From Hydrogenivirga caldilitoris (GTDB lineage: Bacteria; Aquificota; Aquificia; Aquificales; Aquificaceae): a DNA stretch of 64,000 nt. The notes under the pieces are model-generated. The model did not search any database, had not been told where the DNA came from, and saw only the letters and a list, made by a program, of their open reading frames with translations. The position numbers and the translations under genes are program-made. The stretch is from the NCBI RefSeq assembly GCF_003664005.1, contig NZ_RCCJ01000001.1:372001-436000 (forward strand). The letters run 5' to 3'. Within the stretch, counting starts at the first letter, position 1. Each line of letters opens with the position of its first letter. This document shows positions 1-64,000 of this stretch, piece by piece.

Positions 1-425
1 ACTTTAAAGGTAAGGTGATCCTTCTATTTTTTGGTTACACTCGCTGTCCCGATGTATGCCCCCAGTCCCTTCAGGTGTTAAGCGAAGCCTTCAACGAGCT
101 AACGCCTGAGGAAAGGAAGATGGTCAGGGTCATCTTTGTTAGTCTTGACTCTGAAAGGGATACACCCGAATACACCCAGAGATATGTTGAGTTCTTCAAC
201 GAAAACTTTATAGGACTTGCGGGAAGCCGAGAAGAACTCAGGAGGATTTCAAAGAGTTACAAGATATTCTTCAAGAAGGTGGATATTACGCCTCACGGCG
301 GTTACCTCATAGACCATACAGCCCTTATCTATCTGATAGACAAGGGCGGCAAGCTTAAACTTCTGTATCCAGTTACAAGGCAGAAACCCCAGCTCATAAC
401 TCAGGACATAAAGAGACTTCTATAA
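1..425 (+). CDS. SCO1/SenC family copper chaperone, 5' partial
   Basis: The frame is open from the window edge (F-K-G-K-V from base 3), so the N-terminus and any membrane anchor lie outside; the GTG at 15 is internal. The visible part has the SCO thioredoxin-fold CxxxC copper site (RCPDVCP) and the later conserved histidine (DHTALIYLID) that completes the copper ligands in this family. SCO proteins deliver copper to the CuA site of cytochrome c oxidase, or act as thiol-disulfide reductases, on the envelope side of the membrane. A predicted copper receptor gene follows after 13 nt, which supports the copper role. Confidence 0.9.
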   Translation, partial: FKGKVILLFFGYTRCPDVCPQSLQVLSEAFNELTPEERKMVRVIFVSLDSERDTPEYTQRYVEFFNENFIGLAGSREELRRISKSYKIFFKKVDITPHGGYLIDHTALIYLIDKGGKLKLLYPVTRQKPQLITQDIKRLL

Positions 426-438
426 AGGAGGTGAAGAA

Positions 439-2433
439 ATGAGAAGGACCCTCGTGTTGCTGGTGGCTCCCCTGTCAGTCTCCTTTTCTCAGGAGCTCTT
501 CCTTGAAAAGGTTGAGGTAAAGGCAAAGAGTGAGGTCTTTACTGAAATGGAGGTAAGGGAGAGCTTTGCTAAAGACCCTGGAGAAGCTCTTTCTGAATCA
601 GAGGGTGTGTGGAAGCTCAGGAAGGGAGGCATAGCCAACGACGTGGTGATAAGGGGTTTTTCTGGAAGGAACCTGAACGTCCTCTTTGACGGAGCAAGAA
701 TATACAATGCCTGCCCCAACAGGATGGACCCTCCCCTATTCCACGTAGACTTCGCAGAGGTGAAAAGTATAGAGGTTATCAAAGGTGCCTTTGATGTCAG
801 AAACTACGGAAGCCTCGGAGGAACTATAAACATAAAGACCTTGGAACCTAAAAGGGGATTTCACGGAAAATTCAATATAGGTGTTGGCTCGTTCTCTTAC
901 TTCAACCCATCGCTTAACCTCTCCTACGCTACCGATAAAGTTTACGGACTTGCGGGATACTCATACAGGTATTCAAAACCTTACAAGACTGGAGAGGGGA
1001 AGAGGTTTACCGAGTATCCGACGGGAATGAACGCCTACAAAGACTCTGAGAAGGACTCAACCGCCTTCAGTATAAACACAGCCTGGGCAAAATTAGGCTT
1101 CAAACCAGCAAAAGACTCGGCTGTAGAGCTCTCTTACACAGCCCAGAGGGCGAGGGATGTCCTGTATCCATATCTGATGATGGACTCACCCAAGGATGAT
1201 TCCGATAGGTTGAACCTAAGACTGAAATGGGCTTCACTGAAAGTTACAGCTTACTATTCATATGTTGACCACCTTATGAACAATGAAAAACGGGTTAACA
1301 CAATGTTTATGGAAACGAGCGCTAAATCCATGACTTATGGAACTAAGGTAGAGTACGAGTTAAATAACCTTGCGGTGGGTCTTGAGGCGTTCCTTTGGAA
1401 CTGGAAGTCTGTAACTGAAATGAGGGGGATGATGACTTCTATACAGAGCACGATACCCGATGTTGATACGACGGACCTTGGTATCTTTGGAGAGTATAGG
1501 AAGAAGGTAAACGACAAGACCAAGCTTGTGGCAGGTCTGAGATTGGACACGACCGAAACGAAGGCAGATAAAGGTAAGGCTAACACAAGCCTCTACTACG
1601 CTTACCATAACACCAGAGATACCTCTGAGAGAGACACCTACCCTTCTGGAAATCTTCAGCTCACTTACAGCTTAGGAAAGGAAACAGAGCTGTTCGCAGG
1701 TATTGGATACTCTGTCAGAGTTCCCGACGCTCAGGAGAGATACTTTGCCCTTGACAGGATGGGAAGCCAGTCCGACTGGGTGGGTAACCCCAACCTGAAA
1801 CCTTCCAAAAACACAGAGATAGATTTAGGAGTTAAGGTAAAAAACCCAAAACTGAACCTTACTGCAACCCTCTTTTACAGCTTCGTAAAGGATTACATAA
1901 CCGTATATAACCAGGACAAGGTTAATCCTGTAACTCTCATAGGGACGGGAACCCAAGCCCGTTCTTACGCAAACGTTGATGCCCAGCTCTATGGAGGGGA
2001 AGCAAAAGCCACCTTTGCAGTTACCGAAACCCTCTTCCTCAAAGGGGGTGTTTCTTACGTTAAAGGTAAGAAGGATACGGACCCTGCTAAGAACATAACC
2101 GATGAAGATATAGCTGAGATACCGCCCCTCAAGGGAAGACTCGCTCTTAGGTACGATACGGGAGTTTACTTTGGAGAGGTTGAGACCGTAGCCCAGGCGA
2201 CCCAGAATAAGGTGGACAGCGACCTTAATGAGACAAAGACCTCTGGCTGGGCTATCGTAAACTTGAAGACTGGTGGAGAGTATAAAAACTACAGGATTAC
2301 AGCTGGCGTGCAAAACCTCTTTGACAAGTTCTACTACGAGCACCTCTCCTATCTGAGAGACCCCTTCTCAAGCGGAGTAAAGATTCCCGGACCTGGGAGG
2401 AGTTTTTACCTTAACCTGAGTTATGTCTTTTGA
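439..2433 (+). CDS. TonB-dependent outer-membrane receptor, OprC/NosA-like (copper)
   Basis: This 664-residue protein has an N-terminal signal peptide (residues 1 to about 18), a TonB plug domain (about 40-135) and a beta-barrel ending in the aromatic-rich YLNLSYVF. The plug carries ACPNRMDPP, giving a CxxxM pair (C92, M96), and the barrel carries DHLM (H278, M280). In Pseudomonas OprC and the related NosA, copper is bound by a CxxxM motif in the plug and an HxM motif in the barrel. Both are present here, so copper import across the outer membrane is the preferred substrate call. The start follows a strong AAAGGAGGTG ribosome site. The gene sits 13 nt after a SCO gene and is probably in the same operon. 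The substrate is inferred from motifs and context. Confidence 0.88.
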   Translation: MRRTLVLLVAPLSVSFSQELFLEKVEVKAKSEVFTEMEVRESFAKDPGEALSESEGVWKLRKGGIANDVVIRGFSGRNLNVLFDGARIYNACPNRMDPPLFHVDFAEVKSIEVIKGAFDVRNYGSLGGTINIKTLEPKRGFHGKFNIGVGSFSYFNPSLNLSYATDKVYGLAGYSYRYSKPYKTGEGKRFTEYPTGMNAYKDSEKDSTAFSINTAWAKLGFKPAKDSAVELSYTAQRARDVLYPYLMMDSPKDDSDRLNLRLKWASLKVTAYYSYVDHLMNNEKRVNTMFMETSAKSMTYGTKVEYELNNLAVGLEAFLWNWKSVTEMRGMMTSIQSTIPDVDTTDLGIFGEYRKKVNDKTKLVAGLRLDTTETKADKGKANTSLYYAYHNTRDTSERDTYPSGNLQLTYSLGKETELFAGIGYSVRVPDAQERYFALDRMGSQSDWVGNPNLKPSKNTEIDLGVKVKNPKLNLTATLFYSFVKDYITVYNQDKVNPVTLIGTGTQARSYANVDAQLYGGEAKATFAVTETLFLKGGVSYVKGKKDTDPAKNITDEDIAEIPPLKGRLALRYDTGVYFGEVETVAQATQNKVDSDLNETKTSGWAIVNLKTGGEYKNYRITAGVQNLFDKFYYEHLSYLRDPFSSGVKIPGPGRSFYLNLSYVF

Positions 2434-2442
2434 TGTTAAAAA

Positions 2443-2463
2443 TACCGCCCCTCTGGGCGGTCC
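2443..2463 (+). terminator. GC-rich hairpin after the TonB receptor
   Basis: The sequence ACCGCCC-CTCT-GGGCGGT forms a perfect 7-bp stem with a 4-nt loop, 11 nt after the receptor stop. The downstream tract is only CCTTCCTT rather than a run of T, so termination may be partial. The next gene starts at 2483. Confidence 0.6.
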
Positions 2464-2482
2464 TTCCTTATATTTAAGAAGC

Positions 2483-3139
2483 ATGAGATACGCTTTACTC
2501 TTGATAGTACCTCTCTTTTTGCTCTCCTGTGCTCAGAGAGTGTTAGTCCCTGTTGGTAACGGAATAAAAGCTGACCCTAAGACTTACACAGCCCTTTATG
2601 AGGATGGGAACGTAGAAGTGGTTGTGAAAGCCAACGCATGGAAAGGTTACCCTTCTGACCTCAGCTCCTACGTGGTACCCCTTTACGTTGAGGTGGTAAA
2701 CAAGTCAGACAGAGAGGTATGGATAGACTTCAAAGACATGCTCCTTACCGATGAGAGGGGAAACCAGTACAACGCTCTCAGTCCTAAAGATGCGGCAGAG
2801 ATAGCGAAGAGAGGAGGAAGGGTAGGGGTGTCCTTCGGGCTGTCCTATGGAACTCCCTGGTGGGGTCTCGGATGGTGGGCTCCCGCCTACACAGGAGATG
2901 AAGGAAGCGATGTGGTCAAGTACGCCTTGATTCCGGGGAGGATAGAGCCGGGTTCAAAACTCAGGGGTTTCGTGTACTTCCAGCCTCTGCCCGACGAGGT
3001 GGAGGGTGTCACCTTCAAGCTAACCTACTGGATTGAAGGAAGACCTGTGAGTGTAAAATTCCCCTATAAGGTAGTGAAGGATGGAAAAGGTAGCTCTAGT
3101 AACGGGAGTAAGGAGGATAGGGCAGAGAATAGCCTTTGA
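2483..3139 (+). CDS. Predicted lipoprotein of unknown function
   Basis: The start is placed at the ATG at 2483 because it begins a clean lipoprotein signal (MRYALLLIVPLFLLSC, lipobox L-L-S-C16). The frame is open upstream to 2423, but that stretch runs through the terminator hairpin. The 218-residue product would be lipid-anchored after cleavage before Cys16. The body looks like a beta-rich domain with a tryptophan-rich patch (around WWGLGWWAP). I do not recognise the family. The last 59 nt overlap the next gene in another frame and encode a low-complexity Ser/Asn/Lys/Asp tail, which suggests the original stop was lost and the C-terminus extended. Confidence 0.8.
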   Translation: MRYALLLIVPLFLLSCAQRVLVPVGNGIKADPKTYTALYEDGNVEVVVKANAWKGYPSDLSSYVVPLYVEVVNKSDREVWIDFKDMLLTDERGNQYNALSPKDAAEIAKRGGRVGVSFGLSYGTPWWGLGWWAPAYTGDEGSDVVKYALIPGRIEPGSKLRGFVYFQPLPDEVEGVTFKLTYWIEGRPVSVKFPYKVVKDGKGSSSNGSKEDRAENSL

Positions 3140-3839
3140 GCTTCTCAAAAGCGGTTACGACCTATCTATTGTTTACAGAAGTTCCGAGGACTCGGTTAAA
3201 GAGGTTTTAAAGGAAGGAGATAGGAGAGGCAGGAGAGTCCTGGCGATAAGGGCAGACCTCGGAGACCCTCAAAGTTACGAAAGGGTTGTAAAGGAAACTG
3301 TGAACAGCCTATCAAGGATTGATGCCTTCCTCCATCTTGCTTCACCCTATAGGAGAACTCCCATAGAAGAACTTACCAGGGGGGACCTTTATGAGCACTT
3401 CACTCCCATAGCCGAAGCCTTCCTGTTTCTCTCAAAGCTGTGCTACAGAGAGATGCTCAGGAATGAGGGAGAGATAAAGGGCAGGATAGTAGCTTTCGGG
3501 GACTGGGCTGTAGAGCATACCCCATACAGAGGTTACAGTTCCTACTTTATAGCCAAAGGAGCTCTGCACACCGCCGTAAAGGTTCTTGCAAAGGAGTTTG
3601 CCCCCCACGTCCTCGTGAACGGCATTGCACCAGGACCTGTTATGAAACCGGAGGATATGGACTCGGGTAGTTGGAAGAGGATTCTGAGCAAAACCCCGTT
3701 AAAACGTGAGGTTTCTCTAAGGGATGTCCTCTCCATAACCCTCTTTTTTCTTACCACCGAAAGCGTGACAGGAGAAATCGTTAAGGTTGACTCTGGTAGG
3801 CACTTAGCCGGTTCTGGATTAGGGAGCGTAGAGGGTTGA
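3081..3839 (+). CDS. Short-chain dehydrogenase/reductase, FolM/pteridine-reductase-like
   Basis: This 252-residue SDR has the nucleotide-binding motif TGVRRIG at 8-14 and the catalytic Tyr155-Lys159 pair (YFIAK). TGxxRIG rather than TGxxxGIG is typical of the FolM / pteridine reductase branch, where the arginine favours NADPH. FolM-type enzymes reduce dihydropterins; that function is inferred, and other SDR substrates are possible. The start at 3081 is needed to keep the glycine motif near the N-terminus, so the gene overlaps the lipoprotein gene by 59 nt. The next gene, QueC-like, starts within its stop codon. Both pterins and deazapurines derive from GTP, which makes the pairing suggestive. 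Confidence 0.82.
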   Translation: MEKVALVTGVRRIGQRIAFELLKSGYDLSIVYRSSEDSVKEVLKEGDRRGRRVLAIRADLGDPQSYERVVKETVNSLSRIDAFLHLASPYRRTPIEELTRGDLYEHFTPIAEAFLFLSKLCYREMLRNEGEIKGRIVAFGDWAVEHTPYRGYSSYFIAKGALHTAVKVLAKEFAPHVLVNGIAPGPVMKPEDMDSGSWKRILSKTPLKREVSLRDVLSITLFFLTTESVTGEIVKVDSGRHLAGSGLGSVEG

Positions 3840-4441
3840 AGAAAATAGCGGTTCTTTACAGCTCAGGAGTTGAGAGTGCATCTCTGACAGTCCATTACCT
3901 TGATGAGGGTTTTTTAGTTTACCCCGTTTATGTTCGCTGTGGACTTCCTTGGGAGAAGGTGGAAGTGAAGTGGGCTTCAAGGCTCTGGTCTTACCTCAGG
4001 GGTAGATATAAGAGAGTTATGCCTTTCAGGACCGTATTTTTAAGAGGTCTGGGAGTATCCAGAGGTATAGAGATACCTCTGAGGAACCTTGTTCTCACTA
4101 CCCACGCAGCCATTGAAGCTATCAAAAGGAACGTAAAGAGTGTGGCGGTTGGAAGCCTTGGCATATACCCCTTTCCAGACAACAACAGGGAATACTTTGA
4201 TGCTCTTCAAAACCTTATAAGAAAAGGGTCTAAGGAGGAGTTCAGGATAGAGACCCCCTTTATGGGCATGGAGAAGTGGGAGGTTATAAGAAAGTTCTAT
4301 GGGAGACTCAGATACGAACTTACATTCTCCTGTGTCAGACCTGTGAAGGGAATGCACTGTGGAAGATGCTTAAAGTGTATAGAGAGGAAGGAAGGTTTCA
4401 AGCTAGCCGGCGTGAAAGACCCTACTTTTTATCTTTCATGA
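3836..4441 (+). CDS. QueC-like PP-loop ATPase with C-terminal zinc cysteines
   Basis: The 201-residue product resembles 7-cyano-7-deazaguanine synthase. It has an N-terminal PP-loop, a middle IPLRNLVLTTHAA segment like the QueC PGRN region, and a C-terminal C-x(10)-C-x2-C-x2-C zinc cluster (FSCVRP...HCGRCLKC). The PP-loop reads SSGVES, whereas classical QueC has SGGxDS, so Gly and Asp are replaced by Ser and Glu. This may therefore be a paralogue with a different substrate. Translation probably starts at the TTG at 3836, overlapping the SDR stop (TTGA). QueC makes preQ0 for tRNA queuosine; no other queuosine gene is in the window. Confidence 0.65.
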   Translation: MKKIAVLYSSGVESASLTVHYLDEGFLVYPVYVRCGLPWEKVEVKWASRLWSYLRGRYKRVMPFRTVFLRGLGVSRGIEIPLRNLVLTTHAAIEAIKRNVKSVAVGSLGIYPFPDNNREYFDALQNLIRKGSKEEFRIETPFMGMEKWEVIRKFYGRLRYELTFSCVRPVKGMHCGRCLKCIERKEGFKLAGVKDPTFYLS

Positions 4442-4646
4442 CCTCCTGTATCCTTTTTTCCATAAGGTCCTTGTAGTAAAGCTTCTCCTTCTTCAACTTC
4501 TCTATCTCAAGTTCAAGGTCATGGGTCATAGGGCGGTGTCTTTCAAGTTTAGCTATATCCTTATCAAGCTCATCGTGCCTGTCCTTCCATTCCTTAAACT
4601 TTGGGTCTTCTTCATAGAGCTTCTTTATAACTTCCTCCCTATTCAT
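4422..4646 (-). CDS. Small coiled-coil protein, DUF465 (YdcH) type
   Basis: This 74-residue, highly charged helical protein begins MNREEVIKKLYEEDPKFKEW and contains a motif reading HDELDKDIAKLERHRP. Short helical hairpins with this Phe/His/Leu spacing are typical of the DUF465 / YdcH family, whose function is unknown. The start is the ATG whose first bases overlap the stop of the upstream membrane-protein gene (ATGA), with an AAGGGAG ribosome site. It is the last gene of the purA operon and overlaps the convergent QueC-like gene by 20 nt. Confidence 0.8.
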   Translation of the reverse strand: MNREEVIKKLYEEDPKFKEWKDRHDELDKDIAKLERHRPMTHDLELEIEKLKKEKLYYKDLMEKRIQEVMKDKK

Positions 4647-5074
4647 ATCACATCTCCCTTTCTGGGTCTGAAAACTATTAAACCACATAAAGAAAGAAAG
4701 AATCCAAGTAACAGAGCAGAAAAGCTCCCTGCAAATATAAAGAACACAAAGGCTACCGCAAACGGTACGCATATAAGGACGTAGCTCCAGAAGTACCTTC
4801 TTACCGCGGTGTAGCTCCAGTACTCCTCCGAAGTTTTCACGGGAAAAAGTTTCCTTCGCACGATAAAGGCTACCGTATAACCTAAAACAGCGGTAAAAAT
4901 TTCAATTCCATAAACGTATAGTATCAACTTTGCCGAAACAGGCATTGAAAAGAACCTGTATAAGGCTAAACAAACCACAAACAGGACTGTTATTGATGCT
5001 ATAAACGCCAAATTAAACTGTTTTGCTCTCTTTATAAAGAGCTCACTTTTATCTGAGGCAGTTCCTTGAGCCAT
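4643..5074 (-). CDS. Four-helix membrane protein of unknown function
   Basis: The 143-residue protein has about four hydrophobic segments (roughly 20-41, 47-68, 91-111 and 113-133). Basic residues between them (RRKLFPVK, VRRYF) suggest cytoplasmic loops. I do not recognise the family. The start overlaps the end of purA by 43 nt; no later ATG would keep the first helix. The stop overlaps the DUF465 start (ATGA). Translational coupling with purA is likely, but nothing visible says what the protein does in that context. Confidence 0.7.
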   Translation of the reverse strand: MAQGTASDKSELFIKRAKQFNLAFIASITVLFVVCLALYRFFSMPVSAKLILYVYGIEIFTAVLGYTVAFIVRRKLFPVKTSEEYWSYTAVRRYFWSYVLICVPFAVAFVFFIFAGSFSALLLGFFLSLCGLIVFRPRKGDVI

Positions 5075-6333
5075 ATAAATTCTTCCCTCTTAGGTCCAGT
5101 GGAGAGCATTATAACAGGCACACCGGTGAAATCTTCTATAAACCTTATGTATTCTATAGCCTGCGCTGGTAAGTCCTTTATGTCCTTTGCCCCCTTGGTG
5201 TCTCTCTTCCAGCCCTTTAAGGTTTTGTAGACTGGTTTCGCAGACTCTAAAACTTTTAGGGACGCAGGGAAGGTTTCTATCCTATCGCCTTCGTACTCGT
5301 AAGCCACGCACACCCTGACTTCATCAAAGCTGTCTAATACGTCCAGCTTGGTGAGTATGAGCCCATCAAAATGGTTTAGTTCAACCGCATACTTGAGGGC
5401 TACGAGGTCCAACCACCCACACCTTCTCGGTCTTCCTGTGGTTGAGCCATACTCTCCCCCTATGTCCCTTAGCTTATCACCCTCTTCGTTCTTTAGCTCG
5501 GTTGGGAAAGGTCCACCTCCAACCCTTGTAGTGTAAGCTTTTGCAACACCAATAAGGTAAGCGTCCGAAAAGAACTTAGGGGATAATCCTGTCCCGTTTG
5601 ACAACCCCAGGGCGGACGAGTTTGAGGAGGTAACGTATGGGTAGGTTCCGATATCAACATCAAGCATAGTTCCCTGAGCGCCCTCAAAGAGGAGGGTCTT
5701 TTCGGTCTTTAGGAGATACTGGCACACATCCGTTACAAACTCTTTGTACTTTGAGTATCTTTCAAGGGTTCTTTCAAAGATAAGTTCTACTTCAAGGTCA
5801 TGGTTCTCACAAAACACCTTTTCACATATATCCCTCACAAAGGCAACGTTCTCCTCTATTAGGGAGTAAAACCTCTTCTCATCATCAAGGTCAGCGAGTC
5901 TTATTCCCTTCCTACCAAACTTGAACATGTAGGCAGGACCTATACCTCTCAGGGTGGTTCCTATCCCCCCCTTCTTTTCAAAGAGCCTGTCAAGGAGCTT
6001 ATGATAGGGCATAACCAGGTGTGCTCTATCACTTATGAGAAGCCTACCTTCGTAATCTATTCCCCTTTCCTTTAACCCTTCCAACTCCTGGTCAAGGACA
6101 TCAAGGTCAACCACCATGCCCTGAGCTATGACACCAACCACGTGGGGGTGCAGTATCCCAGTCGGAAGAAGGTGTAGTATGAATTTTTCACCGTTAGCTA
6201 TGACGGTATGACCTGCATTGCTGCCACCCTGGTATCTTACAGTTATATCGTAACCCTCTGACAGCAAGTCCACTATCTTGCCCTTTCCTTCGTCACCCCA
6301 CTGGGCACCCAAAATTACGAGCTTTCTCTCCAT
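5032..6333 (-). CDS. purA: Adenylosuccinate synthetase
   Basis: PurA joins IMP and aspartate using GTP to make adenylosuccinate, the first committed step to AMP. The 433-residue length is normal. The N-terminus has the hallmark phosphate loop GAQWGDEGKGK, followed by QGGSNAGHT and the IMP-binding region with STTGRPRRCGW. It is the first gene of a minus-strand operon with two small genes overlapping its 3' end. It is divergent from the iclR gene at 6378, with only 44 nt between the two starts. Confidence 0.97.
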   Translation of the reverse strand: MERKLVILGAQWGDEGKGKIVDLLSEGYDITVRYQGGSNAGHTVIANGEKFILHLLPTGILHPHVVGVIAQGMVVDLDVLDQELEGLKERGIDYEGRLLISDRAHLVMPYHKLLDRLFEKKGGIGTTLRGIGPAYMFKFGRKGIRLADLDDEKRFYSLIEENVAFVRDICEKVFCENHDLEVELIFERTLERYSKYKEFVTDVCQYLLKTEKTLLFEGAQGTMLDVDIGTYPYVTSSNSSALGLSNGTGLSPKFFSDAYLIGVAKAYTTRVGGGPFPTELKNEEGDKLRDIGGEYGSTTGRPRRCGWLDLVALKYAVELNHFDGLILTKLDVLDSFDEVRVCVAYEYEGDRIETFPASLKVLESAKPVYKTLKGWKRDTKGAKDIKDLPAQAIEYIRFIEDFTGVPVIMLSTGPKREEFIWLKELPQIKVSSL

Positions 6334-6358
6334 AGACTTAACTCCGAACTTCTAATTG

Positions 6359-6364
6359 TATAAT
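6359..6364 (+). promoter_or_regulatory. Possible -10 box for the iclR gene
   Basis: A perfect TATAAT lies 13 nt before the iclR ATG, in the 44-nt gap shared with purA. No convincing -35 box sits 17 nt upstream, so the call is weak. If used, the transcript would have almost no leader. Confidence 0.35.
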
Positions 6365-6377
6365 ATGAGGCGTAAAG

Positions 6378-7073
6378 ATGCATAGAGATAAAAGTTTTTA
6401 TGTCATACAGAACGTAGATTACGCTTTACGTATACTCCTCCTTATAGAGAAGGAACCAAGAACGATGGAAGACCTCCAGCGGGAAACTGGTCTTAAACCA
6501 GACAGGATAGAGAGGATACTTGCCACTTTCGTTGATAGGGAATGGCTCAGCTACCACGAAGAATCCGGCAGGTACATGCTGGGTGTGAGGTGTTTTGAAC
6601 TGGGAAGAGCTTACTTTCAGCACCTTGATGTTAGGAATTTAGCCAAGCCTGTTCTGAGAGACGTTGTTGAGAAACTTAAGGAAAACGCCTACCTTACTAC
6701 ACGCATAGGTTACGAGGTTCTTTATATAGAAAAGTATGAGGTTGAGAAAGAGGTCGGCATCCTTTCAAGGTTTGGAAGGGTTCTCCCGATGTACGCTTCC
6801 GCTTCAGGAAAGATATTCCTTGCCTTCTTTGACGAGAGGGAGATAGAAGATTACTTCAAGAAGGTCAAGTGGGTGAGATACACCCAGAACACAAAGGAAC
6901 CGGAAGAGGTGAAGAGGGAATTAAAGGAGATAAGGGAAAGGGGGTTCTCGGTGAACCTTGGTGAGTATGAAGAGGATGTGGTTAGTATAGCTGCACCGGT
7001 TTTTGATTACGCCGGTAAAGTGAGTTATACCGTCAGTGTTGTGGCACCTGCCTACAGGGTTCCTAAGGAATAG
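6378..7073 (+). CDS. IclR-family transcriptional regulator, ended by an in-frame TAG
   Basis: The 231-residue product has an N-terminal winged helix-turn-helix (about 10-65) and an IclR effector domain (about 80-231, with ASASGKIFLAF and IAAPVFD motifs). The frame stops at TAG 7071-7073 just after YRVPKE. The same frame then continues for 23 codons (LFSKFKDITMSAAEELSKRL followed by GKL) to a TAA at 7143-7145. That segment looks like the normal last helix of IclR proteins (xxAAEELSKRLG), and its stop abuts the convergent gene. The ancestral gene therefore very likely ended at 7145, and the TAG is a recent nonsense mutation, a read-through site or a sequencing error. It lies beside the carbon-fixation operon it may regulate. 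Confidence 0.88.
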   Translation: MHRDKSFYVIQNVDYALRILLLIEKEPRTMEDLQRETGLKPDRIERILATFVDREWLSYHEESGRYMLGVRCFELGRAYFQHLDVRNLAKPVLRDVVEKLKENAYLTTRIGYEVLYIEKYEVEKEVGILSRFGRVLPMYASASGKIFLAFFDEREIEDYFKKVKWVRYTQNTKEPEEVKRELKEIRERGFSVNLGEYEEDVVSIAAPVFDYAGKVSYTVSVVAPAYRVPKE

Positions 7074-7141
7074 CTCTTTTCAAAGTTCAAAGATATAACC
7101 ATGTCCGCAGCCGAGGAGTTGTCCAAAAGACTTGGGAAGCT

Positions 7142-7801
7142 CTAATCCCAGTAACCCAGCTTCAGAGATATATCCAGAGCTGCGTCCTCAAGGAGGGGTT
7201 TTATCTCCCTGTCTATGACGTCCAGAGGCATCCTGTAAGTTGGAGCCAGAACTTCAACAGCTCCTATGGGTCTGCCCTTGTAGTCTCTTATCACGCAGGC
7301 TCCACCTGCTATTCCGTTCTTCTCATCGTACTCGTGGTCAAATGCGAAACCCATTTCCCCCCTGAGGGCTCTCCTTATCGCCTTTGCCGAGCTGACAGGG
7401 CTGTTTATCCTGTATCTCCTGCCTTCCCTCGGTTTAACCTTCACAGGCTTTATAGTTTCTTCAGAGGCAACGTAGATTATATACTGTTGTTTATCATCCA
7501 GCATGGCAAGGTTTACACTTTCCCCCAGCCTGAACCTGAGACCTTTAAGTACAGGCATTGAGAGCCTGGTTAGAGGATGTTTATGGATAAAGCCGTAACC
7601 CAAGACCACACAACCGGTGGAGAGTTTATACTTCTCTGTTTCCTCTTCCTTCTCAACAAGCTTGTGTTCCTCTAAAGTAACCAGTATCCTGAAAACGTTG
7701 TTCTTGTTGAGGTTTAACTCATTGCTTATCTCGGTAACGCCTGCTGTGCCCTTATTCATTAAAAAGTCAAGTACGTCAAGGGTCTTTTTGAGAGCCTTCA
7801 T
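7142..7801 (-). CDS. IclR-family transcriptional regulator
   Basis: This 219-residue regulator has a winged helix-turn-helix (about 1-60, with EISNELNLNKNNVFRIL as the recognition region) and an IclR effector domain ending in the usual amphipathic helix (EDAALDISLKLG). The ATG at 7801 is preferred over the adjacent in-frame TTG at 7804. It is divergent from icd, with 165 nt between the starts, and converges on the other iclR gene with a 4-nt overlap of the latter's ancestral end. The position makes it the leading candidate for control of the icd-osmC-cfiB-cfiA operon. The effector is not predictable; a TCA-cycle or carboxylate metabolite is a guess. Confidence 0.93.
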   Translation of the reverse strand: MKALKKTLDVLDFLMNKGTAGVTEISNELNLNKNNVFRILVTLEEHKLVEKEEETEKYKLSTGCVVLGYGFIHKHPLTRLSMPVLKGLRFRLGESVNLAMLDDKQQYIIYVASEETIKPVKVKPREGRRYRINSPVSSAKAIRRALRGEMGFAFDHEYDEKNGIAGGACVIRDYKGRPIGAVEVLAPTYRMPLDVIDREIKPLLEDAALDISLKLGYWD

Positions 7802-7870
7802 CAAAACAGTATTTTACTCCTTAGCAAGGTACGGTATATGGTAAAGTTTACCTGCGGGAGCGGTGTAATA

Positions 7871-7889
7871 AGGTCTTTCTAACAGACCT
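7871..7889. promoter_or_regulatory. Inverted repeat upstream of icd, candidate IclR operator
   Basis: AGGTCT-ttctaac-AGACCT is a perfect 6-bp dyad with a 7-nt spacer. Its centre is about 66 bp before the transcription start predicted from the icd promoter, a typical activator position. It also lies in the upstream region of the divergent iclR gene. The link to either IclR protein is inferred from location only. Confidence 0.45.
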
Positions 7890-7910
7890 AAAACGATGTT
7901 TTAAAAATCC

Positions 7911-7939
7911 TTGACAGTGCACTCAGGCTCACATAAAAT
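7911..7939 (+). promoter_or_regulatory. Sigma-70-type promoter of the icd-cfi operon
   Basis: There is a perfect -35 TTGACA (7911-7916), a 17-nt spacer and a -10 TAAAAT (7934-7939, one mismatch from TATAAT). Transcription would start near 7946, about 20 nt before the ATG, leaving room for the AGGAGGAG ribosome site. This is the best consensus promoter seen in the window, as expected for a highly expressed carbon-fixation operon. Confidence 0.75.
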
Positions 7940-7966
7940 TTTTAACACTTTTCTCAGGAGGAGATA

Positions 7967-9247
7967 ATGGAAGTTGTTAGGGCGGAAAATGTGTACCCAT
8001 GGGAAGGAAAAGCCCAGAAACCCAAGGAAGGAGAGTTCATAAAACTCAACCCTGACAAGACCATAGAGGTTCCTGACAAACCCATAATCCCCTACATAGA
8101 GGGGGACGGAATAGGAGCAGAAATCACCCCGGCGATGATACATGTGGTGAACGCTGCTGTAGAGAAAACCTACGGCGGTTCCAAGAGGATAATCTGGGTT
8201 GAGGTTCTTGCCGGAGATAAGGCTGAAGAGAAAGCGGGAGATAGACTCCCCCAGGAAACCCTTGAGTTTTTGAAGGAAGCTGTCGTTGGTATAAAGGGAC
8301 CCCTGGGAACTCCAGTAGGTAAGGGTGTCCGCTCCATAAACTCCGCCCTTAGGCGTGCCTTTGACTTTTACTCTGCGGTTCGCCCAGTTTACTGGATGGG
8401 TCAGCCTACCCCCATACCTGATCCTCAGAGGGTTGACGTAGTCGTGTTCAGAGAGAATACCGATGACGTTTACGCAGGGGTTGAGTTCTTTTCAGGAACT
8501 GATGAAGCAAAGAAGGTCAGGGAGTTCCTCATAAAAGAGATGGGAGCTAAAGAGGAGGGTTTTCCGGAGGATGTTGGTATAACCGTGAAGCCCATGAGCG
8601 AATTCAAAACCAAGAGACACGTAAGAAAGGCTCTCAGATACGCCCTTGAGAACGGAAGGAAGAACGTTGCCGTTATAGGTAAGGGGAACATAATGAAGGC
8701 TACCGAGGGAGCCTTTATAAACTGGGCTTTTGAAGTTGCCCAAGAACCTGAGTTCGCCGATAAGGTTTTAACAGACCCGGAAGCCCAGCCCAATGAAGGA
8801 CAGGTAAAGTTAAGCAAGGTTATAACCGACCAAATGCTCATGCAACTTGTCCTGAAACCGGACGCCTGGGACGTGGTGATAGCGCAGAATCTGAATGGGG
8901 ACTACGTTTCTGACCTCGCTGCAGCCCTCATAGGCGGTCCAGGTTTTGTTCCGAGTGGAAATATAGGAGACGGATACGCCCTCTTTGAGAGTACCCATGG
9001 AACCGCCTGGGACATAGCGGGTAAGGGTATAGCCAACCCCCTATCCTTAACCCTGTCCGGAGCCATGATGCTTGAATACATCGGCTGGAGGGAAGCTGCC
9101 CAAAAGATATACGAAGCTGTCAAGAAGACCTTTGAGGATAAGGTTGGGACTCCGGACATAGCCGCTGGCTTTAAGAAGCTTGGTATTGAGGCTAAGGCTG
9201 TTTCAACCTATGAGTACGCCCAGGAGATAGCAAAGAGGATTCAGTAA
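7967..9247 (+). CDS. icd: Isocitrate dehydrogenase, probably NAD-type (oxalosuccinate reductase role)
   Basis: This 426-residue enzyme of the isocitrate/isopropylmalate dehydrogenase family interconverts oxalosuccinate or 2-oxoglutarate and isocitrate. Isocitrate-binding residues lie in VRSINSALRR (121-130), and metal-binding Asp lies in the GDYVSD region (311-316). The cofactor loop reads HGTAWDIAG (344-352). E. coli NADP enzyme has Lys-Tyr at the equivalent of D349-I350, and Asp-Ile at that place marks NAD-specific enzymes. That agrees with the published NAD-dependent, non-decarboxylating enzyme of Hydrogenobacter thermophilus. It is the first gene of an operon with the 2-oxoglutarate carboxylase, so it should run in the reductive direction. 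Residue correspondences were aligned by eye. Confidence 0.95.
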   Translation: MEVVRAENVYPWEGKAQKPKEGEFIKLNPDKTIEVPDKPIIPYIEGDGIGAEITPAMIHVVNAAVEKTYGGSKRIIWVEVLAGDKAEEKAGDRLPQETLEFLKEAVVGIKGPLGTPVGKGVRSINSALRRAFDFYSAVRPVYWMGQPTPIPDPQRVDVVVFRENTDDVYAGVEFFSGTDEAKKVREFLIKEMGAKEEGFPEDVGITVKPMSEFKTKRHVRKALRYALENGRKNVAVIGKGNIMKATEGAFINWAFEVAQEPEFADKVLTDPEAQPNEGQVKLSKVITDQMLMQLVLKPDAWDVVIAQNLNGDYVSDLAAALIGGPGFVPSGNIGDGYALFESTHGTAWDIAGKGIANPLSLTLSGAMMLEYIGWREAAQKIYEAVKKTFEDKVGTPDIAAGFKKLGIEAKAVSTYEYAQEIAKRIQ

Positions 9248-9265
9248 TACTATAGGAGGACTATC

Positions 9266-9682
9266 ATGAAGATAAGGGTAAAGCAGAAAGAGGACTTTCA
9301 CTTTGTAGGTGTGGGACCCTCTGGAAGGGAAGTGCCCATAGACGCTGCCGATTACGTTGGCGGTAAGGGAAGAGGCATAAGACCTCCAGAGCTTCTCTTT
9401 CACTCAATAGCTGGATGTGTAGGTATACACCTTTACGAAGCCCTATACAAGGAGGGAAAGCACGTTGAAGACATAGAGATAGAGACGGACGCTGACAGGA
9501 AAACCGAAGGCTACCCAAAGGTTTTTCTTAAGATATACTTGAACGTTAAGGTTAAGGGGAACGTGACAGAAGAGGACGTAAAGAAAGCCCTTGACAAGAC
9601 CATATATGATCCGGGCACATGCTCCATAGCTTACATGTTCAACAAGATAGCACCAATTGAGTATAAGGTTGAACTCGTCTGA
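9266..9682 (+). CDS. OsmC/YhfA-family protein
   Basis: The 138-residue protein has the OsmC-family pattern: a PPELLFHSIAGCVG helix with the first conserved cysteine (about 51) and a second conserved cysteine in DPGTCSIAYMF (about 113). OsmC/Ohr proteins use this Cys pair to reduce organic peroxides; the YhfA branch is less well defined. It lies between icd and cfiB with gaps of 18 and 12 nt, so it is co-transcribed with the carbon-fixation genes. The reason is not obvious. Protection of the pathway from peroxide, or a thiol-related role, are possibilities only. Confidence 0.85.
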   Translation: MKIRVKQKEDFHFVGVGPSGREVPIDAADYVGGKGRGIRPPELLFHSIAGCVGIHLYEALYKEGKHVEDIEIETDADRKTEGYPKVFLKIYLNVKVKGNVTEEDVKKALDKTIYDPGTCSIAYMFNKIAPIEYKVELV

Positions 9683-9694
9683 CGGAGGAGAGAC

Positions 9695-11113
9695 ATGTTT
9701 AAGAAACTCCTTGTAGCCAACAGGGGTGAGATAGCCTGTAGGATAATCAGAGCTGCCAAAGAGCTTGGGATACAGACGGTAGCCATATTTAACGAGATAG
9801 AGTCAACCGCAAGACACGTCAAGATGGCAGATGAAGCCTATATGATAGGTGTAGACCCCTTGGATACCTACCTTAACAAGCAGAGGATAATAGACCTCGC
9901 CTTAGAGGTTGGTGCGGACGCCATACACCCCGGATACGGTTTCCTTGCAGAGAACGCCGAGTTCGCTAAAATGTGCGAGGAAGCGGGTATAACCTTTGTG
10001 GGACCTTCGTGGCAGGTCATAGAACTCATGGGGGACAAGGCACGCTCCAAGGAGGTAATGAAGAAAGCCGGGGTTCCTGTAGTTCCGGGTTCTGATGGGA
10101 TTTTGAAGGATGTGGAGGAGGCGAAGGCTCTTGCAAGGGAGATAGGATACCCTGTCCTTCTTAAAGCGACCGCCGGAGGCGGTGGTAGGGGAATAAGGAT
10201 ATGCAGGAACGAGGAGGAACTGGTTAAAAACTATGAGAGCGCTTACAACGAAGCTCAGAAAGCCTTTGGATGCGGAGACCTGCTCTTAGAGAAGTTCATA
10301 GAGAATCCCAAGCACATAGAGTTTCAGGTTCTCGGGGATAAGTACGGGAACGTGATACACCTCGGAGAAAGGGATTGCTCCATACAGAGGAGAAACCAGA
10401 AGCTTGTTGAGATAGCCCCGTCTCTGCTCCTGACGCCAGAGAAGAGGGAGTACTACGGAAACATAGTTGCAAAGGCGGCAAGGGAAATAGGCTACTATAA
10501 CGCTGGGACTATGGAGTTCATAGCGGACCAGGAAGGCAATCTTTACTTTATAGAGATGAACACCCGTGTTCAGGTTGAGCATCCCGTTACCGAAATGGTC
10601 ACAGGAATAGACATAGTGAAGTGGCAGCTGAGAATCGCCGCAGGAGAGAAGCTAAAGTACAAGCAGGAGGATGTAAACTTCAAGGGATACTCAATAGAGT
10701 GCAGAATAAACGCCGAAGACCCCAGGAACAACTTCGCTCCCTCCGTTGGAATGATAGAGAGGTACTACGTCCCTGGTGGTTTTGGAATAAGGGTAGAGCA
10801 TGCTGCGGCGAGAGGGTTTGAGGTGACACCTTACTATGACTCCATGATAGCCAAGCTTATAGTCTGGGCTCCGGAGTGGGAGATAGCGGTGGATAGAATG
10901 AAAGCTGCTCTGGAGACCTATGAGATAACCGGAGTAAAAACCACGATACCTCTTCTGATAGAGATAATGAAGGAGCCGGACTTCAGAGCTGGAAAGTTCA
11001 CCACCAAGTATCTTGAGGAGCATCCGCAGGTGTTTGATTACAAAGAGCACAGAGACAAGGAGGATTTTGTGGCTTTCCTTTCGGCTGTAATAGCTTCTTA
11101 CCATGGTTTATAA
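9695..11113 (+). CDS. cfiB: 2-oxoglutarate carboxylase small subunit (biotin carboxylase)
   Basis: This 472-residue biotin carboxylase carboxylates biotin on the partner subunit using ATP and bicarbonate. It shows the family N-terminus (LVANRGEIACRI), the ATP-grasp glycine loop (KATAGGGGRGIRI), ERDCSIQRRNQK, and the catalytic EMNTRVQVEHPVTE segment. Sequence alone cannot separate it from pyruvate or acetyl-CoA carboxylase subunits. The specific call rests on its pairing with a CfiA-type large subunit and with icd, as in Hydrogenobacter thermophilus, where the complex makes oxalosuccinate. The large-subunit gene follows after 21 nt. Confidence 0.93.
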   Translation: MFKKLLVANRGEIACRIIRAAKELGIQTVAIFNEIESTARHVKMADEAYMIGVDPLDTYLNKQRIIDLALEVGADAIHPGYGFLAENAEFAKMCEEAGITFVGPSWQVIELMGDKARSKEVMKKAGVPVVPGSDGILKDVEEAKALAREIGYPVLLKATAGGGGRGIRICRNEEELVKNYESAYNEAQKAFGCGDLLLEKFIENPKHIEFQVLGDKYGNVIHLGERDCSIQRRNQKLVEIAPSLLLTPEKREYYGNIVAKAAREIGYYNAGTMEFIADQEGNLYFIEMNTRVQVEHPVTEMVTGIDIVKWQLRIAAGEKLKYKQEDVNFKGYSIECRINAEDPRNNFAPSVGMIERYYVPGGFGIRVEHAAARGFEVTPYYDSMIAKLIVWAPEWEIAVDRMKAALETYEITGVKTTIPLLIEIMKEPDFRAGKFTTKYLEEHPQVFDYKEHRDKEDFVAFLSAVIASYHGL

Positions 11114-11134
11114 AATTTGCAGGAGGTGATTTAA

Positions 11135-13087
11135 ATGGTTGAGGTTGTAGAAGAAATCAGGGAGAAGATGAAAGAGCTGGAGAAAAAAGGAGTTAAGAAA
11201 AAGATACATATAACAGACCTCACCCCAAGAGACGGACAGCAATGTAAGCTTGCAACGAGAGTGAGAACCGATGACCTGTTGCCTCTCTGCGAAAAGCTGG
11301 ACAAGTGTGGTTTTTACGCCGTTGAGGTTTGGGGAGGAGCAACCTACGATGTTTGCCTGAGGTATCTGAAGGAAGACCCATGGGAGAGGCTCAGACGCAT
11401 AAAGGAGGTAATGCCCAACACCAAACTCCAGATGCTCTTCAGGGGGCAGAACATCGTCGGGTACAGACCCCGCTCCGACAAGACCGTCAAGAAGTTCGTG
11501 GAGAGGTGTATAGCCAACGGTATGACCGTTTTCAGGGTTTTTGACTCCCTTAACGACAACAGGAATATAGAGGTTGCTGTGAAGGCTATAAAGGAGCTTG
11601 GCGGAGAGGTTCACGCCGAGATAAGCTACACCCGCTCTCCGGTTCACACTTACGAGAAGTGGATGGAATACGCTCAGGAGCTTGCTGAGATGGAGCCCGA
11701 CTGGATATCCTTCAAGGACGCTACCGGCATAATGCCTCCCTTTGAGTGCTACCAGATAATAAAGGGGATAAAGGAAGCAACCGGTGGACAGATACCGGTT
11801 CTGCTTCACAACCATGATATGAGCGGTATGGCAACCATAAATCATATGATGGCGGTTCTCGCCGGTGTGGACATGCTTGACACCGTCCTCTCACCCTTAG
11901 CCTTTGGTTCCTCACACCCAGCAACCGAGACCATAGTTGCAGCTCTTCAGGATACGCCCTTTGACACTGGACTTGACCTAACCAAGATAGCTGAAGCTGC
12001 AGAAGAAGCCAAGAAGATGAAGAAGAAGTACAAGAAGTATGAGACCGAATACGCCGGAGTTAACGCTCAGGTTCTCATTCACAAGATACCCGGCGGTATG
12101 ATTTCCAATATGGTCGCTCAGCTCATGGAGGCAAATGCACTTGATAAGATAGAGGAAGCTCTCGCAGAGGTTCCTAACGTTGAGAAAGACCTCGGATACC
12201 CGCCTCTGCTTACGCCCTCCTCTCAGATAGTTGGTGTTCAGGCTGTTCTGAACGTTATAACCGGGGAGAGGTACAAGACCATAACCAAAGAGGTAAGGGA
12301 CTACGTTGAGGGTAAATACGGAAAGCCACCGGGACCTCTCTCCAAAGAGCTCGTTGAGAAGATACTTGGACCGGGCAAAGAGCCTGACTTCTCCATAAGA
12401 CCCGGAGACCTCGCCGACCAGCAAGAATGGGACAGGGCAAGGAGCGAGGTTGAAAAGATTATCGGAAGGGAGCCCACCGATGAAGAGATACTCCTGTACA
12501 TACTCTTCCCGATGCAGGCTAAGGAGTTCTTAACTCTAAGGGAGAAAGGCGAGTTACACCCCGAACCGGTTGGTGAGCTTCCAGAGATTGCTGAAACCGA
12601 AGCAGGAAAGGTTGTTGGTGCTGCACCTGTTGAGTTTGAAGTTGTTTACCACGGAGACAAGTTTAAGGTCAAAGTAGAAGGTGTATCCCTTGAAGATCAA
12701 CCAGGCAAACCGAGAAAGTACTACGTCAGAGTTGACGGAAGGCTTGAAGAGATACAGCTCTTCCCACAGAGGGAAGCGATTCCTGCAGGCGGTGGGGCTG
12801 TATCAACAACGACTACAACAGAAGGTGGCATACCCAAGGCAACAGAACCTGGTGACGTCACCGCTCCTATGCCTGGTAAGGTTGCGAAGATACTCGTTGA
12901 AGAGGGTCAACCTGTGGAGGAAGGACAGACGGTTGCTATAGTTGAAGCCATGAAGATGGAAAATGAAATACACGCTCCGATAGATGGGATAGTAAAGCAG
13001 ATATTTGCCAAGGTGGGAGACCAGGTGAATCCTGATGAGGCAATTCTCAGAATATCCCCCCACAAGGAGGACAAAAGCTACCAGTAA
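11135..13087 (+). CDS. cfiA: 2-oxoglutarate carboxylase large subunit (carboxyltransferase plus biotin carrier)
   Basis: The 650-residue protein begins with a pyruvate-carboxylase-type carboxyltransferase TIM barrel (about 25-300; ITDLTPRDGQQ, ISFKDATG, LHNHDMSG). A helical conserved domain follows (about 310-480). After an Ala/Gly/Thr-rich linker (about 545-565) comes a biotinyl carrier domain with EAMKMENE, where Lys607 should carry biotin. With CfiB it transfers activated CO2 to 2-oxoglutarate, giving oxalosuccinate for Icd to reduce; this replaces single-step reductive carboxylation in the reductive TCA cycle. Oxaloacetate decarboxylase or pyruvate carboxylase subunit B are the close alternatives by sequence; context favours CfiA. 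Confidence 0.93.
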   Translation: MVEVVEEIREKMKELEKKGVKKKIHITDLTPRDGQQCKLATRVRTDDLLPLCEKLDKCGFYAVEVWGGATYDVCLRYLKEDPWERLRRIKEVMPNTKLQMLFRGQNIVGYRPRSDKTVKKFVERCIANGMTVFRVFDSLNDNRNIEVAVKAIKELGGEVHAEISYTRSPVHTYEKWMEYAQELAEMEPDWISFKDATGIMPPFECYQIIKGIKEATGGQIPVLLHNHDMSGMATINHMMAVLAGVDMLDTVLSPLAFGSSHPATETIVAALQDTPFDTGLDLTKIAEAAEEAKKMKKKYKKYETEYAGVNAQVLIHKIPGGMISNMVAQLMEANALDKIEEALAEVPNVEKDLGYPPLLTPSSQIVGVQAVLNVITGERYKTITKEVRDYVEGKYGKPPGPLSKELVEKILGPGKEPDFSIRPGDLADQQEWDRARSEVEKIIGREPTDEEILLYILFPMQAKEFLTLREKGELHPEPVGELPEIAETEAGKVVGAAPVEFEVVYHGDKFKVKVEGVSLEDQPGKPRKYYVRVDGRLEEIQLFPQREAIPAGGGAVSTTTTTEGGIPKATEPGDVTAPMPGKVAKILVEEGQPVEEGQTVAIVEAMKMENEIHAPIDGIVKQIFAKVGDQVNPDEAILRISPHKEDKSYQ

Positions 13088-13097
13088 AATAGTTCCT

Positions 13098-13493
13098 GTG
13101 GAAGAGAGCCTTATAAACAGTCCCGAGGAAATGGAAGCCCTCGGGGCTTCTCTTGCTAAAGAGCTTAAAGGTAACGAAGTTATATGCCTGAAAGGGGAGC
13201 TCGGGGCTGGCAAAACCACCTTTGTCCGAGGTTTGGCAAGGGGTTTGGGCATCGGAGAGGAATATCAAGTCCGGAGCCCCACCTTCACCATAGTGAACGA
13301 GTATCCAACCCAGAAAGGGAAGCTGATACACGTTGACCTCTACAGGGTAAAGGATTTTGACTTTTCAGAGTTCATAGGTCAAGGTGTAGTGGTTGTTGAG
13401 TGGAAGGAGGAAAGGGAGGATTGTGATATTTTTATTGAGATTGAGGTGGTCAGAGAGAACGTAAGAAGGGTTTTGCTTTTCAGAAGGGGTTGA
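13098..13493 (+). CDS. tsaE: tRNA threonylcarbamoyladenosine biosynthesis ATPase TsaE
   Basis: TsaE is the small P-loop ATPase of the bacterial complex (TsaB, TsaD, TsaE) that makes t6A at position 37 of ANN-decoding tRNAs. The Walker A motif GELGAGKT, the [10 protein letters not shown] switch segment and the HVDLYR Walker B-like strand are all present. The GTG at 13098 gives a normal 131-residue protein. The frame is open upstream to an ATG at 13035 inside cfiA, but that would add an unusual N-terminal tail. No clear ribosome site precedes the GTG, so the start is uncertain. It follows cfiA by 10 nt and overlaps the convergent dnaJ gene by 14 nt. Confidence 0.88.
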
Positions 13494-14562
13494 GCCAGTT
13501 TTTAACTCTTTCTGTTATACTCTCCCTCTTCTCTATACCTTCCTCACCCAGCTCCTTTGCAAGTTTTTCAAGGAGTTTTTTCTGTTTGTTGTTCAGGCTC
13601 TTGGGAACCTCTATCCTGAAGGTAATTATCATGTTTCCCCGCTTACCATCGTAAGGGAAGCCCTTTCCGGGAATTGTTTTGGTTGAACCACACTCAGTTC
13701 CCGGCTGAACAAAGACCTCAAGCTCTTCCCCTTCAAGGGTGGGAACCCTTGTAGCACCTCCGAGGACTGCAAGGGGGTAACTTATCAGCCTTTCCATGAA
13801 CAGGTCGTTGTTTACCTTCTTGAAAACAGGATGCTCCTTAAGGAACACTCTCAGGTAAAGGTCTCCCGGCTTTCCACCGTATACTCCGAAGTGCCCTTTC
13901 TCTGGGACTTTCAAAACTTCTCCCTCATCTGTTGCCGGAGGAACGTTTATCTTTATCTTGGCTTGGGTTGTAACCCTTCCCCTTCCAAAGCAGGTAGGAC
14001 AAGGGTTCTTGACTATAAATCCCTTTCCTCTGCAAACGGAACAGGGTCTTGGGAAGCTGAATATACCGCTTACTCTCCTTCCCTTTCCCTCACAGGCGTG
14101 GCAGACCACCGTCTCGGCTTTTCCTTTCACCCCGATACCTTCGCAGTCCGGGCAGTCTATCCATCTCTCGTACTCCACTTCCTTCTGAGTTCCGAAGGCA
14201 GCTTCCTCAAGGGTAAGGTAGAGCTTTAGCCTTATGTCCTGTCCTCTCTTGGGTTTCTTTGCCTTTTCCCTCTCTCCCTTTATGATGCTCTCTATAAACT
14301 CCTGAATGTACTCCATAAAGTCCCTGAACTTGTTCTCATCACCGCTCCTGAGTATCCTGTCATACTCTTCTCTCTTTTCATCGTCCGAAAGGACGTGGTA
14401 AGCCTCGTTTATCTCTTTGAACTTCTCCTCAGCCTCAGGGTCAGGATTCCTGTCGGGGTGGTAAAGACGGGCTAACCTCCTGTAGGCTTTCTTTATCTCC
14501 TCCTTAGTGGCGTTCTTTTCAACGCCGAGTATCCTGTAATAATCCTTTATAGCCGACCTCAT
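13480..14562 (-). CDS. dnaJ: DnaJ (Hsp40) co-chaperone
   Basis: This 360-residue protein stimulates the DnaK ATPase and delivers unfolded substrates. It has an N-terminal J domain with the essential HPD at 35-37, and a zinc domain with four CxxCxGxG-type repeats ([32 protein letters not shown]). Two C-terminal substrate-binding beta domains follow. The Gly/Phe-rich linker of typical DnaJ is replaced by a charged helical segment (about 72-105, [20 protein letters not shown]). No dnaK or grpE lies nearby. It reads out of the long non-coding stretch at 14563-14985. Confidence 0.95.
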
Positions 14563-14606
14563 CTTCTATATCTTAAGGCAAAAGACACCGGCTGTCAGTC
14601 GGGAAG

Positions 14607-14716
14607 AGAATAAAGCCCTTATTTCTTTAGGGCATTGCAAGAGACAATTAGGGTAAATACCAAGTCTAATACGATTGTCGTGTCGCAATCCCTCTCTTTC
14701 TTCAGGGCATTGCAAG
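14607..14716. repeat. Two-copy degenerate direct repeat, CRISPR-like
   Basis: Copies at 14607-14641 and 14682-14716 share 19 of their last 20 positions (TTTCTT-[T/C]-AGGGCATTGCAAG) but diverge on the left. Offset 75 fits a 35-nt repeat plus a 40-nt spacer. The right copy has partly complementary ends (GCAATCCCT ... AGGGCATTGC), typical of CRISPR repeats. Read on the minus strand it ends ATTGCGAC. Only two units were found and no cas gene is present, so it could be a decayed array or unrelated repeats. Confidence 0.4.
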
Positions 14717-14731
14717 GGGTCCGATTAAAGT

Positions 14732-14746
14732 CCTTGATTTTCAAGG
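14732..14746. repeat. Small perfect hairpin
   Basis: CCTTGA-TTT-TCAAGG is a 6-bp stem with a 3-nt loop. Its right arm overlaps the left arm of the larger inverted repeat at 14745-14832, so the two structures are mutually exclusive. Confidence 0.5.
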
Positions 14747-14832
14747 GGGACAGAGTGAGAATTGTTCTCAATTAGAGTTGACGTCATGATTTTACAGAAA
14801 TATCAATGAGTTTCCGATTTAGACTGTCCCCC
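14745..14832. repeat. 88-bp element bounded by 9-bp inverted repeats
   Basis: GGGGGACAG (14745-14753) and CTGTCCCCC (14824-14832) are perfect inverted repeats. Between them lies a second dyad, TGAGAA-TTG-TTCTCA (14756-14770). The size and ends would fit a miniature inverted-repeat element or a structured RNA. No target-site duplication was convincing, and no second copy occurs in the window. Confidence 0.4.
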
Positions 14833-14985
14833 AAGGGTTTGATCTAATTTTCCCCTATTCCGTTGCCAAGGAGCCGTGAAGGCTATCCTAACCCTCTCCT
14901 ACTTACACAAGAATTTAAGCAAATATCCCGAAAATGCAAATATGATGTTCGTCAGCTTTAAAAATTTTTAAGAATTATCAAAAAC

Positions 14986-15666
14986 TTAAAAACCGGCAAT
15001 TTTTACCATAGCCCTGTGGAGTATCAGGGGGTCGTAAACCCCGAGGTCCTCAAAGAGCCACCCGTCCCCGCCGGTTATGAGCACTTTAAAGGTCTTGCCA
15101 AACCTAATACTCCAGTCCTCAACGGTCTTCTCTATGAAGGAGCGGGACTCTCTGTAAACACCTCCCACCACGCAGTCTCTTGTTGACCTGCCTATATCAA
15201 GCTTTATGGCTTCCGGTTCAAAGGGAGGTATCCCTTCGGTGCGCTCACTCAGCGATGAGAGCTTTAATCTCACTCCCGCAGTTATGAAACCGCCCTTGAA
15301 AGTTCCTTCAAGGAGGAGGTCAAGGACGAGAGCTGTTCCAGCCATAACGAGCACCGCATCCGGGGAATAAAACTCCCTGACTCCGTAAGCGAAGAGAACC
15401 CTGTCCACTCCGAGGGTTTCGGGAGTCTCATAATCAACCTCTATGGGAATGTCCTTCAGAGAGAGGAGTTTGAGTTTATGTCCGAAGGTCTCTTCAAGCC
15501 TCCTGTTCACCGAGGGGCGAACTGAAAGAGCAACAACCTTATCATGGTATCCCCTCAGTTTCTGTATATCATCGTGTCCGAACCTTCCGAGGTGGTTTAA
15601 AGAGCCTTCACTGAACTCGCAGACATCTACGGTGGTATTACCAACGTCAAGGGTCAGAACCTTCAC
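14986..15666 (-). CDS. coaX: Type III pantothenate kinase
   Basis: CoaX phosphorylates pantothenate, the first step of coenzyme A synthesis; the type III enzyme is insensitive to CoA feedback. The 226-residue protein starts with the ASKHA phosphate loop (LDVGNTTVDV). It then has TLGVDRVLFAYG, the GTALVLDLL segment with the second Asp, and GGFITAGVRL. The length is slightly short of the usual 240-260. It is the last gene of a minus-strand pair; its start overlaps the thrB stop by 4 nt, so translation is coupled. Confidence 0.93.
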   Translation of the reverse strand: MKVLTLDVGNTTVDVCEFSEGSLNHLGRFGHDDIQKLRGYHDKVVALSVRPSVNRRLEETFGHKLKLLSLKDIPIEVDYETPETLGVDRVLFAYGVREFYSPDAVLVMAGTALVLDLLLEGTFKGGFITAGVRLKLSSLSERTEGIPPFEPEAIKLDIGRSTRDCVVGGVYRESRSFIEKTVEDWSIRFGKTFKVLITGGDGWLFEDLGVYDPLILHRAMVKIAGF

Positions 15667-16547
15667 AGCCAGTGCGCTCCCTTCCCGGAACCTTTCAGGT
15701 GTAAAACCTTAGCTCTAACCCCTTCCCTTTCAAAGGCTTCTATCATAGCGCTTCCCACCCTGTCTTTTACTTCTCCGGAGCTTATCGCACATACCGTTGG
15801 ACCCGCACCGCTCAGAAATACCGCATAGGCTCCCGCAGAGTAACCCGCTTCAAGAACCTTCTCAAAACCCTTTATCAGCTTTGCCCTGTAGGGCTGGTGG
15901 AGTCTGTCTTCAACCGCAGTTCTGAGGAGTTCATACTTTCCGGTGAGGATAGCCGAAACGAGGAGACTCGCTCTCTGGATATTAAAAACGGCGTCTTTCA
16001 GGGAGACTTCCCTCTTTATAACCCTCCTCGCCTCCTCGGTGGACAGTTCAAAGTCTGGAACCGCAAAGACAAGGGAAAGCTCATCGGGGAAGTCTAACCT
16101 GTTGTAAACGAGTCCCCCGTTCTGGACGCACACGACGAACCCTCCAACAAAAGCGGGCAGGAGGTTATCCGGGTGGGGTTCAAACTCAAAGGCTACCTTC
16201 ATCTTATCCTCAAGGTTCACCTCAAGGCTGTGGAGTCTTACACAGGCTTCTATACCTCCCACTATCGCCGTAGCGGAGGAACCCAGACCCCTCGCCGTTG
16301 GAACTTCATTGACCTGCTTGAGTTTAAAGGGCTTTACCGGAACTCCGAAAACCTCACAGGCTCTTTTATAAACCCTTATCAGGAGGTTGTTCTCGTCCCT
16401 TGGGAGTTCTTTCCCTTCTCCCTCTACCTCCACGCCGAAGGCGTCGCTCTCCCGAAATTCAAAGGTGTTGTAGAGATTGAGGGCTAAGCCGAAGGTGTCG
16501 AAACCAGACCCGAAGTTAGTGGTGGTTGCGGGAACGAGGAGTTTCAT
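15663..16547 (-). CDS. thrB: Homoserine kinase
   Basis: This GHMP-family kinase phosphorylates homoserine for threonine synthesis. The start at 16547 (MKLLVPATTTNFGSGFD) matches the family N-terminus; the frame stays open upstream, but that part is not conserved. The ATP-binding loop PTARGLGSSATAIVGG and the C-terminal GAYAVFLSGAGPTVCA are clear. At 294 residues the length is normal. It is divergent from nfu, with 83 nt between the starts. Confidence 0.94.
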   Translation of the reverse strand: MKLLVPATTTNFGSGFDTFGLALNLYNTFEFRESDAFGVEVEGEGKELPRDENNLLIRVYKRACEVFGVPVKPFKLKQVNEVPTARGLGSSATAIVGGIEACVRLHSLEVNLEDKMKVAFEFEPHPDNLLPAFVGGFVVCVQNGGLVYNRLDFPDELSLVFAVPDFELSTEEARRVIKREVSLKDAVFNIQRASLLVSAILTGKYELLRTAVEDRLHQPYRAKLIKGFEKVLEAGYSAGAYAVFLSGAGPTVCAISSGEVKDRVGSAMIEAFEREGVRAKVLHLKGSGKGAHWL

Positions 16548-16630
16548 GGGAATATTATGACCTAATCCATAGAGGGCTTGCATATCTGCCGATATCTTAT
16601 AGATTGAATAACCTGAAGGAGGTGTCTTGA

Positions 16631-16894
16631 ATGGGAATGCCAACGTGGGAAGAGGTTGAAAAGGTTCTTGATGAGATTAGACCTGCTTTGAGATTTGACG
16701 GTGGTGATGTTGAGCTTGTTGATATTCAAGAGGACGGAACAGTCCTTGTAAGATTGGTCGGTGCATGCTCAGGTTGCGGAATGTCCGTTCTAACTCTGAA
16801 GGCGGGTATAGAGAGGGCTTTAAAGCAGAAGTTTCCTGAGATAAAAGAAGTTAAGGACGTCAATATGGACGTTCCTATGTCCTTCGGGCTGTGA
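16631..16894 (+). CDS. NifU C-terminal domain (Nfu) iron-sulfur carrier
   Basis: This 87-residue stand-alone Nfu domain begins with the family helix (EEVEKVLDEIRPALRFDGGD) and holds the cluster-binding CSGC motif at about 46-49. Nfu proteins bridge a [4Fe-4S] cluster between monomers and pass it to apo-enzymes. An organism using the reductive TCA cycle needs many such clusters. The start follows a strong GGAGG site. It is a single gene whose end overlaps the convergent helicase gene by 20 nt. Confidence 0.93.
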   Translation: MGMPTWEEVEKVLDEIRPALRFDGGDVELVDIQEDGTVLVRLVGACSGCGMSVLTLKAGIERALKQKFPEIKEVKDVNMDVPMSFGL

Positions 16895-18794
16895 AGTTTT
16901 TCTCGTAAACTATATTCACACCCAGCTCCCGGAGGAAGTTTATAAACTCTTTATACCTCCAGACCCTGTTATCACACAGGATTATGGTGCCTGAGTCTGT
17001 CTTCTGTCTCATCAGTCTCCCCACTCCCTGTCTGAACTTTATGAAAGCTTTTCTGCGCTGATACTCAAAGGGGTCTTCACCTATGCTATTTAGATACTTT
17101 ATCCTGTGGTAAGTTACGGGGTCATCGGGACTTTCAAAGGGCAACTTGGACATGAGTATTCCCTTGTCCCCCCTTACATCTATTCCAGTCCACAGGCTGT
17201 CAAGACCTATCAGGATTTTTATCTCTCCCTCCCTTAGTTTCTCTACCAGAGAGTTTAAGCTGCCTTCCCCCTGTTTCACTATTTCACTGGTGTTTTCAAA
17301 AAATTTCATATGGTTTCTGTTTGTTAGCAGGACGAGTACCCTCTCGTGAAGATTTTTTATCGTCTCAAAGGAGGTTATGAGGTCCCTCTCCCATTCCTTT
17401 CTCTTGGGGTTCGTGTTCATTATCAGAAAGGTAACCTTGCTGTAATCAAAGTTATGACTTAGCCTGTAAAAATCTCCTTCTATCCCGGTTGTAAAGCGTA
17501 TGTCTTCGGGGTCTATTGTGGCTGAGGTGAGGAGAACCCCCTTGTAAGCTTCCGTTTCTACCACGCCTCTTGGAAAAACCGGGAAAACCTCAATCCTGTA
17601 GTTAAAGGTTTGAAGCTTCTTACTCCAGGCTCTTGAGATTTTGTACCCATACTCGGGTTTTTCCTCTTCACAGAGCCGGATAAAGGCGTTCAACTTTTGA
17701 AGCTTTCTTTCAAGGTAATCAATCTTCTTGACTTTCTCTATCAGTTCCCTTTCCCTCTCGTCAGGGTCATCGTATCCAGACCTGAACCTCTCAAGGAGTT
17801 CAGGAGGAAACACAAGGGTACTTTCAAGAAAACCCTTGAGCTTGTAACTTATCATAAGTCTGCTCTCTAAGAACTCTTCCACCTCTTTCACCAGTGTGTT
17901 TCTGAACTCCATATATAGGTTCTTCAGTGGTTCTGCGAGCTTTTCCCTGAGCGCGGGCATGTATGGTGTCAGAGTATCAAGGGCAACCTCCTGGCTTTCC
18001 TCCTTAAAAAGCTTTTCAAAGTTTTCCCTGAAGAATTCTTCGGGGTTGAGCTTCAGCTCCCTATCCAGGAGTTTCTCAAGGCTACCTATTAACTCCCTGA
18101 ACCAGTAAACCGATAAGGCTCCAGTGCTTGCAAGGGTGAGGTATCTGTCAAGTTCATGGGCTTCGTCTATAATCAAAAGCCTATCATGAGCATCATCAAA
18201 CTCTTTTAACGCCAGCAAGGCGTGGTTAATCACAAGTATCTGGGCTTTCCTTTCCCTGCTCTTTAACCTCTCCCAATAATAACACTTTGTTCTGTGAGGG
18301 CAGAGGTTTCTGTAGGAAGGTGTGCAGTAATCATCGTCAATGTTCAGTTTAGAGAGGGCTTCATAGGAGCAACTGCTCAAAGTTAAATCCCCTTCCCATT
18401 CCGTTTCAAGGAGTTCTGGCACATCTCCCAGCTCCTCAACAGGTAATCTTTCCTTGTAGTATCTGTCAAGGCAAAGGTAATTACCCTTACCCTTCATTAT
18501 CAGGTAACTGACCTCTTTTCCTGTCAGGAGTTTGTAGTGTCCCGTGAGAAACTCAACGTCTCTTCTGAGCTGGTCCTGAAGAATCTTAGTTCCAGTTGAT
18601 ACTATTGCCTTCTCGTCTCGGGTTATTATGGGTATAAGGTAGGCAAAGGTTTTCCCAGTCCCTGTTGGAGCTTCTATTAGTTTTACTCCACCTTCTTCAA
18701 TGAGCTCCTCCATCAGGGTTATGAATTCTTCCTGAGAGCTTCTTCTCTCGTATCCTTTGTTAATCAGGTATTCATAGAAGGAGTTACCACCCAT
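16875..18794 (-). CDS. DinG/XPD-family iron-sulfur DNA helicase
   Basis: The 639-residue superfamily 2 helicase has Walker A APTGTGKT (about 40-47), a DEAH box (LIIDEAHELDR), and C-terminal helicase motifs including the final QGVGRLMRQ. Between motifs I and II lie the four cysteines expected for the [4Fe-4S] domain (CLDRYY, SSCSYE, YCTPSY, LCPHRTKC). DinG/YoaA/XPD helicases unwind 5' to 3' in repair and replication-conflict resolution. No N-terminal exonuclease domain is present. Its ATG overlaps the stop of the upstream DsrE-family gene by 1 nt (TAATG), so the two are coupled. Confidence 0.92.
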   Translation of the reverse strand: MGGNSFYEYLINKGYERRSSQEEFITLMEELIEEGGVKLIEAPTGTGKTFAYLIPIITRDEKAIVSTGTKILQDQLRRDVEFLTGHYKLLTGKEVSYLIMKGKGNYLCLDRYYKERLPVEELGDVPELLETEWEGDLTLSSCSYEALSKLNIDDDYCTPSYRNLCPHRTKCYYWERLKSRERKAQILVINHALLALKEFDDAHDRLLIIDEAHELDRYLTLASTGALSVYWFRELIGSLEKLLDRELKLNPEEFFRENFEKLFKEESQEVALDTLTPYMPALREKLAEPLKNLYMEFRNTLVKEVEEFLESRLMISYKLKGFLESTLVFPPELLERFRSGYDDPDERERELIEKVKKIDYLERKLQKLNAFIRLCEEEKPEYGYKISRAWSKKLQTFNYRIEVFPVFPRGVVETEAYKGVLLTSATIDPEDIRFTTGIEGDFYRLSHNFDYSKVTFLIMNTNPKRKEWERDLITSFETIKNLHERVLVLLTNRNHMKFFENTSEIVKQGEGSLNSLVEKLREGEIKILIGLDSLWTGIDVRGDKGILMSKLPFESPDDPVTYHRIKYLNSIGEDPFEYQRRKAFIKFRQGVGRLMRQKTDSGTIILCDNRVWRYKEFINFLRELGVNIVYEKNFTARRT

Positions 18795-19318
18795 TACAGG
18801 ACCTTGATGTAACCGAAACCGTTTGTTTGGAGTCTTCCCACGCTTGCAACCCCTGAAGGGACTATCTTAACAAACTCAAAGAAGTTCTCATATTTGAGTT
18901 TTAAACTCCTTATGGTTATGTCACATATATAAAACTCAACCTCAAACTGGGCGAGGTAGGCTAATCTTTCACGGGCACGCTTCAGGTCAACCTTTTCCTT
19001 TTCCCACCGCGTTCCTTTATGGGTCTTCATGAAGAACTTGACCCCTACGCCGTTCGCAACGAGGACGAGCTTTATCCTGAAGGGGTCAAAGTCGTAGGCT
19101 GAAAGATGGTTTCTCACATTGTCCAGCATTCCGTGGAACCTGTTTTCCTGAGGAAAGTCACAGTGGTATACGACGGCGTCCTCTGTTTCCTTTTTTGGAA
19201 GCTCATCAAGGGTTAACCTTGGAAGTGAGACTTTCTCCTCCTGAGCAAACACGCTTCCGGTTACCAGTGGTACCGATAGGCTTAAAGCTCCAAGCTTAAA
19301 AAATTCCCTTCTGTCCAT
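18794..19318 (-). CDS. DsrE-family protein with twin-arginine signal
   Basis: The 174-residue protein begins MDRREFFKLGALSLSVP, a twin-arginine (Tat) export signal, with likely cleavage after VFA around residue 25. The mature part resembles DsrE/DsrF-like proteins: an alpha/beta fold with LVLVANGVGVKFF and a RIxxLAxFEVEFYICD-type strand and cysteine. DsrE-family members handle sulfane sulfur, mostly in the cytoplasm; an exported form is less usual. A single cysteine remains in the second half (YICD). The substrate is not predictable. It precedes a helicase gene in the same transcript, and the sulfur-oxygenase-like gene lies 0.7 kb away. Confidence 0.85.
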   Translation of the reverse strand: MDRREFFKLGALSLSVPLVTGSVFAQEEKVSLPRLTLDELPKKETEDAVVYHCDFPQENRFHGMLDNVRNHLSAYDFDPFRIKLVLVANGVGVKFFMKTHKGTRWEKEKVDLKRARERLAYLAQFEVEFYICDITIRSLKLKYENFFEFVKIVPSGVASVGRLQTNGFGYIKVL

Positions 19319-19354
19319 AGCACACCCCCTTTACAGCTTTTAATTTATTTTTTG

Positions 19355-19978
19355 ATGTTAATTAAGATAGCACTTCTCCTCATAATTTTCTTCTCCCTCT
19401 CCTACTCCGTTGAATTGAGAGTCCAGGCTTTTGGAGGGGTTGTGTATAACCTTCCGACTCCCCTGCTCATAAAACAGGCTGGTTATGAGGAGATAGACCT
19501 GACCGCAAGGTATGAAACTAGACCCTTTGAAACCTCACCTGCCCCTTACTATGTGGTGAGGGGAGGGGTATGGGAAGGAGGAAAGGCATGGGAGATTGAG
19601 CTTATTCACTCAAAGCTGTATTTGAAGAACAAACCTGCCGAAGTTCAGGAGTTTCAAATAACTTACGGGTATAACTACCTGTTGCTCAACAGGGCATGGG
19701 AGACAGGGTCTTTTATATGGAGAGTAGGAGGTGGGGTGGTTATTACCCACCCATCAAGTGTCGTGAGGGGAAAGGAAAACGAGTACGTTCGCTACGACAT
19801 TTCTGGGGTAGGAATCCAGGTGGGTGTTGAGAGGGTCTTATTAAGAGGTAGAAACTTTATCGTGTCGGTAGAGGCTAAACTTAGCTCAGCCTACGCGGAG
19901 GTACCTATTGCAGCTGGGTACGCTGTGGTTCCTAACCTTGCCGTCCATGGCATACTGGGCATAGGTTTTGGTTTTTAA
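19355..19978 (+). CDS. Outer-membrane beta-barrel protein of unknown function
   Basis: The 207-residue protein begins with a signal peptide (about 1-18, LLLIIFFSLSYS). It continues as alternating hydrophobic beta strands and ends in the C-terminal signature GILGIGFGF, with a terminal aromatic residue as in outer-membrane barrels. About eight strands fit the length. The ATG at 19355 is chosen over the in-frame TTG just before it. I do not recognise a specific family. It stands alone, divergent from the DsrE-family gene with 36 nt between starts. Confidence 0.8.
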   Translation: MLIKIALLLIIFFSLSYSVELRVQAFGGVVYNLPTPLLIKQAGYEEIDLTARYETRPFETSPAPYYVVRGGVWEGGKAWEIELIHSKLYLKNKPAEVQEFQITYGYNYLLLNRAWETGSFIWRVGGGVVITHPSSVVRGKENEYVRYDISGVGIQVGVERVLLRGRNFIVSVEAKLSSAYAEVPIAAGYAVVPNLAVHGILGIGFGF

Positions 19979-20018
19979 AAAAAGAAAAGGAGGGGCGGGG
20001 AGCCATGGAGGGGAGGGG

Positions 20019-20477
20019 TCAGCAGCTTTCGCAGGAGGCAAACTTTTTCTTAGCCTCTATTGCCTTCTGGGCAGTCTCAGGGTCGTAAGCTTTACCCTGC
20101 CAGAGCATGTTGTAGGCTATCTCTTCGTTCCCGTTCTCACATAGCTCAAGGACCCTCTCAAAAAGCTTCTGGAATTCAGGGCTTTGGTGGGATTTCTCGT
20201 GCTGTTCAAAGGAAGTCCAAAAGGTGACTATCAGAGCTTCCCTGTCTTTGAGGGGTGATACCTCCTTATCTTCAACCGTTGAACCTTCCTTGGAAATCAT
20301 ACCTGCGTTCATCAGAACGAAACCACCTATGAAACCATCTATAGAATGGAAGGTCTTTACGTGCTCACACAGCTCGGCATCCCTTTCTTCAAGGTCTTCT
20401 ACCGTATAATCAGGCTTTAAAATAACCCTGTTTATTGTTACAACCCCATCCGGGGGAAATTCCTTTATCAGTGCCAT
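20019..20477 (-). CDS. Short sulfur-oxygenase-reductase-like alpha-beta-barrel protein
   Basis: This 152-residue protein appears to be a dimeric alpha-beta-barrel (ABM-like) domain. From recall, it resembles the first half of archaeal sulfur oxygenase reductase (SOR). It has a cysteine before a HxxGF turn (C37, HSIDGF), then TFWTSFEQHEKSH aligning with SOR TFWKDWKDHEEMH, then a cysteine (C113) and MLW. In SOR, Cys31 holds the persulfide and His86, His90 and Glu114 bind iron. Here H93 and H97 match, but no glutamate is clearly placed at the third ligand. The C-terminus is CESC (C149, C152). True SOR is about 310 residues, so this is a single-domain relative of unproven activity. Confidence 0.7.
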   Translation of the reverse strand: MALIKEFPPDGVVTINRVILKPDYTVEDLEERDAELCEHVKTFHSIDGFIGGFVLMNAGMISKEGSTVEDKEVSPLKDREALIVTFWTSFEQHEKSHQSPEFQKLFERVLELCENGNEEIAYNMLWQGKAYDPETAQKAIEAKKKFASCESC

Positions 20478-20578
20478 CGTTGCTCACCTCCTTTTATATA
20501 AGGATATTCATATATAAGAAAACTATTATGATTTCTGTCAAATACGGGAAGAGCTTACATAAAAACCGGTTTTGGGAA

Positions 20579-20584
20579 TATAAT
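20579..20584 (+). promoter_or_regulatory. Possible -10 box for ribH
   Basis: A perfect TATAAT lies 10 nt before the ribH ATG. A weak TTACAT at 20555-20560 could be the -35 box with an 18-nt spacer. No FMN riboswitch-like sequence fits in the short gap. Confidence 0.35.
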
Positions 20585-20594
20585 TAAAGACACT

Positions 20595-21059
20595 ATGAAA
20601 AAGTATGAGGGAGAGCTTAGGGCTGAAGGTATAAGGTTTGCTATAGTAGCCGCAAGGTTCAATCACCTACTTGTTGATAGGCTTGTTGAAGGTGCAATAG
20701 ACTGCATCCTCAGACACGGTGGAAGTGAAGACAACATTGAGTTGGCAAGAGTTCCCGGTTCATGGGAGATACCCGTAGCCGTTAAGAAATTTTTGGAAAG
20801 GGAGGATATAGATGCCGTTATAGCTCTGGGTGTTCTTGTAAGGGGAAGCACACCCCACTTTGATTACATCGCCGCTGAGGTCTCAAAGGGTATAGCTAAC
20901 CTTTCCATAGATACAGGTAAACCCGTCTCCTTCGGGGTGGTCACAGCGGACACTCTTGAGCAGGCGATAGAAAGAGCCGGCACAAAGATGGGTAATAAGG
21001 GATGGGAGGCTGCCTTATCTGCCATAGAGATGGCAAACCTCTTCAAGAAACTTGGGTAG
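20595..21059 (+). CDS. ribH: 6,7-dimethyl-8-ribityllumazine synthase
   Basis: RibH condenses the pyrimidine amine with 3,4-dihydroxy-2-butanone phosphate to lumazine, the step before riboflavin. The 154-residue length and motifs match the icosahedral lumazine synthases well characterised from Aquifex: [44 protein letters not shown] (with the catalytic His) and SFGVVTADT. It is followed after 3 nt by nusB, a common bacterial gene pair. Confidence 0.97.
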
Positions 21060-21062
21060 ACC

Positions 21063-21497
21063 ATGCGTTTCAGAAAAAAGGCAAGAGAGAACGGTCTTAT
21101 AGTGCTTTACCGATGGGACATAAGGGGGGATTCTATAGAGAAAGTGCTTGAAGAGTACCTGGAAGAAAAGGGTATAAAGAACGATGAGGTTATTGACTAC
21201 ACAAAGAAGTTGCTGTCAACGGTAAAGGATAGACTTACCCAGATAGATTCTCTTATATCTGAATACTCTGAAGGCTGGAGCTTGGATAGGCTTGGTTACA
21301 TAGAGAGAAACGCCCTGAGGCTTGGCGTTGCAGAACTGCTGTATATGAATCCTCCAGACCCCGGCAGGGCTTTCAACGATTACATAGACCTCGTCAAGAG
21401 ATATGCAGACGGCAAAGCGGCTAAGTTTGTGAACGGCATACTTTCAGGCATATACAAGGACTACAAAGCTACCTCTTCAGCGAAAAGAGCAGGTTGA
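21063..21497 (+). CDS. nusB: Transcription antitermination factor NusB
   Basis: NusB binds boxA RNA with NusE (S10) in rRNA antitermination. The 144-residue all-helical protein shows the NusB pattern: RFRKKARENGLIVLYRWD at the start, a central IDSLISEYSEGWSLDRLGYIERNALRLGVAEL-type helix pair (ERNALRLGVAEL), and KFVNGILSGIYKDY at the end. It lies 3 nt after ribH and overlaps the convergent DUF2905-like gene by 29 nt. Confidence 0.95.
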   Translation: MRFRKKARENGLIVLYRWDIRGDSIEKVLEEYLEEKGIKNDEVIDYTKKLLSTVKDRLTQIDSLISEYSEGWSLDRLGYIERNALRLGVAELLYMNPPDPGRAFNDYIDLVKRYADGKAAKFVNGILSGIYKDYKATSSAKRAG

Positions 21498-21699
21498 GAA
21501 GAAGAGTCAGCAAGATGCTCAATATTATTGAGGTAACTATAGGAAAGTAGAATACGAAGTTGTCTCGCTTTAAAACTATATCTCCCGGTAACTTCCCGAG
21601 ACCAAAGGGTAGCTTCTCAAAGAAGATAAGCAGGAGTCCCAAGAGGACCATCAGAACCCCGAAAAGAACGAGCATCTTCCCGGCATCCGACATATTCAT
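21469..21699 (-). CDS. Small membrane protein, DUF2905-like
   Basis: The 76-residue protein has two hydrophobic helices (about 8-27 and 50-71). Between them is a loop containing KLPFGLGKLPGDI, the recognisable motif of the DUF2905 family, whose function is unknown. Its ATG overlaps the murD stop (ATGA), so it is translated in a coupled way at the end of the murD operon. A second in-frame ATG at 21693 is possible. Confidence 0.82.
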   Translation of the reverse strand: MNMSDAGKMLVLFGVLMVLLGLLLIFFEKLPFGLGKLPGDIVLKRDNFVFYFPIVTSIILSILLTLLLNLLFSLKR

Positions 21700-22949
21700 A
21701 GTTTACAACGCTCCCTTACCAGTCTGTTGAAAACTTCCCCCCTTTCAATGTAACTCGTGAACATATCAAAGGAGGAACATCCGGGTGAAAAGAGGATGAA
21801 GTCTCCGGGCTTTGCAACTTCAAGGGCTTTATTTACCGCATCCTCCAGAGAGTTCATCAAGGTTATGCAAGACCCCCCGCCAAAGGCGGCTTTCATGAGC
21901 TCTTTAGTTTCACCTATTAGGAAGGCAAACTTAACCTTTCTCTGAACAAGCTCCCTTAAAGGCTCAAAATCAGCCCCCTTATCTTTCCCTCCAGCTATCA
22001 GGATTACACTATCGTCAGGGAAACTTTCCAGGGCAGCTCTGAGGGCGTTGGGTGTTGTTGACTTGGAATCGTTGTATATCTCTACTCCTGTCCATTTCCC
22101 GACGAATTCCATCCTGAAAGGCAATCCCTTGAATTCCCTTAAAGTATCCCTTATGCTATCAACGCCTACACCTTTCAGAAGGGCTATGATAGACGCCACC
22201 AGAGCGTTTCTAAAATTATGCTCCCCTTTAAGGTTCAGGTCTGAAAGCTCAAAGAGTTTTTCTCCTTCAAAGTAAGCTACTCCCTTAGCTAACTGAACGT
22301 TTTTTTCCAGGAGTATTTTTTTTGCGTACGTGGGCGTGCCTGTCACCTCCTCCTGAGCTGAGCCTGCTATAAAGAAATCTTCATGGCTTTGCCTCAGGAA
22401 TATATTTTGCTTGCTTTTAAGGTAATCTTCTAAACTCGGATGCCAGTCAAGGTGGTCCTCGTAGAAGTTCAGGAATGCACCTACCTTGGGCTTAAAGGTT
22501 GTAAGCGTCTTTCCCTGAAAGGATGAGACCTCTACCACTGCGGTGGCTGAAGGGTTTCTTAAGGCTATTTCAGAAAGGGGGGTGCCTATGTTACCAGCCT
22601 CATATACCTGAGGAAACCTCCTTGACAACATAAGATAGGTGAGCGTGGTAGTTGTTGATTTCCCGTCTGTCCCAGTTATGGCTATTACTTCTCCCTCAAA
22701 GAATCTGTAAGCAAGTTCAAGCTCTCCTATTACCTCTATCCCTTTCCTTATAGCTTCTCTCCAGAGTGGATGCCTCGGTGGTATCCCGGGAGAGAGAACG
22801 AGGGTATCAACCTCACCTATAAGCTCCTCCCATCTGTCCCCTCTGGCATCATCACCGCAGAATACCGTAACGCCTTTACTTTCAAGAAGTTTGACCGCTG
22901 CCTGCCCGCTTTTCCCAAGACCCCATACCAGAACCCTTTTCATGCTCAC
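21696..22949 (-). CDS. murD: UDP-N-acetylmuramoylalanine--D-glutamate ligase
   Basis: MurD adds D-glutamate to UDP-MurNAc-L-Ala in cytoplasmic peptidoglycan synthesis. The 417-residue protein has the N-terminal VWGLGKSGQAAVKLL nucleotide-fold domain, the ATP loop GTDGKSTTTTL, a central DHLDWH motif and NDSKSTTPNA. The C-terminal domain contains LIAGGKDKG and FSPGCSSFDMF. No other mur gene is adjacent. It sits between a putative zinc protease gene (4-nt overlap) and the DUF2905-like gene. Confidence 0.96.
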   Translation of the reverse strand: MSMKRVLVWGLGKSGQAAVKLLESKGVTVFCGDDARGDRWEELIGEVDTLVLSPGIPPRHPLWREAIRKGIEVIGELELAYRFFEGEVIAITGTDGKSTTTTLTYLMLSRRFPQVYEAGNIGTPLSEIALRNPSATAVVEVSSFQGKTLTTFKPKVGAFLNFYEDHLDWHPSLEDYLKSKQNIFLRQSHEDFFIAGSAQEEVTGTPTYAKKILLEKNVQLAKGVAYFEGEKLFELSDLNLKGEHNFRNALVASIIALLKGVGVDSIRDTLREFKGLPFRMEFVGKWTGVEIYNDSKSTTPNALRAALESFPDDSVILIAGGKDKGADFEPLRELVQRKVKFAFLIGETKELMKAAFGGGSCITLMNSLEDAVNKALEVAKPGDFILFSPGCSSFDMFTSYIERGEVFNRLVRERCKL

Positions 22950-23377
22950 ATCATCTCCGAGGTTGTAGGTTCAACTTTAGATTTAAGAAGCTTATAGGCG
23001 TAGTCTTCGTCAAGGTAAAGATGCTTTGCCATTCCTGATGCCATTAATCTCATATAGTAATCCCTTTCATAAGGGGGAACTATCTTTAAAGACTCAACGT
23101 AGGCTTCTAACTCCTTATATACCCACCACTTTTTCCTTATACCGAAGGTGAGCTTTTCTACAAGGTTCTGTTTTATGTGGGTAAGCTCATGGGCTATGGT
23201 TATCTCTTTCTCCCATCCGCTCAAATGCCTGTTTACCTCTATCCTGAAGGTAAATGCCCGTCCCCAGTCTTCCATCTCTTTATACTCTACTAAAACCGGA
23301 AATATCTTCCACACAAACCGAATCTCATAGTTTTTGAAGAGTTTCAGCCTTCTTATCTTGTAGGGTTTGTAACCCAT
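22946..23377 (-). CDS. Putative HExxH metalloprotease-like protein
   Basis: The 143-residue protein contains IAHELTHIKQ (HELTH at 63-67), a zincin-type HExxH helix. A later KELEAYVESL helix could supply the third ligand, as in SprT-like or neutral zinc peptidases. No signal peptide is visible, so it is probably cytoplasmic. I cannot assign a family. Its stop overlaps the murD start (ATGA), suggesting co-translation; a cell-wall link is only contextual. Confidence 0.75.
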   Translation of the reverse strand: MGYKPYKIRRLKLFKNYEIRFVWKIFPVLVEYKEMEDWGRAFTFRIEVNRHLSGWEKEITIAHELTHIKQNLVEKLTFGIRKKWWVYKELEAYVESLKIVPPYERDYYMRLMASGMAKHLYLDEDYAYKLLKSKVEPTTSEMM

Positions 23378-23421
23378 GTAGTTTTATTAACGTTTCCAAA
23401 ACCACCTTCCTGACATGAATA

Positions 23422-23496
23422 TGGAGGCGACGGGCGGATTTGAACCGCCGTAAAAGGGATTTGCAGTCCCTCGCCTAGCCGCTCGGCCACGTCGCC
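23422..23496 (-). tRNA. tRNA-Cys (GCA)
   Basis: Read on the minus strand it folds as a cloverleaf. The acceptor stem is GGCGACG/CGTCGCC, the anticodon loop CTGCAAA has anticodon GCA, the T loop is GGTTCAAATCC, the discriminator is U, and CCA is encoded. U73 is the usual identity base for tRNA-Cys. It lies 26 nt downstream of the tRNA-Gly gene on the same strand. Confidence 0.95.
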
Positions 23497-23522
23497 TATC
23501 ACTTAAAAGTTATGCCTTTTTA

Positions 23523-23597
23523 TGGAGCGGGCGACGGGACTTGAACCCGCGACCTGCTGCATGGCAAGCAGCCGCTCTACCACTGAGCTACACCCGC
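23523..23597 (-). tRNA. tRNA-Gly (GCC)
   Basis: On the minus strand the acceptor is GCGGGTG/CGCCCGC, with one G-U type pair. The D arm is AGCTCAGTGGTAGAGC, the anticodon stem-loop is GCTGC-TTGCCAT-GCAGC with anticodon GCC, the T arm is CGGGTTCAAGTCCCG, the discriminator is U, and CCA is encoded. Confidence 0.96.
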
Positions 23598-23607
23598 TAG
23601 GGTATAT

Positions 23608-23613
23608 ATTATA
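23608..23613 (-). promoter_or_regulatory. Probable -10 box of the tRNA-Gly/tRNA-Cys transcript
   Basis: ATTATA on the plus strand is a perfect TATAAT on the minus strand, 10 nt upstream of the first base of tRNA-Gly. No clear -35 element is visible at the expected distance. Confidence 0.45.
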
Positions 23614-23661
23614 ACCTTCCTTTGTAAGAATTCTACGGTCTGTAAAGGTTAAAATTTTCCT

Positions 23662-24972
23662 ATGCGGGTAACGGTAATAGGAGGAGGATACGTAGGTCTT
23701 GTCACAGGAGCTTGTTTTTCCCATTTGGGGAATGAGGTTCTAATAGTTGAAAAGGTCCCTGAAAAGGTGGAAAAACTCAGAAGGGGTGAGAGTCCCATAT
23801 ACGAGCCAGGACTTGATGAACTCTTGAAGGAGGGTATTGAGGGAGGAAGTCTTAGGTTTACAACAGATATAGAGGAAGGTGTAAACTTCTCGGACGTTGT
23901 CTTCATATGTGTGGGAACACCTTCTTTACCTGATGGTTCTGCTGACCTTTCGCAGGTTGAGGAAGTTGCAAGACTTACCGCCAAAAGCATGAAGTCTTAT
24001 AAGCTTCTTGTTGAGAAGTCAACGGTTCCGGTCAATACCCACCAGCTTGTAAAGAAGACTGTTCAGAGGTATCTAGGAAGAGATATCCCCTTTGACGTTG
24101 CTTCAAATCCGGAATTCCTCAGAGAGGGTTCCGCCGTTTATGATTTTCTTAATCCGGACAGAATAGTGGTTGGTGTTGAAGGTGACAAAGCCAGGGAGAT
24201 AATGGAAGAACTATACAGACCATTAACCGAGAGGGGTTTCCCTCTTCTGGTCACTGACCCGGCAACGGCTGAGCTTATAAAACACGCCTCCAACTCCTTC
24301 CTTGCTATGAAGATATCCTTCATAAATATGGTGGCAGACCTGTGTGAGAGAACCGGAGCGGATATAGAGCTTGTTGCGGAAGGCATGGGCTACGATAAAC
24401 GAATCGGCAGAGCTTTCCTTAACGCAGGTATAGGCTATGGGGGTTCCTGTTTTCCAAAGGATGTTAAAGCTTTTATCAAGATAGCGGAGGACGTGGGACT
24501 TGACTTTGGACTACTCAGGGAGGTTGAAAAGATAAACTCGGAGAGGATAGGAAGGTTCATTGAGAAGGTGCTCAATGCCCTGTGGACCCTGAAGGATAAA
24601 AAGATAGCCGTTTGGGGGCTTGCCTTCAAACCCAACACAGACGATATAAGGGAAGCCCCTTCCCTTAAGCTGATTCCTGAGCTTCTAAAGAAGGGAGCAA
24701 GGATAAGAGCTTACGACCCTAAGGCTATGGAGAACTTCAGCAGGGTTTTCCTGCCTGGAGATGACCTCATGTACGTCCAGGATAAGTACGAAGCTGTGAA
24801 GGGAGCTGAAGCCCTTTTGATACTCACAGAGTGGGAAGAGTTTGCCAAGGCTGACATGGAAAAGGTCAGGGAACTCATGGAGCTTCCAATAGTGGTTGAT
24901 GGTAGAAACGTATTCAAGCCTAACCACATGAGAGCTCTTGGTTTTGAGTATTACTCTATCGGTAGGAGCTGA
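23662..24972 (+). CDS. ugd: UDP-glucose 6-dehydrogenase
   Basis: Ugd oxidises UDP-glucose twice with NAD to UDP-glucuronate, a precursor of surface polysaccharides. The 436-residue enzyme has the N-terminal Rossmann loop GGGYVGLVTGACF, the FVCVGTP-like VFICVGTP, and SNPEFLREGSA. The catalytic cysteine lies in GYGGSCFPKD, and the second Rossmann-like C-terminal domain begins VWGLAFKPNTDDIREAPS. GDP-mannose dehydrogenase is the main alternative; overall motif agreement favours Ugd. It stands alone and overlaps the convergent TPR gene by 17 nt. Confidence 0.93.
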   Translation: MRVTVIGGGYVGLVTGACFSHLGNEVLIVEKVPEKVEKLRRGESPIYEPGLDELLKEGIEGGSLRFTTDIEEGVNFSDVVFICVGTPSLPDGSADLSQVEEVARLTAKSMKSYKLLVEKSTVPVNTHQLVKKTVQRYLGRDIPFDVASNPEFLREGSAVYDFLNPDRIVVGVEGDKAREIMEELYRPLTERGFPLLVTDPATAELIKHASNSFLAMKISFINMVADLCERTGADIELVAEGMGYDKRIGRAFLNAGIGYGGSCFPKDVKAFIKIAEDVGLDFGLLREVEKINSERIGRFIEKVLNALWTLKDKKIAVWGLAFKPNTDDIREAPSLKLIPELLKKGARIRAYDPKAMENFSRVFLPGDDLMYVQDKYEAVKGAEALLILTEWEEFAKADMEKVRELMELPIVVDGRNVFKPNHMRALGFEYYSIGRS

Positions 24973-25519
24973 AGATGTCTTCGTGGGTAGAAGAGTGTTT
25001 ATTAAACCACTGTTCTAGGTCTTCGTAATCGTACTCCCCGTCCTTTGTAAAGACTTGCTCAAACTCGTCAAAGCTCATCCCCTCAAGTATGGCGAGTATA
25101 TAAAACCTCACGCCCGGTTCATCACTCGGGTTCATCTTGTAAACCTCTTTAAATATCTTCAGTGCCTTTTCCAGCTCACCAACTTCCCAGTAGAAAACCC
25201 CCATGCTTATAAGCGCCTTTATCAGATGTCTGTTTGTAGGATATTTCCACTCAAGCCTGTCAGGTAGCTTGTTCTCTTCGGATATAAGTTCAATAGCTCT
25301 TCTGTAAGCTTCCTCAAGGATACCTTCCGCATCCTTTACCCTTCCTTCCATCTCGTATATCTCGTTGAGAAATACATAAGGTTCAAGGTAGTATGGGTCT
25401 CTTTCTATAAGTTTTTTGAGAAATTCTTTGAGCTCTTCTATCCTTCCCTCCTTAAAGAGCTCCTTTGCTTTTTCAAAATCCTTTGAGGTTTCCCTCTCTA
25501 TATCCACGAATTCTCTCAT
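24956..25519 (-). CDS. Tetratricopeptide-repeat protein
   Basis: The 187-residue protein has helix pairs of the TPR type: a first unit with PYYLEPYVFLNEIYEMEGRV (about 42-61) and a second with GVFYWEVGELEKALKIFKEV (about 107-126), followed by NPSDEPG. No signal peptide or membrane segment is seen, so it is a cytoplasmic scaffold or partner-binding protein of unknown target. It precedes the radical SAM gene on the same strand by no clear operon logic; it lies 11 nt downstream of that gene's stop. Confidence 0.85.
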   Translation of the reverse strand: MREFVDIERETSKDFEKAKELFKEGRIEELKEFLKKLIERDPYYLEPYVFLNEIYEMEGRVKDAEGILEEAYRRAIELISEENKLPDRLEWKYPTNRHLIKALISMGVFYWEVGELEKALKIFKEVYKMNPSDEPGVRFYILAILEGMSFDEFEQVFTKDGEYDYEDLEQWFNKHSSTHEDIFSSYR

Positions 25520-25530
25520 GGGTATGAATT

Positions 25531-26427
25531 TTAATCGTTAATTAGGGTCAATCCATGAGCTTTTTCAAGTGCCCTCTCGTATTCTTCCCTTGACACTCTC
25601 CTTGCAAGCTCAGGATATTCCTTAGCCCTGTAGAAGGGGAAGTACTGATCCATCACGTTCACCGCAAGCTCAGGGTCTATACTTCTCAGAAAGTCCATAA
25701 CCTCCTTTGTTGTAGATATATCGTTGGGTAGAACGAGGTGCCTCACTATCAGTCCACTGACAGCTATTCCCCGCTCGTCGGTCTTCAGGTTTCTCACCTG
25801 CCTGTAGAATTCCCTTATAGCCTCCTTGGCGTGTTTTGGGTAGTCCTTGACCTTGGAGTACTTCCTTCCGAACTCTCTGCTTAAATACTTCAAGTCGGCG
25901 AGGTATATGTCCACTATCCCGTCCAAGAGTTTGAGGGACTCCAAGGAATCAAAGGAGGAGGTGTTGTAAACGAGGGGTATCCTAAGACCCTTCTCCACCG
26001 CTATAAGGAGAGCTTCCAGTATCTGGGGCACCACGTGAGAGGGAGACACGAGGTTTATATTGTGGCATCCCATGTCTTGGAGTTCCAACATCATATCGGC
26101 GAGCTCTTCAGGTTTAGCCTCTCTCCCCTCTCCGAAGTGGCTTATTTCATAGTTCTGACAGTAAACACACCTCATGTTGCAATAGGAGAAGAATATTGTT
26201 CCGCTGCCCCTGTAGCCCCTTATGGGAAACTCCTCACCCCTGTGGGGAAAGTATGAAGAGACAACCGCATACCTTCCCGTCTTGCAGTATCCAAGCTCGT
26301 TCTCAAGTCTGTTCACCTCGCAGTTGTGGGGACAGACTCGGCAGGAGAGGAGCATCTCCTTAGCCTTCTCAACCCTTTCCCTTAACTCTCCGCTTTCGTA
26401 GAGGTTGAGGTAGGAGGGATACCTCAT
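25531..26427 (-). CDS. Radical SAM enzyme, PflA-related (COG1313 type)
   Basis: The 298-residue protein has the radical SAM cluster motif CNMRCVYC (C83, C87, C90). An N-terminal set of cysteines (C29, C32, C36, C48 in CRVCPHNC and GYCKTG) could bind a second cluster or zinc. This arrangement is typical of the PflA-like family of uncharacterised activating-type enzymes. It also has HNINLVSPSHVVPQI and a C-terminal VMDQYFPFYRA motif. The substrate is unknown. It lies downstream of arsC on the same strand after 20 nt, so it may belong to the arsenic transcript. Confidence 0.88.
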   Translation of the reverse strand: MRYPSYLNLYESGELRERVEKAKEMLLSCRVCPHNCEVNRLENELGYCKTGRYAVVSSYFPHRGEEFPIRGYRGSGTIFFSYCNMRCVYCQNYEISHFGEGREAKPEELADMMLELQDMGCHNINLVSPSHVVPQILEALLIAVEKGLRIPLVYNTSSFDSLESLKLLDGIVDIYLADLKYLSREFGRKYSKVKDYPKHAKEAIREFYRQVRNLKTDERGIAVSGLIVRHLVLPNDISTTKEVMDFLRSIDPELAVNVMDQYFPFYRAKEYPELARRVSREEYERALEKAHGLTLIND

Positions 26428-26447
26428 AGGTATAATTTCTTTTCCTC

Positions 26448-26846
26448 TCAGAGTCTTTCAATGAGCTCCTTCACCCTCCTCTCTATCTCGTCCCTGACCC
26501 ACCTGAAGGCGTATAGACCCTTACCGGCGGGGTCGGGAATGCCCCAGTGTTCTGTCTTGGCTCCCGGCACCACAGGACACTCGTTCTTTGCCGAATCGCA
26601 GAGGGTTATAACGAGGTCAAGCTCGTTAACGGGTATCTCCTCAAGGCTCTTTGAATACTGGTCGGATATGTCTATCCCCACCTCCTTCATGACCTCTACG
26701 GCAAGCCTGTGGACGTAGCCCGCCGGTTTGGAGCCTGCCGAGTAAACCTCTATGTCTTTTCCCATCTCCTTGGCAAAGTACTTAGCAAACCCCTCCGCTA
26801 TCTGGCTCCTCGCCGAGTTTCCCGTGCATATAAAGGCTATTTTCAT
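26448..26846 (-). CDS. arsC: Arsenate reductase, low-molecular-weight phosphatase type
   Basis: ArsC reduces arsenate to arsenite. The 132-residue protein has the phosphatase-type loop CTGNSARS near the N-terminus. It then has the two further cysteines of the thioredoxin-coupled type (TLCDSAKNEC) and the catalytic DP loop (WGIPDPAG). The Cys triad matches the Staphylococcus/Bacillus class rather than plain tyrosine phosphatases. It is divergent from arsR, with 39 nt between starts. Confidence 0.93.
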   Translation of the reverse strand: MKIAFICTGNSARSQIAEGFAKYFAKEMGKDIEVYSAGSKPAGYVHRLAVEVMKEVGIDISDQYSKSLEEIPVNELDLVITLCDSAKNECPVVPGAKTEHWGIPDPAGKGLYAFRWVRDEIERRVKELIERL

Positions 26847-26885
26847 GGCTTGATACCTCTTGTGAGGGACTCTATCTTTATCACA

Positions 26886-27197
26886 ATGGAACTTGAGAAA
26901 CTAAGGAAATTTTACTACGCCCTTTCCGACGAGGTAAGATTGAAGATAATCTCCTTGCTCTCCAAGAAAGGTGAGCTATGCGTGTGTGAGCTTCAGTCAT
27001 TCTTCGGCATATCCCAACCCAACCTCTCCTTTCATCTAAGGGTTCTAAAGGAGGCGAACCTCGTAAGGACCCAAAGGAGAGGTAAGTGGGTATATTACAG
27101 ACTGAACGAGGACAATGAGCTCTTGAGAGCGAACCTGAAGTTCATAAACTCCCTTGGGCTTGAGGTTCCTGAAGAGACCGCCTGCGAGCTTACTTGA
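26886..27197 (+). CDS. arsR: ArsR-family arsenic-responsive repressor
   Basis: The start at 26886 gives a normal 103-residue ArsR protein with a winged helix (about 10-85). The metalloid-sensing helix carries ELCVCEL (C-V-C), the arsenite-binding motif of classical ArsR. The recognition helix is SQPNLSFHLRVLKEANLV. The open frame upstream of 26886 is antisense to arsC and not part of the gene. It should repress the arsC and arsR-trx-permease transcripts until As(III) binds. Confidence 0.93.
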   Translation: MELEKLRKFYYALSDEVRLKIISLLSKKGELCVCELQSFFGISQPNLSFHLRVLKEANLVRTQRRGKWVYYRLNEDNELLRANLKFINSLGLEVPEETACELT

Positions 27198-27205
27198 CCA
27201 CCATC

Positions 27206-27225
27206 ATATAAAAAATTTTTTATAT
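27206..27225. promoter_or_regulatory. 20-bp perfect palindrome between arsR and the thioredoxin-like gene
   Basis: ATATAAAAAATTTTTTATAT is an exact 20-bp dyad, and TATAAT (27223-27228) overlaps its right end. ArsR/SmtB repressors bind A/T-rich palindromes with ATA half-site ends, so this may be an operator over an internal promoter. An A/T-only terminator stem is the alternative. Confidence 0.5.
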
Positions 27226-27249
27226 AATTAAATCCTATAGGAGGTTGCC

Positions 27250-27492
27250 ATGAAAAAGGTTCAGGTTATAAGTGCGTCAAACTGCAAGAACTGCGAAATT
27301 CTATACGATGTGGTCTCAAAAATCGTGAAGGCTAAGGGGATTGATGCGGAGGTTGAGAAGGTCCTTGACGTAAAAGAGGTTGTGAAGTTCGGTGTTATGA
27401 CAACTCCCCTGCTCGTTGTGGACGGAGAACTCAAGCACGCCGGGACTCCCCTGCCTTCCCCGCAGGAGATTGAGGAAATGATAGGTGGATAG
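27250..27492 (+). CDS. Thioredoxin-like small redox protein (CxxC)
   Basis: The 80-residue glutaredoxin-sized protein starts KKVQVISASNCKNCEIL, with an N-terminal CKNC active site (C15, C18 region), a cis-Pro segment (TTPLLVVDG) and a C-terminal helix. It resembles the small redox-active disulfide proteins often found next to ArsR and permease genes. It could supply electrons for ArsC or bind metalloid. The permease gene follows after 3 nt, so the two are co-translated. Confidence 0.87.
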   Translation: MKKVQVISASNCKNCEILYDVVSKIVKAKGIDAEVEKVLDVKEVVKFGVMTTPLLVVDGELKHAGTPLPSPQEIEEMIGG

Positions 27493-27495
27493 GTG

Positions 27496-28449
27496 ATGTT
27501 TTGGATTTACGAAAGGCTCGCCGACCTTATTGTCTACAATCTCCTGAACCTTCAACAGGGTGAGAGGCTTGCGGAGGCTCTTCACTTCTTCATATACGAC
27601 ACCCTGAAGATATTTACCCTCCTCTTCCTCGTGATATTCTTCATGTCCCTTGTAAGGAGCTACTTCCCCCTTGAGAGGACGAGGAGGATAATCTCCCGTC
27701 ATAAGAAGCTTGCCCTTCCCCTTTCAGCCTTCCTCGGAGTTCTGACGCCCTTCTGCTCCTGCTCAGCCGTCCCCATGTTCATAGGCTTCGTGGAGGCAGG
27801 CATACCCTTAGAGGCGACCTTTACCTTCCTGGTGGCTTCCCCGACGGTGAACGAGATGGCTTTGGGACTTTTGCTCTCCCTCTTTGGTCTTAAGGTTGCT
27901 CTCCTCTACATAGGTCTGGGTATAGCGGTCGCCGTCTTTTCGGGATACCTGATAGGGAAGGCAAACCCGAGGAGTCTGATAGAGGACTACGTCTTTCAGG
28001 TTCAGATGGGTGAGAGCGAGGTAAAGGATATAAGCTTTAAGGAGAGACTCAAACTCTCCCTTGAAAGTGTCAGGGAGATAGTGGGAAAGGTCTGGATATA
28101 CATACTTATAGCTATAGGGATAGGGAGCTTTATCCACGGATACGTTCCCCAGGACCTGATTGAAAAGGTGGCTAAGGCTTCAGGTATATTCGGAGTTCCT
28201 CTGGCGGTGGTCATGGGAATTCCCCTTTACTCCAACGCCGCAGGTGTCCTTCCGGTAATCCAGCCTTTAATAGATAAAGGAGTTCCAATAGGAACAGCCC
28301 TCGCCTTCATGATGTCTGTTACCGCCCTCTCCCTGCCAGAGTTCCTGATACTGAAGCAGATAATGAAGGTAAAGCTCATAGCTATATTCGCAGGTGTCGT
28401 CGGAACGTCCATAATCGTAGCCGGCTACATCTTCAATCTCGTTCTCTAA
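27496..28449 (+). CDS. ArsP-like permease (DUF318 family)
   Basis: The 317-residue protein has about eight membrane helices in two halves separated by a cytoplasmic loop (about 150-190). The first half carries TPFCSCSAVP (84-93), the hallmark of the DUF318/ArsP permeases; the second half carries GIPLYSNAAGVLPV. ArsP proteins export trivalent organoarsenicals, and other family members are implicated in metal or thiol compound export. The arsR neighbourhood supports an arsenic-related substrate. The ATG at 27496 is preferred over the GTG immediately before it. Confidence 0.88.
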   Translation: MFWIYERLADLIVYNLLNLQQGERLAEALHFFIYDTLKIFTLLFLVIFFMSLVRSYFPLERTRRIISRHKKLALPLSAFLGVLTPFCSCSAVPMFIGFVEAGIPLEATFTFLVASPTVNEMALGLLLSLFGLKVALLYIGLGIAVAVFSGYLIGKANPRSLIEDYVFQVQMGESEVKDISFKERLKLSLESVREIVGKVWIYILIAIGIGSFIHGYVPQDLIEKVAKASGIFGVPLAVVMGIPLYSNAAGVLPVIQPLIDKGVPIGTALAFMMSVTALSLPEFLILKQIMKVKLIAIFAGVVGTSIIVAGYIFNLVL

Positions 28450-28462
28450 TATACTCTTCTCT

Positions 28463-29014
28463 ATGAAGGTTCAGTTTCTAAAGTCCACCGTGAGGGAGTT
28501 CCCCCCTGCGGACAAACCCGAGGTCGTCTTCGTTGGGCGCTCCAACGTGGGGAAGTCCTCTCTGATAAACATGGTCACGGGAAGGAATATAGCTCGTGTC
28601 AGCAAGGAGCCGGGAAGGACGAGGACCATAAACTACTTCCTTCTTGAGGATAGCGTCTATCTCGTGGACGTCCCCGGTTACGGCTTTGCGAGGGTTCCCA
28701 AGGAGGAGCAGGAAAGGTGGAAGAGCATGATGGAGAACTACTTCCGGGAGAGGAAGGAGAACATAAAGATGGTTTTCGTCCTGATAGACGCCGTTGCCGG
28801 CGTGCAGAAACTTGACGAACAGATGTTAGAGTGGCTCCAATTTATAGGAGTTCCTTTTACCGTGGTTCTTACAAAGACTGACAAGGCTAAGCAGAAGGAG
28901 CTCTCAAGAACTCTGAAGCAGGTGAAGGGCTACGTCGGTGAGACCGCAATTGTTATGAGCTCTGCCAAAGAAGGGAAAGGGAAGAAGGAGATACTTAGCA
29001 GGATATTCTCCTGA
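28463..29014 (+). CDS. engB: Ribosome biogenesis GTPase EngB/YsxC
   Basis: EngB is an essential TRAFAC GTPase acting in large-subunit assembly. The 183-residue protein has G1 GRSNVGKSSL, G2 PGRTRTINYF, G3 DVPGYGFA, G4 TKTDK and a G5-like SSAKEGKG segment, all in the EngB spacing. The length is normal. It lies 13 nt downstream of the permease gene and 18 nt upstream of hslV. Confidence 0.95.
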   Translation: MKVQFLKSTVREFPPADKPEVVFVGRSNVGKSSLINMVTGRNIARVSKEPGRTRTINYFLLEDSVYLVDVPGYGFARVPKEEQERWKSMMENYFRERKENIKMVFVLIDAVAGVQKLDEQMLEWLQFIGVPFTVVLTKTDKAKQKELSRTLKQVKGYVGETAIVMSSAKEGKGKKEILSRIFS

Positions 29015-29032
29015 AAGCTGTATAATCCTTAC

Positions 29033-29566
29033 ATGATGGAAGTTCGCTCAACTACCATTCTGGCTGTAAGGAAAAACGGGGAAACCGTTATAGGTGGCGA
29101 TGGGCAGGTCACTGTGGGAAGCTCCGTTATAAAGCACTCAGCTCGGAAGATAAGGAGACTATACAAGGACCAGGTTGTCGTGGGTTTTGCAGGAAGTGCT
29201 GCCGACGGACTTGCCCTGATGGAGAGACTTGAGCAGAAGCTGGAAGAGTTCAGGGGTAACCTTCTCAGAGCCTCAGTGGAACTTGCAAAGGACTGGAGGA
29301 TGGACAAGTATCTCAGGAGGCTTGAAGCCCTTATGCTTGCAGTTGACAAAGAGCACATGCTTCTTATATCTGGCAACGGGGACATAATAGAACCGGATGA
29401 GCCGGTGTTGGGCATAGGTTCTGGAGGAGACTTCGCGCGTTCAGCAGCCCTGGCTCTTTACAGGAACACCAACATGAGTGCTGAGGATATAGTTAAAGAA
29501 TCTCTCAGGATAGCCTCCGAGATATGCGTTTACACCAACTCAAACATAGTTATTGAGAAGCTTTAG
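29033..29566 (+). CDS. hslV: ATP-dependent protease peptidase subunit HslV
   Basis: HslV is the proteasome-like threonine peptidase that works with the HslU ATPase. Cleavage after the first five or six residues would expose the catalytic Thr of TTILAVRKNG. The GDGQVTVG, VGFAGSAADG and LGIGSGGDFARSAALAL motifs are typical. The 177-residue length is normal. Two adjacent ATGs (29033, 29036) are possible starts. The hslU gene is not in this window. The end overlaps the convergent membrane-protein gene by 17 nt. Confidence 0.96.
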   Translation: MMEVRSTTILAVRKNGETVIGGDGQVTVGSSVIKHSARKIRRLYKDQVVVGFAGSAADGLALMERLEQKLEEFRGNLLRASVELAKDWRMDKYLRRLEALMLAVDKEHMLLISGNGDIIEPDEPVLGIGSGGDFARSAALALYRNTNMSAEDIVKESLRIASEICVYTNSNIVIEKL

Positions 29567-30020
29567 GTACATATAAAAGACCGAGAGTTCCGCCCCATAT
29601 CAGATGTAGCAGGAAGAGGGAGATATGATCCTTGAGGGGTATATTTAAAAACTCTTTCATGAATTTGGCACCGCCGTAGGCGGTAATTACAAGTACAAAG
29701 AGGACAATTAAGTGCCACACTGCACCGAAGGTTAAGCCTTTGAACAGTCCATTTTTAGGAGGAACGAGGCGGTAAACCTGAGGATGAACGAAGACCAAAG
29801 CCAAAACTACGGAATTAATGGTGTGTCCCGCAGCCATAATCCAGTCTTCCATCCCTCTGAATAAACCCCATATCTTTATAAGCTCTATATATCCCCTGTA
29901 TGTACCGAAGAGTCCGAGGAAACCGTCAAGCATAAGGTCAACTCCGAGCATAACGTAGCCTGCGACTAAACTGGCAAATATGTAGCTCGGGAAGTTCACC
30001 CCTTTCACGATACTATTCAA
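29550..30020 (-). CDS. Membrane protein of unknown function
   Basis: The 156-residue protein has about four hydrophobic segments (roughly 10-32, 60-80, 95-117 and 130-150). Polar residues sit inside them, including His and Glu/Asp (GMEDWIMAAGHTINS, WHLIVLF). I do not recognise the family. Its start overlaps the uvrC stop by 8 nt, so the two are translationally coupled; a DNA-repair role does not follow from that. Confidence 0.75.
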   Translation of the reverse strand: MNSIVKGVNFPSYIFASLVAGYVMLGVDLMLDGFLGLFGTYRGYIELIKIWGLFRGMEDWIMAAGHTINSVVLALVFVHPQVYRLVPPKNGLFKGLTFGAVWHLIVLFVLVITAYGGAKFMKEFLNIPLKDHISLFLLHLIWGGTLGLLYVPKASQ

Positions 30021-31701
30021 GGTATTTCTTTACCTCCTGCTGGAGCGAGATAGGAAGACCCAACTTTCTGAGTCTTTCTTCATCCGCCCTGATAAATTCA
30101 TAGAGGTTGTCAAAGTTCCTGTAAATTATCTTTCGTCTCGTTTCACCTACACCCTTTACCTTGGAAAGAACGTCTTCCAGAGCTCTCTTTGTCCTAAGCT
30201 TTTTGTTGTAAGAGAGGGCGAACCTGTGAGCTTCGTCTCTTATGAGACCAAACACTCTGTAAAGTATGGGTTCTTCCTTGAGTTTGAGTTGTTTCCCGTC
30301 TTCGGTAAGAAGTATCTCTTCCTCCTTTGCTATGGAAAAGACTTTAATAGGCAGGTTAAATAGGTCTCTTACCTGAATTGCAACGTTCATCTGTCCTTTG
30401 CCTCCGTCTATGAGCCACAGGTCAGGCATAGGCTCCCTTTTCTCTTTGAGCCTCCTTGCCCTTCTGGTAAGTACCTCTCTGAGGGCACCGTAGTCGTCTA
30501 TCTGGGACAGGCTCTTTACTCTGTACCTCCTATACCTCTTTTTGTTTATCCTCCCCTCTTCCCATATTACACAGCTTCCTACCGTATCTTCTCCATAGAA
30601 GTGGGATATATCAAACCCCTCTATTATCCTTGGAAGTTGGATTCCTAACTTACCGGAAAACTCCTCCTCCAGAAGTTCAAGGTTTATACTCTCTTTGACG
30701 TTTTCCTCTGCGAGATTTACCAGCTCCAGAGGTACTTCCTGCAAGAACTCCACCTTGTGTTTTGCCCTTTCCCTAATCCACCTTTTGGCTTCCTCGGATA
30801 GTTTGAAGTTCCCAAGGATGGTTTCAGGAACGAAGTTTGAGTAGTAATACCCAAGTATGAATTCTTCAAAATCTGTTTCCCTGTCAAGGTCGTAAATCTC
30901 TTTGCTTATCAGCTTACCCCCCCTTATCAGGAACAAACCTACCCTTCTGCCAAGCGTGTAAAAGAGATCCGCACAGTTGTAAGGAAGTCCTGTAACGCTC
31001 TGACCCCTGGTTATATTTTCAAGAGCCCTTATCTGGTCCCTTATGTGGGCGCACTTTTCAAAAAGCATCTCTTTCGCAAAGTCTTCAACCTTTTCGTACA
31101 GCTTCGGAAGTATATCTGCCACCTCTCCCGAGAGTAGAGCCTTGCTTCCCTCAACGCTCAGTTCGTATTCTTCCCTGGTAACAAACCCTGTGCAGGGGGC
31201 GGAGCAGAGTCCGAGGTGGTAGTCCATACAAGGTTCTGTCCTTTTAGGCAGAGGGTCACAGGTTCTTAGCTTAAAGAGTTTATGGATTAATTTCTTGACC
31301 TTATAAGCCTTGCTCGCCTGCAGGAATGGTCCGTACAACATACCCTTGTGCTGGGTACCCCTTACGACTTTTATAGTCGGATAGGGTTCCTCCGTTAAGA
31401 GGAGCATAGGATAACCGCCTCCGTATTTGTGTAGTATGTTGTATTTGGGCTTGTGGGATTGTATGAGGTCAACCTCAAGAACCAGGGCTTCAAACTCATT
31501 CCTGGTTATTATCCATTCTAAACTCACCGAATCTCTAAATATCGCAAATTCCTTAGTGTCGGTTTCAGAGAGTTTAAGATGTTGCTGGAGCCTCTTCTTT
31601 ATGTTCTTCGCCTTTCCTATGTAAGTTGGTTTCCTTTTGCCTTTGAATATATACACGCCCGGTTTCTCGGGAGCTTTTGATACAACCTCTGTCCAGTTCA
31701 T
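30013..31701 (-). CDS. uvrC: Excinuclease ABC subunit C
   Basis: UvrC makes both incisions in nucleotide-excision repair. The 562-residue protein has an N-terminal GIY-YIG nuclease (GVYIF and PTYIGKA near the start). A cysteine-rich insert (LRTCDPLP, CMDYHLGLCSAPC) follows, then the UVR-contact region. The C-terminal RNase-H-like endonuclease half has FDISHFYGEDTVGSCV, LWLIDGGKGQMNVA and DEAHRFAL. A helix-hairpin-helix near the end reads VKGVGETRRK. It is slightly shorter than the usual 590-610. It is divergent from flhA, with 32 nt between the starts. Confidence 0.96.
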   Translation of the reverse strand: MNWTEVVSKAPEKPGVYIFKGKRKPTYIGKAKNIKKRLQQHLKLSETDTKEFAIFRDSVSLEWIITRNEFEALVLEVDLIQSHKPKYNILHKYGGGYPMLLLTEEPYPTIKVVRGTQHKGMLYGPFLQASKAYKVKKLIHKLFKLRTCDPLPKRTEPCMDYHLGLCSAPCTGFVTREEYELSVEGSKALLSGEVADILPKLYEKVEDFAKEMLFEKCAHIRDQIRALENITRGQSVTGLPYNCADLFYTLGRRVGLFLIRGGKLISKEIYDLDRETDFEEFILGYYYSNFVPETILGNFKLSEEAKRWIRERAKHKVEFLQEVPLELVNLAEENVKESINLELLEEEFSGKLGIQLPRIIEGFDISHFYGEDTVGSCVIWEEGRINKKRYRRYRVKSLSQIDDYGALREVLTRRARRLKEKREPMPDLWLIDGGKGQMNVAIQVRDLFNLPIKVFSIAKEEEILLTEDGKQLKLKEEPILYRVFGLIRDEAHRFALSYNKKLRTKRALEDVLSKVKGVGETRRKIIYRNFDNLYEFIRADEERLRKLGLPISLQQEVKKYLE

Positions 31702-31733
31702 CTTAAAGAAATATAATTTCCTTAAGGGAGTGT

Positions 31734-33779
31734 ATGAAGTACAAAGAAGCTTGGATAATCTTAGCCTTTATTATAATCCTTACGGCGATAATAATTCCCA
31801 TTCCAGCTTTTCTTCTTGATATACTTCTTGCAACCAGCATAACCTTTTCCCTTGCCGTTCTGGTGCTTACATTCTTTGTTAAGACTCCCCTTGAGCTCAG
31901 CTCCTTCCCAACGATACTTCTTATGGGTACGCTCCTCAGACTTTCCCTTAACATAGCTGCGGCAAGGAGAATACTCCTTTACGGACACGAAGGCACCGAT
32001 GCGGCAGGACACATAATAGAGGGTTTCGGAAAGTTTGTGGTCGGTGGGGACGTGGTAGTTGGACTGATCGTGTTTCTCATATTCATAGTCATAAACTTTA
32101 TAGTTATAACCAGGGGTGCGGAGAGGATATCCGAAGTGTCTGCAAGATTTACCCTTGACGCTATGCCTGGAAAGCAGATGAGCATAGATGCGGATTTGAA
32201 TGCAGGTCTTATAACGGAGGAGGAAGCAAAGAACAGGAGGGCACAGCTTGAAAGGGAAGCATCCTTTTACGGTGCTATGGACGGAGCAAGCAAGTTCATA
32301 AGAGGGGACGCTATCGCTGCACTTCTCATACTCTTCCTTAGCCTTATAGGGGGTCTCATAGTCGGGCTTGTCTTCAGGGGAATGGCTTTTATGGATGCAC
32401 TGCAAACTTACACCTTGCTTACGGTGGGAGAAGGTCTCGCTTCCCAGATACCCTCTCTTATACTTTCAACCTCTGCAGGTTTGATAACCACCAAAAGTTC
32501 CTCCTCTGATGAAGTAGGGGCAGTTATAGCTGAGGAGTTTTCAAAAGAACCGAGAGCCCTTCTCTTTTCCTCTGCACTCCTGGTCTTTATAGGTCTACTG
32601 CCGGGACTTCCGAAGATACCCTTCTTCTTTATGGCGGGTGTTCTTGGGGGACTTTACTACGCTCTGAGTAGGAGTTTAAAGGAGAAACAGATTAAAGAGC
32701 TTGAAAAGCTCGTTGAAGAGCAGAAAAAGGAAGAATCAAAAAAGAGAGAAACCGAAGAAGAGTTTATACCTCAACCCGACCCTATAACAATGGAGGTGGG
32801 TTACGGTCTTATCCCCTATGTAGACGAGAGCCAAGGTGGGGATGTACCACAGAGAATCAGGACTATGAGGAGGCAGATAGCTCAGGAATACGGTGTAATA
32901 GTCCCTCTGGTGCACATAAGAGATAACCTCAAGCTCCAGCCAAATCAGTACCGGATACTCATCAAAGGGATTGAATCCGACTCCTATGAGATAATGCCAG
33001 GATACTCGCTGGCTGTTGATCTTGGTACTACCAGAGGTAAGGTTGAGGGTATAGAGACGAAAGAGCCAGCCTTTGGTATGAGAGCCTTCTGGATTCCTGA
33101 AGACAAGAAGGATGAAGCCCAGAGGAAAGGCTATATGGTGGTTGACATAAGTACTGCGATAATTACGCACCTGTCCGAGGTTATAAAGAGAAATCTCCAT
33201 GAGCTTCTCGGAAGGAATGAAGTCATTGAGCTTATTGATAGGCTCGCAAAGAAGTATCCTAAGGTAGTTCAGGAAATAGTCCCAGAACACGTTCCCATAT
33301 CCGTGGTGCATAGAGTTCTTCAGAACCTTTTGAGGGAAGGTATACCTGTCAACGACCTTTTGACCATACTTGAAACACTTGCTGACTACATAGACCAAAC
33401 CAGAGACCCGGATATACTGACGGAATATGTCAGGCAGAATCTGTCCAAGAAGATAACACGTATGTACATGACGGATGGGGTTCTCTACGCTCTGGCACTA
33501 TCTCCAAAGGTTGAGGCAAAGCTTATCCACATGATTAATGAAGGAAGGGAAGATGAGTTCATAGACCTCGTCTTGAACAAACTTTACAGGAAAATGACAA
33601 AGGAGATTGAAAAGTTTGTTCAGTTTCAGGCGCAACCCGTTCTCTTGACATCGGCGAATTTACGTAGATATGTGAGAAAGACCTTAGAGCCCTACTTACC
33701 TCAGCTCGCCGTTCTATCTTATAATGAACTTGAAAAGCAGGTTAACATGAAGATATTAGGACTTATAGATGAAGACTGA
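31734..33779 (+). CDS. flhA: Flagellar export gate protein FlhA
   Basis: FlhA forms the nonameric export gate of the flagellar type III secretion system. The 681-residue protein has about eight N-terminal membrane helices. Between helices lies the highly conserved cytoplasmic FHIPEP loop ([19 protein letters not shown] and the following acidic part). A large cytoplasmic domain (about 330-681) binds export chaperones. It is the first gene of a flagellar operon with flhF, flhG and fliA, each overlapping the next by 4-38 nt. Confidence 0.97.
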
Positions 33780-34911
33780 AAAGATAATAGTTAGCTCTTT
33801 ACAGGAGGCTGTGGAGGAGTTAAAAAGAACATACGGGGACAATGCTGTAGTTCTTTCGTCAAGGATAGTAAAGAGAAAGAGATGGAGCTTAATTCCCTTC
33901 TTCAAAACAACCCTCCTTGAGGTTACGGTTGGAATACCCGAAAAGGAAGGGGAATTCCAGAAGGAGTTTGAGGAGAAGATAAGAGTTTATGAAGAGCTTG
34001 AAAAACTCAAGAGCACATTGAGTGAGGTTATGAAGACCGTCCGCACCCAGGATGAGGAAAGGGAAGCCCAGCGTACAAACGTAAATGAAGGCTTGTCTAT
34101 GAGAGCACAACGTGTCCTGTCCCGTATGGTTTATAGGGGTGTTAGAAAGGACATAGCCAGAAGGCTTGTTGAGGAAGCCTGTGGCTACGACATAGAGCTT
34201 GGAAAACTTGACTTCAAAGAGGATATATATCCGTCCTTGATTGAGAGCCTTCGCAAGAACATAGTTATTGAAGGGGAAAAGATCTTTAACAGCACTCCTC
34301 GTATTATGGTCCTGATAGGACCTACCGGTGTTGGTAAGACTACTACCATAGCCAAGCTTTCATATCTGTTCAAGAGGGCTGGTAAACGTCCCGGAGTTAT
34401 AACGCTGGACAGTTATAGAGTGGGTGCCGTTGAACAGCTTAGAGCCTTCATAAACATAATGGAGTTACCCTTCAGGGTGGCGGATACACCGGAGGAGTTT
34501 CTTAAATCTTTGAACGATATGGAGAACAGAGACCTTATACTCGTTGACACCGCCGGTAGAAGCCAGCACGATAAACTCAGGTTAAACGAGCTGAAGCTGT
34601 TTCTTGAGAGTACGGAGACCCAGATATACCTTACCCTTAGCGCTAACCTGTCCGAGCTTGTTATGTATGAGGTGATAATGCAGTTCGGTATGTTTCCCAT
34701 AAGAGGTTTGATATTCTCAAAGCTTGATGAAACCTCCTATCCTGGAAATGTAATAAACGTTGCTTACAGAACAAAGCTACCTATACTCTGCTTTACAACA
34801 GGTCAAACAGTACCCGATGACATAGTCATGGCTGATTACGAAGTTCTGGCCAAATTAATGTTAGAGGAGAAACATGAGCTTGAATCAGCAGGCAACTCAC
34901 CTGAGGCATAG
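33769..34911 (+). CDS. flhF: Flagellar SRP-like GTPase FlhF
   Basis: FlhF is an SRP-family GTPase that sets the number and polar placement of flagella. The 380-residue protein has a basic/variable N-terminal part (about 1-110), a helical N domain and a G domain. The G domain has [37 protein letters not shown] and [12 protein letters not shown]. It overlaps flhA by 11 nt and flhG by 38 nt. The FlhF-FlhG pair suggests polar or otherwise number-controlled flagellation. Confidence 0.95.
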
Positions 34912-35710
34912 GGAAGGTGCCGAAACCGGTACCAAGTACCTCGCCATAGCGAGCGGTAAAGGTGGTGTTGGAAAGACCATCTTATCTTTGAGCATAGGTA
35001 AGAGCCTGTCCAATAGTGGCAAAAAGGTTCTCATAATAGATGCGGATTTTGGATTGAGTAACATTCACTTGATGCTTGGTATTACACCCCAGAAGAATCT
35101 CGCCCACTTCTTCTTCGGCGACGCCTCCTTTGAACAGATAGTTGTGAAGGTTGAGGATAACTTCTCCTTCATATCAAGCGGTAATGGTATCTACGAACTT
35201 GCAAAGCTGCCAAAGGAGCAGGTTATAAACCTGATAAGGAGACTCCAGGAGCTTGCGGAAGACAACTACGATTATGTGATATTTGATACCCCACCGGGAA
35301 TACATGACGATACCATAGCTGTTGTTTCCTCCGCCGACTTTCCTCTTATAATAACCACCCCTGAACCGACCGCCGTTGCAGATGCATACGCCCTAATTAA
35401 GATAATAAACAGGGAAAACGAGACTGAGAACTTTTACCTCGTAGTCAACAAGGTTGAAAACGATAACGAGGGTAAAAAGGTCTATGAGAGCATAAAGCTT
35501 TTAACGGAAAGGTACACGACCGCAAAACTCAACCACGTGGGAAATATAAGGTACAGAAAGACCCTCATAAGGAAGATTATTGAACAGAATCCCTTTGAAA
35601 GCGGTTTTATGGATGATGTGTATAATATTCTATCCAACATGAGTGTTGACGTGCTGCCCAGGAGGAGAGGCTTCTGGGAGAGTGTAATGTCAAGGTTGCT
35701 TAGGAAATGA
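34874..35710 (+). CDS. flhG: Flagellar number regulator FlhG/FleN (MinD-like ATPase)
   Basis: FlhG is a MinD/ParA-type ATPase that restrains FlhF and flagellar gene expression. The 278-residue protein has the deviant Walker A ASGKGGVGKT with the signature lysine. It continues VLIIDADFGLSNIHLMLG, FDTPPGIHDD and the TTPEPTAVADAYALIK segment typical of this family. A short N-terminal extension ([10 protein letters not shown]) resembles the DQAxxLR motif that contacts FlhF. The start follows an AGAGGAG site inside flhF. Confidence 0.94.
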   Translation: MSLNQQATHLRHREGAETGTKYLAIASGKGGVGKTILSLSIGKSLSNSGKKVLIIDADFGLSNIHLMLGITPQKNLAHFFFGDASFEQIVVKVEDNFSFISSGNGIYELAKLPKEQVINLIRRLQELAEDNYDYVIFDTPPGIHDDTIAVVSSADFPLIITTPEPTAVADAYALIKIINRENETENFYLVVNKVENDNEGKKVYESIKLLTERYTTAKLNHVGNIRYRKTLIRKIIEQNPFESGFMDDVYNILSNMSVDVLPRRRGFWESVMSRLLRK

Positions 35711-36414
35711 AGAATCCCTATTCTTACGGAGAAAAGGAACGAGAGGAGCTCGTATTAAAGTACCTTCCCTTAGTTAAAAGCATAGCTTTCACCATAAAAA
35801 GACACATACCACCCACAATAGATGTAAGGGATTTAATAGGGCATAGCATAATCGGACTGATGAAGGCTCTTGAAAAGCTTGATACCCAAAAGAATCCCGA
35901 AAGTTATCTTAAAATCAGGATAAGGGGAGCTATATACGACTATCTGAGAAGCCTTGACTTTGGAAGCAGAAGAATAAGGGAGAAGGAGAGGAGGATAAGG
36001 GAAGCTCTCAGGGAGCTTACCGAGGAATTGGGAAGGGAGCCTACCGATGAGGAGATAGCGGAGCACCTTGGAGAGGACCTTGAAGTCCTACAGCATGACC
36101 TTAGCAGGATATCCTTCTCTTACATACTCAACCTTGAGGACATATTTACAGAGGAAAGGAGGAATTACGAAGAGGTCATAAGCTCAAGGAGAGCAGACGT
36201 TGAAGAGGAGGTGGTAAGGAAAGACCTCATAGAAAAGCTGAAAGAGGCCATAGAAAAGCTTGATGAGAGGGAAAAGCTCGTAATACAGCTCATATTTTAC
36301 GAGGAGTTGCCCTTAAAAGAGATAGCTCAGATACTGAATTGTTCTATATCGCGTGTATCCCAGATAAAGGGAGAAGCTATAGAGAAGTTGAAGAAGCTCA
36401 TGAAAGATTTTTAG
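35707..36414 (+). CDS. fliA: Flagellar sigma factor FliA (sigma-28)
   Basis: The 235-residue group 3 sigma factor directs late flagellar genes. Region 2 (about 10-85) contains YLPLVKSIAF and DLIGHSIIGLMKALEKLD. Region 3 follows (EELGREPTDEEIAEHLG). Region 4 (about 180-232) contains LDEREKLVIQLIFYEELPLKEIAQILNCSISRVSQI-type motifs (shown here in part: LPLKEIAQIL, SRVSQIKGEA). Its ATG overlaps the flhG stop by 4 nt. It ends the flagellar operon and overlaps convergent trmD by 17 nt. Confidence 0.95.
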   Translation: MKNPYSYGEKEREELVLKYLPLVKSIAFTIKRHIPPTIDVRDLIGHSIIGLMKALEKLDTQKNPESYLKIRIRGAIYDYLRSLDFGSRRIREKERRIREALRELTEELGREPTDEEIAEHLGEDLEVLQHDLSRISFSYILNLEDIFTEERRNYEEVISSRRADVEEEVVRKDLIEKLKEAIEKLDEREKLVIQLIFYEELPLKEIAQILNCSISRVSQIKGEAIEKLKKLMKDF

Positions 36415-37153
36415 ACCTCAACCACTCTTCAAAGCTCATACCTTTCTTTATACTCTCCATAATCTCAAGCTCCTCCTCTGTAAGGTCTCGTGGGATGAGG
36501 TCCGGTCTCTTCCTTAAAGTGTTCTCTATTTTGTGCCATAACTTCCAAAGTTCAATAAGTTGGTGGTTGCCCGAAAGTAGAACATCAGGCACCTTCATAC
36601 CCATGAATTCTCTCGGCCTTGTATAAACAGGGTATCCCAACCATCTACCCTTATAGGAATCCTCCTCTATACTCCGTGGTTCGCTTAAAACACCAGGTAT
36701 AAGTCTGCTCACGGCGTCTATAACAGTCAGTGCGACGAGTTCACCACCGCTCAGTATAAGGTCTCCCACTGATACCTCCTCGTCCACTATAGACTTTACC
36801 CTCTCGTCCACTCCCTCGTACCTTCCACAGATTATCGCTACCTTCTCCTTCTTCAAAAGCCCTTCTATAAAGCTCTGATCAACTCTCCTGCCCCAGGGTT
36901 CTGTTATCAACACATAGGGCTTGCCATAGTTTTCTACAACGTGTTCATAAGCCCTAAATATAGGTTCAGGTTTCAGGACCATTCCCGGAAACCCACCGTA
37001 AGCCGTATCATCCACCTGCCCTTTAGGGGCAAATTTCCTTACATCAATGGTCCTGATAACTACCTTCCCCTTATTTATAGCTTGGCGAACTATACCAAAC
37101 TCAGCATAGCATTCCACCACCCTGGGGAAAATCGTAAAAACGTAAAACTCCAT
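36398..37153 (-). CDS. trmD: tRNA (guanine-37-N1)-methyltransferase
   Basis: TrmD methylates G37 of tRNAs with S-adenosylmethionine and prevents +1 frameshifting. The 251-residue SPOUT enzyme shows the N-terminal YVFTIFPRVVE, DDTAYGGFPGMVLKP, the trefoil-knot ICGRYEGVDERV and LSGGELVALTVIDAVSRLIPG region. The C-terminal motif VPDVLLSGNHQLIELWK is also present. Usual neighbours (rimM, rplS, rpsP) are absent. It lies 2 nt downstream of the recombinase gene. Confidence 0.96.
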   Translation of the reverse strand: MEFYVFTIFPRVVECYAEFGIVRQAINKGKVVIRTIDVRKFAPKGQVDDTAYGGFPGMVLKPEPIFRAYEHVVENYGKPYVLITEPWGRRVDQSFIEGLLKKEKVAIICGRYEGVDERVKSIVDEEVSVGDLILSGGELVALTVIDAVSRLIPGVLSEPRSIEEDSYKGRWLGYPVYTRPREFMGMKVPDVLLSGNHQLIELWKLWHKIENTLRKRPDLIPRDLTEEELEIMESIKKGMSFEEWLRSKNLS

Positions 37154-37155
37154 AA

Positions 37156-38034
37156 TTATCCTGTGAGGAAGTTCCTGACCAGCTCTTCCGCCCTCCTCTG
37201 GCTAAACTTATAGTAAGTTTCTATAGTTGTCTTTATATTTGAGTGCCCTGCAAACTCTTTAACTACTTCTACGGGAAAGCCGCTGTTTACAAGGTTGGTT
37301 ATATAAGTATGTCTGAAGCTGTGTATGCTGAAAGGAATGCTTAACCTTTTTGATAGTCTGTCCGTGTAAACCTGAAGTACTCCCCTCTTTACAGAGAAGT
37401 TTTCCTCATAATTCTCTATCCATTTGAGTAATTTATCGGTTACGCTGTAAGTCTCATTTCTATTGGGAGCAAGCACGGGGGCAAGCCTTCCCTTGTTTCT
37501 CTTTGTCATATAAGGTTCAAGCCTTATCCACAGTATCCCGCTCTTGTCCAGGTAGAAGTTGTTCCTGCTGAGATGTTCAAACTCTCCAAGTCTTATTCCG
37601 CTGTATAGAAATAGGGAGTATATCTTCTCATACCTCTTTCCTCTGACAGCACTAAATATCCTGTCAACTTCCTCTTTGGTTAAGGCTTTTGGGTAGTTGG
37701 GGTTCTTCTTCGCATTCAGCTCTTCCCTTATCTCCTCTATCGCCTGCTCTATATCCGTGAACCTATCCCTGTCTATGTATTCCCTTCTGAGAAGAAACTT
37801 GAAGAAATGCTTAAGGGCTGAGAGGTTTGCAAGCATTGAAGTGGGACCTAGGTTTGCGCTGTCAGCATACTTAAATATCTGTGCCGATGAAACCTTTATA
37901 AGACTGTCCTCATCCAGAATCTGGGTTGTGCTGAGGAAGTTCTTAACATGTCTGAGGTAAGCCTCAGTTGTCCTCTGGCTCTTTGTCCTCATTAGGTTTT
38001 TTTCCCAAAGCTCAAGAACCTCCATAGAATTCAT
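37156..38034 (-). CDS. Tyrosine recombinase, Xer-like
   Basis: The ATG at 38034 gives a 292-residue protein with a SAM-like core-binding domain (about 1-100) and a catalytic domain. The catalytic residues are visible: Arg in SGIRLGEF, Lys in the beta-hairpin region (YMTKRNKGR), HSFRHTYITNL, GHSNIKTTIETYYKF with the nucleophile Tyr. It probably resolves chromosome dimers at a dif site, as a single-Xer system or an archaeal/XerH-like variant. No dif-like site was recognised. The adjoining genes give no sign of an integrated element. A second in-frame ATG at 38025 is possible. Confidence 0.85.
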   Translation of the reverse strand: MNSMEVLELWEKNLMRTKSQRTTEAYLRHVKNFLSTTQILDEDSLIKVSSAQIFKYADSANLGPTSMLANLSALKHFFKFLLRREYIDRDRFTDIEQAIEEIREELNAKKNPNYPKALTKEEVDRIFSAVRGKRYEKIYSLFLYSGIRLGEFEHLSRNNFYLDKSGILWIRLEPYMTKRNKGRLAPVLAPNRNETYSVTDKLLKWIENYEENFSVKRGVLQVYTDRLSKRLSIPFSIHSFRHTYITNLVNSGFPVEVVKEFAGHSNIKTTIETYYKFSQRRAEELVRNFLTG

Positions 38035-38046
38035 AATAATAGAAGA

Positions 38047-38475
38047 ATGAAAGTTATTGCAATCGTGGGATATCACAATACAGGGAAAACTACTCTTATA
38101 AAGGAGCTCGTTAAAGAGCTTAAGAGGATAGGCTACAAGGTAGGTTACATAAAGCATGACCCGAAAGGACATGGAAAGACGGATAAGGAAGGCTCAGACA
38201 CGGATAAACTTTTTAAAGAGGTTGAAAAGGTTGCCCTTCTCTCTCCAGGCAGAATGACCCTCTGGGAGAAACGGGAAGATGACCCCATAAAGGTTGTTAA
38301 AGAGTACTTTGCGGGGTTTGATATAGTTGTACTTGAAGGGTTCAAGAGCTTGAAGGACATTCCTAAGGTTGCTATCGGTGAAGTTGGTGCTGACAATGTG
38401 ATTCTCAGAGTTGAAGGTCTGAAGGATGTAGCTCATATTATAGAATTACTTAAGGGTATGGAGGATAACCTATGA
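38047..38475 (+). CDS. mobB: Molybdopterin-guanine dinucleotide biosynthesis protein MobB
   Basis: MobB is a small P-loop protein that assists MobA in adding GMP to molybdopterin. The 142-residue protein has Walker A GYHNTGKT (8-15), VGYIKHDPKGHG, a GSDTDK segment and VLEGFKSLKDIPKV. It lies 12 nt from the divergent recombinase start. It overlaps the next gene by 4 nt, which heads a run of two uncharacterised genes that may serve the same molybdoenzyme-related task. Confidence 0.92.
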   Translation: MKVIAIVGYHNTGKTTLIKELVKELKRIGYKVGYIKHDPKGHGKTDKEGSDTDKLFKEVEKVALLSPGRMTLWEKREDDPIKVVKEYFAGFDIVVLEGFKSLKDIPKVAIGEVGADNVILRVEGLKDVAHIIELLKGMEDNL

Positions 38476-39047
38476 AGATGAAGTGCTTGGAACATAGGGA
38501 ATTGTGTCCCTTTTGTCACAGGATAGCTCTTAAAGTGTGCGAGTACTCGGAGCCTTATCCGAGGGTTGAGGCTACCTGTGAGTGTTGTGGCTATCGTTCT
38601 TACGATATACCTATGGAGCTAAAGAGGGAAACCTTCTTCCAGATACTGGATAAGCTGTCCAGGAAAGAGATAGGTGAGATATGTATAGATGACCGTTGTG
38701 GAGCACGGGATATAATCAAGCTCCTGCACGAGGGGAGGTACACCGAGTACAGATGCCTTGAATGTGGTGCCGAATGGAACAGCGACGACATGCTCAAGGC
38801 TATAAGGAGGGTGAAATCGGTCCAGCAGCACGTCACCAACGGCTCAAGGTTGATGGACGTCCTGAAAGCGGACGAGGGTGAGTGCCCCCTGTGTGGTTGG
38901 GACATAGGACACCTACATGAGGGTTACGCAGTTGAGATAAGATGTCCTATATGTGGTTATCACAATGAATTCAAGGAGGAACTACCAAAGGAGGAGCCTC
39001 CTCCAGAGGTCTGCGCTCAGTTTGAAAAGTCTGAGGAAGCTGGATGA
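38472..39047 (+). CDS. Multi-zinc-ribbon protein of unknown function
   Basis: The 191-residue protein contains several CxxC-type knuckles (CPFC at 12-15, CECC, CLEC, CPLC, CPIC) arranged as about three zinc ribbons separated by helical segments. The final 30 residues are acidic and proline-rich (EELPKEEPPPEVC). No family is recognised. Its start overlaps mobB (ATGA) and its stop overlaps the next gene (ATGA), so the three are tightly coupled. A chaperone or insertion role for a molybdenum enzyme is plausible from context but unproven. Confidence 0.82.
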   Translation: MKMKCLEHRELCPFCHRIALKVCEYSEPYPRVEATCECCGYRSYDIPMELKRETFFQILDKLSRKEIGEICIDDRCGARDIIKLLHEGRYTEYRCLECGAEWNSDDMLKAIRRVKSVQQHVTNGSRLMDVLKADEGECPLCGWDIGHLHEGYAVEIRCPICGYHNEFKEELPKEEPPPEVCAQFEKSEEAG

Positions 39048-39535
39048 AAAACCCCTTTAAAGAGCTTCACCGTTTTATGAACTGGAAGGATAAGTTCCTT
39101 AATGACTATGAGAAGATTGAAAGTTCAGACCTTGATCTTGTGAGGGATGAGGTAAGAGAGTTCCTGGGTAGAGAGCCTGACGATAGGCTCCTCAAAGCTG
39201 TCAGATCCATGTACGTTGGAGGTATGGAAAGGAGAGTTGAAGACCCCGAGATAAGACGGTGGACCAACTGGGCTGCTGTAAAAACCTATAAAACCTTTAA
39301 CGAGTTCCCGATACTCTCCGATACGGAGCTGGCTTTCGTATTTTACTCAATAGGGAAGCTCTTTGTTCCTCTCCTCATGCACGAAAGGGGTGTGAAGTCA
39401 GAGGCTTTCAGGAGGCTTTCTCAGGAAGAGCAAGAAGAAGCTGTTTTTGATGAGCTTGATACAATATGGGAAACACAGCTAACCCTTATACTCCAGGCTC
39501 TTCAGTTTCTTGACTTGAACTCTATTAGAAAGTGA
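39044..39535 (+). CDS. Helical protein of unknown function in the mobB operon
   Basis: The 163-residue protein is predicted mostly helical and charged, with a conserved-looking WTNWAAVKTYKTFNEFP patch in the middle and LTLILQALQFLDLN near the end. There is no signal peptide or membrane segment. I do not recognise it. It may be a dedicated chaperone of the small all-helical type, judging by mobB two genes upstream, but no family motif supports this. It overlaps the convergent sensor kinase gene by 34 nt. Confidence 0.78.
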   Translation: MKNPFKELHRFMNWKDKFLNDYEKIESSDLDLVRDEVREFLGREPDDRLLKAVRSMYVGGMERRVEDPEIRRWTNWAAVKTYKTFNEFPILSDTELAFVFYSIGKLFVPLLMHERGVKSEAFRRLSQEEQEEAVFDELDTIWETQLTLILQALQFLDLNSIRK

Positions 39536-41286
39536 GCACCTTTTTCTGAGGGTAAAGTTCTAATGCTCCATCCGTGGTCTTCAATAACCTTCTTTACCAC
39601 CGCTAAACCCAACCCCATACCTTTTGGATTGCTTGAGTAGTAAGGTATAAATACGTTCTCTGTCTCTTCCTGCGGAATACCCTTTCCGTTATCAATATAG
39701 TCTAAGCTATCCTCTCTTATGTTGATAGTTATCTCATCGGCACCCCATTCCAGACTGTTGTTTATAAGGTTGTAAAAGACTTCCTTTAAAAGAGCTACGT
39801 CCCCTTTAACCCTCTTCTCACCGTTCACCTTTATGTTTATGCCTGCCGAAGCATAGAGTTTTTGGACGTCCAGGAGCAGGTTCTTAAGACTTACCTCCTC
39901 AAGTTTCAACTCCCGTGAAGGACTTAAGTGTTTAAACTGGTTTATAAGTTCGCTTATGCGGTCTATCTCCTTCAATATAAGCTTTGTAAGCTCTACGAAT
40001 TTCTCATCGCTGAAATCACCTCTCTGGGCATACTTGTTCAGCCTTTCAAGATTCAATTTTATAGGTGTGAGAGGGTTTTTTATCTCGTGGGCTATCCTCT
40101 TTACCGCTTCCTGCCATGTCTTGAATCTCTCTGCCAAAACTATGGAACTTATATCCTCCACCAGATATATATCTCCATCTATGCCCTTTATATGCTCCAG
40201 TCTAAAGTTCTTGTCTTCTCTTATCCTCTTGAGGGTTTCTTCAATGTCTATATCCTTTCCGAACAATTCCACAAAGGTACTGTTTGAACGCATCTCACCC
40301 TTGGAGCTCACAAAAAGCACGCCGACAGGCAAAGTATCAAGGAGCCTTCCAAGCAAATCTCTTTCCCTTCTCAGCTCTTCATATATCCTCTTCAGGTTGC
40401 CTTTCATCTTTATGAACGCCCTTGAGAGTTCTTCTATTTCGTCTCCTGTTTTTTCTTCGGTAACTTCCACGTCAAGATTTCCCCTTGCGATTCTCATTGC
40501 TTTGTCTGATAGCCGCTCTATAGGCTCGCTTATGTGCCTTGCAACGAGCATACTTAACCAGACGGTGGCAAGCAGGGTAATCAGGGAGACGAGAACTATG
40601 AAGAAAACAAATATTCCTGTTATTATGTCCCTCGTCTTTACAAAAGCCCTCACATCAAGAGCCAGTTCACCAAATTCGGATACATCCCTTATGAGACTTA
40701 GGTCTTTGCTGACAACTACCTTGTATCCTGCATCGTCCAACTTTATACACAACGTATAGTTGAACTCCCCCTCGGAGACATCAAAATCACACTTGGGTAC
40801 ACGGATTATACTCTCAATCTCCTTAATCCTGTTCAGCTCATCAAACTGGTTTGCGCGGAGCAGTGCGTAGGATATGCTTTTAAACCTCTCTATCCTGCTG
40901 AGCTCAGACTCATAGAGGTTCTTGTACACCCTTTCTGCAGAGGCAGAGAGTGCCCTGGTTTTTGAGCTGAGGTAAGTCTTGGTTGACTGTAAAACAACAA
41001 CGATAGAAACAACGTTCAGCAACAGCAATGGGATGAAAAGATAGAGAAACAGTATGTTTGCGAGCTTCCTCCTGAGTATGTTTCTCCTTCTGCCTAGGTA
41101 AACCTTTATCAGCTTTCTCAGGACTATGGACGTAACCACTACCAGGGCAAGCAGGTCAATGTTTATGGCGAGGAGGAGTATGTAATAGTTAGCGTAGGGA
41201 AGATTTTTAAGGTTGTTTATAAAGGCTACGTTTATACCAATAAAGATTAAGAGTAGGGCTAGCCCTATTAAAAGTTTACGCTTCAC
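39502..41286 (-). CDS. NtrY-like membrane sensor histidine kinase
   Basis: The 594-residue kinase has membrane helices at about 5-24, 33-56, 77-100 and 222-247. A periplasmic part spans about 101-221. Then come a HAMP linker (about 248-300), a degenerate PAS-like domain (about 310-385) and the HisKA box RIAHEIKNPLTPI with His400. The C-terminal ATPase domain has NSLEWG (N box), DNGKGIP and KGMGLGLAVVKK. The H-box and three early helices match the NtrY group, which partners NtrX. No response regulator is adjacent. It overlaps the end of phoU by 11 nt, so a phosphate-sensing role is the alternative. Confidence 0.9.
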   Translation of the reverse strand: MKRKLLIGLALLLIFIGINVAFINNLKNLPYANYYILLLAINIDLLALVVVTSIVLRKLIKVYLGRRRNILRRKLANILFLYLFIPLLLLNVVSIVVVLQSTKTYLSSKTRALSASAERVYKNLYESELSRIERFKSISYALLRANQFDELNRIKEIESIIRVPKCDFDVSEGEFNYTLCIKLDDAGYKVVVSKDLSLIRDVSEFGELALDVRAFVKTRDIITGIFVFFIVLVSLITLLATVWLSMLVARHISEPIERLSDKAMRIARGNLDVEVTEEKTGDEIEELSRAFIKMKGNLKRIYEELRRERDLLGRLLDTLPVGVLFVSSKGEMRSNSTFVELFGKDIDIEETLKRIREDKNFRLEHIKGIDGDIYLVEDISSIVLAERFKTWQEAVKRIAHEIKNPLTPIKLNLERLNKYAQRGDFSDEKFVELTKLILKEIDRISELINQFKHLSPSRELKLEEVSLKNLLLDVQKLYASAGINIKVNGEKRVKGDVALLKEVFYNLINNSLEWGADEITINIREDSLDYIDNGKGIPQEETENVFIPYYSSNPKGMGLGLAVVKKVIEDHGWSIRTLPSEKGAHFLIEFKSRN

Positions 41287-41947
41287 CTTCCTCTTCTTTT
41301 ATCCTGTGATGTTTTATAAGCTCTCCCTCAGCCCAGTATATAGCCATTTCCGATATGTTTTCCGCATGGTCAGCTATCCTTTCAAAGTGTCTTGCTACGA
41401 AAGATAGGTGTATGACCCTCTTTATATTTCTTGGGTCCTCCATAACGTAGGTGATAAGCTCCCTCTCTAGCTGATGGTAGAGCTCATCTATCATGTCATC
41501 TTTCTCTATTATCTTTTTAGCCAGCATCGTGTCCCTCTGGAGGAAGCTTATAACACTGTCGTTTACCATCTCTTTAACAGCTTCCGCCATTAGGGTTAGA
41601 TTCACGTAAGGCTTGAGGGGTGGTTCCTGAGCCAGGAATATGGAGCGCTCCGCTATGTTCTCGGCTTCATCTCCCATCCTTTCCAGGTCAGAAACTATCT
41701 TGTATATACCCATAACGAGTCTTAAATCTGAAGCTTCCGGTTGATAAAGGGCTATCATCCTTATACACCTTCTTTCTATATCAACCTCTAGGGAGTCTAT
41801 CTCATCGTCGCCTTTTATGATCTCTTCCGCAAGCTCCACACTCTGTTCGTTAAGAGACTTTATCGCTTTGTCTATTGCATTCTGAACAAGCTTAGCCATC
41901 TTAACCACAAGACCTTTAGTTTCTTCCAGCTCCTCAAAGAACTTCAT
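41276..41947 (-). CDS. phoU: PhoU-family phosphate-signalling protein
   Basis: PhoU couples the Pst phosphate transporter to the PhoR kinase and dampens phosphate uptake. The 223-residue protein has two PhoU repeats (about 10-95 and 115-205), each with the metal-binding acidic helix pattern (ERMGDEAENIAE and FERIADHAENISE). No pst genes are in the window. It overlaps the downstream sensor kinase gene by 11 nt, which suggests the two act together. Confidence 0.94.
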   Translation of the reverse strand: MKFFEELEETKGLVVKMAKLVQNAIDKAIKSLNEQSVELAEEIIKGDDEIDSLEVDIERRCIRMIALYQPEASDLRLVMGIYKIVSDLERMGDEAENIAERSIFLAQEPPLKPYVNLTLMAEAVKEMVNDSVISFLQRDTMLAKKIIEKDDMIDELYHQLERELITYVMEDPRNIKRVIHLSFVARHFERIADHAENISEMAIYWAEGELIKHHRIKEEEGEA

Positions 41948-41958
41948 AGCTAAATAAT

Positions 41959-42606
41959 TTAACCTCCCTGGGCTTCCTTGTAAATCTCAAAACCGCTGCT
42001 TGTCCCCAACCGGTCCGCACCGGCTTTAATCATAGCTATAGCTGTTGCAAGGTCTTTTATCCCACCGGCCGCTTTCACTTTTATCCTGTTTCCACCTATC
42101 TCCTTTATCAGTTTTACATCTTCAACGGTGGCACCTCCACTACCAAACCCTGTAGAGGTCTTTACAAAATCTACACCAGCTTGAACACATATCTCAACAG
42201 CTTTCACTTTCTCATTCTGGTCCAGATAGCAGGTTTCTATTATTACCTTTAAAGGCACGCCACATTCCCTCTTTACTGCCTTTAGCTCCTCTTCAACGTA
42301 CCTGTACCTTTTCTCCTTAAAGGCAGATATGTTCATAACCATATCTATCTCATCAGCTCCGTCTTCTACGGCTCTTACAGCTTCATGAACCTTAACCTCT
42401 TTAGTATTCAGTCCTAAGGGAAAACCCACCACGGAACACACTTTAATCCTGTCTGTCCCTACCTCCTTTGCGAGTTTTACGTGATAGGGATTTACACAGA
42501 CAGCATAGAATCCTACGCGAGCCGAGTCCCTCACGAACTTTTCCACTTCGCTTTCACTCACGTAAGGCTTGAGTATAGAGTTATCTATGTAGCTTCTTAT
42601 GTCCAT
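41959..42606 (-). CDS. deoC: Deoxyribose-phosphate aldolase
   Basis: DeoC cleaves 2-deoxyribose-5-phosphate to glyceraldehyde-3-phosphate and acetaldehyde. The 215-residue TIM barrel has the Schiff-base lysine K149 in FVKTSTGFGSGGAT, plus VCVNPYHV, VVGFPLG and a C-terminal KAAGGIKDLATA. Its start overlaps the end of the nucleoside phosphorylase gene by 10 nt, consistent with a nucleoside-salvage operon. Confidence 0.96.
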   Translation of the reverse strand: MDIRSYIDNSILKPYVSESEVEKFVRDSARVGFYAVCVNPYHVKLAKEVGTDRIKVCSVVGFPLGLNTKEVKVHEAVRAVEDGADEIDMVMNISAFKEKRYRYVEEELKAVKRECGVPLKVIIETCYLDQNEKVKAVEICVQAGVDFVKTSTGFGSGGATVEDVKLIKEIGGNRIKVKAAGGIKDLATAIAMIKAGADRLGTSSGFEIYKEAQGG

Positions 42607-43556
42607 TCTCTCAACCTCCTGAGCGCCTGTAAAGCTACCTTTGCAGCTTCTATAATCTTCTCCTGATAGTTTATGAGAAACTTCTCTTCTGGCCTCTTAT
42701 CAATTATGGGGCATATGGCACCGGCTCTATGTCCAAGAGGAAACATGAAGTGAAGTAGAAAGCTCGCCTCCATTTCCATGTTCTCAAACCTCAGGTCCTT
42801 CAAACCACTTTCAGCCCTGGATAAATGGACATCTATATCCGGGACGGTCAGAGGTATCCTGGAAACAGACCTACCTTGATTTGCAAAGAAACCCGAGTTG
42901 GAGACGGTTATTCCGCTTTTGAAGTTCGCGGTATTCTCTTGTGCGGATTCAATTAGAGCTTTAACCACAGCTGGGTGTGCCTTTGAAGCGTAAGGTTCTA
43001 TCTTGCCTTTAAATCTGGAGCTTTCGGGTATGGCTCCTTCTATAACATCCTTGACTACCTTCTCAAGCTTTTGGCAGTTTTCGTCTGGGATGGGTGCATC
43101 GTAGAAGAGCCCCGTGTTGTCCAGACCTACAGAATACTCTGTTATAACCAGCGTCCCGAGCTCTGTATCTGGTTGAAGACCTCCTGAAGTCCCGACTCTG
43201 ATTATGTTTATGGTTGGAAATTCTTCCTTTCTTTTTCCTTCGTAGAAATCTATCTCGTGTAAGGCAACCACCTCGTTTAGAACTATCTCTAAGGAGGGTG
43301 TTCCCATTCCGGAGGTTGTTATTGATACCCTTTGTCCCCAGTCGGTGTAACCTGTAATCGTTCTCAATCCCCTATGCTCCTTGTTTATATCCACACCCCG
43401 AAGGAAATTTTCCGCTATGAAGGATACTCTATTTGGGTCTCCTACTATAAGTATGTCCGGTGCGAGCTCTCCGGGAGATAGGTTCAGGTGGTAAACTTTA
43501 TGGTTCATTATAGGAAGGTCAGGTAAATGAAAGGGTTGCTCCCTCATACTACGCAT
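42597..43556 (-). CDS. Nucleoside phosphorylase, uridine-phosphorylase-like
   Basis: The 319-residue protein belongs to the PNP/UDP phosphorylase family: ILIVGDPNRVSFIAE near the start, TTSGMGTPSLEIVL, RVGTSGGLQPDTELG and the ribose/base-binding FENMEMEASFLLH. It releases ribose-1-phosphate or deoxyribose-1-phosphate from nucleosides and feeds deoC downstream. The exact base is uncertain (uridine is the best guess). The ATG at 43556 is chosen because TTAGGA precedes it; 43547 is a second option, and the open frame further upstream is antisense to def. Confidence 0.87.
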   Translation of the reverse strand: MRSMREQPFHLPDLPIMNHKVYHLNLSPGELAPDILIVGDPNRVSFIAENFLRGVDINKEHRGLRTITGYTDWGQRVSITTSGMGTPSLEIVLNEVVALHEIDFYEGKRKEEFPTINIIRVGTSGGLQPDTELGTLVITEYSVGLDNTGLFYDAPIPDENCQKLEKVVKDVIEGAIPESSRFKGKIEPYASKAHPAVVKALIESAQENTANFKSGITVSNSGFFANQGRSVSRIPLTVPDIDVHLSRAESGLKDLRFENMEMEASFLLHFMFPLGHRAGAICPIIDKRPEEKFLINYQEKIIEAAKVALQALRRLREWT

Positions 43557-43596
43557 TATAATCCTAAAGGGATAAATTATTTCGTGGGGTGTTTTC

Positions 43597-44112
43597 ATGG
43601 TTAGAGATATAGTTACATATCCGGCAGATGTGCTGACAAAGCCTACCGATAAGGTGGGTGCTATTGATACTGAGATAAAAAAGCTCATAAGGGATATGTT
43701 TGATACTATGTACAATGCAGAAGGTGTTGGCCTTGCTGCAAATCAGATAGGGGTTCCCCTCAGCATAATGGTTATAGATACAACTCCCAAGGAAGATGCT
43801 CCAGACCTTAAACTGGTCCTGATAAATCCGGAAGTTATCGCTGAAGAGGGGAAGATAAAGTACAAAGAGGGGTGCCTTTCCTTCCCAGGGTTAAGCGTTG
43901 AGGTGGAGAGGGCAAGAAAGGTCAAGGTAAAAGCCCTCAATGAGCACGGAGAACCTGTTGAAATAGAACTGGTAGATTTCCCCGCTATAGTTTTCCAACA
44001 TGAGCTTGACCACCTTAAAGGTATAACCTTTATAGATAGACTAAAAGGTTGGAGGAGAAGGCTTGCCCTGGAAAAGTACAGGAAGCTACAAAAGGAGGCT
44101 GAAAAGGTTTGA
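43597..44112 (+). CDS. def: Peptide deformylase
   Basis: Def removes the formyl group from nascent proteins. The 171-residue protein has all three motifs: GVGLAANQ, EGCLSFPG (metal Cys) and QHELDHL (two His ligands and catalytic Glu). The length and C-terminal basic helix are normal for bacterial type 1 enzymes. It is divergent from the phosphorylase gene; the 40-nt gap contains TATAAT around 43557. The next gene overlaps or abuts the stop. Confidence 0.97.
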   Translation: MVRDIVTYPADVLTKPTDKVGAIDTEIKKLIRDMFDTMYNAEGVGLAANQIGVPLSIMVIDTTPKEDAPDLKLVLINPEVIAEEGKIKYKEGCLSFPGLSVEVERARKVKVKALNEHGEPVEIELVDFPAIVFQHELDHLKGITFIDRLKGWRRRLALEKYRKLQKEAEKV

Positions 44113-44114
44113 GG

Positions 44115-45065
44115 ATGCGAGCACAGACCAGACCCTATCTCTCCCTGAAGGATTACTTTCTTGAGAAGTACGGCAGGCGTGTCCAGAAGATAACCGTTGC
44201 CCTACCCTTTACCTGCCCAAATAGGGATGGAAGTAAAGCCAGAGGTGGTTGTACCTTCTGTCATGACGGCTCAAAGCCGTCAATGCTTACCCCTACAGTC
44301 CCTTTGGAAATCCAGATAAAGGAAGGCATTGAAAGGGCTAAGAGGAAGTATGGGGAAGATATATTCTTCTTTGTTTATTACCAGTCTTATACAAACACGT
44401 ACGCTGACCTGCAAACTTTGAAGAGAGTTTACGACACAGCCCTTAAGTTTGATAGGGTTGTGGGTATAGATGTTGGAACGAGGCCAGATTGCGCTCCTGA
44501 AGAGGTGTTGGACTTGTTATCGGAGTACTCAGAATCAGGGCTTGAAGTCTGGGTTGAGTATGGTCTTCAGTCTGCTAACTTTGAAACCCTCAAAAGGATA
44601 AATAGGGCACACGGTGTATCAGACTTCGTAGATGCTGTTTTAAGAACAAAGAGGAGGCCTCTGAAGGTATGTGCTCACATGATTGTAGGTCTCCCTAATG
44701 AAACCAGAGAGGATGTCATAGAAACTGCAAAACTCATTGCCTCTCTTCCCGTGGACGGCGTGAAGATACACCCCCTGCACGTTATAAAGGGAACTGTAAT
44801 GGCTAAGCAGTATGAAAGGGGCGAGTTTGAACTCTTGTCTCTTGAAGAGTATGTGGAACTCTCTGCCGACGTTATAGAAATACTTCCTCAAAGTGTAGTC
44901 ATTCACAGGGTAACGGGGGAAGTAGATGAAAGCCTCCTTATAGCACCAGAGTACTGTAAGCCCTCCATGAAGAACGAGGTAATAGGCAGAATCCTGCTTG
45001 AGCTTGAAAGAAGAGAGACCTGCCAGGGAGCAAAAACTTCTTATTACCTGAATAGGTCAACCTGA
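44115..45065 (+). CDS. Radical SAM protein, TIGR01212 (YhcC) family
   Basis: The 316-residue protein starts with RPYLSLKDYFLEKYG and the family motif TCPNRDG...GGCTFC, which places the radical SAM cysteines (C-x-n-C-x2-C). It continues with YYQSYTNTYA, GTRPDC and the C-terminal HRVTGE segment. YhcC-type enzymes are widely conserved and related to Elp3-like enzymes, but their substrate is not established. The ATG at 44115 is preferred; an in-frame TTG at 44109 overlaps the def stop. Confidence 0.88.
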   Translation: MRAQTRPYLSLKDYFLEKYGRRVQKITVALPFTCPNRDGSKARGGCTFCHDGSKPSMLTPTVPLEIQIKEGIERAKRKYGEDIFFFVYYQSYTNTYADLQTLKRVYDTALKFDRVVGIDVGTRPDCAPEEVLDLLSEYSESGLEVWVEYGLQSANFETLKRINRAHGVSDFVDAVLRTKRRPLKVCAHMIVGLPNETREDVIETAKLIASLPVDGVKIHPLHVIKGTVMAKQYERGEFELLSLEEYVELSADVIEILPQSVVIHRVTGEVDESLLIAPEYCKPSMKNEVIGRILLELERRETCQGAKTSYYLNRST

Positions 45066-45081
45066 CTGTAAAATTTTTCCG

Positions 45082-46248
45082 ATGAAAAAGGAACACTGGG
45101 CACTGGTTTCATTACTTCTAAACCTGTTTCAATCTGCCCTTAAATTCTTTGCAGGATTTCTTACCGGGAGCCTATCGCTGCTTGGGGAGGCTCTTCACTC
45201 TCTTTCCGACGCTACTGCCTCCGTTATAGCTTATGTCTCAATCAAGTTTTCTGAGAAGAAGCACAGACGCTTCCCTTACGGTCTATACAAACTTGAGAAT
45301 ATAGGAGCTATAGTTATAGCCTTCTTCCTTATAGTGGCAGCCTACGAGATAGGACAACGGGCTGTGTCCGGCCGTGTAGAGATAGATAGGAGTTTTCTCC
45401 CTGTGGGTATAGGGGTGGTTGTTTTTTCCCTGTTAAGTTCTCTAACTCTATCTTTCCTGGAAAGGAGGGCTGGCAAAAATTTAAATTCTCCTACATTGAT
45501 AGCCGACTCTTACCATACCCTTACAGATGCTTTTGGTTCTGCCCTCGTTCTGTTGAGCTTGTCAGCTGCCTACCTTGGCTACAACTATGACAGGTACTTT
45601 GCCTTAGCCGTGGTGGCACTGATTCTATATACAGCCTTTGGGCTGTTAAGGGAGCAAGTGGGTGCTATACTTGATATATCCGCAGACGAGGAGACTGTTG
45701 AAAAGATAAGGGATATAATCCTTGATTTTCCGGAGGTTGAAAGCATAAAAAGACTCCTTGTCAGGAGTGCTGGTGGGAGGCTCTTCGTTGATGCGGAGAT
45801 ACTCCTCAGACCTGGGAGTTTCATGAGAAGCCATGCCGTGGCAGACGAAATTGAGAGGAAAATTGCGAAAGAGATAGACAATGTTGAAATGGTCTTTATC
45901 CACTATGAACCGGCACGGGAGGAGAGACTCAGAATTGCGGTCTTTTCCAGAGACGGCGAGGCGCTGTGTAGGGACTTTTCCAATGTAAGCAAGATGTACA
46001 TCTTTGAAGAAAAGAGGGGCAAACCAGAGGTCAGGGAAGTCAGGGTTCATTCGGAAGAGGATGTAGCAAAACTCCTTGTCAGGGAAGGTGTGGATATAGT
46101 TATATGTGGGCACCACCCTGAGAGTTCCAGAGCCAAGTGGATTCTTCACAAGAACGGGATCTTTGTGTGGGAGACGGATAGGGAGAATATATATGAGGCT
46201 CTATCCGAGGTGTCCAAGCTTAGGCTTGATAGTTTAAATAAAGAGTGA
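45082..46248 (+). CDS. CDF cation-efflux transporter fused to a NifX-like domain
   Basis: The 388-residue protein has six membrane helices (about 5-185) with the CDF metal-site residues H39/D43 (HSLSD) and H145/D149 (HTLTD). A cytoplasmic ferredoxin-like domain follows (about 200-278, ending VFIHYEPA). The last 105 residues (LRIAVFSRDGEAL...VDIVICGHHPESS) resemble the dinitrogenase iron-molybdenum-cofactor (NifX/NifB C-terminal) fold. CDF proteins export Zn, Fe, Co or Ni in exchange for protons. The extra domain may bind a metal cluster or sense the exported metal. It overlaps the convergent DUF554 gene by 15 nt. Confidence 0.9.
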   Translation: MKKEHWALVSLLLNLFQSALKFFAGFLTGSLSLLGEALHSLSDATASVIAYVSIKFSEKKHRRFPYGLYKLENIGAIVIAFFLIVAAYEIGQRAVSGRVEIDRSFLPVGIGVVVFSLLSSLTLSFLERRAGKNLNSPTLIADSYHTLTDAFGSALVLLSLSAAYLGYNYDRYFALAVVALILYTAFGLLREQVGAILDISADEETVEKIRDIILDFPEVESIKRLLVRSAGGRLFVDAEILLRPGSFMRSHAVADEIERKIAKEIDNVEMVFIHYEPAREERLRIAVFSRDGEALCRDFSNVSKMYIFEEKRGKPEVREVRVHSEEDVAKLLVREGVDIVICGHHPESSRAKWILHKNGIFVWETDRENIYEALSEVSKLRLDSLNKE

Positions 46249-46887
46249 AGCCAGCAGAGGAACCAAGAGGTTTACACTCCTAACTTCTTTAAGCAATCCC
46301 CAAAGCTTTAGAGCTATAACTACCATTATCCCCCCTCCTATGAAATGGCTGTTAGCCATAGCTTGTGAGCTTAAGAATTCTCCGAAAAAGAAAGCCAGAA
46401 GTGTTATACTTCCCTGGAAAATCAGTACGAACAGTGAGGAAAACAGAACACCCCTCCCTAGAGAGGATGCTAGGATTATTGAAGAAAACCCGTCCATCGT
46501 AGCTTTAGAGAGTATAAGGGAGCTGTCCCCCTTTGTTCCTTCCAGGATACACCCCAGAAGGGTCATGGGTCCTATGGTGAACAGGACTGAGGAGGTGATG
46601 AAAGCGTTGGTGAAGTCCCTTCCAGCGCCTGAGAGTTGCTCAATCTTCCCTTCCAGATCAATCAGATAACCTATTGCGGTCCCAAATAGGAGAATAAAAA
46701 AGACTTTCAGGGTTTCTGGTTTGTTCTCAAGTATCAGCTTTACCCCAAGGAGAAATGTAAAGAGCCCTATCCCGTGGATCACCCCTTCCCTGAGTTTAGG
46801 GTTTATAAACCGGGCTCCCTTCAGACCAAATAAGCTGCCGAGTATTATAAGGAAAAAGTTTACAAGGGTTCCAAAGCCCGGGAACAT
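46234..46887 (-). CDS. DUF554 (YdfK-like) membrane protein
   Basis: The ATG at 46887 gives a 217-residue protein starting MFPGFGTLVNFFLIILGSL, the usual DUF554 N-terminus. It has about six to seven membrane helices and the conserved FTIGPMTLLGCILEG segment. The function is unknown. It starts 1 nt after the glycosyltransferase-like gene stops, as the last gene of a four-gene minus-strand operon. Confidence 0.86.
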   Translation of the reverse strand: MFPGFGTLVNFFLIILGSLFGLKGARFINPKLREGVIHGIGLFTFLLGVKLILENKPETLKVFFILLFGTAIGYLIDLEGKIEQLSGAGRDFTNAFITSSVLFTIGPMTLLGCILEGTKGDSSLILSKATMDGFSSIILASSLGRGVLFSSLFVLIFQGSITLLAFFFGEFLSSQAMANSHFIGGGIMVVIALKLWGLLKEVRSVNLLVPLLASLFI

Positions 46888-46888
46888 A

Positions 46889-48112
46889 TCATCCTTTTTC
46901 TCTATCCGTTTCTTCCCGCTTTGCTTGAATTTCTGCTTGGGCAATTATATCCTTCATCAGACCGTATATGAACTCTCCCCTGTCATCCACTCTGTACCTG
47001 TTTACAACAGCATTCCTTGCCCTTTCACCTATACCCCTCGCCTCTTCCGGATTTTCCAGGTAATAGAGGAGCTTCTCCTCTATATCTGCCCTGTCAAGGG
47101 GCATATAGGCTATAGCTTCTTCTTCCGGTACCAGAAAACCGGGCAACGTTCCTCTAAAATCAAGCATCGGAGCACTACCCATAGCTGAGACCTCAAGAGG
47201 TGTGAAACCTATACCCGACGGCACCGTATGAGGGAAGCTCAACACAGTTATATTCGTACGTCCGTATATATCAAGAAGCTCTTCAAAGGAGTTCACTTTA
47301 ACATGCTCATGGTCCTCTTTTAGCTCACCCTGAAACTCTCCTATGACCTTAAGGTTTACTCCCTCAAGGAAGTTAATCAGATACCACCTCTTCCTCATGG
47401 TCGCATAGATGGATATGTCGTTCAGGAGTCTGAGGAAAGCCTCTTCATTCTTTTGCCTCCAATCCATAAATTCCTGTTGGAACTGAGGATTAAATATGCT
47501 GAGTATGTGGTTGAGCGCAGTGAGGACGTGAACTTCAGGATTTCTGAACATAAACTCTCCCGTCTCTATGAAGAGTGGAAATATATTGTCCGGGAGGTTC
47601 CTTCTCACTGAGTTCACCACAATCTCCGGAGCTATAACCGGTCCGAGGAAGGCTATCTCTATGTCCCTTTCTAAAGATGGTTGGGGAAACAGGGAGAAGT
47701 CAAGGAACGGGGTTATGTAACTGATATTTTCAACACCCAAAAACTTCAGACTGTCCGCGTACTTTATGTCTGTAACCAGGGCGACGAGGTTTCTGTGGCT
47801 ATCAACCCCGTACAGGTTCGGGAAATGAAGCAGAGGGTCCTCTGTGAAGAAGGACAGATGAACAAAACCGAAGAGGTCGTATATGGGTATCTTTTTGCCG
47901 TCCTGCTCCCCTATCACTATACCTGTTGCGTTAACGTCCATTGTGAAAGCGGGCTTAAATTCCTGGAGTTCTTCAACTGCCTTCTGAACATTCTGAGGGT
48001 CAAGCTCTATCTCCTTAAGCTCAACTCCCCTTCCTTTCAGGTATTCAAGTAGAACCTTTAGGTGTCTCAGATTTCCCTGCAGCTCTCCTACCTTGAAAAA
48101 GGCGAGTTTCAT
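46889..48112 (-). CDS. Glycosyltransferase-like protein (CgeB/DUF3880 type)
   Basis: The 407-residue protein looks like a two-domain GT-B glycosyltransferase. It begins MKLAFFKVGELQGN, has a middle FPNLYGVDSHRNLVAL and AFLGPVIAPE, and a C-terminal donor-type segment SFPHTVPSGIGFTPLEVSAMGSAPMLDFRG with a later LENPEEARGIGERAR. These features are typical of CgeB/DUF3880-type transferases, some of which modify flagellin or surface glycans. The substrate is unknown. Its ATG overlaps the stop of the nucleotidyltransferase gene (ATGA). Confidence 0.8.
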   Translation of the reverse strand: MKLAFFKVGELQGNLRHLKVLLEYLKGRGVELKEIELDPQNVQKAVEELQEFKPAFTMDVNATGIVIGEQDGKKIPIYDLFGFVHLSFFTEDPLLHFPNLYGVDSHRNLVALVTDIKYADSLKFLGVENISYITPFLDFSLFPQPSLERDIEIAFLGPVIAPEIVVNSVRRNLPDNIFPLFIETGEFMFRNPEVHVLTALNHILSIFNPQFQQEFMDWRQKNEEAFLRLLNDISIYATMRKRWYLINFLEGVNLKVIGEFQGELKEDHEHVKVNSFEELLDIYGRTNITVLSFPHTVPSGIGFTPLEVSAMGSAPMLDFRGTLPGFLVPEEEAIAYMPLDRADIEEKLLYYLENPEEARGIGERARNAVVNRYRVDDRGEFIYGLMKDIIAQAEIQAKREETDREKG

Positions 48113-50616
48113 GGTCTTTCCATTATAAAGGATTTCTCTTCGTCCATGAGTCTCTCCTTTAGCTTCTCTATCTCCTCACCGAGCTCCCTACCTTCAAGAC
48201 CTCTCTCCTTCATTTCTCTTACGGCTTCAGGCGGCACTTTTACGAACCTCAACCTCTCCAGGAAGAGCTTTACCTTGTCCTGTACCTCTCTGCAAGACAT
48301 AAGAATCAGGAGAAGGGATAGGTGAACCCCCTTAAGGAGTTTGTATATCTCCGAGTTCCTCTCCGCTTTTTGGAGATTCCCCTTTATTATATTGAGGGTT
48401 GTATAGAGGCTTTCCATACTCTCTCTTACCCAGGAAGGTGCGGATACATCTTGAAGAAACTTCATACTTACGTCTGGCTTGATGGTTGACAGAATTACCA
48501 TAAGGAAAACCCAGCCGTAATCTATCCTTTCGGAAGGGAATTCCAGGGAATGCCAATCGGTGACCTTCTTCAAGCTCACAAGCTTATCTTCAAGGTTTTG
48601 GGTCCAGTTAAACCCTTTTATTATGTGCTCCAGAACCTTAAACTTCCTGTAGAGGGATAAAATTTCCAGGATTCTATCTTCTCTCAGGGCAAGCCTTATC
48701 TCGTTCATGATTCTCCCTGTTGGTGCTTCTTCAAGAAGCCCGAGATTAACAGCCTGCTTTAACAACCTTTCAGTGCTTTTAGAGCATTTAAAACCTAACC
48801 TACCTGCAAACCTAAGAGCCCTAAGTATTCTTACGGGGTCTTCTATGAAGCTCACCGGGTGAAGCACCCTTATTATCTTGTCCTTGAGGTCTCTAACTCC
48901 ACCGAAGTAGTCTATTAACGTTCCAAAGCTTTCAGGATTTACAGATATAGCCATTGCGTTAATGGTGAAATCCCTTCTCACAAGGTCTTCCTTCAGGGAT
49001 GCCCTTTCAACCTTTGGGTAAGCCCCGGGTCTGGAGTAGGTTTCCCTGCGGGCTGTGGCGAACTCCAGTTTCAGAGTACCAACCTTTAAATGGGCGGTCC
49101 CGAACTCTGGGAAGGGATGGGTCTTAACTTTGTACCTGCTGGCCAGTCTCTCCGCAAGCTCTATTGCATCTCCTTCAACGACGAAGTCCAAATCCCAAAC
49201 CTCTTTCCCGAGGAGGATGTCCCTTACGACACCCCCAACTATATAAGCCTTGTAGCCCAGACCTTGGGCTATCTCACCGACTTCCTTTGATATACTCTCT
49301 ATGTTTCCCGGAATTTTTACCCGCTTGTGAAGGGCTTTTACCTCTCCCAGGTCCTCCTTCATTCTGTGAAGTATGTCCAGCCTCGTAACTACACCCACAA
49401 CCACACCTTCCTCAACCACCGGTATGAGCTTCTGTCCAAACTTGGTCAGGACTTCCTCAGCTTCCCAGACGGGAGAGTCGGGCGATAGTGTGGTAAAGTC
49501 CTTATTTACAAACTCCTCTATTGGCTCTTCGGGATAAAGCCTTGACAGCTTCAAGAGGCTTTTCTTTGAGATTATACCTATAAGGTTCCCGTCCCTGTCT
49601 ATAACGGGGGCGTTGGCAAAGCCTCTTTCTGAAAGCTCAAGGAGAGCATCCTTTACCGAAAGGTGGTCCGATAGTAGGAAAGGTGGAGAGCTCATTATAT
49701 CTCCGACCCTCAGTTTTTGGGATTTTATGCCTTTCAGGTAATTTACAAGCATGTTCTTTATCCTTGATGCGGATACATTCTCCAGCTTTGTAGCCCCCGC
49801 CTCTGGATGTCCTCCTCCGCTGAAGTAAGATAGGATATTGCCGGCATCAATATCCTCCGTTTGAGAACGCCCAAAAACGTACGTTTTCCCCTCGGCTTCT
49901 ATGATCACAAAGAAGGCATCAGCTTCTTTCAAGTCTTTGACTTCATAAAGAAGAGCGTTTATATCTGGTTCATATTTCTCAAGGACCGCTGTTGCTATCG
50001 CTATCTCCCTTCCGTCAAGGTAAATCTTTTCTATGGAGGATAGTATTCTCCTGACTATATCTATCTGTTCCTTTGTGAAGGATTCAAGCATGTATCTGCG
50101 GATAATTTTCAAGTCCGCTCCTTTATATAACAACCAGGAAGCGGCTTTTAGGTCTCTTTCGGTTGTGCCTTCATAAGTGAAATTTCCCGTATCCTCGTAT
50201 ATACCCAAGGCTATCACCGTTGCCTCTTCCGGTGTAAGCTCCACACCCCTTTCCATAAGGTCCTCAACTACGAGGGTTGTCGCGGCACCAACCCTGTCTA
50301 CCTTCCCTTCATAATTTTCCACGTCACCCGTAGGGTGGTGGTCATAAACGATAACCTTTTCTACTGTCTCCTTCGGGATGCTCTCTGGAAAGTACCTTGT
50401 GTCGGTAAGGATAAGAACGAACCTCTCAGGAAGTTCATCTGTGGTATGGAATAGATGCCTGTAATCCCTGAAAACCTCCCCAGCTCTTTTAGACAGGTAT
50501 CTTGGCGTAAGTAGGCATGAACCCGGATAAAGCTTTTGAACAGCTAAGGCTGCCGATAGGGCATCAAGGTCTGCCCCTTCATTCAGGACAACTATCTCTT
50601 TGCAAGAATGCACCAC
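48109..50616 (-). CDS. DHH-CBS-tRNA nucleotidyltransferase fusion (CC- or A-adding)
   Basis: The 835-residue protein has three parts. Residues 1 to about 300 are a DHH/DHHA1 phosphoesterase (DHHP at 92-95, GGGHPEAG later). About 302-425 are two CBS domains. About 440-835 are a class II tRNA nucleotidyltransferase with YIVGGVVRDILLG, DLDFVV, RRDFTINAMA and DPVRILRALRFAGRLGF. In Aquifex, CCA addition is split between a CC-adding and an A-adding enzyme, and the longer one carries this same N-terminal extension. I cannot tell from sequence which half-reaction this one performs. The start is one of two tandem GTG codons. It follows the YbjQ-like gene by 9 nt. Confidence 0.9.
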   Translation of the reverse strand: MVHSCKEIVVLNEGADLDALSAALAVQKLYPGSCLLTPRYLSKRAGEVFRDYRHLFHTTDELPERFVLILTDTRYFPESIPKETVEKVIVYDHHPTGDVENYEGKVDRVGAATTLVVEDLMERGVELTPEEATVIALGIYEDTGNFTYEGTTERDLKAASWLLYKGADLKIIRRYMLESFTKEQIDIVRRILSSIEKIYLDGREIAIATAVLEKYEPDINALLYEVKDLKEADAFFVIIEAEGKTYVFGRSQTEDIDAGNILSYFSGGGHPEAGATKLENVSASRIKNMLVNYLKGIKSQKLRVGDIMSSPPFLLSDHLSVKDALLELSERGFANAPVIDRDGNLIGIISKKSLLKLSRLYPEEPIEEFVNKDFTTLSPDSPVWEAEEVLTKFGQKLIPVVEEGVVVGVVTRLDILHRMKEDLGEVKALHKRVKIPGNIESISKEVGEIAQGLGYKAYIVGGVVRDILLGKEVWDLDFVVEGDAIELAERLASRYKVKTHPFPEFGTAHLKVGTLKLEFATARRETYSRPGAYPKVERASLKEDLVRRDFTINAMAISVNPESFGTLIDYFGGVRDLKDKIIRVLHPVSFIEDPVRILRALRFAGRLGFKCSKSTERLLKQAVNLGLLEEAPTGRIMNEIRLALREDRILEILSLYRKFKVLEHIIKGFNWTQNLEDKLVSLKKVTDWHSLEFPSERIDYGWVFLMVILSTIKPDVSMKFLQDVSAPSWVRESMESLYTTLNIIKGNLQKAERNSEIYKLLKGVHLSLLLILMSCREVQDKVKLFLERLRFVKVPPEAVREMKERGLEGRELGEEIEKLKERLMDEEKSFIMERP

Positions 50617-50625
50617 CTTATAAAT

Positions 50626-50982
50626 TTAAACCCTTACAGCCAACCCACGAGCTTTTATCTTCGTATGGAACGCATGTTCCTCGGTTTCAATGGTAAGTTC
50701 CAGTATGGCGTTGGCTCCTTCTCTAAGGGCTTTGTCCATAAGCTTCTGGATTACAGCCTGCTCCCCCATGGAGAGGTGTATATCCTCCCCTTCATTGGGT
50801 ACAGTTACTGTGCTCGTTATGTAACCGATTATTCTGCGCACCTCATACCCTGGTATAGACTTGGAATAGGTAACTATAATGTTCTCCTCAACAAGAGGGG
50901 TTTTGTTGTCAAGTCTGTGCCTGAGCAGGGAAGCAGCTACGAAACCCACCAGGAATAACCCGAGGGAAACTTCAAACCACAT
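50626..50982 (-). CDS. YbjQ/UPF0145-type domain with N-terminal membrane helix
   Basis: The 118-residue protein has an N-terminal membrane helix (about 3-22, LGLFLVGFVAASLL). A YbjQ-like domain follows (GYEVRRIIGYITSTV, ALREGANAILELTIE and a final beta strand). YbjQ-family proteins are pentameric and sometimes described as heavy-metal-binding; the function is unclear. It is the first gene of the minus-strand operon that includes the nucleotidyltransferase fusion. Confidence 0.82.
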   Translation of the reverse strand: MWFEVSLGLFLVGFVAASLLRHRLDNKTPLVEENIIVTYSKSIPGYEVRRIIGYITSTVTVPNEGEDIHLSMGEQAVIQKLMDKALREGANAILELTIETEEHAFHTKIKARGLAVRV

Positions 50983-51047
50983 ATCTGAACCCTCCCTTTT
51001 ATATGTTGCTTTCCAAATATTATATGCCTTCTCTTTTTTATGAAAAG

Positions 51048-51075
51048 TGTTTACATTTTAACAATTTTGTAAACA
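51048..51075. promoter_or_regulatory. TGTTTAC-N14-GTAAACA inverted repeat upstream of glnB
   Basis: Perfect 7-bp inverted half-sites lie 21 bp apart centre to centre, two helical turns, as expected for a dimeric regulator. They lie about 100-130 bp upstream of the sigma-54 transcription start, the usual enhancer distance. The sequence does not match the classical NtrC site, so the binding protein is unknown. Confidence 0.45.
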
Positions 51076-51133
51076 AATTTACATAAGCTTATATGTCTCC
51101 ACATACCCTTTAACCCTTAAAATTTCATATTAG

Positions 51134-51535
<402 letters not shown>

Positions 51536-51558
51536 AAATCTTATAAGGAGGTGCAGAA

Positions 51559-52968
51559 ATGCCTAAGTATTCACCCCAAGAAGTTTTAAGCCTGATTGAA
51601 CAGGAGGGGGTCCAGTACGTGGACCTCAGGTTCTCAGACCCCTTTGGTCAATGGCAGCATCTGACAGTTCCAGCTTACGAGATATCGGAAGACACCTTTG
51701 AGAGCGGGAGGGGTTTTGATGGCTCTTCCATAAGAGGGTGGAGGACTATAAACGAGTCTGACATGATCGCTAAACCTGACCCCAATACAGCCTTCATAGA
51801 CCCCTTCATAGAGCCGAAGACCCTCGTGATGATATGCGATATCTACGACCCTATTACGGGCGAGAGGTACGGAAGGGACACAAGGTACGTAGCTCAAAAG
51901 GCTGAGCAGTACCTCAAACAGACCGGTATAGGGGATGCTGCTTACTTCGGACCTGAGGCGGAGTTCTTCATATTTGATTCGGTTGAGTTCGGGACTGGAC
52001 CCAACTACTCCTTCTGGAGGATAGACTCTGAGGAGGGTTGGTGGAACAGGGAGTTCACCTCAACAGGATACAAGATCCCCTTTAAGAGAGGTTACTTCCC
52101 GGTACCGCCCTTGGATAAGACAATGGATATCAGGAACGAGATGGTAACGATTCTCTCGGAGCTCGGGGTAACCGTTGAGCTCCACCACCACGAGGTTGCC
52201 ACAGCAGGCCAGGCTGAGATAGATATAAGGTATGACTCCCTCGTGAGTCAGAGCGATAAGCTTTTCCTGTACAAGTATGTAGTCAGGAACGTCGCGGCAA
52301 AACACGGTAAGTACGCAACCTTCATGGCTAAGGTGCTTCCCAACGACAACGGTTCGGGGATGCACACCCACTTCTCCATATGGAAAGGTGACGAACCACT
52401 CTTCGCCGGCTCAGGGTACGCAGGACTCTCCGAGACAGCTCTTTACGCCATAGGTGGAATACTCAAACATGCGAGAGCCATAGTTGCACTGACCAACCCC
52501 ACTGTAAACTCTTACCACAGGCTCGTTCCAGGCTTTGAGGCTCCCGTAAGACTCGCTTACTCTGCGAGGAACAGGTCTGCGGCGATAAGGATACCCATGT
52601 ACTCCCAGTCCCCCAAAGCCAAGAGGATAGAGGTAAGGTTCCCCGACGCCACCTCCAACCCCTACCTTGCCTTCAGCGCCATACTCATGGCGGCGATAGA
52701 TGGTATAGAGAACAAGATTGACCCGGGAGAGCCCTTTGACAAAGACATATACTCCTTACCTCCAGAGGAGCTTGAGGGGATACCCCAGCTTCCAGGCTCT
52801 CTTGAGGAGGCTATAAATGAGCTGGAAAAGGACTACGAGTTCCTGCTAAAGGGAGGTGTCTTCACCGAAGAGCTTCTCCAGCTCTGGATTGAAGCCAAGA
52901 GGGCTGAAGTGGACAGGCTCAGGTTCACTCCTCACCCTCTTGAGTTTGAGCTCTACTTTGATGTGTAA
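51559..52968 (+). CDS. glnA: Glutamine synthetase, type I
   Basis: GlnA makes glutamine from glutamate, ammonia and ATP, the main ammonium-assimilation step. The 469-residue enzyme has DGSSIRGW (55-61), GPEAEFFIFD, the HHHEVATAGQAEID metal/glutamate region, NGSGMHTHFS and the ATP-binding NRSAAIRIP. Tyr398 in IYSLPPEE corresponds to the adenylylated tyrosine of the beta subtype, so covalent control is possible; the modifying enzyme is not in the window. It is preceded by AAGGAGGTG. Confidence 0.98.
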   Translation: MPKYSPQEVLSLIEQEGVQYVDLRFSDPFGQWQHLTVPAYEISEDTFESGRGFDGSSIRGWRTINESDMIAKPDPNTAFIDPFIEPKTLVMICDIYDPITGERYGRDTRYVAQKAEQYLKQTGIGDAAYFGPEAEFFIFDSVEFGTGPNYSFWRIDSEEGWWNREFTSTGYKIPFKRGYFPVPPLDKTMDIRNEMVTILSELGVTVELHHHEVATAGQAEIDIRYDSLVSQSDKLFLYKYVVRNVAAKHGKYATFMAKVLPNDNGSGMHTHFSIWKGDEPLFAGSGYAGLSETALYAIGGILKHARAIVALTNPTVNSYHRLVPGFEAPVRLAYSARNRSAAIRIPMYSQSPKAKRIEVRFPDATSNPYLAFSAILMAAIDGIENKIDPGEPFDKDIYSLPPEELEGIPQLPGSLEEAINELEKDYEFLLKGGVFTEELLQLWIEAKRAEVDRLRFTPHPLEFELYFDV

Positions 52969-52979
52969 GTTTTAAAGCA

Positions 52980-52997
52980 CCCCGCCTCTGGCGGGGT
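52980..52997 (+). terminator. GC hairpin between glnA and amtB
   Basis: CCCCGCC-TCT-GGCGGGG is a perfect 7-bp stem with a 3-nt loop, 11 nt after the glnA stop. It is followed by TCATTT rather than a U run. It may be a partial terminator or an RNA stabiliser that lowers amtB expression relative to glnA. Confidence 0.65.
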
Positions 52998-53022
52998 CAT
53001 TTCAATATAGGAGGGAAAAGAG

Positions 53023-54300
53023 ATGAGGCGCGCACTTCTTTGGATGAGTCTGCCCTTACTTTTGGGGGCGATACCTGCCTTTGCCGCAGAGACCAAGCTG
53101 GATACGGGGAATACAGCGTGGATGCTTACAGCTTCCGCCCTGGTTGTGTTTATGACGGTTCCGGGGCTTGCTCTCTTTTACGGAGGGCTTGACAAGAGTA
53201 AGAGCATCCTCAACACGATAGCCATGTCCTTGGTCGCCTTCGCGATAGTTACGATAACCTGGCTTGCCGTAGGATACTCTATAGCTTACGGGAACGATAT
53301 AGCCCAGTTTGTGGGAAACCCCATCCAGTATTTCTTCGGAAGAGGCATAACGGGTATGAACGAGAGCACCGGTTACCCGGCACTCCTGGACCTGATGTTT
53401 CAATTAACGTTCGCTGCCATTACAACTGCCCTGGTAAGCGGTTCCTTGGTGGGGAGAATGAAATTTTCTGCATGGATAGTGTTCAGCATCCTCTGGAGCA
53501 TTATCGTTTACGCTCCCATCGCCCACTGGGTCTGGGGTGGGGGTTTCCTGAGCAATCACGGTGCCCTTGATTTTGCTGGAGGGACTGTTGTTCATATAAA
53601 CGCAGGTATAGCCGGTCTTGTTGGTGCTCTGATACTCGGAAAGAGGAAGGAACCTCAGCTCATACCTAACAACGTTCCTCTCGTGGCTCTCGGTGCCGGG
53701 ATACTGTGGTTCGGTTGGTTCGGCTTCAATGCAGGCTCTGCCCTCGCTGCAAACACGGTAGCCGTCTATGCCATGGTAAACACTACAGTCGCCACCTCCT
53801 CTGCAGCTCTTGCCTGGATGTTTATTGAATGGGCAACTGCAGGAAAACCCACCGTTGTTGGTATATCCTCCGGCATAGTGGCAGGTCTTGTTGCTGTAAC
53901 ACCGGCGGCTGGTTTTGTTAACCCTGTAGGAGCAATATTTATAGGTGCTATCGCTTCTCTGATAGCATACTTTGCGGTCGCTAAACTCAAACCTGCTTTT
54001 GGATACGACGATGCCCTTGACGTCTTTGGAATTCACGGTATAGCTGGTGTGGTTGGTGCTTTACTCACCGGTGTGTTCGCAGACCCCTCTATAAATGAAA
54101 AAGCCGGACTCCTATACGGGAACCCGAAGCAGGTTCTAATACAGGTTGAAGGTGTTGTGGTTACCCTTGTTTACTCTGGTGTCCTGACGGCGGTTATCCT
54201 TTTAGTTGCTAAGGCTGTTACAGGGCTTAGAGCTAGGGAAGAAGAGGAGATAGAAGGTCTTGACAGCTCTCAGCACGGAGAGAGCGCTTATAACCTTTAA
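53023..54300 (+). CDS. amtB: Ammonium transporter
   Basis: AmtB is the trimeric inner-membrane ammonium channel. The 425-residue protein has a cleavable signal peptide (about 1-21, GAIPAFA). Eleven membrane helices follow, with the family motifs FYGGLDKSKS, the pore histidine segment FAGGTVVHINAG, and DVFGIHGIAGVVGALLTG with the second pore histidine. PII binds and blocks AmtB when nitrogen is plentiful, matching its position behind glnB. Confidence 0.97.
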   Translation: MRRALLWMSLPLLLGAIPAFAAETKLDTGNTAWMLTASALVVFMTVPGLALFYGGLDKSKSILNTIAMSLVAFAIVTITWLAVGYSIAYGNDIAQFVGNPIQYFFGRGITGMNESTGYPALLDLMFQLTFAAITTALVSGSLVGRMKFSAWIVFSILWSIIVYAPIAHWVWGGGFLSNHGALDFAGGTVVHINAGIAGLVGALILGKRKEPQLIPNNVPLVALGAGILWFGWFGFNAGSALAANTVAVYAMVNTTVATSSAALAWMFIEWATAGKPTVVGISSGIVAGLVAVTPAAGFVNPVGAIFIGAIASLIAYFAVAKLKPAFGYDDALDVFGIHGIAGVVGALLTGVFADPSINEKAGLLYGNPKQVLIQVEGVVVTLVYSGVLTAVILLVAKAVTGLRAREEEEIEGLDSSQHGESAYNL

Positions 54301-54314
54301 AGGAGGTTTTAGCT

Positions 54315-55343
54315 ATGAAGAAGAAACTGCTACTCACAGCGATCTTGGCTTTTACCGGAAGCTCCATTGCCCAGGAGAAGACCTTGAGTCTCAAGCTTTC
54401 ACAGCCCCTTGAACTTTACGGAGGATTGACTGGAGGCTACTTCTTTACAACGAACGAAGGAGGCAAAGACTCCCAGGACGCCTTCAAGCTTACAAACGCC
54501 CTTATAGGGCTTAAAAGTTCCGAGGGTATTGTAGGTTTTGACCTTGCCGTTGGAAGTTTCCTGGCACCCTCCGTATGGGACGGGGGAGTGAACAACAGCA
54601 TGGTCTCCTACACGCAGGGTGAACCTACATACGATGAAGCTGGAATACTCTGGGGTTACGCAACACTTTCGCCTATTGATAAGCTCTCCCTTAAACTGGG
54701 ATACATACCCACGAACATAGGGGCTGAGGTTATAAACACCTACGCTAACAAAAGCATAACCCTCGGTGCGGTGTGGTTCGCTCAACCCGTCATTTATCCA
54801 GGTGTGAGGGTTAGTTATGAGGTTTTTAAAGATATCAAGCTCTACGCCGAGTATAACCACGATTCTGTAAGCCCGAGGAGGGAAGCCTTCGCCTTTGGCT
54901 CCCTCGGTTCTATATCAGGTATAAGCTACGCTCTAAGCTACTATGACTATACAGGTTTCAAAAACCTCATAGACCTTGTTCTGGGATACTCCATAGGGGA
55001 TATAGAGCTTGGGCTGAATGCGGACTACCAGTGGCTTGACAGCTCTGCTAAGACTCCGGGGCAAGATGACAGCGCTTACGGACTTGCCGTTTATATAACG
55101 CCAAAGCTTGGGATTCTATCTATTCCTGTAAGACTGGAGTACTTTAACGAGGGAACGAGTGGTATATACTGGGGTGGTGCGGACAAGGGCTACACCGTGA
55201 CCGTAACCCCAACCTTCAAGCCTTCCGAAAACACTTTTATCAGAGGGGAAGTAGCCTACATCTCAACGGACAACAAGGTCTTTAAAAACGGAACTGAAGA
55301 TAACAAAACTACCCTTGCTGTAGAGCTTGGCTTTACTTTTTGA
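54315..55343 (+). CDS. Outer-membrane beta-barrel porin (BBP2/OmpL-like)
   Basis: The 342-residue protein has a signal peptide (about 1-19, cleaved near SIAQ). A full beta-barrel follows with repeated amphipathic strands (LYGGLTGGYFF, LKLGYIPTNIGAEV, LEYFNEG), ending in the aromatic VELGFTF. It resembles the OmpL-like beta-barrel porin-2 group. It is the last gene of the nitrogen operon, 14 nt after amtB, so it may let ammonium or small nitrogen compounds across the outer membrane. The substrate is inferred only from its position. Confidence 0.85.
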   Translation: MKKKLLLTAILAFTGSSIAQEKTLSLKLSQPLELYGGLTGGYFFTTNEGGKDSQDAFKLTNALIGLKSSEGIVGFDLAVGSFLAPSVWDGGVNNSMVSYTQGEPTYDEAGILWGYATLSPIDKLSLKLGYIPTNIGAEVINTYANKSITLGAVWFAQPVIYPGVRVSYEVFKDIKLYAEYNHDSVSPRREAFAFGSLGSISGISYALSYYDYTGFKNLIDLVLGYSIGDIELGLNADYQWLDSSAKTPGQDDSAYGLAVYITPKLGILSIPVRLEYFNEGTSGIYWGGADKGYTVTVTPTFKPSENTFIRGEVAYISTDNKVFKNGTEDNKTTLAVELGFTF

Positions 55344-55365
55344 GTTCTGCACCCATGTACCTGTT

Positions 55366-55388
55366 GCCCCCTCGGCGGGGGCTTTTTT
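55366..55388 (+). terminator. Intrinsic terminator of the nitrogen operon
   Basis: GCCCCC-tcggc-GGGGGC (55366-55382) followed directly by TTTTTT (55383-55388) is a textbook rho-independent terminator, 22 nt after the porin stop. Confidence 0.95.
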
Positions 55389-55399
55389 AACATTAAACC

Positions 55400-56152
55400 A
55401 TGAAGGCAATAAAGGGGTTGCTTCTTGACATAGATGGGGTCCTTTACGTAGGAGAAAGACCTATCCCGGGCGCAATAGAGTCGCTCAGGAAGCTCAGAGA
55501 AAGATTTAAAGTGAGGTTCATAACTAACACCACGAGAAAGCCCACTTCAGAAGTAGTTAAAAAGCTCAAGAAAATGGGTTTTGATGTGTACAAGGATGAG
55601 GTGTTTACAGCCCTGGCAGCAACAGCAAGCTTTCTGAGAGAAAGAAATGCAAAAGCCTTCTTCCTTCTGACAGACGAGGCTATGGAAGAGGTAAAAGATC
55701 TTATGGGAGAACCTCCCGAGTACGTGGTGGTGGGGGACGCCCACTATAACTTCAACTACGACAACCTGAACAGAGCCTTCAGGTATTTAACCGACGGTGC
55801 AAAGCTCATAACCGCCGCCAAGAACAGGTATTTCAAGGACAGGGACGGAAAGCTGTCTCTCGACGCAGGACCCTTCGTCAAGGCCTTGGAATTCGCCTCC
55901 GGAAAGAGAGCTAAGGTTATAGGAAAGCCGAGCAGAGAGTTTTTCCTGAGTGCGGTGAGGAGTATGGATCTGACGCCTCAGGAGTGTGCGGTCGTCGGAG
56001 ACGACATAGAGGCTGACGTCCTGGGGGGTATGAAGGTAGGTTTACACGGCGTACTTGTGAGAACAGGAAAGTTTAGAGATACGGACTTAAAAAAGGGTAA
56101 ACCAGACCTTCTGATTGAAAGTATAGCCGAGTTATCCAGAATTTTCAGGTAG
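55400..56152 (+). CDS. HAD-superfamily phosphatase, NagD-like
   Basis: The 250-residue protein has HAD motif [12 protein letters not shown] with the nucleophile Asp, and motif II in [10 protein letters not shown]2-type cap follows (about 75-180), then Lys in [11 protein letters not shown] and motif [19 protein letters not shown]. NagD/HDHD2-type enzymes dephosphorylate sugar phosphates or nucleotides; the substrate is not predictable. The end overlaps convergent rpmA by 8 nt. Confidence 0.91.
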
Positions 56153-56435
56153 CCTTACCGTTGCCGTTAAGAGATTCCCATTCTTCCGGCGTAAGCACGC
56201 TCACAAGCTTTTTGTTTCTCCTGCTTTCAAAGTGAACGTACCCGTCCGTCAGCGCGAAGAGGGTGAAATCTGAACCAAGTCCTACATTTTTACCAGGATA
56301 TATCTTTGTTCCCCTCTGCCTTACAAGTATGTTTCCAGCCTTTACGAACTGACCGCCGTACCTTTTAACACCTAACCTTTTAGAATGACTATCCCTTCCG
56401 TTTCTCGTAGAACCACCGCTCGCTTTAGAAGCCAT
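56145..56435 (-). CDS. rpmA: 50S ribosomal protein L27
   Basis: L27 reaches the peptidyl-transferase centre with its N-terminal tail. The 96-residue protein starts [20 protein letters not shown], close to the family MAxKKxGGSxxNGRDSxSKR, and has [18 protein letters not shown] and [12 protein letters not shown]. No N-terminal extension needing cleavage is present. It lies 1 nt after rplU. Confidence 0.98.
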
Positions 56436-56436
56436 T

Positions 56437-56736
56437 TCAAACCTCCTTTATATCTTTAATTAATATCTCCGTGTAAGATTGTCTATGCCCTTTCCATCTC
56501 TTATAGTTCTTCTTAGGCTTATACTTAAAGACGGTTACCTTTCTCCCCTTACCATGGGCTACCACTTCAGCTACAACCTTTCCCTTGTAAAATTCAACGC
56601 TTCCGTCGTCCTTCCTGAGCATCAATGGTTCAAACTCTACACTTGCACCTTCTTCCGCCTTTATTTTCTCAATTCTGAGCTTCATACCCGGTTCAACCCT
56701 GTACTGCTTTCCACCAGTCTTTATTACGGCGTACAT
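56437..56736 (-). CDS. rplU: 50S ribosomal protein L21
   Basis: The 99-residue 23S rRNA-binding protein shows the family pattern: [17 protein letters not shown] at the start and [20 protein letters not shown] near the end. It is first in the rplU-rpmA operon, preceded by TAGGAGGTAA, and divergent from purL with 73 nt between the starts. Confidence 0.98.
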
Positions 56737-56771
56737 ATGGATTACCTCCTATATGGCTTAACAGAGTGAAT

Positions 56772-56780
56772 AGTATAGCA
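56772..56780 (-). promoter_or_regulatory. Extended -10 promoter of rplU-rpmA
   Basis: On the minus strand this reads TGC-TATACT, an extended -10 (TGn plus a -10 with one mismatch). It lies about 35 nt before the rplU start. No good -35 box is visible, which extended -10 promoters do not require. Confidence 0.45.
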
Positions 56781-56809
56781 TAAAAGCAAAGTGATAAAAT
56801 AAAACTTCT

Positions 56810-59038
56810 ATGGAAAAGCTCTGGGAAGCACATGGACTCTCTGAGGAAGAGTACAAGAAGATAGTCTCCTTTCTCGGCAGGGAGCCTAACAACGTTGAGC
56901 TCGGTGTCCTCGGTGCCCTCTGGTCGGAACACTGCTCTTATAAATCTTCAAGGGCTGTTCTCAAGAAGTTTCCAACTCAGGCTGAGTGGGTGGTTCAAGG
57001 ACCTGGCGAGAACGCAGGCGTTATAAGGGTGGACGACGACGTATGGGTAGCCTTTAAGATTGAAAGCCACAATCACCCCTCCTTTATAGAACCTTTTAAC
57101 GGGGCTGCTACAGGGGTTGGAGGGATAATAAGAGACGTACTTTCAATGGGAGCACGACCGATAGCACTTGCAGACTCATTGCGTTTTGGAGAGCTTACAG
57201 ACCAGAGGACGAAATTTCTTGTAAAGGGAGTTGTAAAAGGTATAAGCTCTTACGGGAACTCCATAGGGGTCCCCACCGTGGGTGGAGAGACTTTTTTTGA
57301 AGGCTCTTACAGAACTAACCCCCTGGTGAACGCCTTCTGTCTGGGGATACTCCCGGCTAACAGGATGTACCGGGCGAGAGCAACCAAAGTAGGACAGCTC
57401 CTCTTTCTTATAGGCTCTTCCACGGGAAGGGACGGCATTCACGGCGCGGTGATGGCTTCTGGAGAGTTTGGAGAAGATGCCCAGGAGAAAAGACCGAACG
57501 TACAGGTTGGAGACCCTTACTTTGGAAAGAAGCTAATAGAGGCAGTTCTTGAAGCTGTGGAGAGAGGCATACCTGTAGGTATGCAGGACCTGGGTGCAGC
57601 CGGGCTTGCAGGCTCTGCTTCCGAACTTGCCAGCAAGTCTGATATGGGGGTTGAACTTTACCTTGACAAGGTTCCTCTTAGAGAGGAGGGTATGAACCCG
57701 TATGAGATCCTCCTTTCAGAGAGTCAAGAGAGGATGCTGCTTGTAGTTGAGGAGGAAAACGTAAAGTATCTGGAAGAGATAGCAGAAAAATACCACCTCA
57801 ACTATGCGGTTGTCGGAAGGACCACGGACGATAAAAGATTCAGAGCTTTCTTTAATGGGGAGTTGGTAGCTGAGCTTCCGGTCAATCTTATAGTAGATGA
57901 AGCACCAGTCTATAGCAGACCCGTAAAAGAACCTTCTTACCTAAAGGAGCTCAGGGACTTTGACCAAGAACTTCTACCGGAAGTTGACATCAAGGAGGCG
58001 TTAATAAAACTCCTGTCCTCTCCCAACGTATGCTCAAAGGCTTGGATATACACCCAGTACGATTATCAGGTGGGGACGAACACGGTAATAAAACCGGGTG
58101 GGGACGCAGCCCTTTTGAGGCTTAAATGGGTTGAGAAACCAGAGCTTCACTCAAAGAAGGGCATAGCTATCTCCTCAGAGGGGAACGGGAGGTTCGTATT
58201 CTTGAACCCCTATGAGGGTGGCAAGTACATTGTTGCGGAAGCTTGCAGAAATGTGGCCTGCACGGGAGCGGTGCCGTTGGCTATAACCGATTGTCTAAAC
58301 TTTGGAAATCCTGAAAGACCTGAGATAATGTGGCAGCTCCTTAAAGCTGTTGAAGGCATGTCGGAGGCTTGCAGAGAGCTGAACGTTCCTGTAATAAGCG
58401 GGAACGTATCTCTTTACAATGAAACAGTTGAGAAGAATGAGGTCAGAAATGTGTACCCTACACCCGTTGTAGTTTGTGTGGGTGTACTGGAAGATATAGA
58501 GCGATTTGTAGATATAGCCTATCAAGCACCCGGAGAGCTTATACTCATAGGAGACCTCAAAAGACCTTCTCAGATAGACGGAAGTGAGTATCTTAAGGTA
58601 GTTCATGGTCTTGTAAAAGGAGATGTACCGAAGGTTGATCTCGGGAAAGAAAGGACCCTCATAGAGACCTTATCCTTTCTTATTAAGAACGATATTGTGA
58701 AGTCAGCCCACGATATATCCTCAGGCGGGCTTCTTGTGAACGTGCTTGAGAGTCTATTTACAAGTAAGTTCGGGGCTGAGATAGAGCTGTACTCCGATGA
58801 AAGGGCGGACATCTTCCTGTTTGCTGAAATGCCAACTCGCGTTGTTGTGAGTGTTGAGCAGTCTAAGTCCGATCAGCTTAAGGATTTAATTGAGGAAAGA
58901 GGGCTTGATTGGATGTACATAGGCAGGATTATACCTGAGAGAGTTATCAGGTTGAGCTATAATGGGGAGCTGGTCTTTGAAGAGGACGTTGAAACCCTTA
59001 AGGAGGTGTGGGAAAGATCCTTAGAGGAAGCACTCTAA
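56810..59038 (+). CDS. purL: Phosphoribosylformylglycinamidine synthase subunit PurL
   Basis: PurL converts FGAR to FGAM with ATP and ammonia from PurQ. At 742 residues this is the small PurL of the PurS-PurQ-PurL complex; purS and purQ are not in the window. It has LWSEHCSYKSSR with the catalytic His, ESHNHPSFIEPFNGAATGVG-type ATP loop (in part), GMQDLGAAGL and the second-half SAHDISSGGL motif. Its 3' end overlaps lspA by 31 nt. Confidence 0.97.
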   Translation: MEKLWEAHGLSEEEYKKIVSFLGREPNNVELGVLGALWSEHCSYKSSRAVLKKFPTQAEWVVQGPGENAGVIRVDDDVWVAFKIESHNHPSFIEPFNGAATGVGGIIRDVLSMGARPIALADSLRFGELTDQRTKFLVKGVVKGISSYGNSIGVPTVGGETFFEGSYRTNPLVNAFCLGILPANRMYRARATKVGQLLFLIGSSTGRDGIHGAVMASGEFGEDAQEKRPNVQVGDPYFGKKLIEAVLEAVERGIPVGMQDLGAAGLAGSASELASKSDMGVELYLDKVPLREEGMNPYEILLSESQERMLLVVEEENVKYLEEIAEKYHLNYAVVGRTTDDKRFRAFFNGELVAELPVNLIVDEAPVYSRPVKEPSYLKELRDFDQELLPEVDIKEALIKLLSSPNVCSKAWIYTQYDYQVGTNTVIKPGGDAALLRLKWVEKPELHSKKGIAISSEGNGRFVFLNPYEGGKYIVAEACRNVACTGAVPLAITDCLNFGNPERPEIMWQLLKAVEGMSEACRELNVPVISGNVSLYNETVEKNEVRNVYPTPVVVCVGVLEDIERFVDIAYQAPGELILIGDLKRPSQIDGSEYLKVVHGLVKGDVPKVDLGKERTLIETLSFLIKNDIVKSAHDISSGGLLVNVLESLFTSKFGAEIELYSDERADIFLFAEMPTRVVVSVEQSKSDQLKDLIEERGLDWMYIGRIIPERVIRLSYNGELVFEEDVETLKEVWERSLEEAL

Positions 59039-59478
59039 TATACCTGTACACCCTTATCGGGGTTGTGTTCCTTGATCTCCTCACAAAGGAGATGGCGGAG
59101 CAGTTTCTCTCAGAGAAAAGCTATGAGCCTTTACCCTTCCTCAAGCTCTTTCTTATATACAACAAAGGGGCTGCCTTCGGTATTTTCTCAGGTGCACCCG
59201 ATTGGATAAGGATACCTATCCTTGTTGTAACACCTGTTATCGCTTTTGCCGTCACCTACATTTACTCCAGAAGAGACTCAAACCTGCTTATCTCAGTGAT
59301 AATGGGTCTTATAGCTGGAGGTGCCTTGGGAAATCTTTACGATAGGCTTTTCTTAGGAAAGGTCAGGGATTTTATCCACCTCCACATTGGAGAACACTAC
59401 TGGCCAGCCTTCAATATAGCCGATGCCTCCATAACAACAGCGGTACTCCTTTTAGTAATAGGGCAACTCAAGAAGTAG
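59008..59478 (+). CDS. lspA: Lipoprotein signal peptidase
   Basis: LspA cleaves the signal peptide of diacylglyceryl-modified prolipoproteins in the inner membrane. The 156-residue protein has four membrane helices, the NKGAAFGIFSG motif, GALGNLYDRLFLGKVRDF with the first catalytic Asp, and FNIADASI with the second. The only in-frame start is the GTG at 59008 inside purL; AGGAGG sits only 1 nt before it, which is unusually close. The lipoprotein at 2483 is a likely substrate. Confidence 0.94.
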   Translation: MGKILRGSTLIYLYTLIGVVFLDLLTKEMAEQFLSEKSYEPLPFLKLFLIYNKGAAFGIFSGAPDWIRIPILVVTPVIAFAVTYIYSRRDSNLLISVIMGLIAGGALGNLYDRLFLGKVRDFIHLHIGEHYWPAFNIADASITTAVLLLVIGQLKK

Positions 59479-59487
59479 TATATAAGT

Positions 59488-60012
59488 ATGGGTTTCATAT
59501 ATATGACCTCCTTTGGAGGTGTTGAGAGCAGACTGCTTATAGGTTCAGCCACGAATGTAAAGGAAACCTTCGGTTTTAGCGTACGTGTATCTTCTGTGCC
59601 CTTTCCACCAAAGCTCGGCTTTAACCCAAGAAGGGGGCAGTTCCACGCAGGAACTATCCTCTCTTACTTAAGCCAGCTTTACTTTCCGGAGCTTGTACGT
59701 ATGGTAGCCCTTGTCGGCTTTGACCTTTACGAGGAAGGTTTAAACTTTGTGTTTGGAGAAGCTGAACTTGGAGGAAAAAGCGCCCTCATAAGCGTTTACA
59801 GGTTGAAGCATTATGATGAGCGAATAACCTTTGAGAGAACCTTTAAGGAGGTAAACCATGAACTTGGGCACACCTTTGGGCTCACCCACTGTTCTGATAC
59901 CACCTGTGTTATGAGCTTCTCAAATTCTCTTGCTGATGTTGATAGAAAATCAAGAGAGTTCTGTGAAAGTTGTAAAGGGAAGCTGAGGTTAGCCCTTTCC
60001 TCTTACAGATAG
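59488..60012 (+). CDS. Archaemetzincin-family zinc metalloprotease
   Basis: The 174-residue protein has the metzincin-type HELGHTFGLTH (124-134) directly followed by Cys135. The second zinc site of archaemetzincins is then seen as C140, C159 and C162 (CVMSFSN, FCESC). This HExxHxxGxxHCx4CxMx17CxxC pattern is specific to the archaemetzincin family, which is common in archaea and sparse in bacteria. The cellular substrate is unknown. No signal peptide is seen, so it acts in the cytoplasm. It overlaps the convergent MFS gene by 24 nt. Confidence 0.92.
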   Translation: MGFIYMTSFGGVESRLLIGSATNVKETFGFSVRVSSVPFPPKLGFNPRRGQFHAGTILSYLSQLYFPELVRMVALVGFDLYEEGLNFVFGEAELGGKSALISVYRLKHYDERITFERTFKEVNHELGHTFGLTHCSDTTCVMSFSNSLADVDRKSREFCESCKGKLRLALSSYR

Positions 60013-61158
60013 AATCCAGGGCGCAAGGGTGAAAAGCCATATAAGGGAGAGGATAGAGTTAAAAGTTAGCATGTAAACAGTCCCCAATTTTAGAAAAACG
60101 CCTCCCATAGCTCCACCTAAAAAGGCGCCTATAAACTGGCTTGTGTTGTAAACTCCGACCGCCAAGCCTCTCGTGTCTTTATGGGAGAGTTTGGTAAGCA
60201 AGGAAGGCATGATAGGTTCAAGAAGGTGAAAACCTATGAAGTAAAGCAAAAGGAGCGAGACCACACCGGTGAAGTTCTTGAAAATGAGATGACTGATAAA
60301 ACCTAAGCCGATGAGGACTATACCGCTAAGAAATACCTCCCTTATCCTACCTTTCTTTTCAGCGAGTATAGTTGAAGGTACCATCACGGCTATGGATACG
60401 AGGATTATGGGTAAGTAAAGTTTCCAGTGCTCCGGTTTTGGGAGATTGTATCTGTTTATCAGCTCTATGGGAATTACCGTAAATATGGATACGAGGAGGG
60501 CATGGAGTATACCTACAGACAGGTTCAGCATAACTTGGCTTCTATCCTTAAGTACCATGCCTATGTTCTTTAAGGAAGGTTCTATTTCTTTATGATGGGT
60601 TTTTGGCTCCTTTATAAAGAAAAGAATGTACAGCATAGCTATACAGGACAGGAAAGCAGTTAGATAGAATATGAAGGGAACGCCAAACTTACCAGCCAAT
60701 ATAGGTGCAACCGTTATACTGAAGGCAAAGACCATCCCCACAGAAGCACCTATCTGAGCGAAGGCTCTCGTCCTCACCTCCTCTCTTATTAGGTCTGCTG
60801 CTAAGGATACAGCCGCTGAAGATATGGCTCCACCACCCTGAATGAGCCTCGCGACTATCATACTCCATATATTGTGAGCTATCCCCCCCAAGATGCTACC
60901 GAATATATAGGCTATAAACCCGAAGGTTATAACGGGTTTCCTGCCAAATTTATCGGACAGGTATCCGAAGGGAATCTGCAAAACTGCCTGGGTAAGCCCG
61001 TATATACCTACCGCTATACCTGTGAGCACCGGTGTGCTACCTTCCATGCTTTTCACATAAGGTGCAAGAACCGGGAGTAAGAGGAAAAGTCCCAGCATAC
61101 GGGCAACCACAGCGAAGGTTATACCGGCGAGGGTTCTTTTCTCCTCGGATGTAAACAT
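59989..61158 (-). CDS. Major facilitator superfamily transporter
   Basis: The 389-residue protein has twelve predicted membrane helices. The MFS signature GYLSDKFGRKP lies in the loop after helix 2, and GGAISSAAVSLAADL-type segments are present. The overall pattern resembles drug/proton antiporters of the DHA1 group. The substrate is not predictable. It is the last gene of the minus-strand run that includes the GTPase module, 15 nt after the GTPase stop. Confidence 0.9.
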   Translation of the reverse strand: MFTSEEKRTLAGITFAVVARMLGLFLLLPVLAPYVKSMEGSTPVLTGIAVGIYGLTQAVLQIPFGYLSDKFGRKPVITFGFIAYIFGSILGGIAHNIWSMIVARLIQGGGAISSAAVSLAADLIREEVRTRAFAQIGASVGMVFAFSITVAPILAGKFGVPFIFYLTAFLSCIAMLYILFFIKEPKTHHKEIEPSLKNIGMVLKDRSQVMLNLSVGILHALLVSIFTVIPIELINRYNLPKPEHWKLYLPIILVSIAVMVPSTILAEKKGRIREVFLSGIVLIGLGFISHLIFKNFTGVVSLLLLYFIGFHLLEPIMPSLLTKLSHKDTRGLAVGVYNTSQFIGAFLGGAMGGVFLKLGTVYMLTFNSILSLIWLFTLAPWILSVRGKG

Positions 61159-61173
61159 GTGGGGAATATTATA

Positions 61174-61725
61174 TCAGGAGCCTTCCAGGCTGTATCTGAT
61201 AATCTCTAAAAGGGTTAGTAAAGTCTTCTTAACGTCCTCCTTATCCTTCGCGGAAAGGGGTATTACCGGTATGCCCTCCTCCTCGGATATATCAAGGGCA
61301 AACTTTACATCCTCAGGAGACCAGGCGTTGGGAAGGTCCTGTTTATTGGCACCAACCACAACCGGCACAGGGAACCTTGACTGGAAGAAGTTGATTATCT
61401 TCCTCGCTTCGTGAAAGGTTTTTGGGTCAGTGCTGTCAACGAGAACTATTATCCCCAGGGCACCCTCACCGAGTATCTCCCACATGAAATCAAACCTTGA
61501 TTGCCCAGGTGTCCCAAAAAGGTACAGTTCGTGCTCATCGTCTATCCTTATCTTTCCGAAATCCATAGCAACGGTGGTGTAGTCTTTAACGTTTTTTTCA
61601 GTTATACCAGAGGTTTTCCTTTCGGTAGCGACGGTCTTTATCTCGCTTACTGTATTTATAAACTGGGTCTTCCCTGCCGCGAAGGGACCTGCCACAACTA
61701 TCTTAATCTTTTTAAGCTCCTTCAT
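61174..61725 (-). CDS. Ras-like small GTPase, CvnD/COG2229 type
   Basis: The 183-residue GTPase has G1 GPFAAGKT (13-20), G3 FGTPGQ (70-75) followed by RFDFMWEIL, G4 NKQD (127-130) and G5 SAK. The G3 motif begins Gly-Thr instead of the usual Asp-Thr, and the RFxFMWE stretch matches the COG2229 family. That family includes CvnD of actinobacterial conservons and is related to MglA. The protein is cytoplasmic. The genes upstream encode a DUF4388 protein and a roadblock protein, the expected regulatory partners. Confidence 0.9.
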   Translation of the reverse strand: MKELKKIKIVVAGPFAAGKTQFINTVSEIKTVATERKTSGITEKNVKDYTTVAMDFGKIRIDDEHELYLFGTPGQSRFDFMWEILGEGALGIIVLVDSTDPKTFHEARKIINFFQSRFPVPVVVGANKQDLPNAWSPEDVKFALDISEEEGIPVIPLSAKDKEDVKKTLLTLLEIIRYSLEGS

Positions 61726-61732
61726 GCCCCAC

Positions 61733-62425
61733 CTACAGCTGCTTTATTTTCTCTATTATCTTTGCAAGAAGGTCAAGGGTTATGGAGGGTTTCTGCACCC
61801 TCTCCTTCCTCTTCCTTCTTATTATCCCCGCTGCGAGAAAACCGTATAGAGCTCTATCAACGGTAAGCCTGTCCAACCCTGCCTCTTTCCTTATGTCTGC
61901 GACGCTCTTATTCCCATCTACAAGGGATAGAACTTTCTTCTCCTCCTCTGTTAGATTAACCCTGGCGACTCTCTCATCTACATCGGGAGCTTTTTCAAAC
62001 ACCAAAAGCTCATCGGAGATTTTTCTCTCAACCTCCTCCTCTGTAAGGGAACGTGAGGCTCTCATGATGAGCTCTTCCACCGGGTAACGGACCGGTACAT
62101 CGCTATCGTACTTTATAAACCCGGGCGTAAAGGAAAATATACCTTCTTTCTGCTCAAGCCTCGGTAAAAAGAAGCGCTCTATAGTTTTGTGGATATCTTC
62201 CTTCTTTATACGTAGTCTGCTGATGAGCTGCTCAAAGTTCCTGTCCGTATATACCCTGAAAACCTTGTCAACTGGTCTTGCGAAGATGACCTCCCCGTCT
62301 TTAACGTAGTATGCGACTATCATATCCTTCCATTCAACCAAAAGAACACCGCTCTTTTTATCCTTGGCAAGGACCTGAAGTATATCTGCAAAGCTGAAAG
62401 TGGTTAAATCTCCTGTAAGCGCCAT
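61733..62425 (-). CDS. DUF4388 (PATAN-like) protein with winged-helix end
   Basis: The 230-residue protein begins MALTGDLTTFSFADILQVLAKDKKSGVL, the typical DUF4388 start, with the domain spanning about 1-120. The C-terminal part (about 160-215, LTEEEKKVLSLVDGNKSVADI then LTVDRALYGFLAAGII) looks like a winged-helix. DUF4388 proteins often accompany small GTPases and response regulators. It lies between the roadblock gene (3-nt gap) and the GTPase gene (7-nt gap) and is the likely adaptor between them. Confidence 0.86.
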   Translation of the reverse strand: MALTGDLTTFSFADILQVLAKDKKSGVLLVEWKDMIVAYYVKDGEVIFARPVDKVFRVYTDRNFEQLISRLRIKKEDIHKTIERFFLPRLEQKEGIFSFTPGFIKYDSDVPVRYPVEELIMRASRSLTEEEVERKISDELLVFEKAPDVDERVARVNLTEEEKKVLSLVDGNKSVADIRKEAGLDRLTVDRALYGFLAAGIIRRKRKERVQKPSITLDLLAKIIEKIKQL

Positions 62426-62428
62426 CTA

Positions 62429-62785
62429 TTAACCTATAGCCTCCTTAAGTTGAGTCTGAGCTTTCTTTATATCCATAAGCAGGAGACCCAGCTTGGCAGC
62501 GTTGCTTGCAAGGACGGTAAGAACCGCGTCCTGTCCGATTCCGGTAAGCACGATGTAGCCCTCTTCCCCTTTTATGGTAATCTGCTCAAGGGTTCCCTTT
62601 TGAAGTTCCTCAGTGACCTTTTCTCCCAGGGAGAGGATAGCTGCGCTCATAGCTGCAACTCTGTCCTCCTCTATGCCCGGCTTGAGTACCGCGGATATGG
62701 GGAGACCATCGGCACTGACGAGAACGGCACCTTCCAAACCAGAACTTTTGATAAGTTCCTGCAAGACCTTCTCGTACTTGTCCAT
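62429..62785 (-). CDS. Roadblock/LC7 domain protein
   Basis: The 118-residue single-domain protein has the roadblock pattern: SSGLEGAVLVSADGLPISAVL, an AAMSAAILSLGEKV helix and GYIVLTGIGQDAVLTVLAS. Roadblock dimers act as GTPase-activating or scaffolding partners of bacterial Ras-like GTPases (MglB for MglA, CvnB for CvnD). Gene order with the GTPase supports the same pairing here. Confidence 0.92.
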   Translation of the reverse strand: MDKYEKVLQELIKSSGLEGAVLVSADGLPISAVLKPGIEEDRVAAMSAAILSLGEKVTEELQKGTLEQITIKGEEGYIVLTGIGQDAVLTVLASNAAKLGLLLMDIKKAQTQLKEAIG

Positions 62786-62800
62786 ATCTAATAACCCTCC

Positions 62801-63511
62801 TTATTCTTCTTTTATAAGTTCAAGTCTCTTCATTACTCCTCTCTCCAGCTTCATAACCCTTTCTATCCCCTCCTTTACTCTCTGAACATCTATTTTATCG
62901 TCTTTTTCTTCCAGAAGTGCAGAAATTCTTTCAAGCTCTTCCCCGCACTCTCTAAGGTCCCTTTTTATCTCCATGAAAAGCTCTGCGTAATCCTCAAATA
63001 CGTTCTGGACAGCCTGCCCTATAGCTCCAACCGGGTCAAGTCCTGCAGGAAACTCCGTCTTCAGGTAGCCTTCTCTGACCCTGTCCAGGGATTCCAAAAG
63101 CTTTGAGGTGTTTTCCGATATGCTCTCTATCTGGTCTTCCAGTGCGTTAATCTGTTTTTGATATTTGTCTTCAAAGTTCTTCACAAGCTCCTTTATGCTT
63201 TCAACAACGGTAACCATCTCCTCGTGGATAGGTATCGGGACTACGGTCTTCTCCTTATGCCTTTCTTCAAGGATATCTATCACATACATCAGCCTTCCGA
63301 ACAACTCCTCAAGTTTTCCCTTAGTCCAGAGAAGGTTGAAGACTACCCATGCGGAGGATATGGCAAAGCCCACACCGAGGGCGTAGTATGGATTTACCTG
63401 CCCGAGAAAAAATAGGGCGAAGGATATAAGTATCCCCAGGAATATGGAAGAAAGAACGAAAAATTTTAGAAGCTCGTTTCCTAAAGAGGAAATTCTCGGT
63501 GTTTCAACCAT
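62801..63511 (-). CDS. Membrane-anchored coiled-coil protein, first gene of the GTPase module
   Basis: The 236-residue protein has two membrane helices (about 14-36 and 41-62). A long cytoplasmic coiled-coil (about 65-230) includes KNFEDKYQKQINALEDQIES and the closing LEEKDDKIDVQRVKEGIERV. I recognise no catalytic domain. It could anchor or sense for the roadblock/GTPase pair, in the position that a CvnA-type kinase occupies in conservons. The ATG at 63511 is preferred; a TTG at 63526 is an alternative. Confidence 0.8.
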   Translation of the reverse strand: MVETPRISSLGNELLKFFVLSSIFLGILISFALFFLGQVNPYYALGVGFAISSAWVVFNLLWTKGKLEELFGRLMYVIDILEERHKEKTVVPIPIHEEMVTVVESIKELVKNFEDKYQKQINALEDQIESISENTSKLLESLDRVREGYLKTEFPAGLDPVGAIGQAVQNVFEDYAELFMEIKRDLRECGEELERISALLEEKDDKIDVQRVKEGIERVMKLERGVMKRLELIKEE

Positions 63512-63570
63512 GGGCTCACCCTTCAAACCCTCCTAACAAAGGTTATCGCTACAAGACGTGGATTTTTCAA

Positions 63571-64000
63571 TTATTCCAGATTCCCTTCTTCTATGAAGAG
63601 TTCCCTCCTCATAGCCACCTTACCTGTCCTTGCCATTTCCTTTATACCAAAAGGTTTCAGGAGTTCCAGCATGGCGTTTATCTTTTCCTCATCACCGGTG
63701 ACCTCTATGGTGTAGGTCTCAGGAGAGACGTCAACTATCTTTCCTCTGAATATCTCAACTATTCTCAAAACTTCGTCTCTCGCCCTTGAAGTGGGTGTGT
63801 GGACCTTTACCAGGACGAGCTCCCTTTCTACATGGGGGACATCCGTTATGTCTCTTACCTTTAAGGTATCTATTAGTTTCCTGAGCTGTTTCACAACCTG
63901 GTCTATAACTATGTCATCACCAACAACCTCTATGGTCATCCTTGATATTCCTGGTTCGTGGGTTTCTCCAACGGAAAGGCTCTCTATGTTGTATCCCTTT
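63571..64000 (-). CDS. ilvH: Acetolactate synthase small (regulatory) subunit, 5' partial
   Basis: The frame runs off the right edge, with the visible N-terminal part reading [20 protein letters not shown], a classic ACT-domain segment of IlvH. The second, C-terminal ACT-like domain follows ([31 protein letters not shown]). IlvH binds valine and controls the catalytic IlvB subunit in branched-chain amino-acid synthesis. About 20 N-terminal residues are missing. A 59-nt gap separates it from the GTPase module. Confidence 0.95.

Follow-up and report, generated by a model that had tools for sequence, protein, structure and literature searches.

The four-gene operon examined here is built on a conserved triad of roadblock, DUF4388 (PATAN) and GTPase genes, preceded by the gene of a membrane coiled-coil protein. 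It lies in the window, the 64,000-nucleotide stretch of DNA from the heat-loving Hydrogenivirga caldilitoris that was analysed, and is an arrangement of known parts in a new way, with a membrane coiled-coil protein where soil actinobacteria put a sensor kinase. On the evidence of sequence comparison, the operon probably encodes a membrane-tethered MglA switch of Group 5 type, with a roadblock GAP, a PATAN-winged-helix (PATAN-wHTH) partner that is GEF-like or an effector, and a coiled-coil protein as tether and relay. Neighbouring MglB and PATAN genes were published in 2006 (Makarova et al., as cited in PMC4316618), and neighbouring MglA and PATAN genes in 2014 (Wuichet & Sogaard-Andersen, PMC4316618). 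Three features appear to be unreported in the literature searched, where no paper combining DUF4388 and roadblock was found: a triad fixed across the order, strict co-inheritance of its genes even where the roadblock gene lies elsewhere, and kinase-free membrane partners specific to certain lineages.

Layout of the operon

An earlier note on this DNA had described four co-directional genes with gaps of 3-15 nt, encoding a two-helix membrane coiled-coil protein, a roadblock/LC7 protein, a DUF4388 protein ending in a winged helix and a Ras-like GTPase. Open reading frames, Pfam matches and transmembrane (TM) prediction all agreed with this description (Table 1). The genes are transcribed in the order listed, with intergenic gaps of 15, 3 and 7 nt. 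An acetolactate synthase small subunit gene lies about 60 bp upstream on the same strand, and an MFS transporter gene follows downstream. The operon had also been called kinase-free, and in the Pfam scan neither its four proteins nor the directly adjacent ones that were included gave a kinase or ATPase match above cut-off. A promoter and terminator scan of the operon gave results no better than shuffled sequence. Elsewhere in the window, an archaemetzincin-family zinc protease gene occupies positions 59488-60012 on the plus strand (NCBIfam 4.5e-50).

Table 1. Genes of the operon at window positions 61174-63511, in transcript order
Feature	Coordinates	Strand	Basis
Two-TM coiled-coil membrane protein gene, 236 aa	62801..63511	-	ORF, TM helices, AF2, ortholog conservation
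Roadblock/LC7 (MglB/CvnB-type) gene, 118 aa	62429..62785	-	Robl_LC7 1.8e-21, PDB profile matches
DUF4388 (PATAN) + winged-helix gene, 230 aa	61733..62425	-	DUF4388 4.4e-22, AF2, co-inheritance
Ras-like GTPase gene, MglA family, Group 5 motifs, 183 aa	61174..61725	-	Pfam, motifs, PDB profile, tree

The triad is conserved and co-inherited across Aquificales

A GTPase ortholog was found in 56 of 61 Aquificales genomes, with 68-97% identity for the 55 others. A DUF4388 protein of about 230 aa was encoded beside it in all of these genomes (56/56), a count for which the contigs and coordinates of both search results were matched by eye. The roadblock ortholog was present in 55 of the 56, the exception (G022) being a genome that is 76% complete. 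Conservation of gene order in relatives had been set beforehand as a test, and the order was kept: the roadblock, PATAN and GTPase genes were adjacent in 30/30 of the first loci examined, and the four-gene order was found in 22/22 homologs from GTDB. With this adjacency and GTPase conservation, the operon is far beyond chance, and its conserved unit is the roadblock-PATAN-GTPase triad.

Five genomes (G020, G025, G032, G053 and G055) had neither the GTPase, the roadblock protein nor the 230-aa DUF4388 type; G053 had only a second DUF4388 type of 267 aa. These five amount to about four independent losses, which makes the effective sample small. Apart from the incomplete G022, no genome broke the pattern of co-inheritance. 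Family f2 has kept the roadblock gene although it no longer lies in the operon, indicating that its link with the other two genes is not only one of co-transcription.

In genus g12 of family f2, the relocated gene follows FliI and FlgD as the third of a run (Pfam) in 3 of 7 loci (L227:3625-5921, L228:1750-4054 and L232:118-2455). Together with homology to MglA/MglB and the binding of PATAN domains to PilB in Synechocystis (PMC10519157), this run in three genomes, a hint toward the flagellum, is what could make the triad a polarity or motility regulator whose target is type IV pili or the flagellum, comparable to Myxococcus MglA/MglB and the cyanobacterial PATAN response regulators. The earlier note had thought of such a role, which we consider rather unlikely. 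PilT was found in all 61 genomes, the five triad-less ones among them, so a type IV pilus link by co-occurrence was dropped as uninformative. Flagellum dependence was rejected on the complete triad-less genome G025, which has FliI (50% identical), FlgD (38%) and rod/hook motifs. Moreover, the FliI-FlgD context is restricted to one lineage and is not present in at least two of the seven g12 loci, and the window GTPase has no Group 1 arginine finger.

The GTPase is of the MglA family and Group 5-like by motifs

The GTPase matched the Pfam families Ras (3.2e-12), Arf (1.3e-10) and ATP_bind_1 (2.1e-18). When a profile of its orthologs was searched, solved MglA structures ranked first (Thermus 3t12, 1.6e-24; Myxococcus 6hjh, 7e-24). 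Its sequence assigns it to the MglA family, with a Ras-superfamily G domain closest to MglA. The motifs are GPFAAGKT in G1, TT in G2, GTPGQ in G3, ANKQD in G4 and LSAK in G5.

The catalytic pattern of MglA Groups 2-5 and the rules for a Group 5-type G4 have been defined, and Group 5 is known from Aquificae (PMC4316618). The window GTPase has GTPGQ in G3, Thr replacing the Arg finger in G2 and, as ANKQD, the canonical [NT]KxD in G4, and the roadblock protein of its operon carries the Asp-Gly pair expected of a Group 5 partner. By the rules of PMC4316618, Thr at the site of the arginine finger together with GTPGQ and a canonical NKxD leaves Group 5 as the bacterial type. Judged by motifs, the GTPase is therefore Group 5-like, and neither of conservon Group 2 nor of motility Group 1. 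Motif comparison did not find the Group 2 markers NxFD (G4) and DAR (G5) in it: conservon GTPases compared side by side have ANCFHG in G4 and DAR in G5, against ANKQD and SAK. The earlier note had placed the protein in one family with CvnD; by its motifs it is not Group 2/CvnD-like.

The Group 1 markers, an arginine finger after the G2 Thr and TVPGQ, were not found in the motifs either, and the tree set the window GTPase apart from the Group 1-like sequences used with support of 100/100. The operon shares with the Myxococcus/Thermus MglA-MglB systems (Group 1) the pairing of a GTPase with a roadblock protein, here a predicted GAP, but differs from them in these motifs and in the tree. Among CvnD, Thermus/Deinococcus sequences and some paralogs this tree, built without a labelled Group 5 reference, did not place the window GTPase. 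Group 5 as described in PMC4316618 is likewise MglB-coupled, without an arginine finger, and sometimes has a PATAN gene nearby. There, however, PATAN is only "occasionally" near and neighbourhoods are variable. The Aquificales triad, in contrast, is a fixed unit inherited together throughout an order, and kinase-free membrane partners specific to certain lineages lie ahead of it.

A second GTPase of the same genome, in another operon, is Group 1-like (TTPGQ, arginine present) and 26% identical to that of the window. Outside the window, the genome also encodes a Group 1-like MglA together with a roadblock protein in a second operon of this kind (L064, G000:C1:466000-479000, positions 3578-9001). 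The pair is flanked by two kinase-less sensor-HAMP membrane proteins (dCache_3-HAMP and Tll0287-HAMP) and by two proteins of 377 and 395 aa with a common C-terminal EIGP-type domain. In genome G060, the match to the GTPase ortholog (C35:31011-31538) has one TAG stop inside.

The roadblock and PATAN proteins as candidate regulators

The Pfam match of the roadblock protein reached 76.1 bits against a cut-off of 23, and its best PDB matches were roadblock proteins (7f8m, 5e-27; CvnB5 3leq, 3e-8). Its Asp-Gly pair, in SADGLPIS, is one described for MglBs that are coupled to Groups 2-5. MfpD, the CvnB-type roadblock protein of the conservon in mycobacteria, is a GAP (PMC13343842, PMC13015309). By position, fold and co-inheritance, the roadblock protein of the window is predicted to be a GAP candidate for the GTPase. 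A Neisseria gonorrhoeae record (L108) encodes a roadblock protein 43% identical to it; the neighbouring GTPase similarity is split over two reading frames, so the gene looks interrupted there.

DUF4388 covers residues 4-130 of the third protein (78.8 bits, cut-off 25), and the C-terminal half gave a weak winged-helix match in Pfam. The AF2 model (pLDDT 89) has two parts: a PATAN domain with a helical insertion (helices 55-60, 64-70 and 75-89 between strands 45-52 and 96-101), then a winged helix at about 156-205 with a basic wing, RRKRKER, and a C-terminal helix with LLxKI. A fold search with this model returned no match below E 0.05.

We compared the C-terminus with DUF742, for which Pfam gave no match. 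In hhalign, the probability was 94% over 74 columns when Thermus/Deinococcus PATAN sequences were included (reversed control 0.1%), and only 25-33% with Aquificales sequences alone. Unrelated winged-helix regulators of the same genomes, used as controls, reached 81-90% over 47-65 columns. A special kinship with DUF742 is not claimed, as 94% is barely above the 90% of generic winged-helix controls; the two likely share a fold. The earlier wording that DUF742 is replaced by DUF4388 holds in that no DUF742 match exists, but is imprecise, since the DUF4388 protein itself ends in a winged helix that can be compared with DUF742.

For MfpC, the CvnC-type protein of the mycobacterial system, a GEF role is likely (PMC13343842, PMC13015309). 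By position, fold and co-inheritance, the PATAN-wHTH protein is predicted to be a candidate GEF-like partner or effector adaptor. It could instead be a DNA-binding output, which would bind the GTP-bound GTPase and control transcription with it while the membrane protein served only as an anchor; we regard this as unlikely. The basic wing, the weak winged-helix match and the PATAN-GTPase pairing, the most invariant adjacency, are consistent with it, as is the hypothesis that CvnC8/CvnD8 control transcription, cvnC8 and cvnD8 mutants having matching expression patterns (PMC8510531). The reported GEF role of MfpC argues against it, PATAN domains elsewhere make protein contacts, for example with PilB (PMC10519157), and the gene is single-copy, with nothing that points to an operator or regulon.

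The coiled-coil protein is a lineage addition

The ATG start of the coiled-coil protein is backed by the sequence MVETP(K/R)(L/I)SSL, which is kept in orthologs. Its TM helices span residues 18-36 and 44-62, and the loop of about seven residues between them leaves no extracellular ligand domain. The AF2 model (mean pLDDT 82) has cytosolic helices at 97-147 and 160-201, joined by a loop with a conserved PxGLDPxGAxGQ, and this helix-loop-helix resembles HAMP. Among the Pfam families listed there was no HAMP match, and a fold search with the model gave no match below E 0.05. Against HAMP, residues 131-188 scored 24% in hhalign (reversed control 6%), and fold matches to HAMP-DHp were weak. A HAMP identity is therefore suggestive only.

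Among the 61 Aquificales genomes, homologs were found only in genera g1, g3, g4 and g8 (24 genomes, plus a contig-end fragment in G035). A pattern scan of GTDB species genomes found 22 homologs, every one from a record titled Aquificaceae, Aquificales, Aquificota or Aquifex, and in 22/22 the order was coiled-coil, roadblock, PATAN, GTPase. Being restricted to four genera, the coiled-coil gene is an addition to the triad in one lineage and not part of an Aquificota-wide four-gene system. The earlier view of a membrane coiled-coil protein in the sensor-kinase slot thus stands for its first position in a kinase-free operon, but not for the phylum as a whole.

It seems quite improbable that the gene is an unrelated neighbour and the triad alone the functional unit. 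The narrow distribution would fit this, as would the lower identity (25-78% among homologs versus 68-97% for the GTPase) and, in the window's genus, the position of the gene after acetolactate synthase genes. However, all GTDB matches lie directly 5' of the roadblock gene on the same strand, even where the upstream genes differ, and the invariant GLDPxGAxGQ turn indicates constraint.

Other lineages have other genes ahead of the triad. Hydrogenothermaceae-type genomes (f3; the family name is inferred) have a DUF4149 gene, the gene of a true HAMP-only protein with two TM helices and about 129 aa, and that of a protein of 305-383 aa. The N-terminus of the last may be roadblock-like: its profile score against roadblock was 79% with homologs from the window genome added (reversed 0.2%) and 19% with f3 sequences alone. 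A profile test found no direct homology between the coiled-coil protein and the HAMP protein of this type (1.4%). Further genera carry either an ArsP_1 permease-like gene or an unrelated gene upstream.

The genome of the window also has two operons (L121:5718-7201 and L122:6611-8054) that each encode a pair of HAMP-only two-TM proteins of 127-137 aa. Each also encodes a protein of 222-231 aa whose C-terminus is of the EIGP type, as in the L064 proteins, and whose N-terminus may be roadblock-like. One of the two operons adjoins a PilB/GspE-like ATPase gene.

Comparison with conservons and proposed mechanism

The earlier note had seen a conservon-like order of membrane protein, roadblock, winged helix and GTPase, and a side-by-side comparison with real conservons at L105, L125 and L126 bore this out. 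Actinobacterial conservons (AGPS; CvnA-B-C-D, MfpE-D-C-B) also begin with a membrane protein followed by a roadblock protein, a winged-helix protein and an MglA-family GTPase. In contrast to them, the window operon has no histidine-kinase-like CvnA (the coiled-coil protein gave no Pfam match to the histidine-kinase ATPase domain of CvnA), no DUF742 match and no Group 2 NxFD/DAR in its GTPase, carries an extra N-terminal PATAN domain, and belongs to another phylum. The operon may work like a conservon but is not one, since a search for the kinase, for DUF742 and for the Group 2 motifs found none of them.

In the mechanism we favour, the GTPase would cycle between GTP and GDP, with a roadblock dimer acting as its GAP. 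The PATAN-wHTH protein would be the third obligate partner, most likely promoting exchange, as the CvnC homolog MfpC reportedly does, or alternatively an effector passing the state of the GTPase to a target. In the window lineage, the two-TM coiled-coil protein, which has hardly any periplasmic portion, would hold the switch at the membrane and bias its cycle. Through its cytosolic helices it would pass a membrane or assembly cue on to the roadblock protein, a task for which conservons have a sensor kinase. Gene content and order, the motifs, co-inheritance and the narrow range of the coiled-coil gene are observed; we infer complex formation, the GAP and GEF roles, the direction of the signal and the output. 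As most genera lack the coiled-coil gene and have a permease gene or no membrane partner instead, tethering through it would not be general.

This bears on how conservon-type switches take in their signal, and with it on the kinase output of CvnA and the role of CvnC. With its co-inherited, kinase-free GAP-wHTH-GTPase core, the lineage would offer a minimal, thermostable set of four proteins from which to reconstitute exchange, hydrolysis and membrane input. A broader and doubtful proposal joins three ideas: kinase-free HAMP-only or HAMP-like two-TM receptors of Aquificales would act directly on roadblock/GTPase switches without phosphorylation, CvnC would be a shortened relative of the PATAN-wHTH protein, and conservons and the triad would derive from one GAP-wHTH-GTPase module. 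A recent study reported mfpC only from Actinobacteria (PMC13015309), a picture that a remote counterpart fused to PATAN, if true, would widen.

Thermus plasmids (T. brockianus pTB1 and T. thermophilus pTthSNM1-7b) also combine the DUF4388, GTPase and roadblock families in one operon, but in the order DUF4388-GTPase-roadblock, with TRxD in G4 of the GTPase and with protoglobin and EAL/HD-GYP genes as neighbours. Protoglobin genes lie by these operons at both plasmid loci (L106 and L109), and EAL and HD-GYP genes also at L106, suggesting gas sensing and a c-di-GMP output for relatives of the switch.
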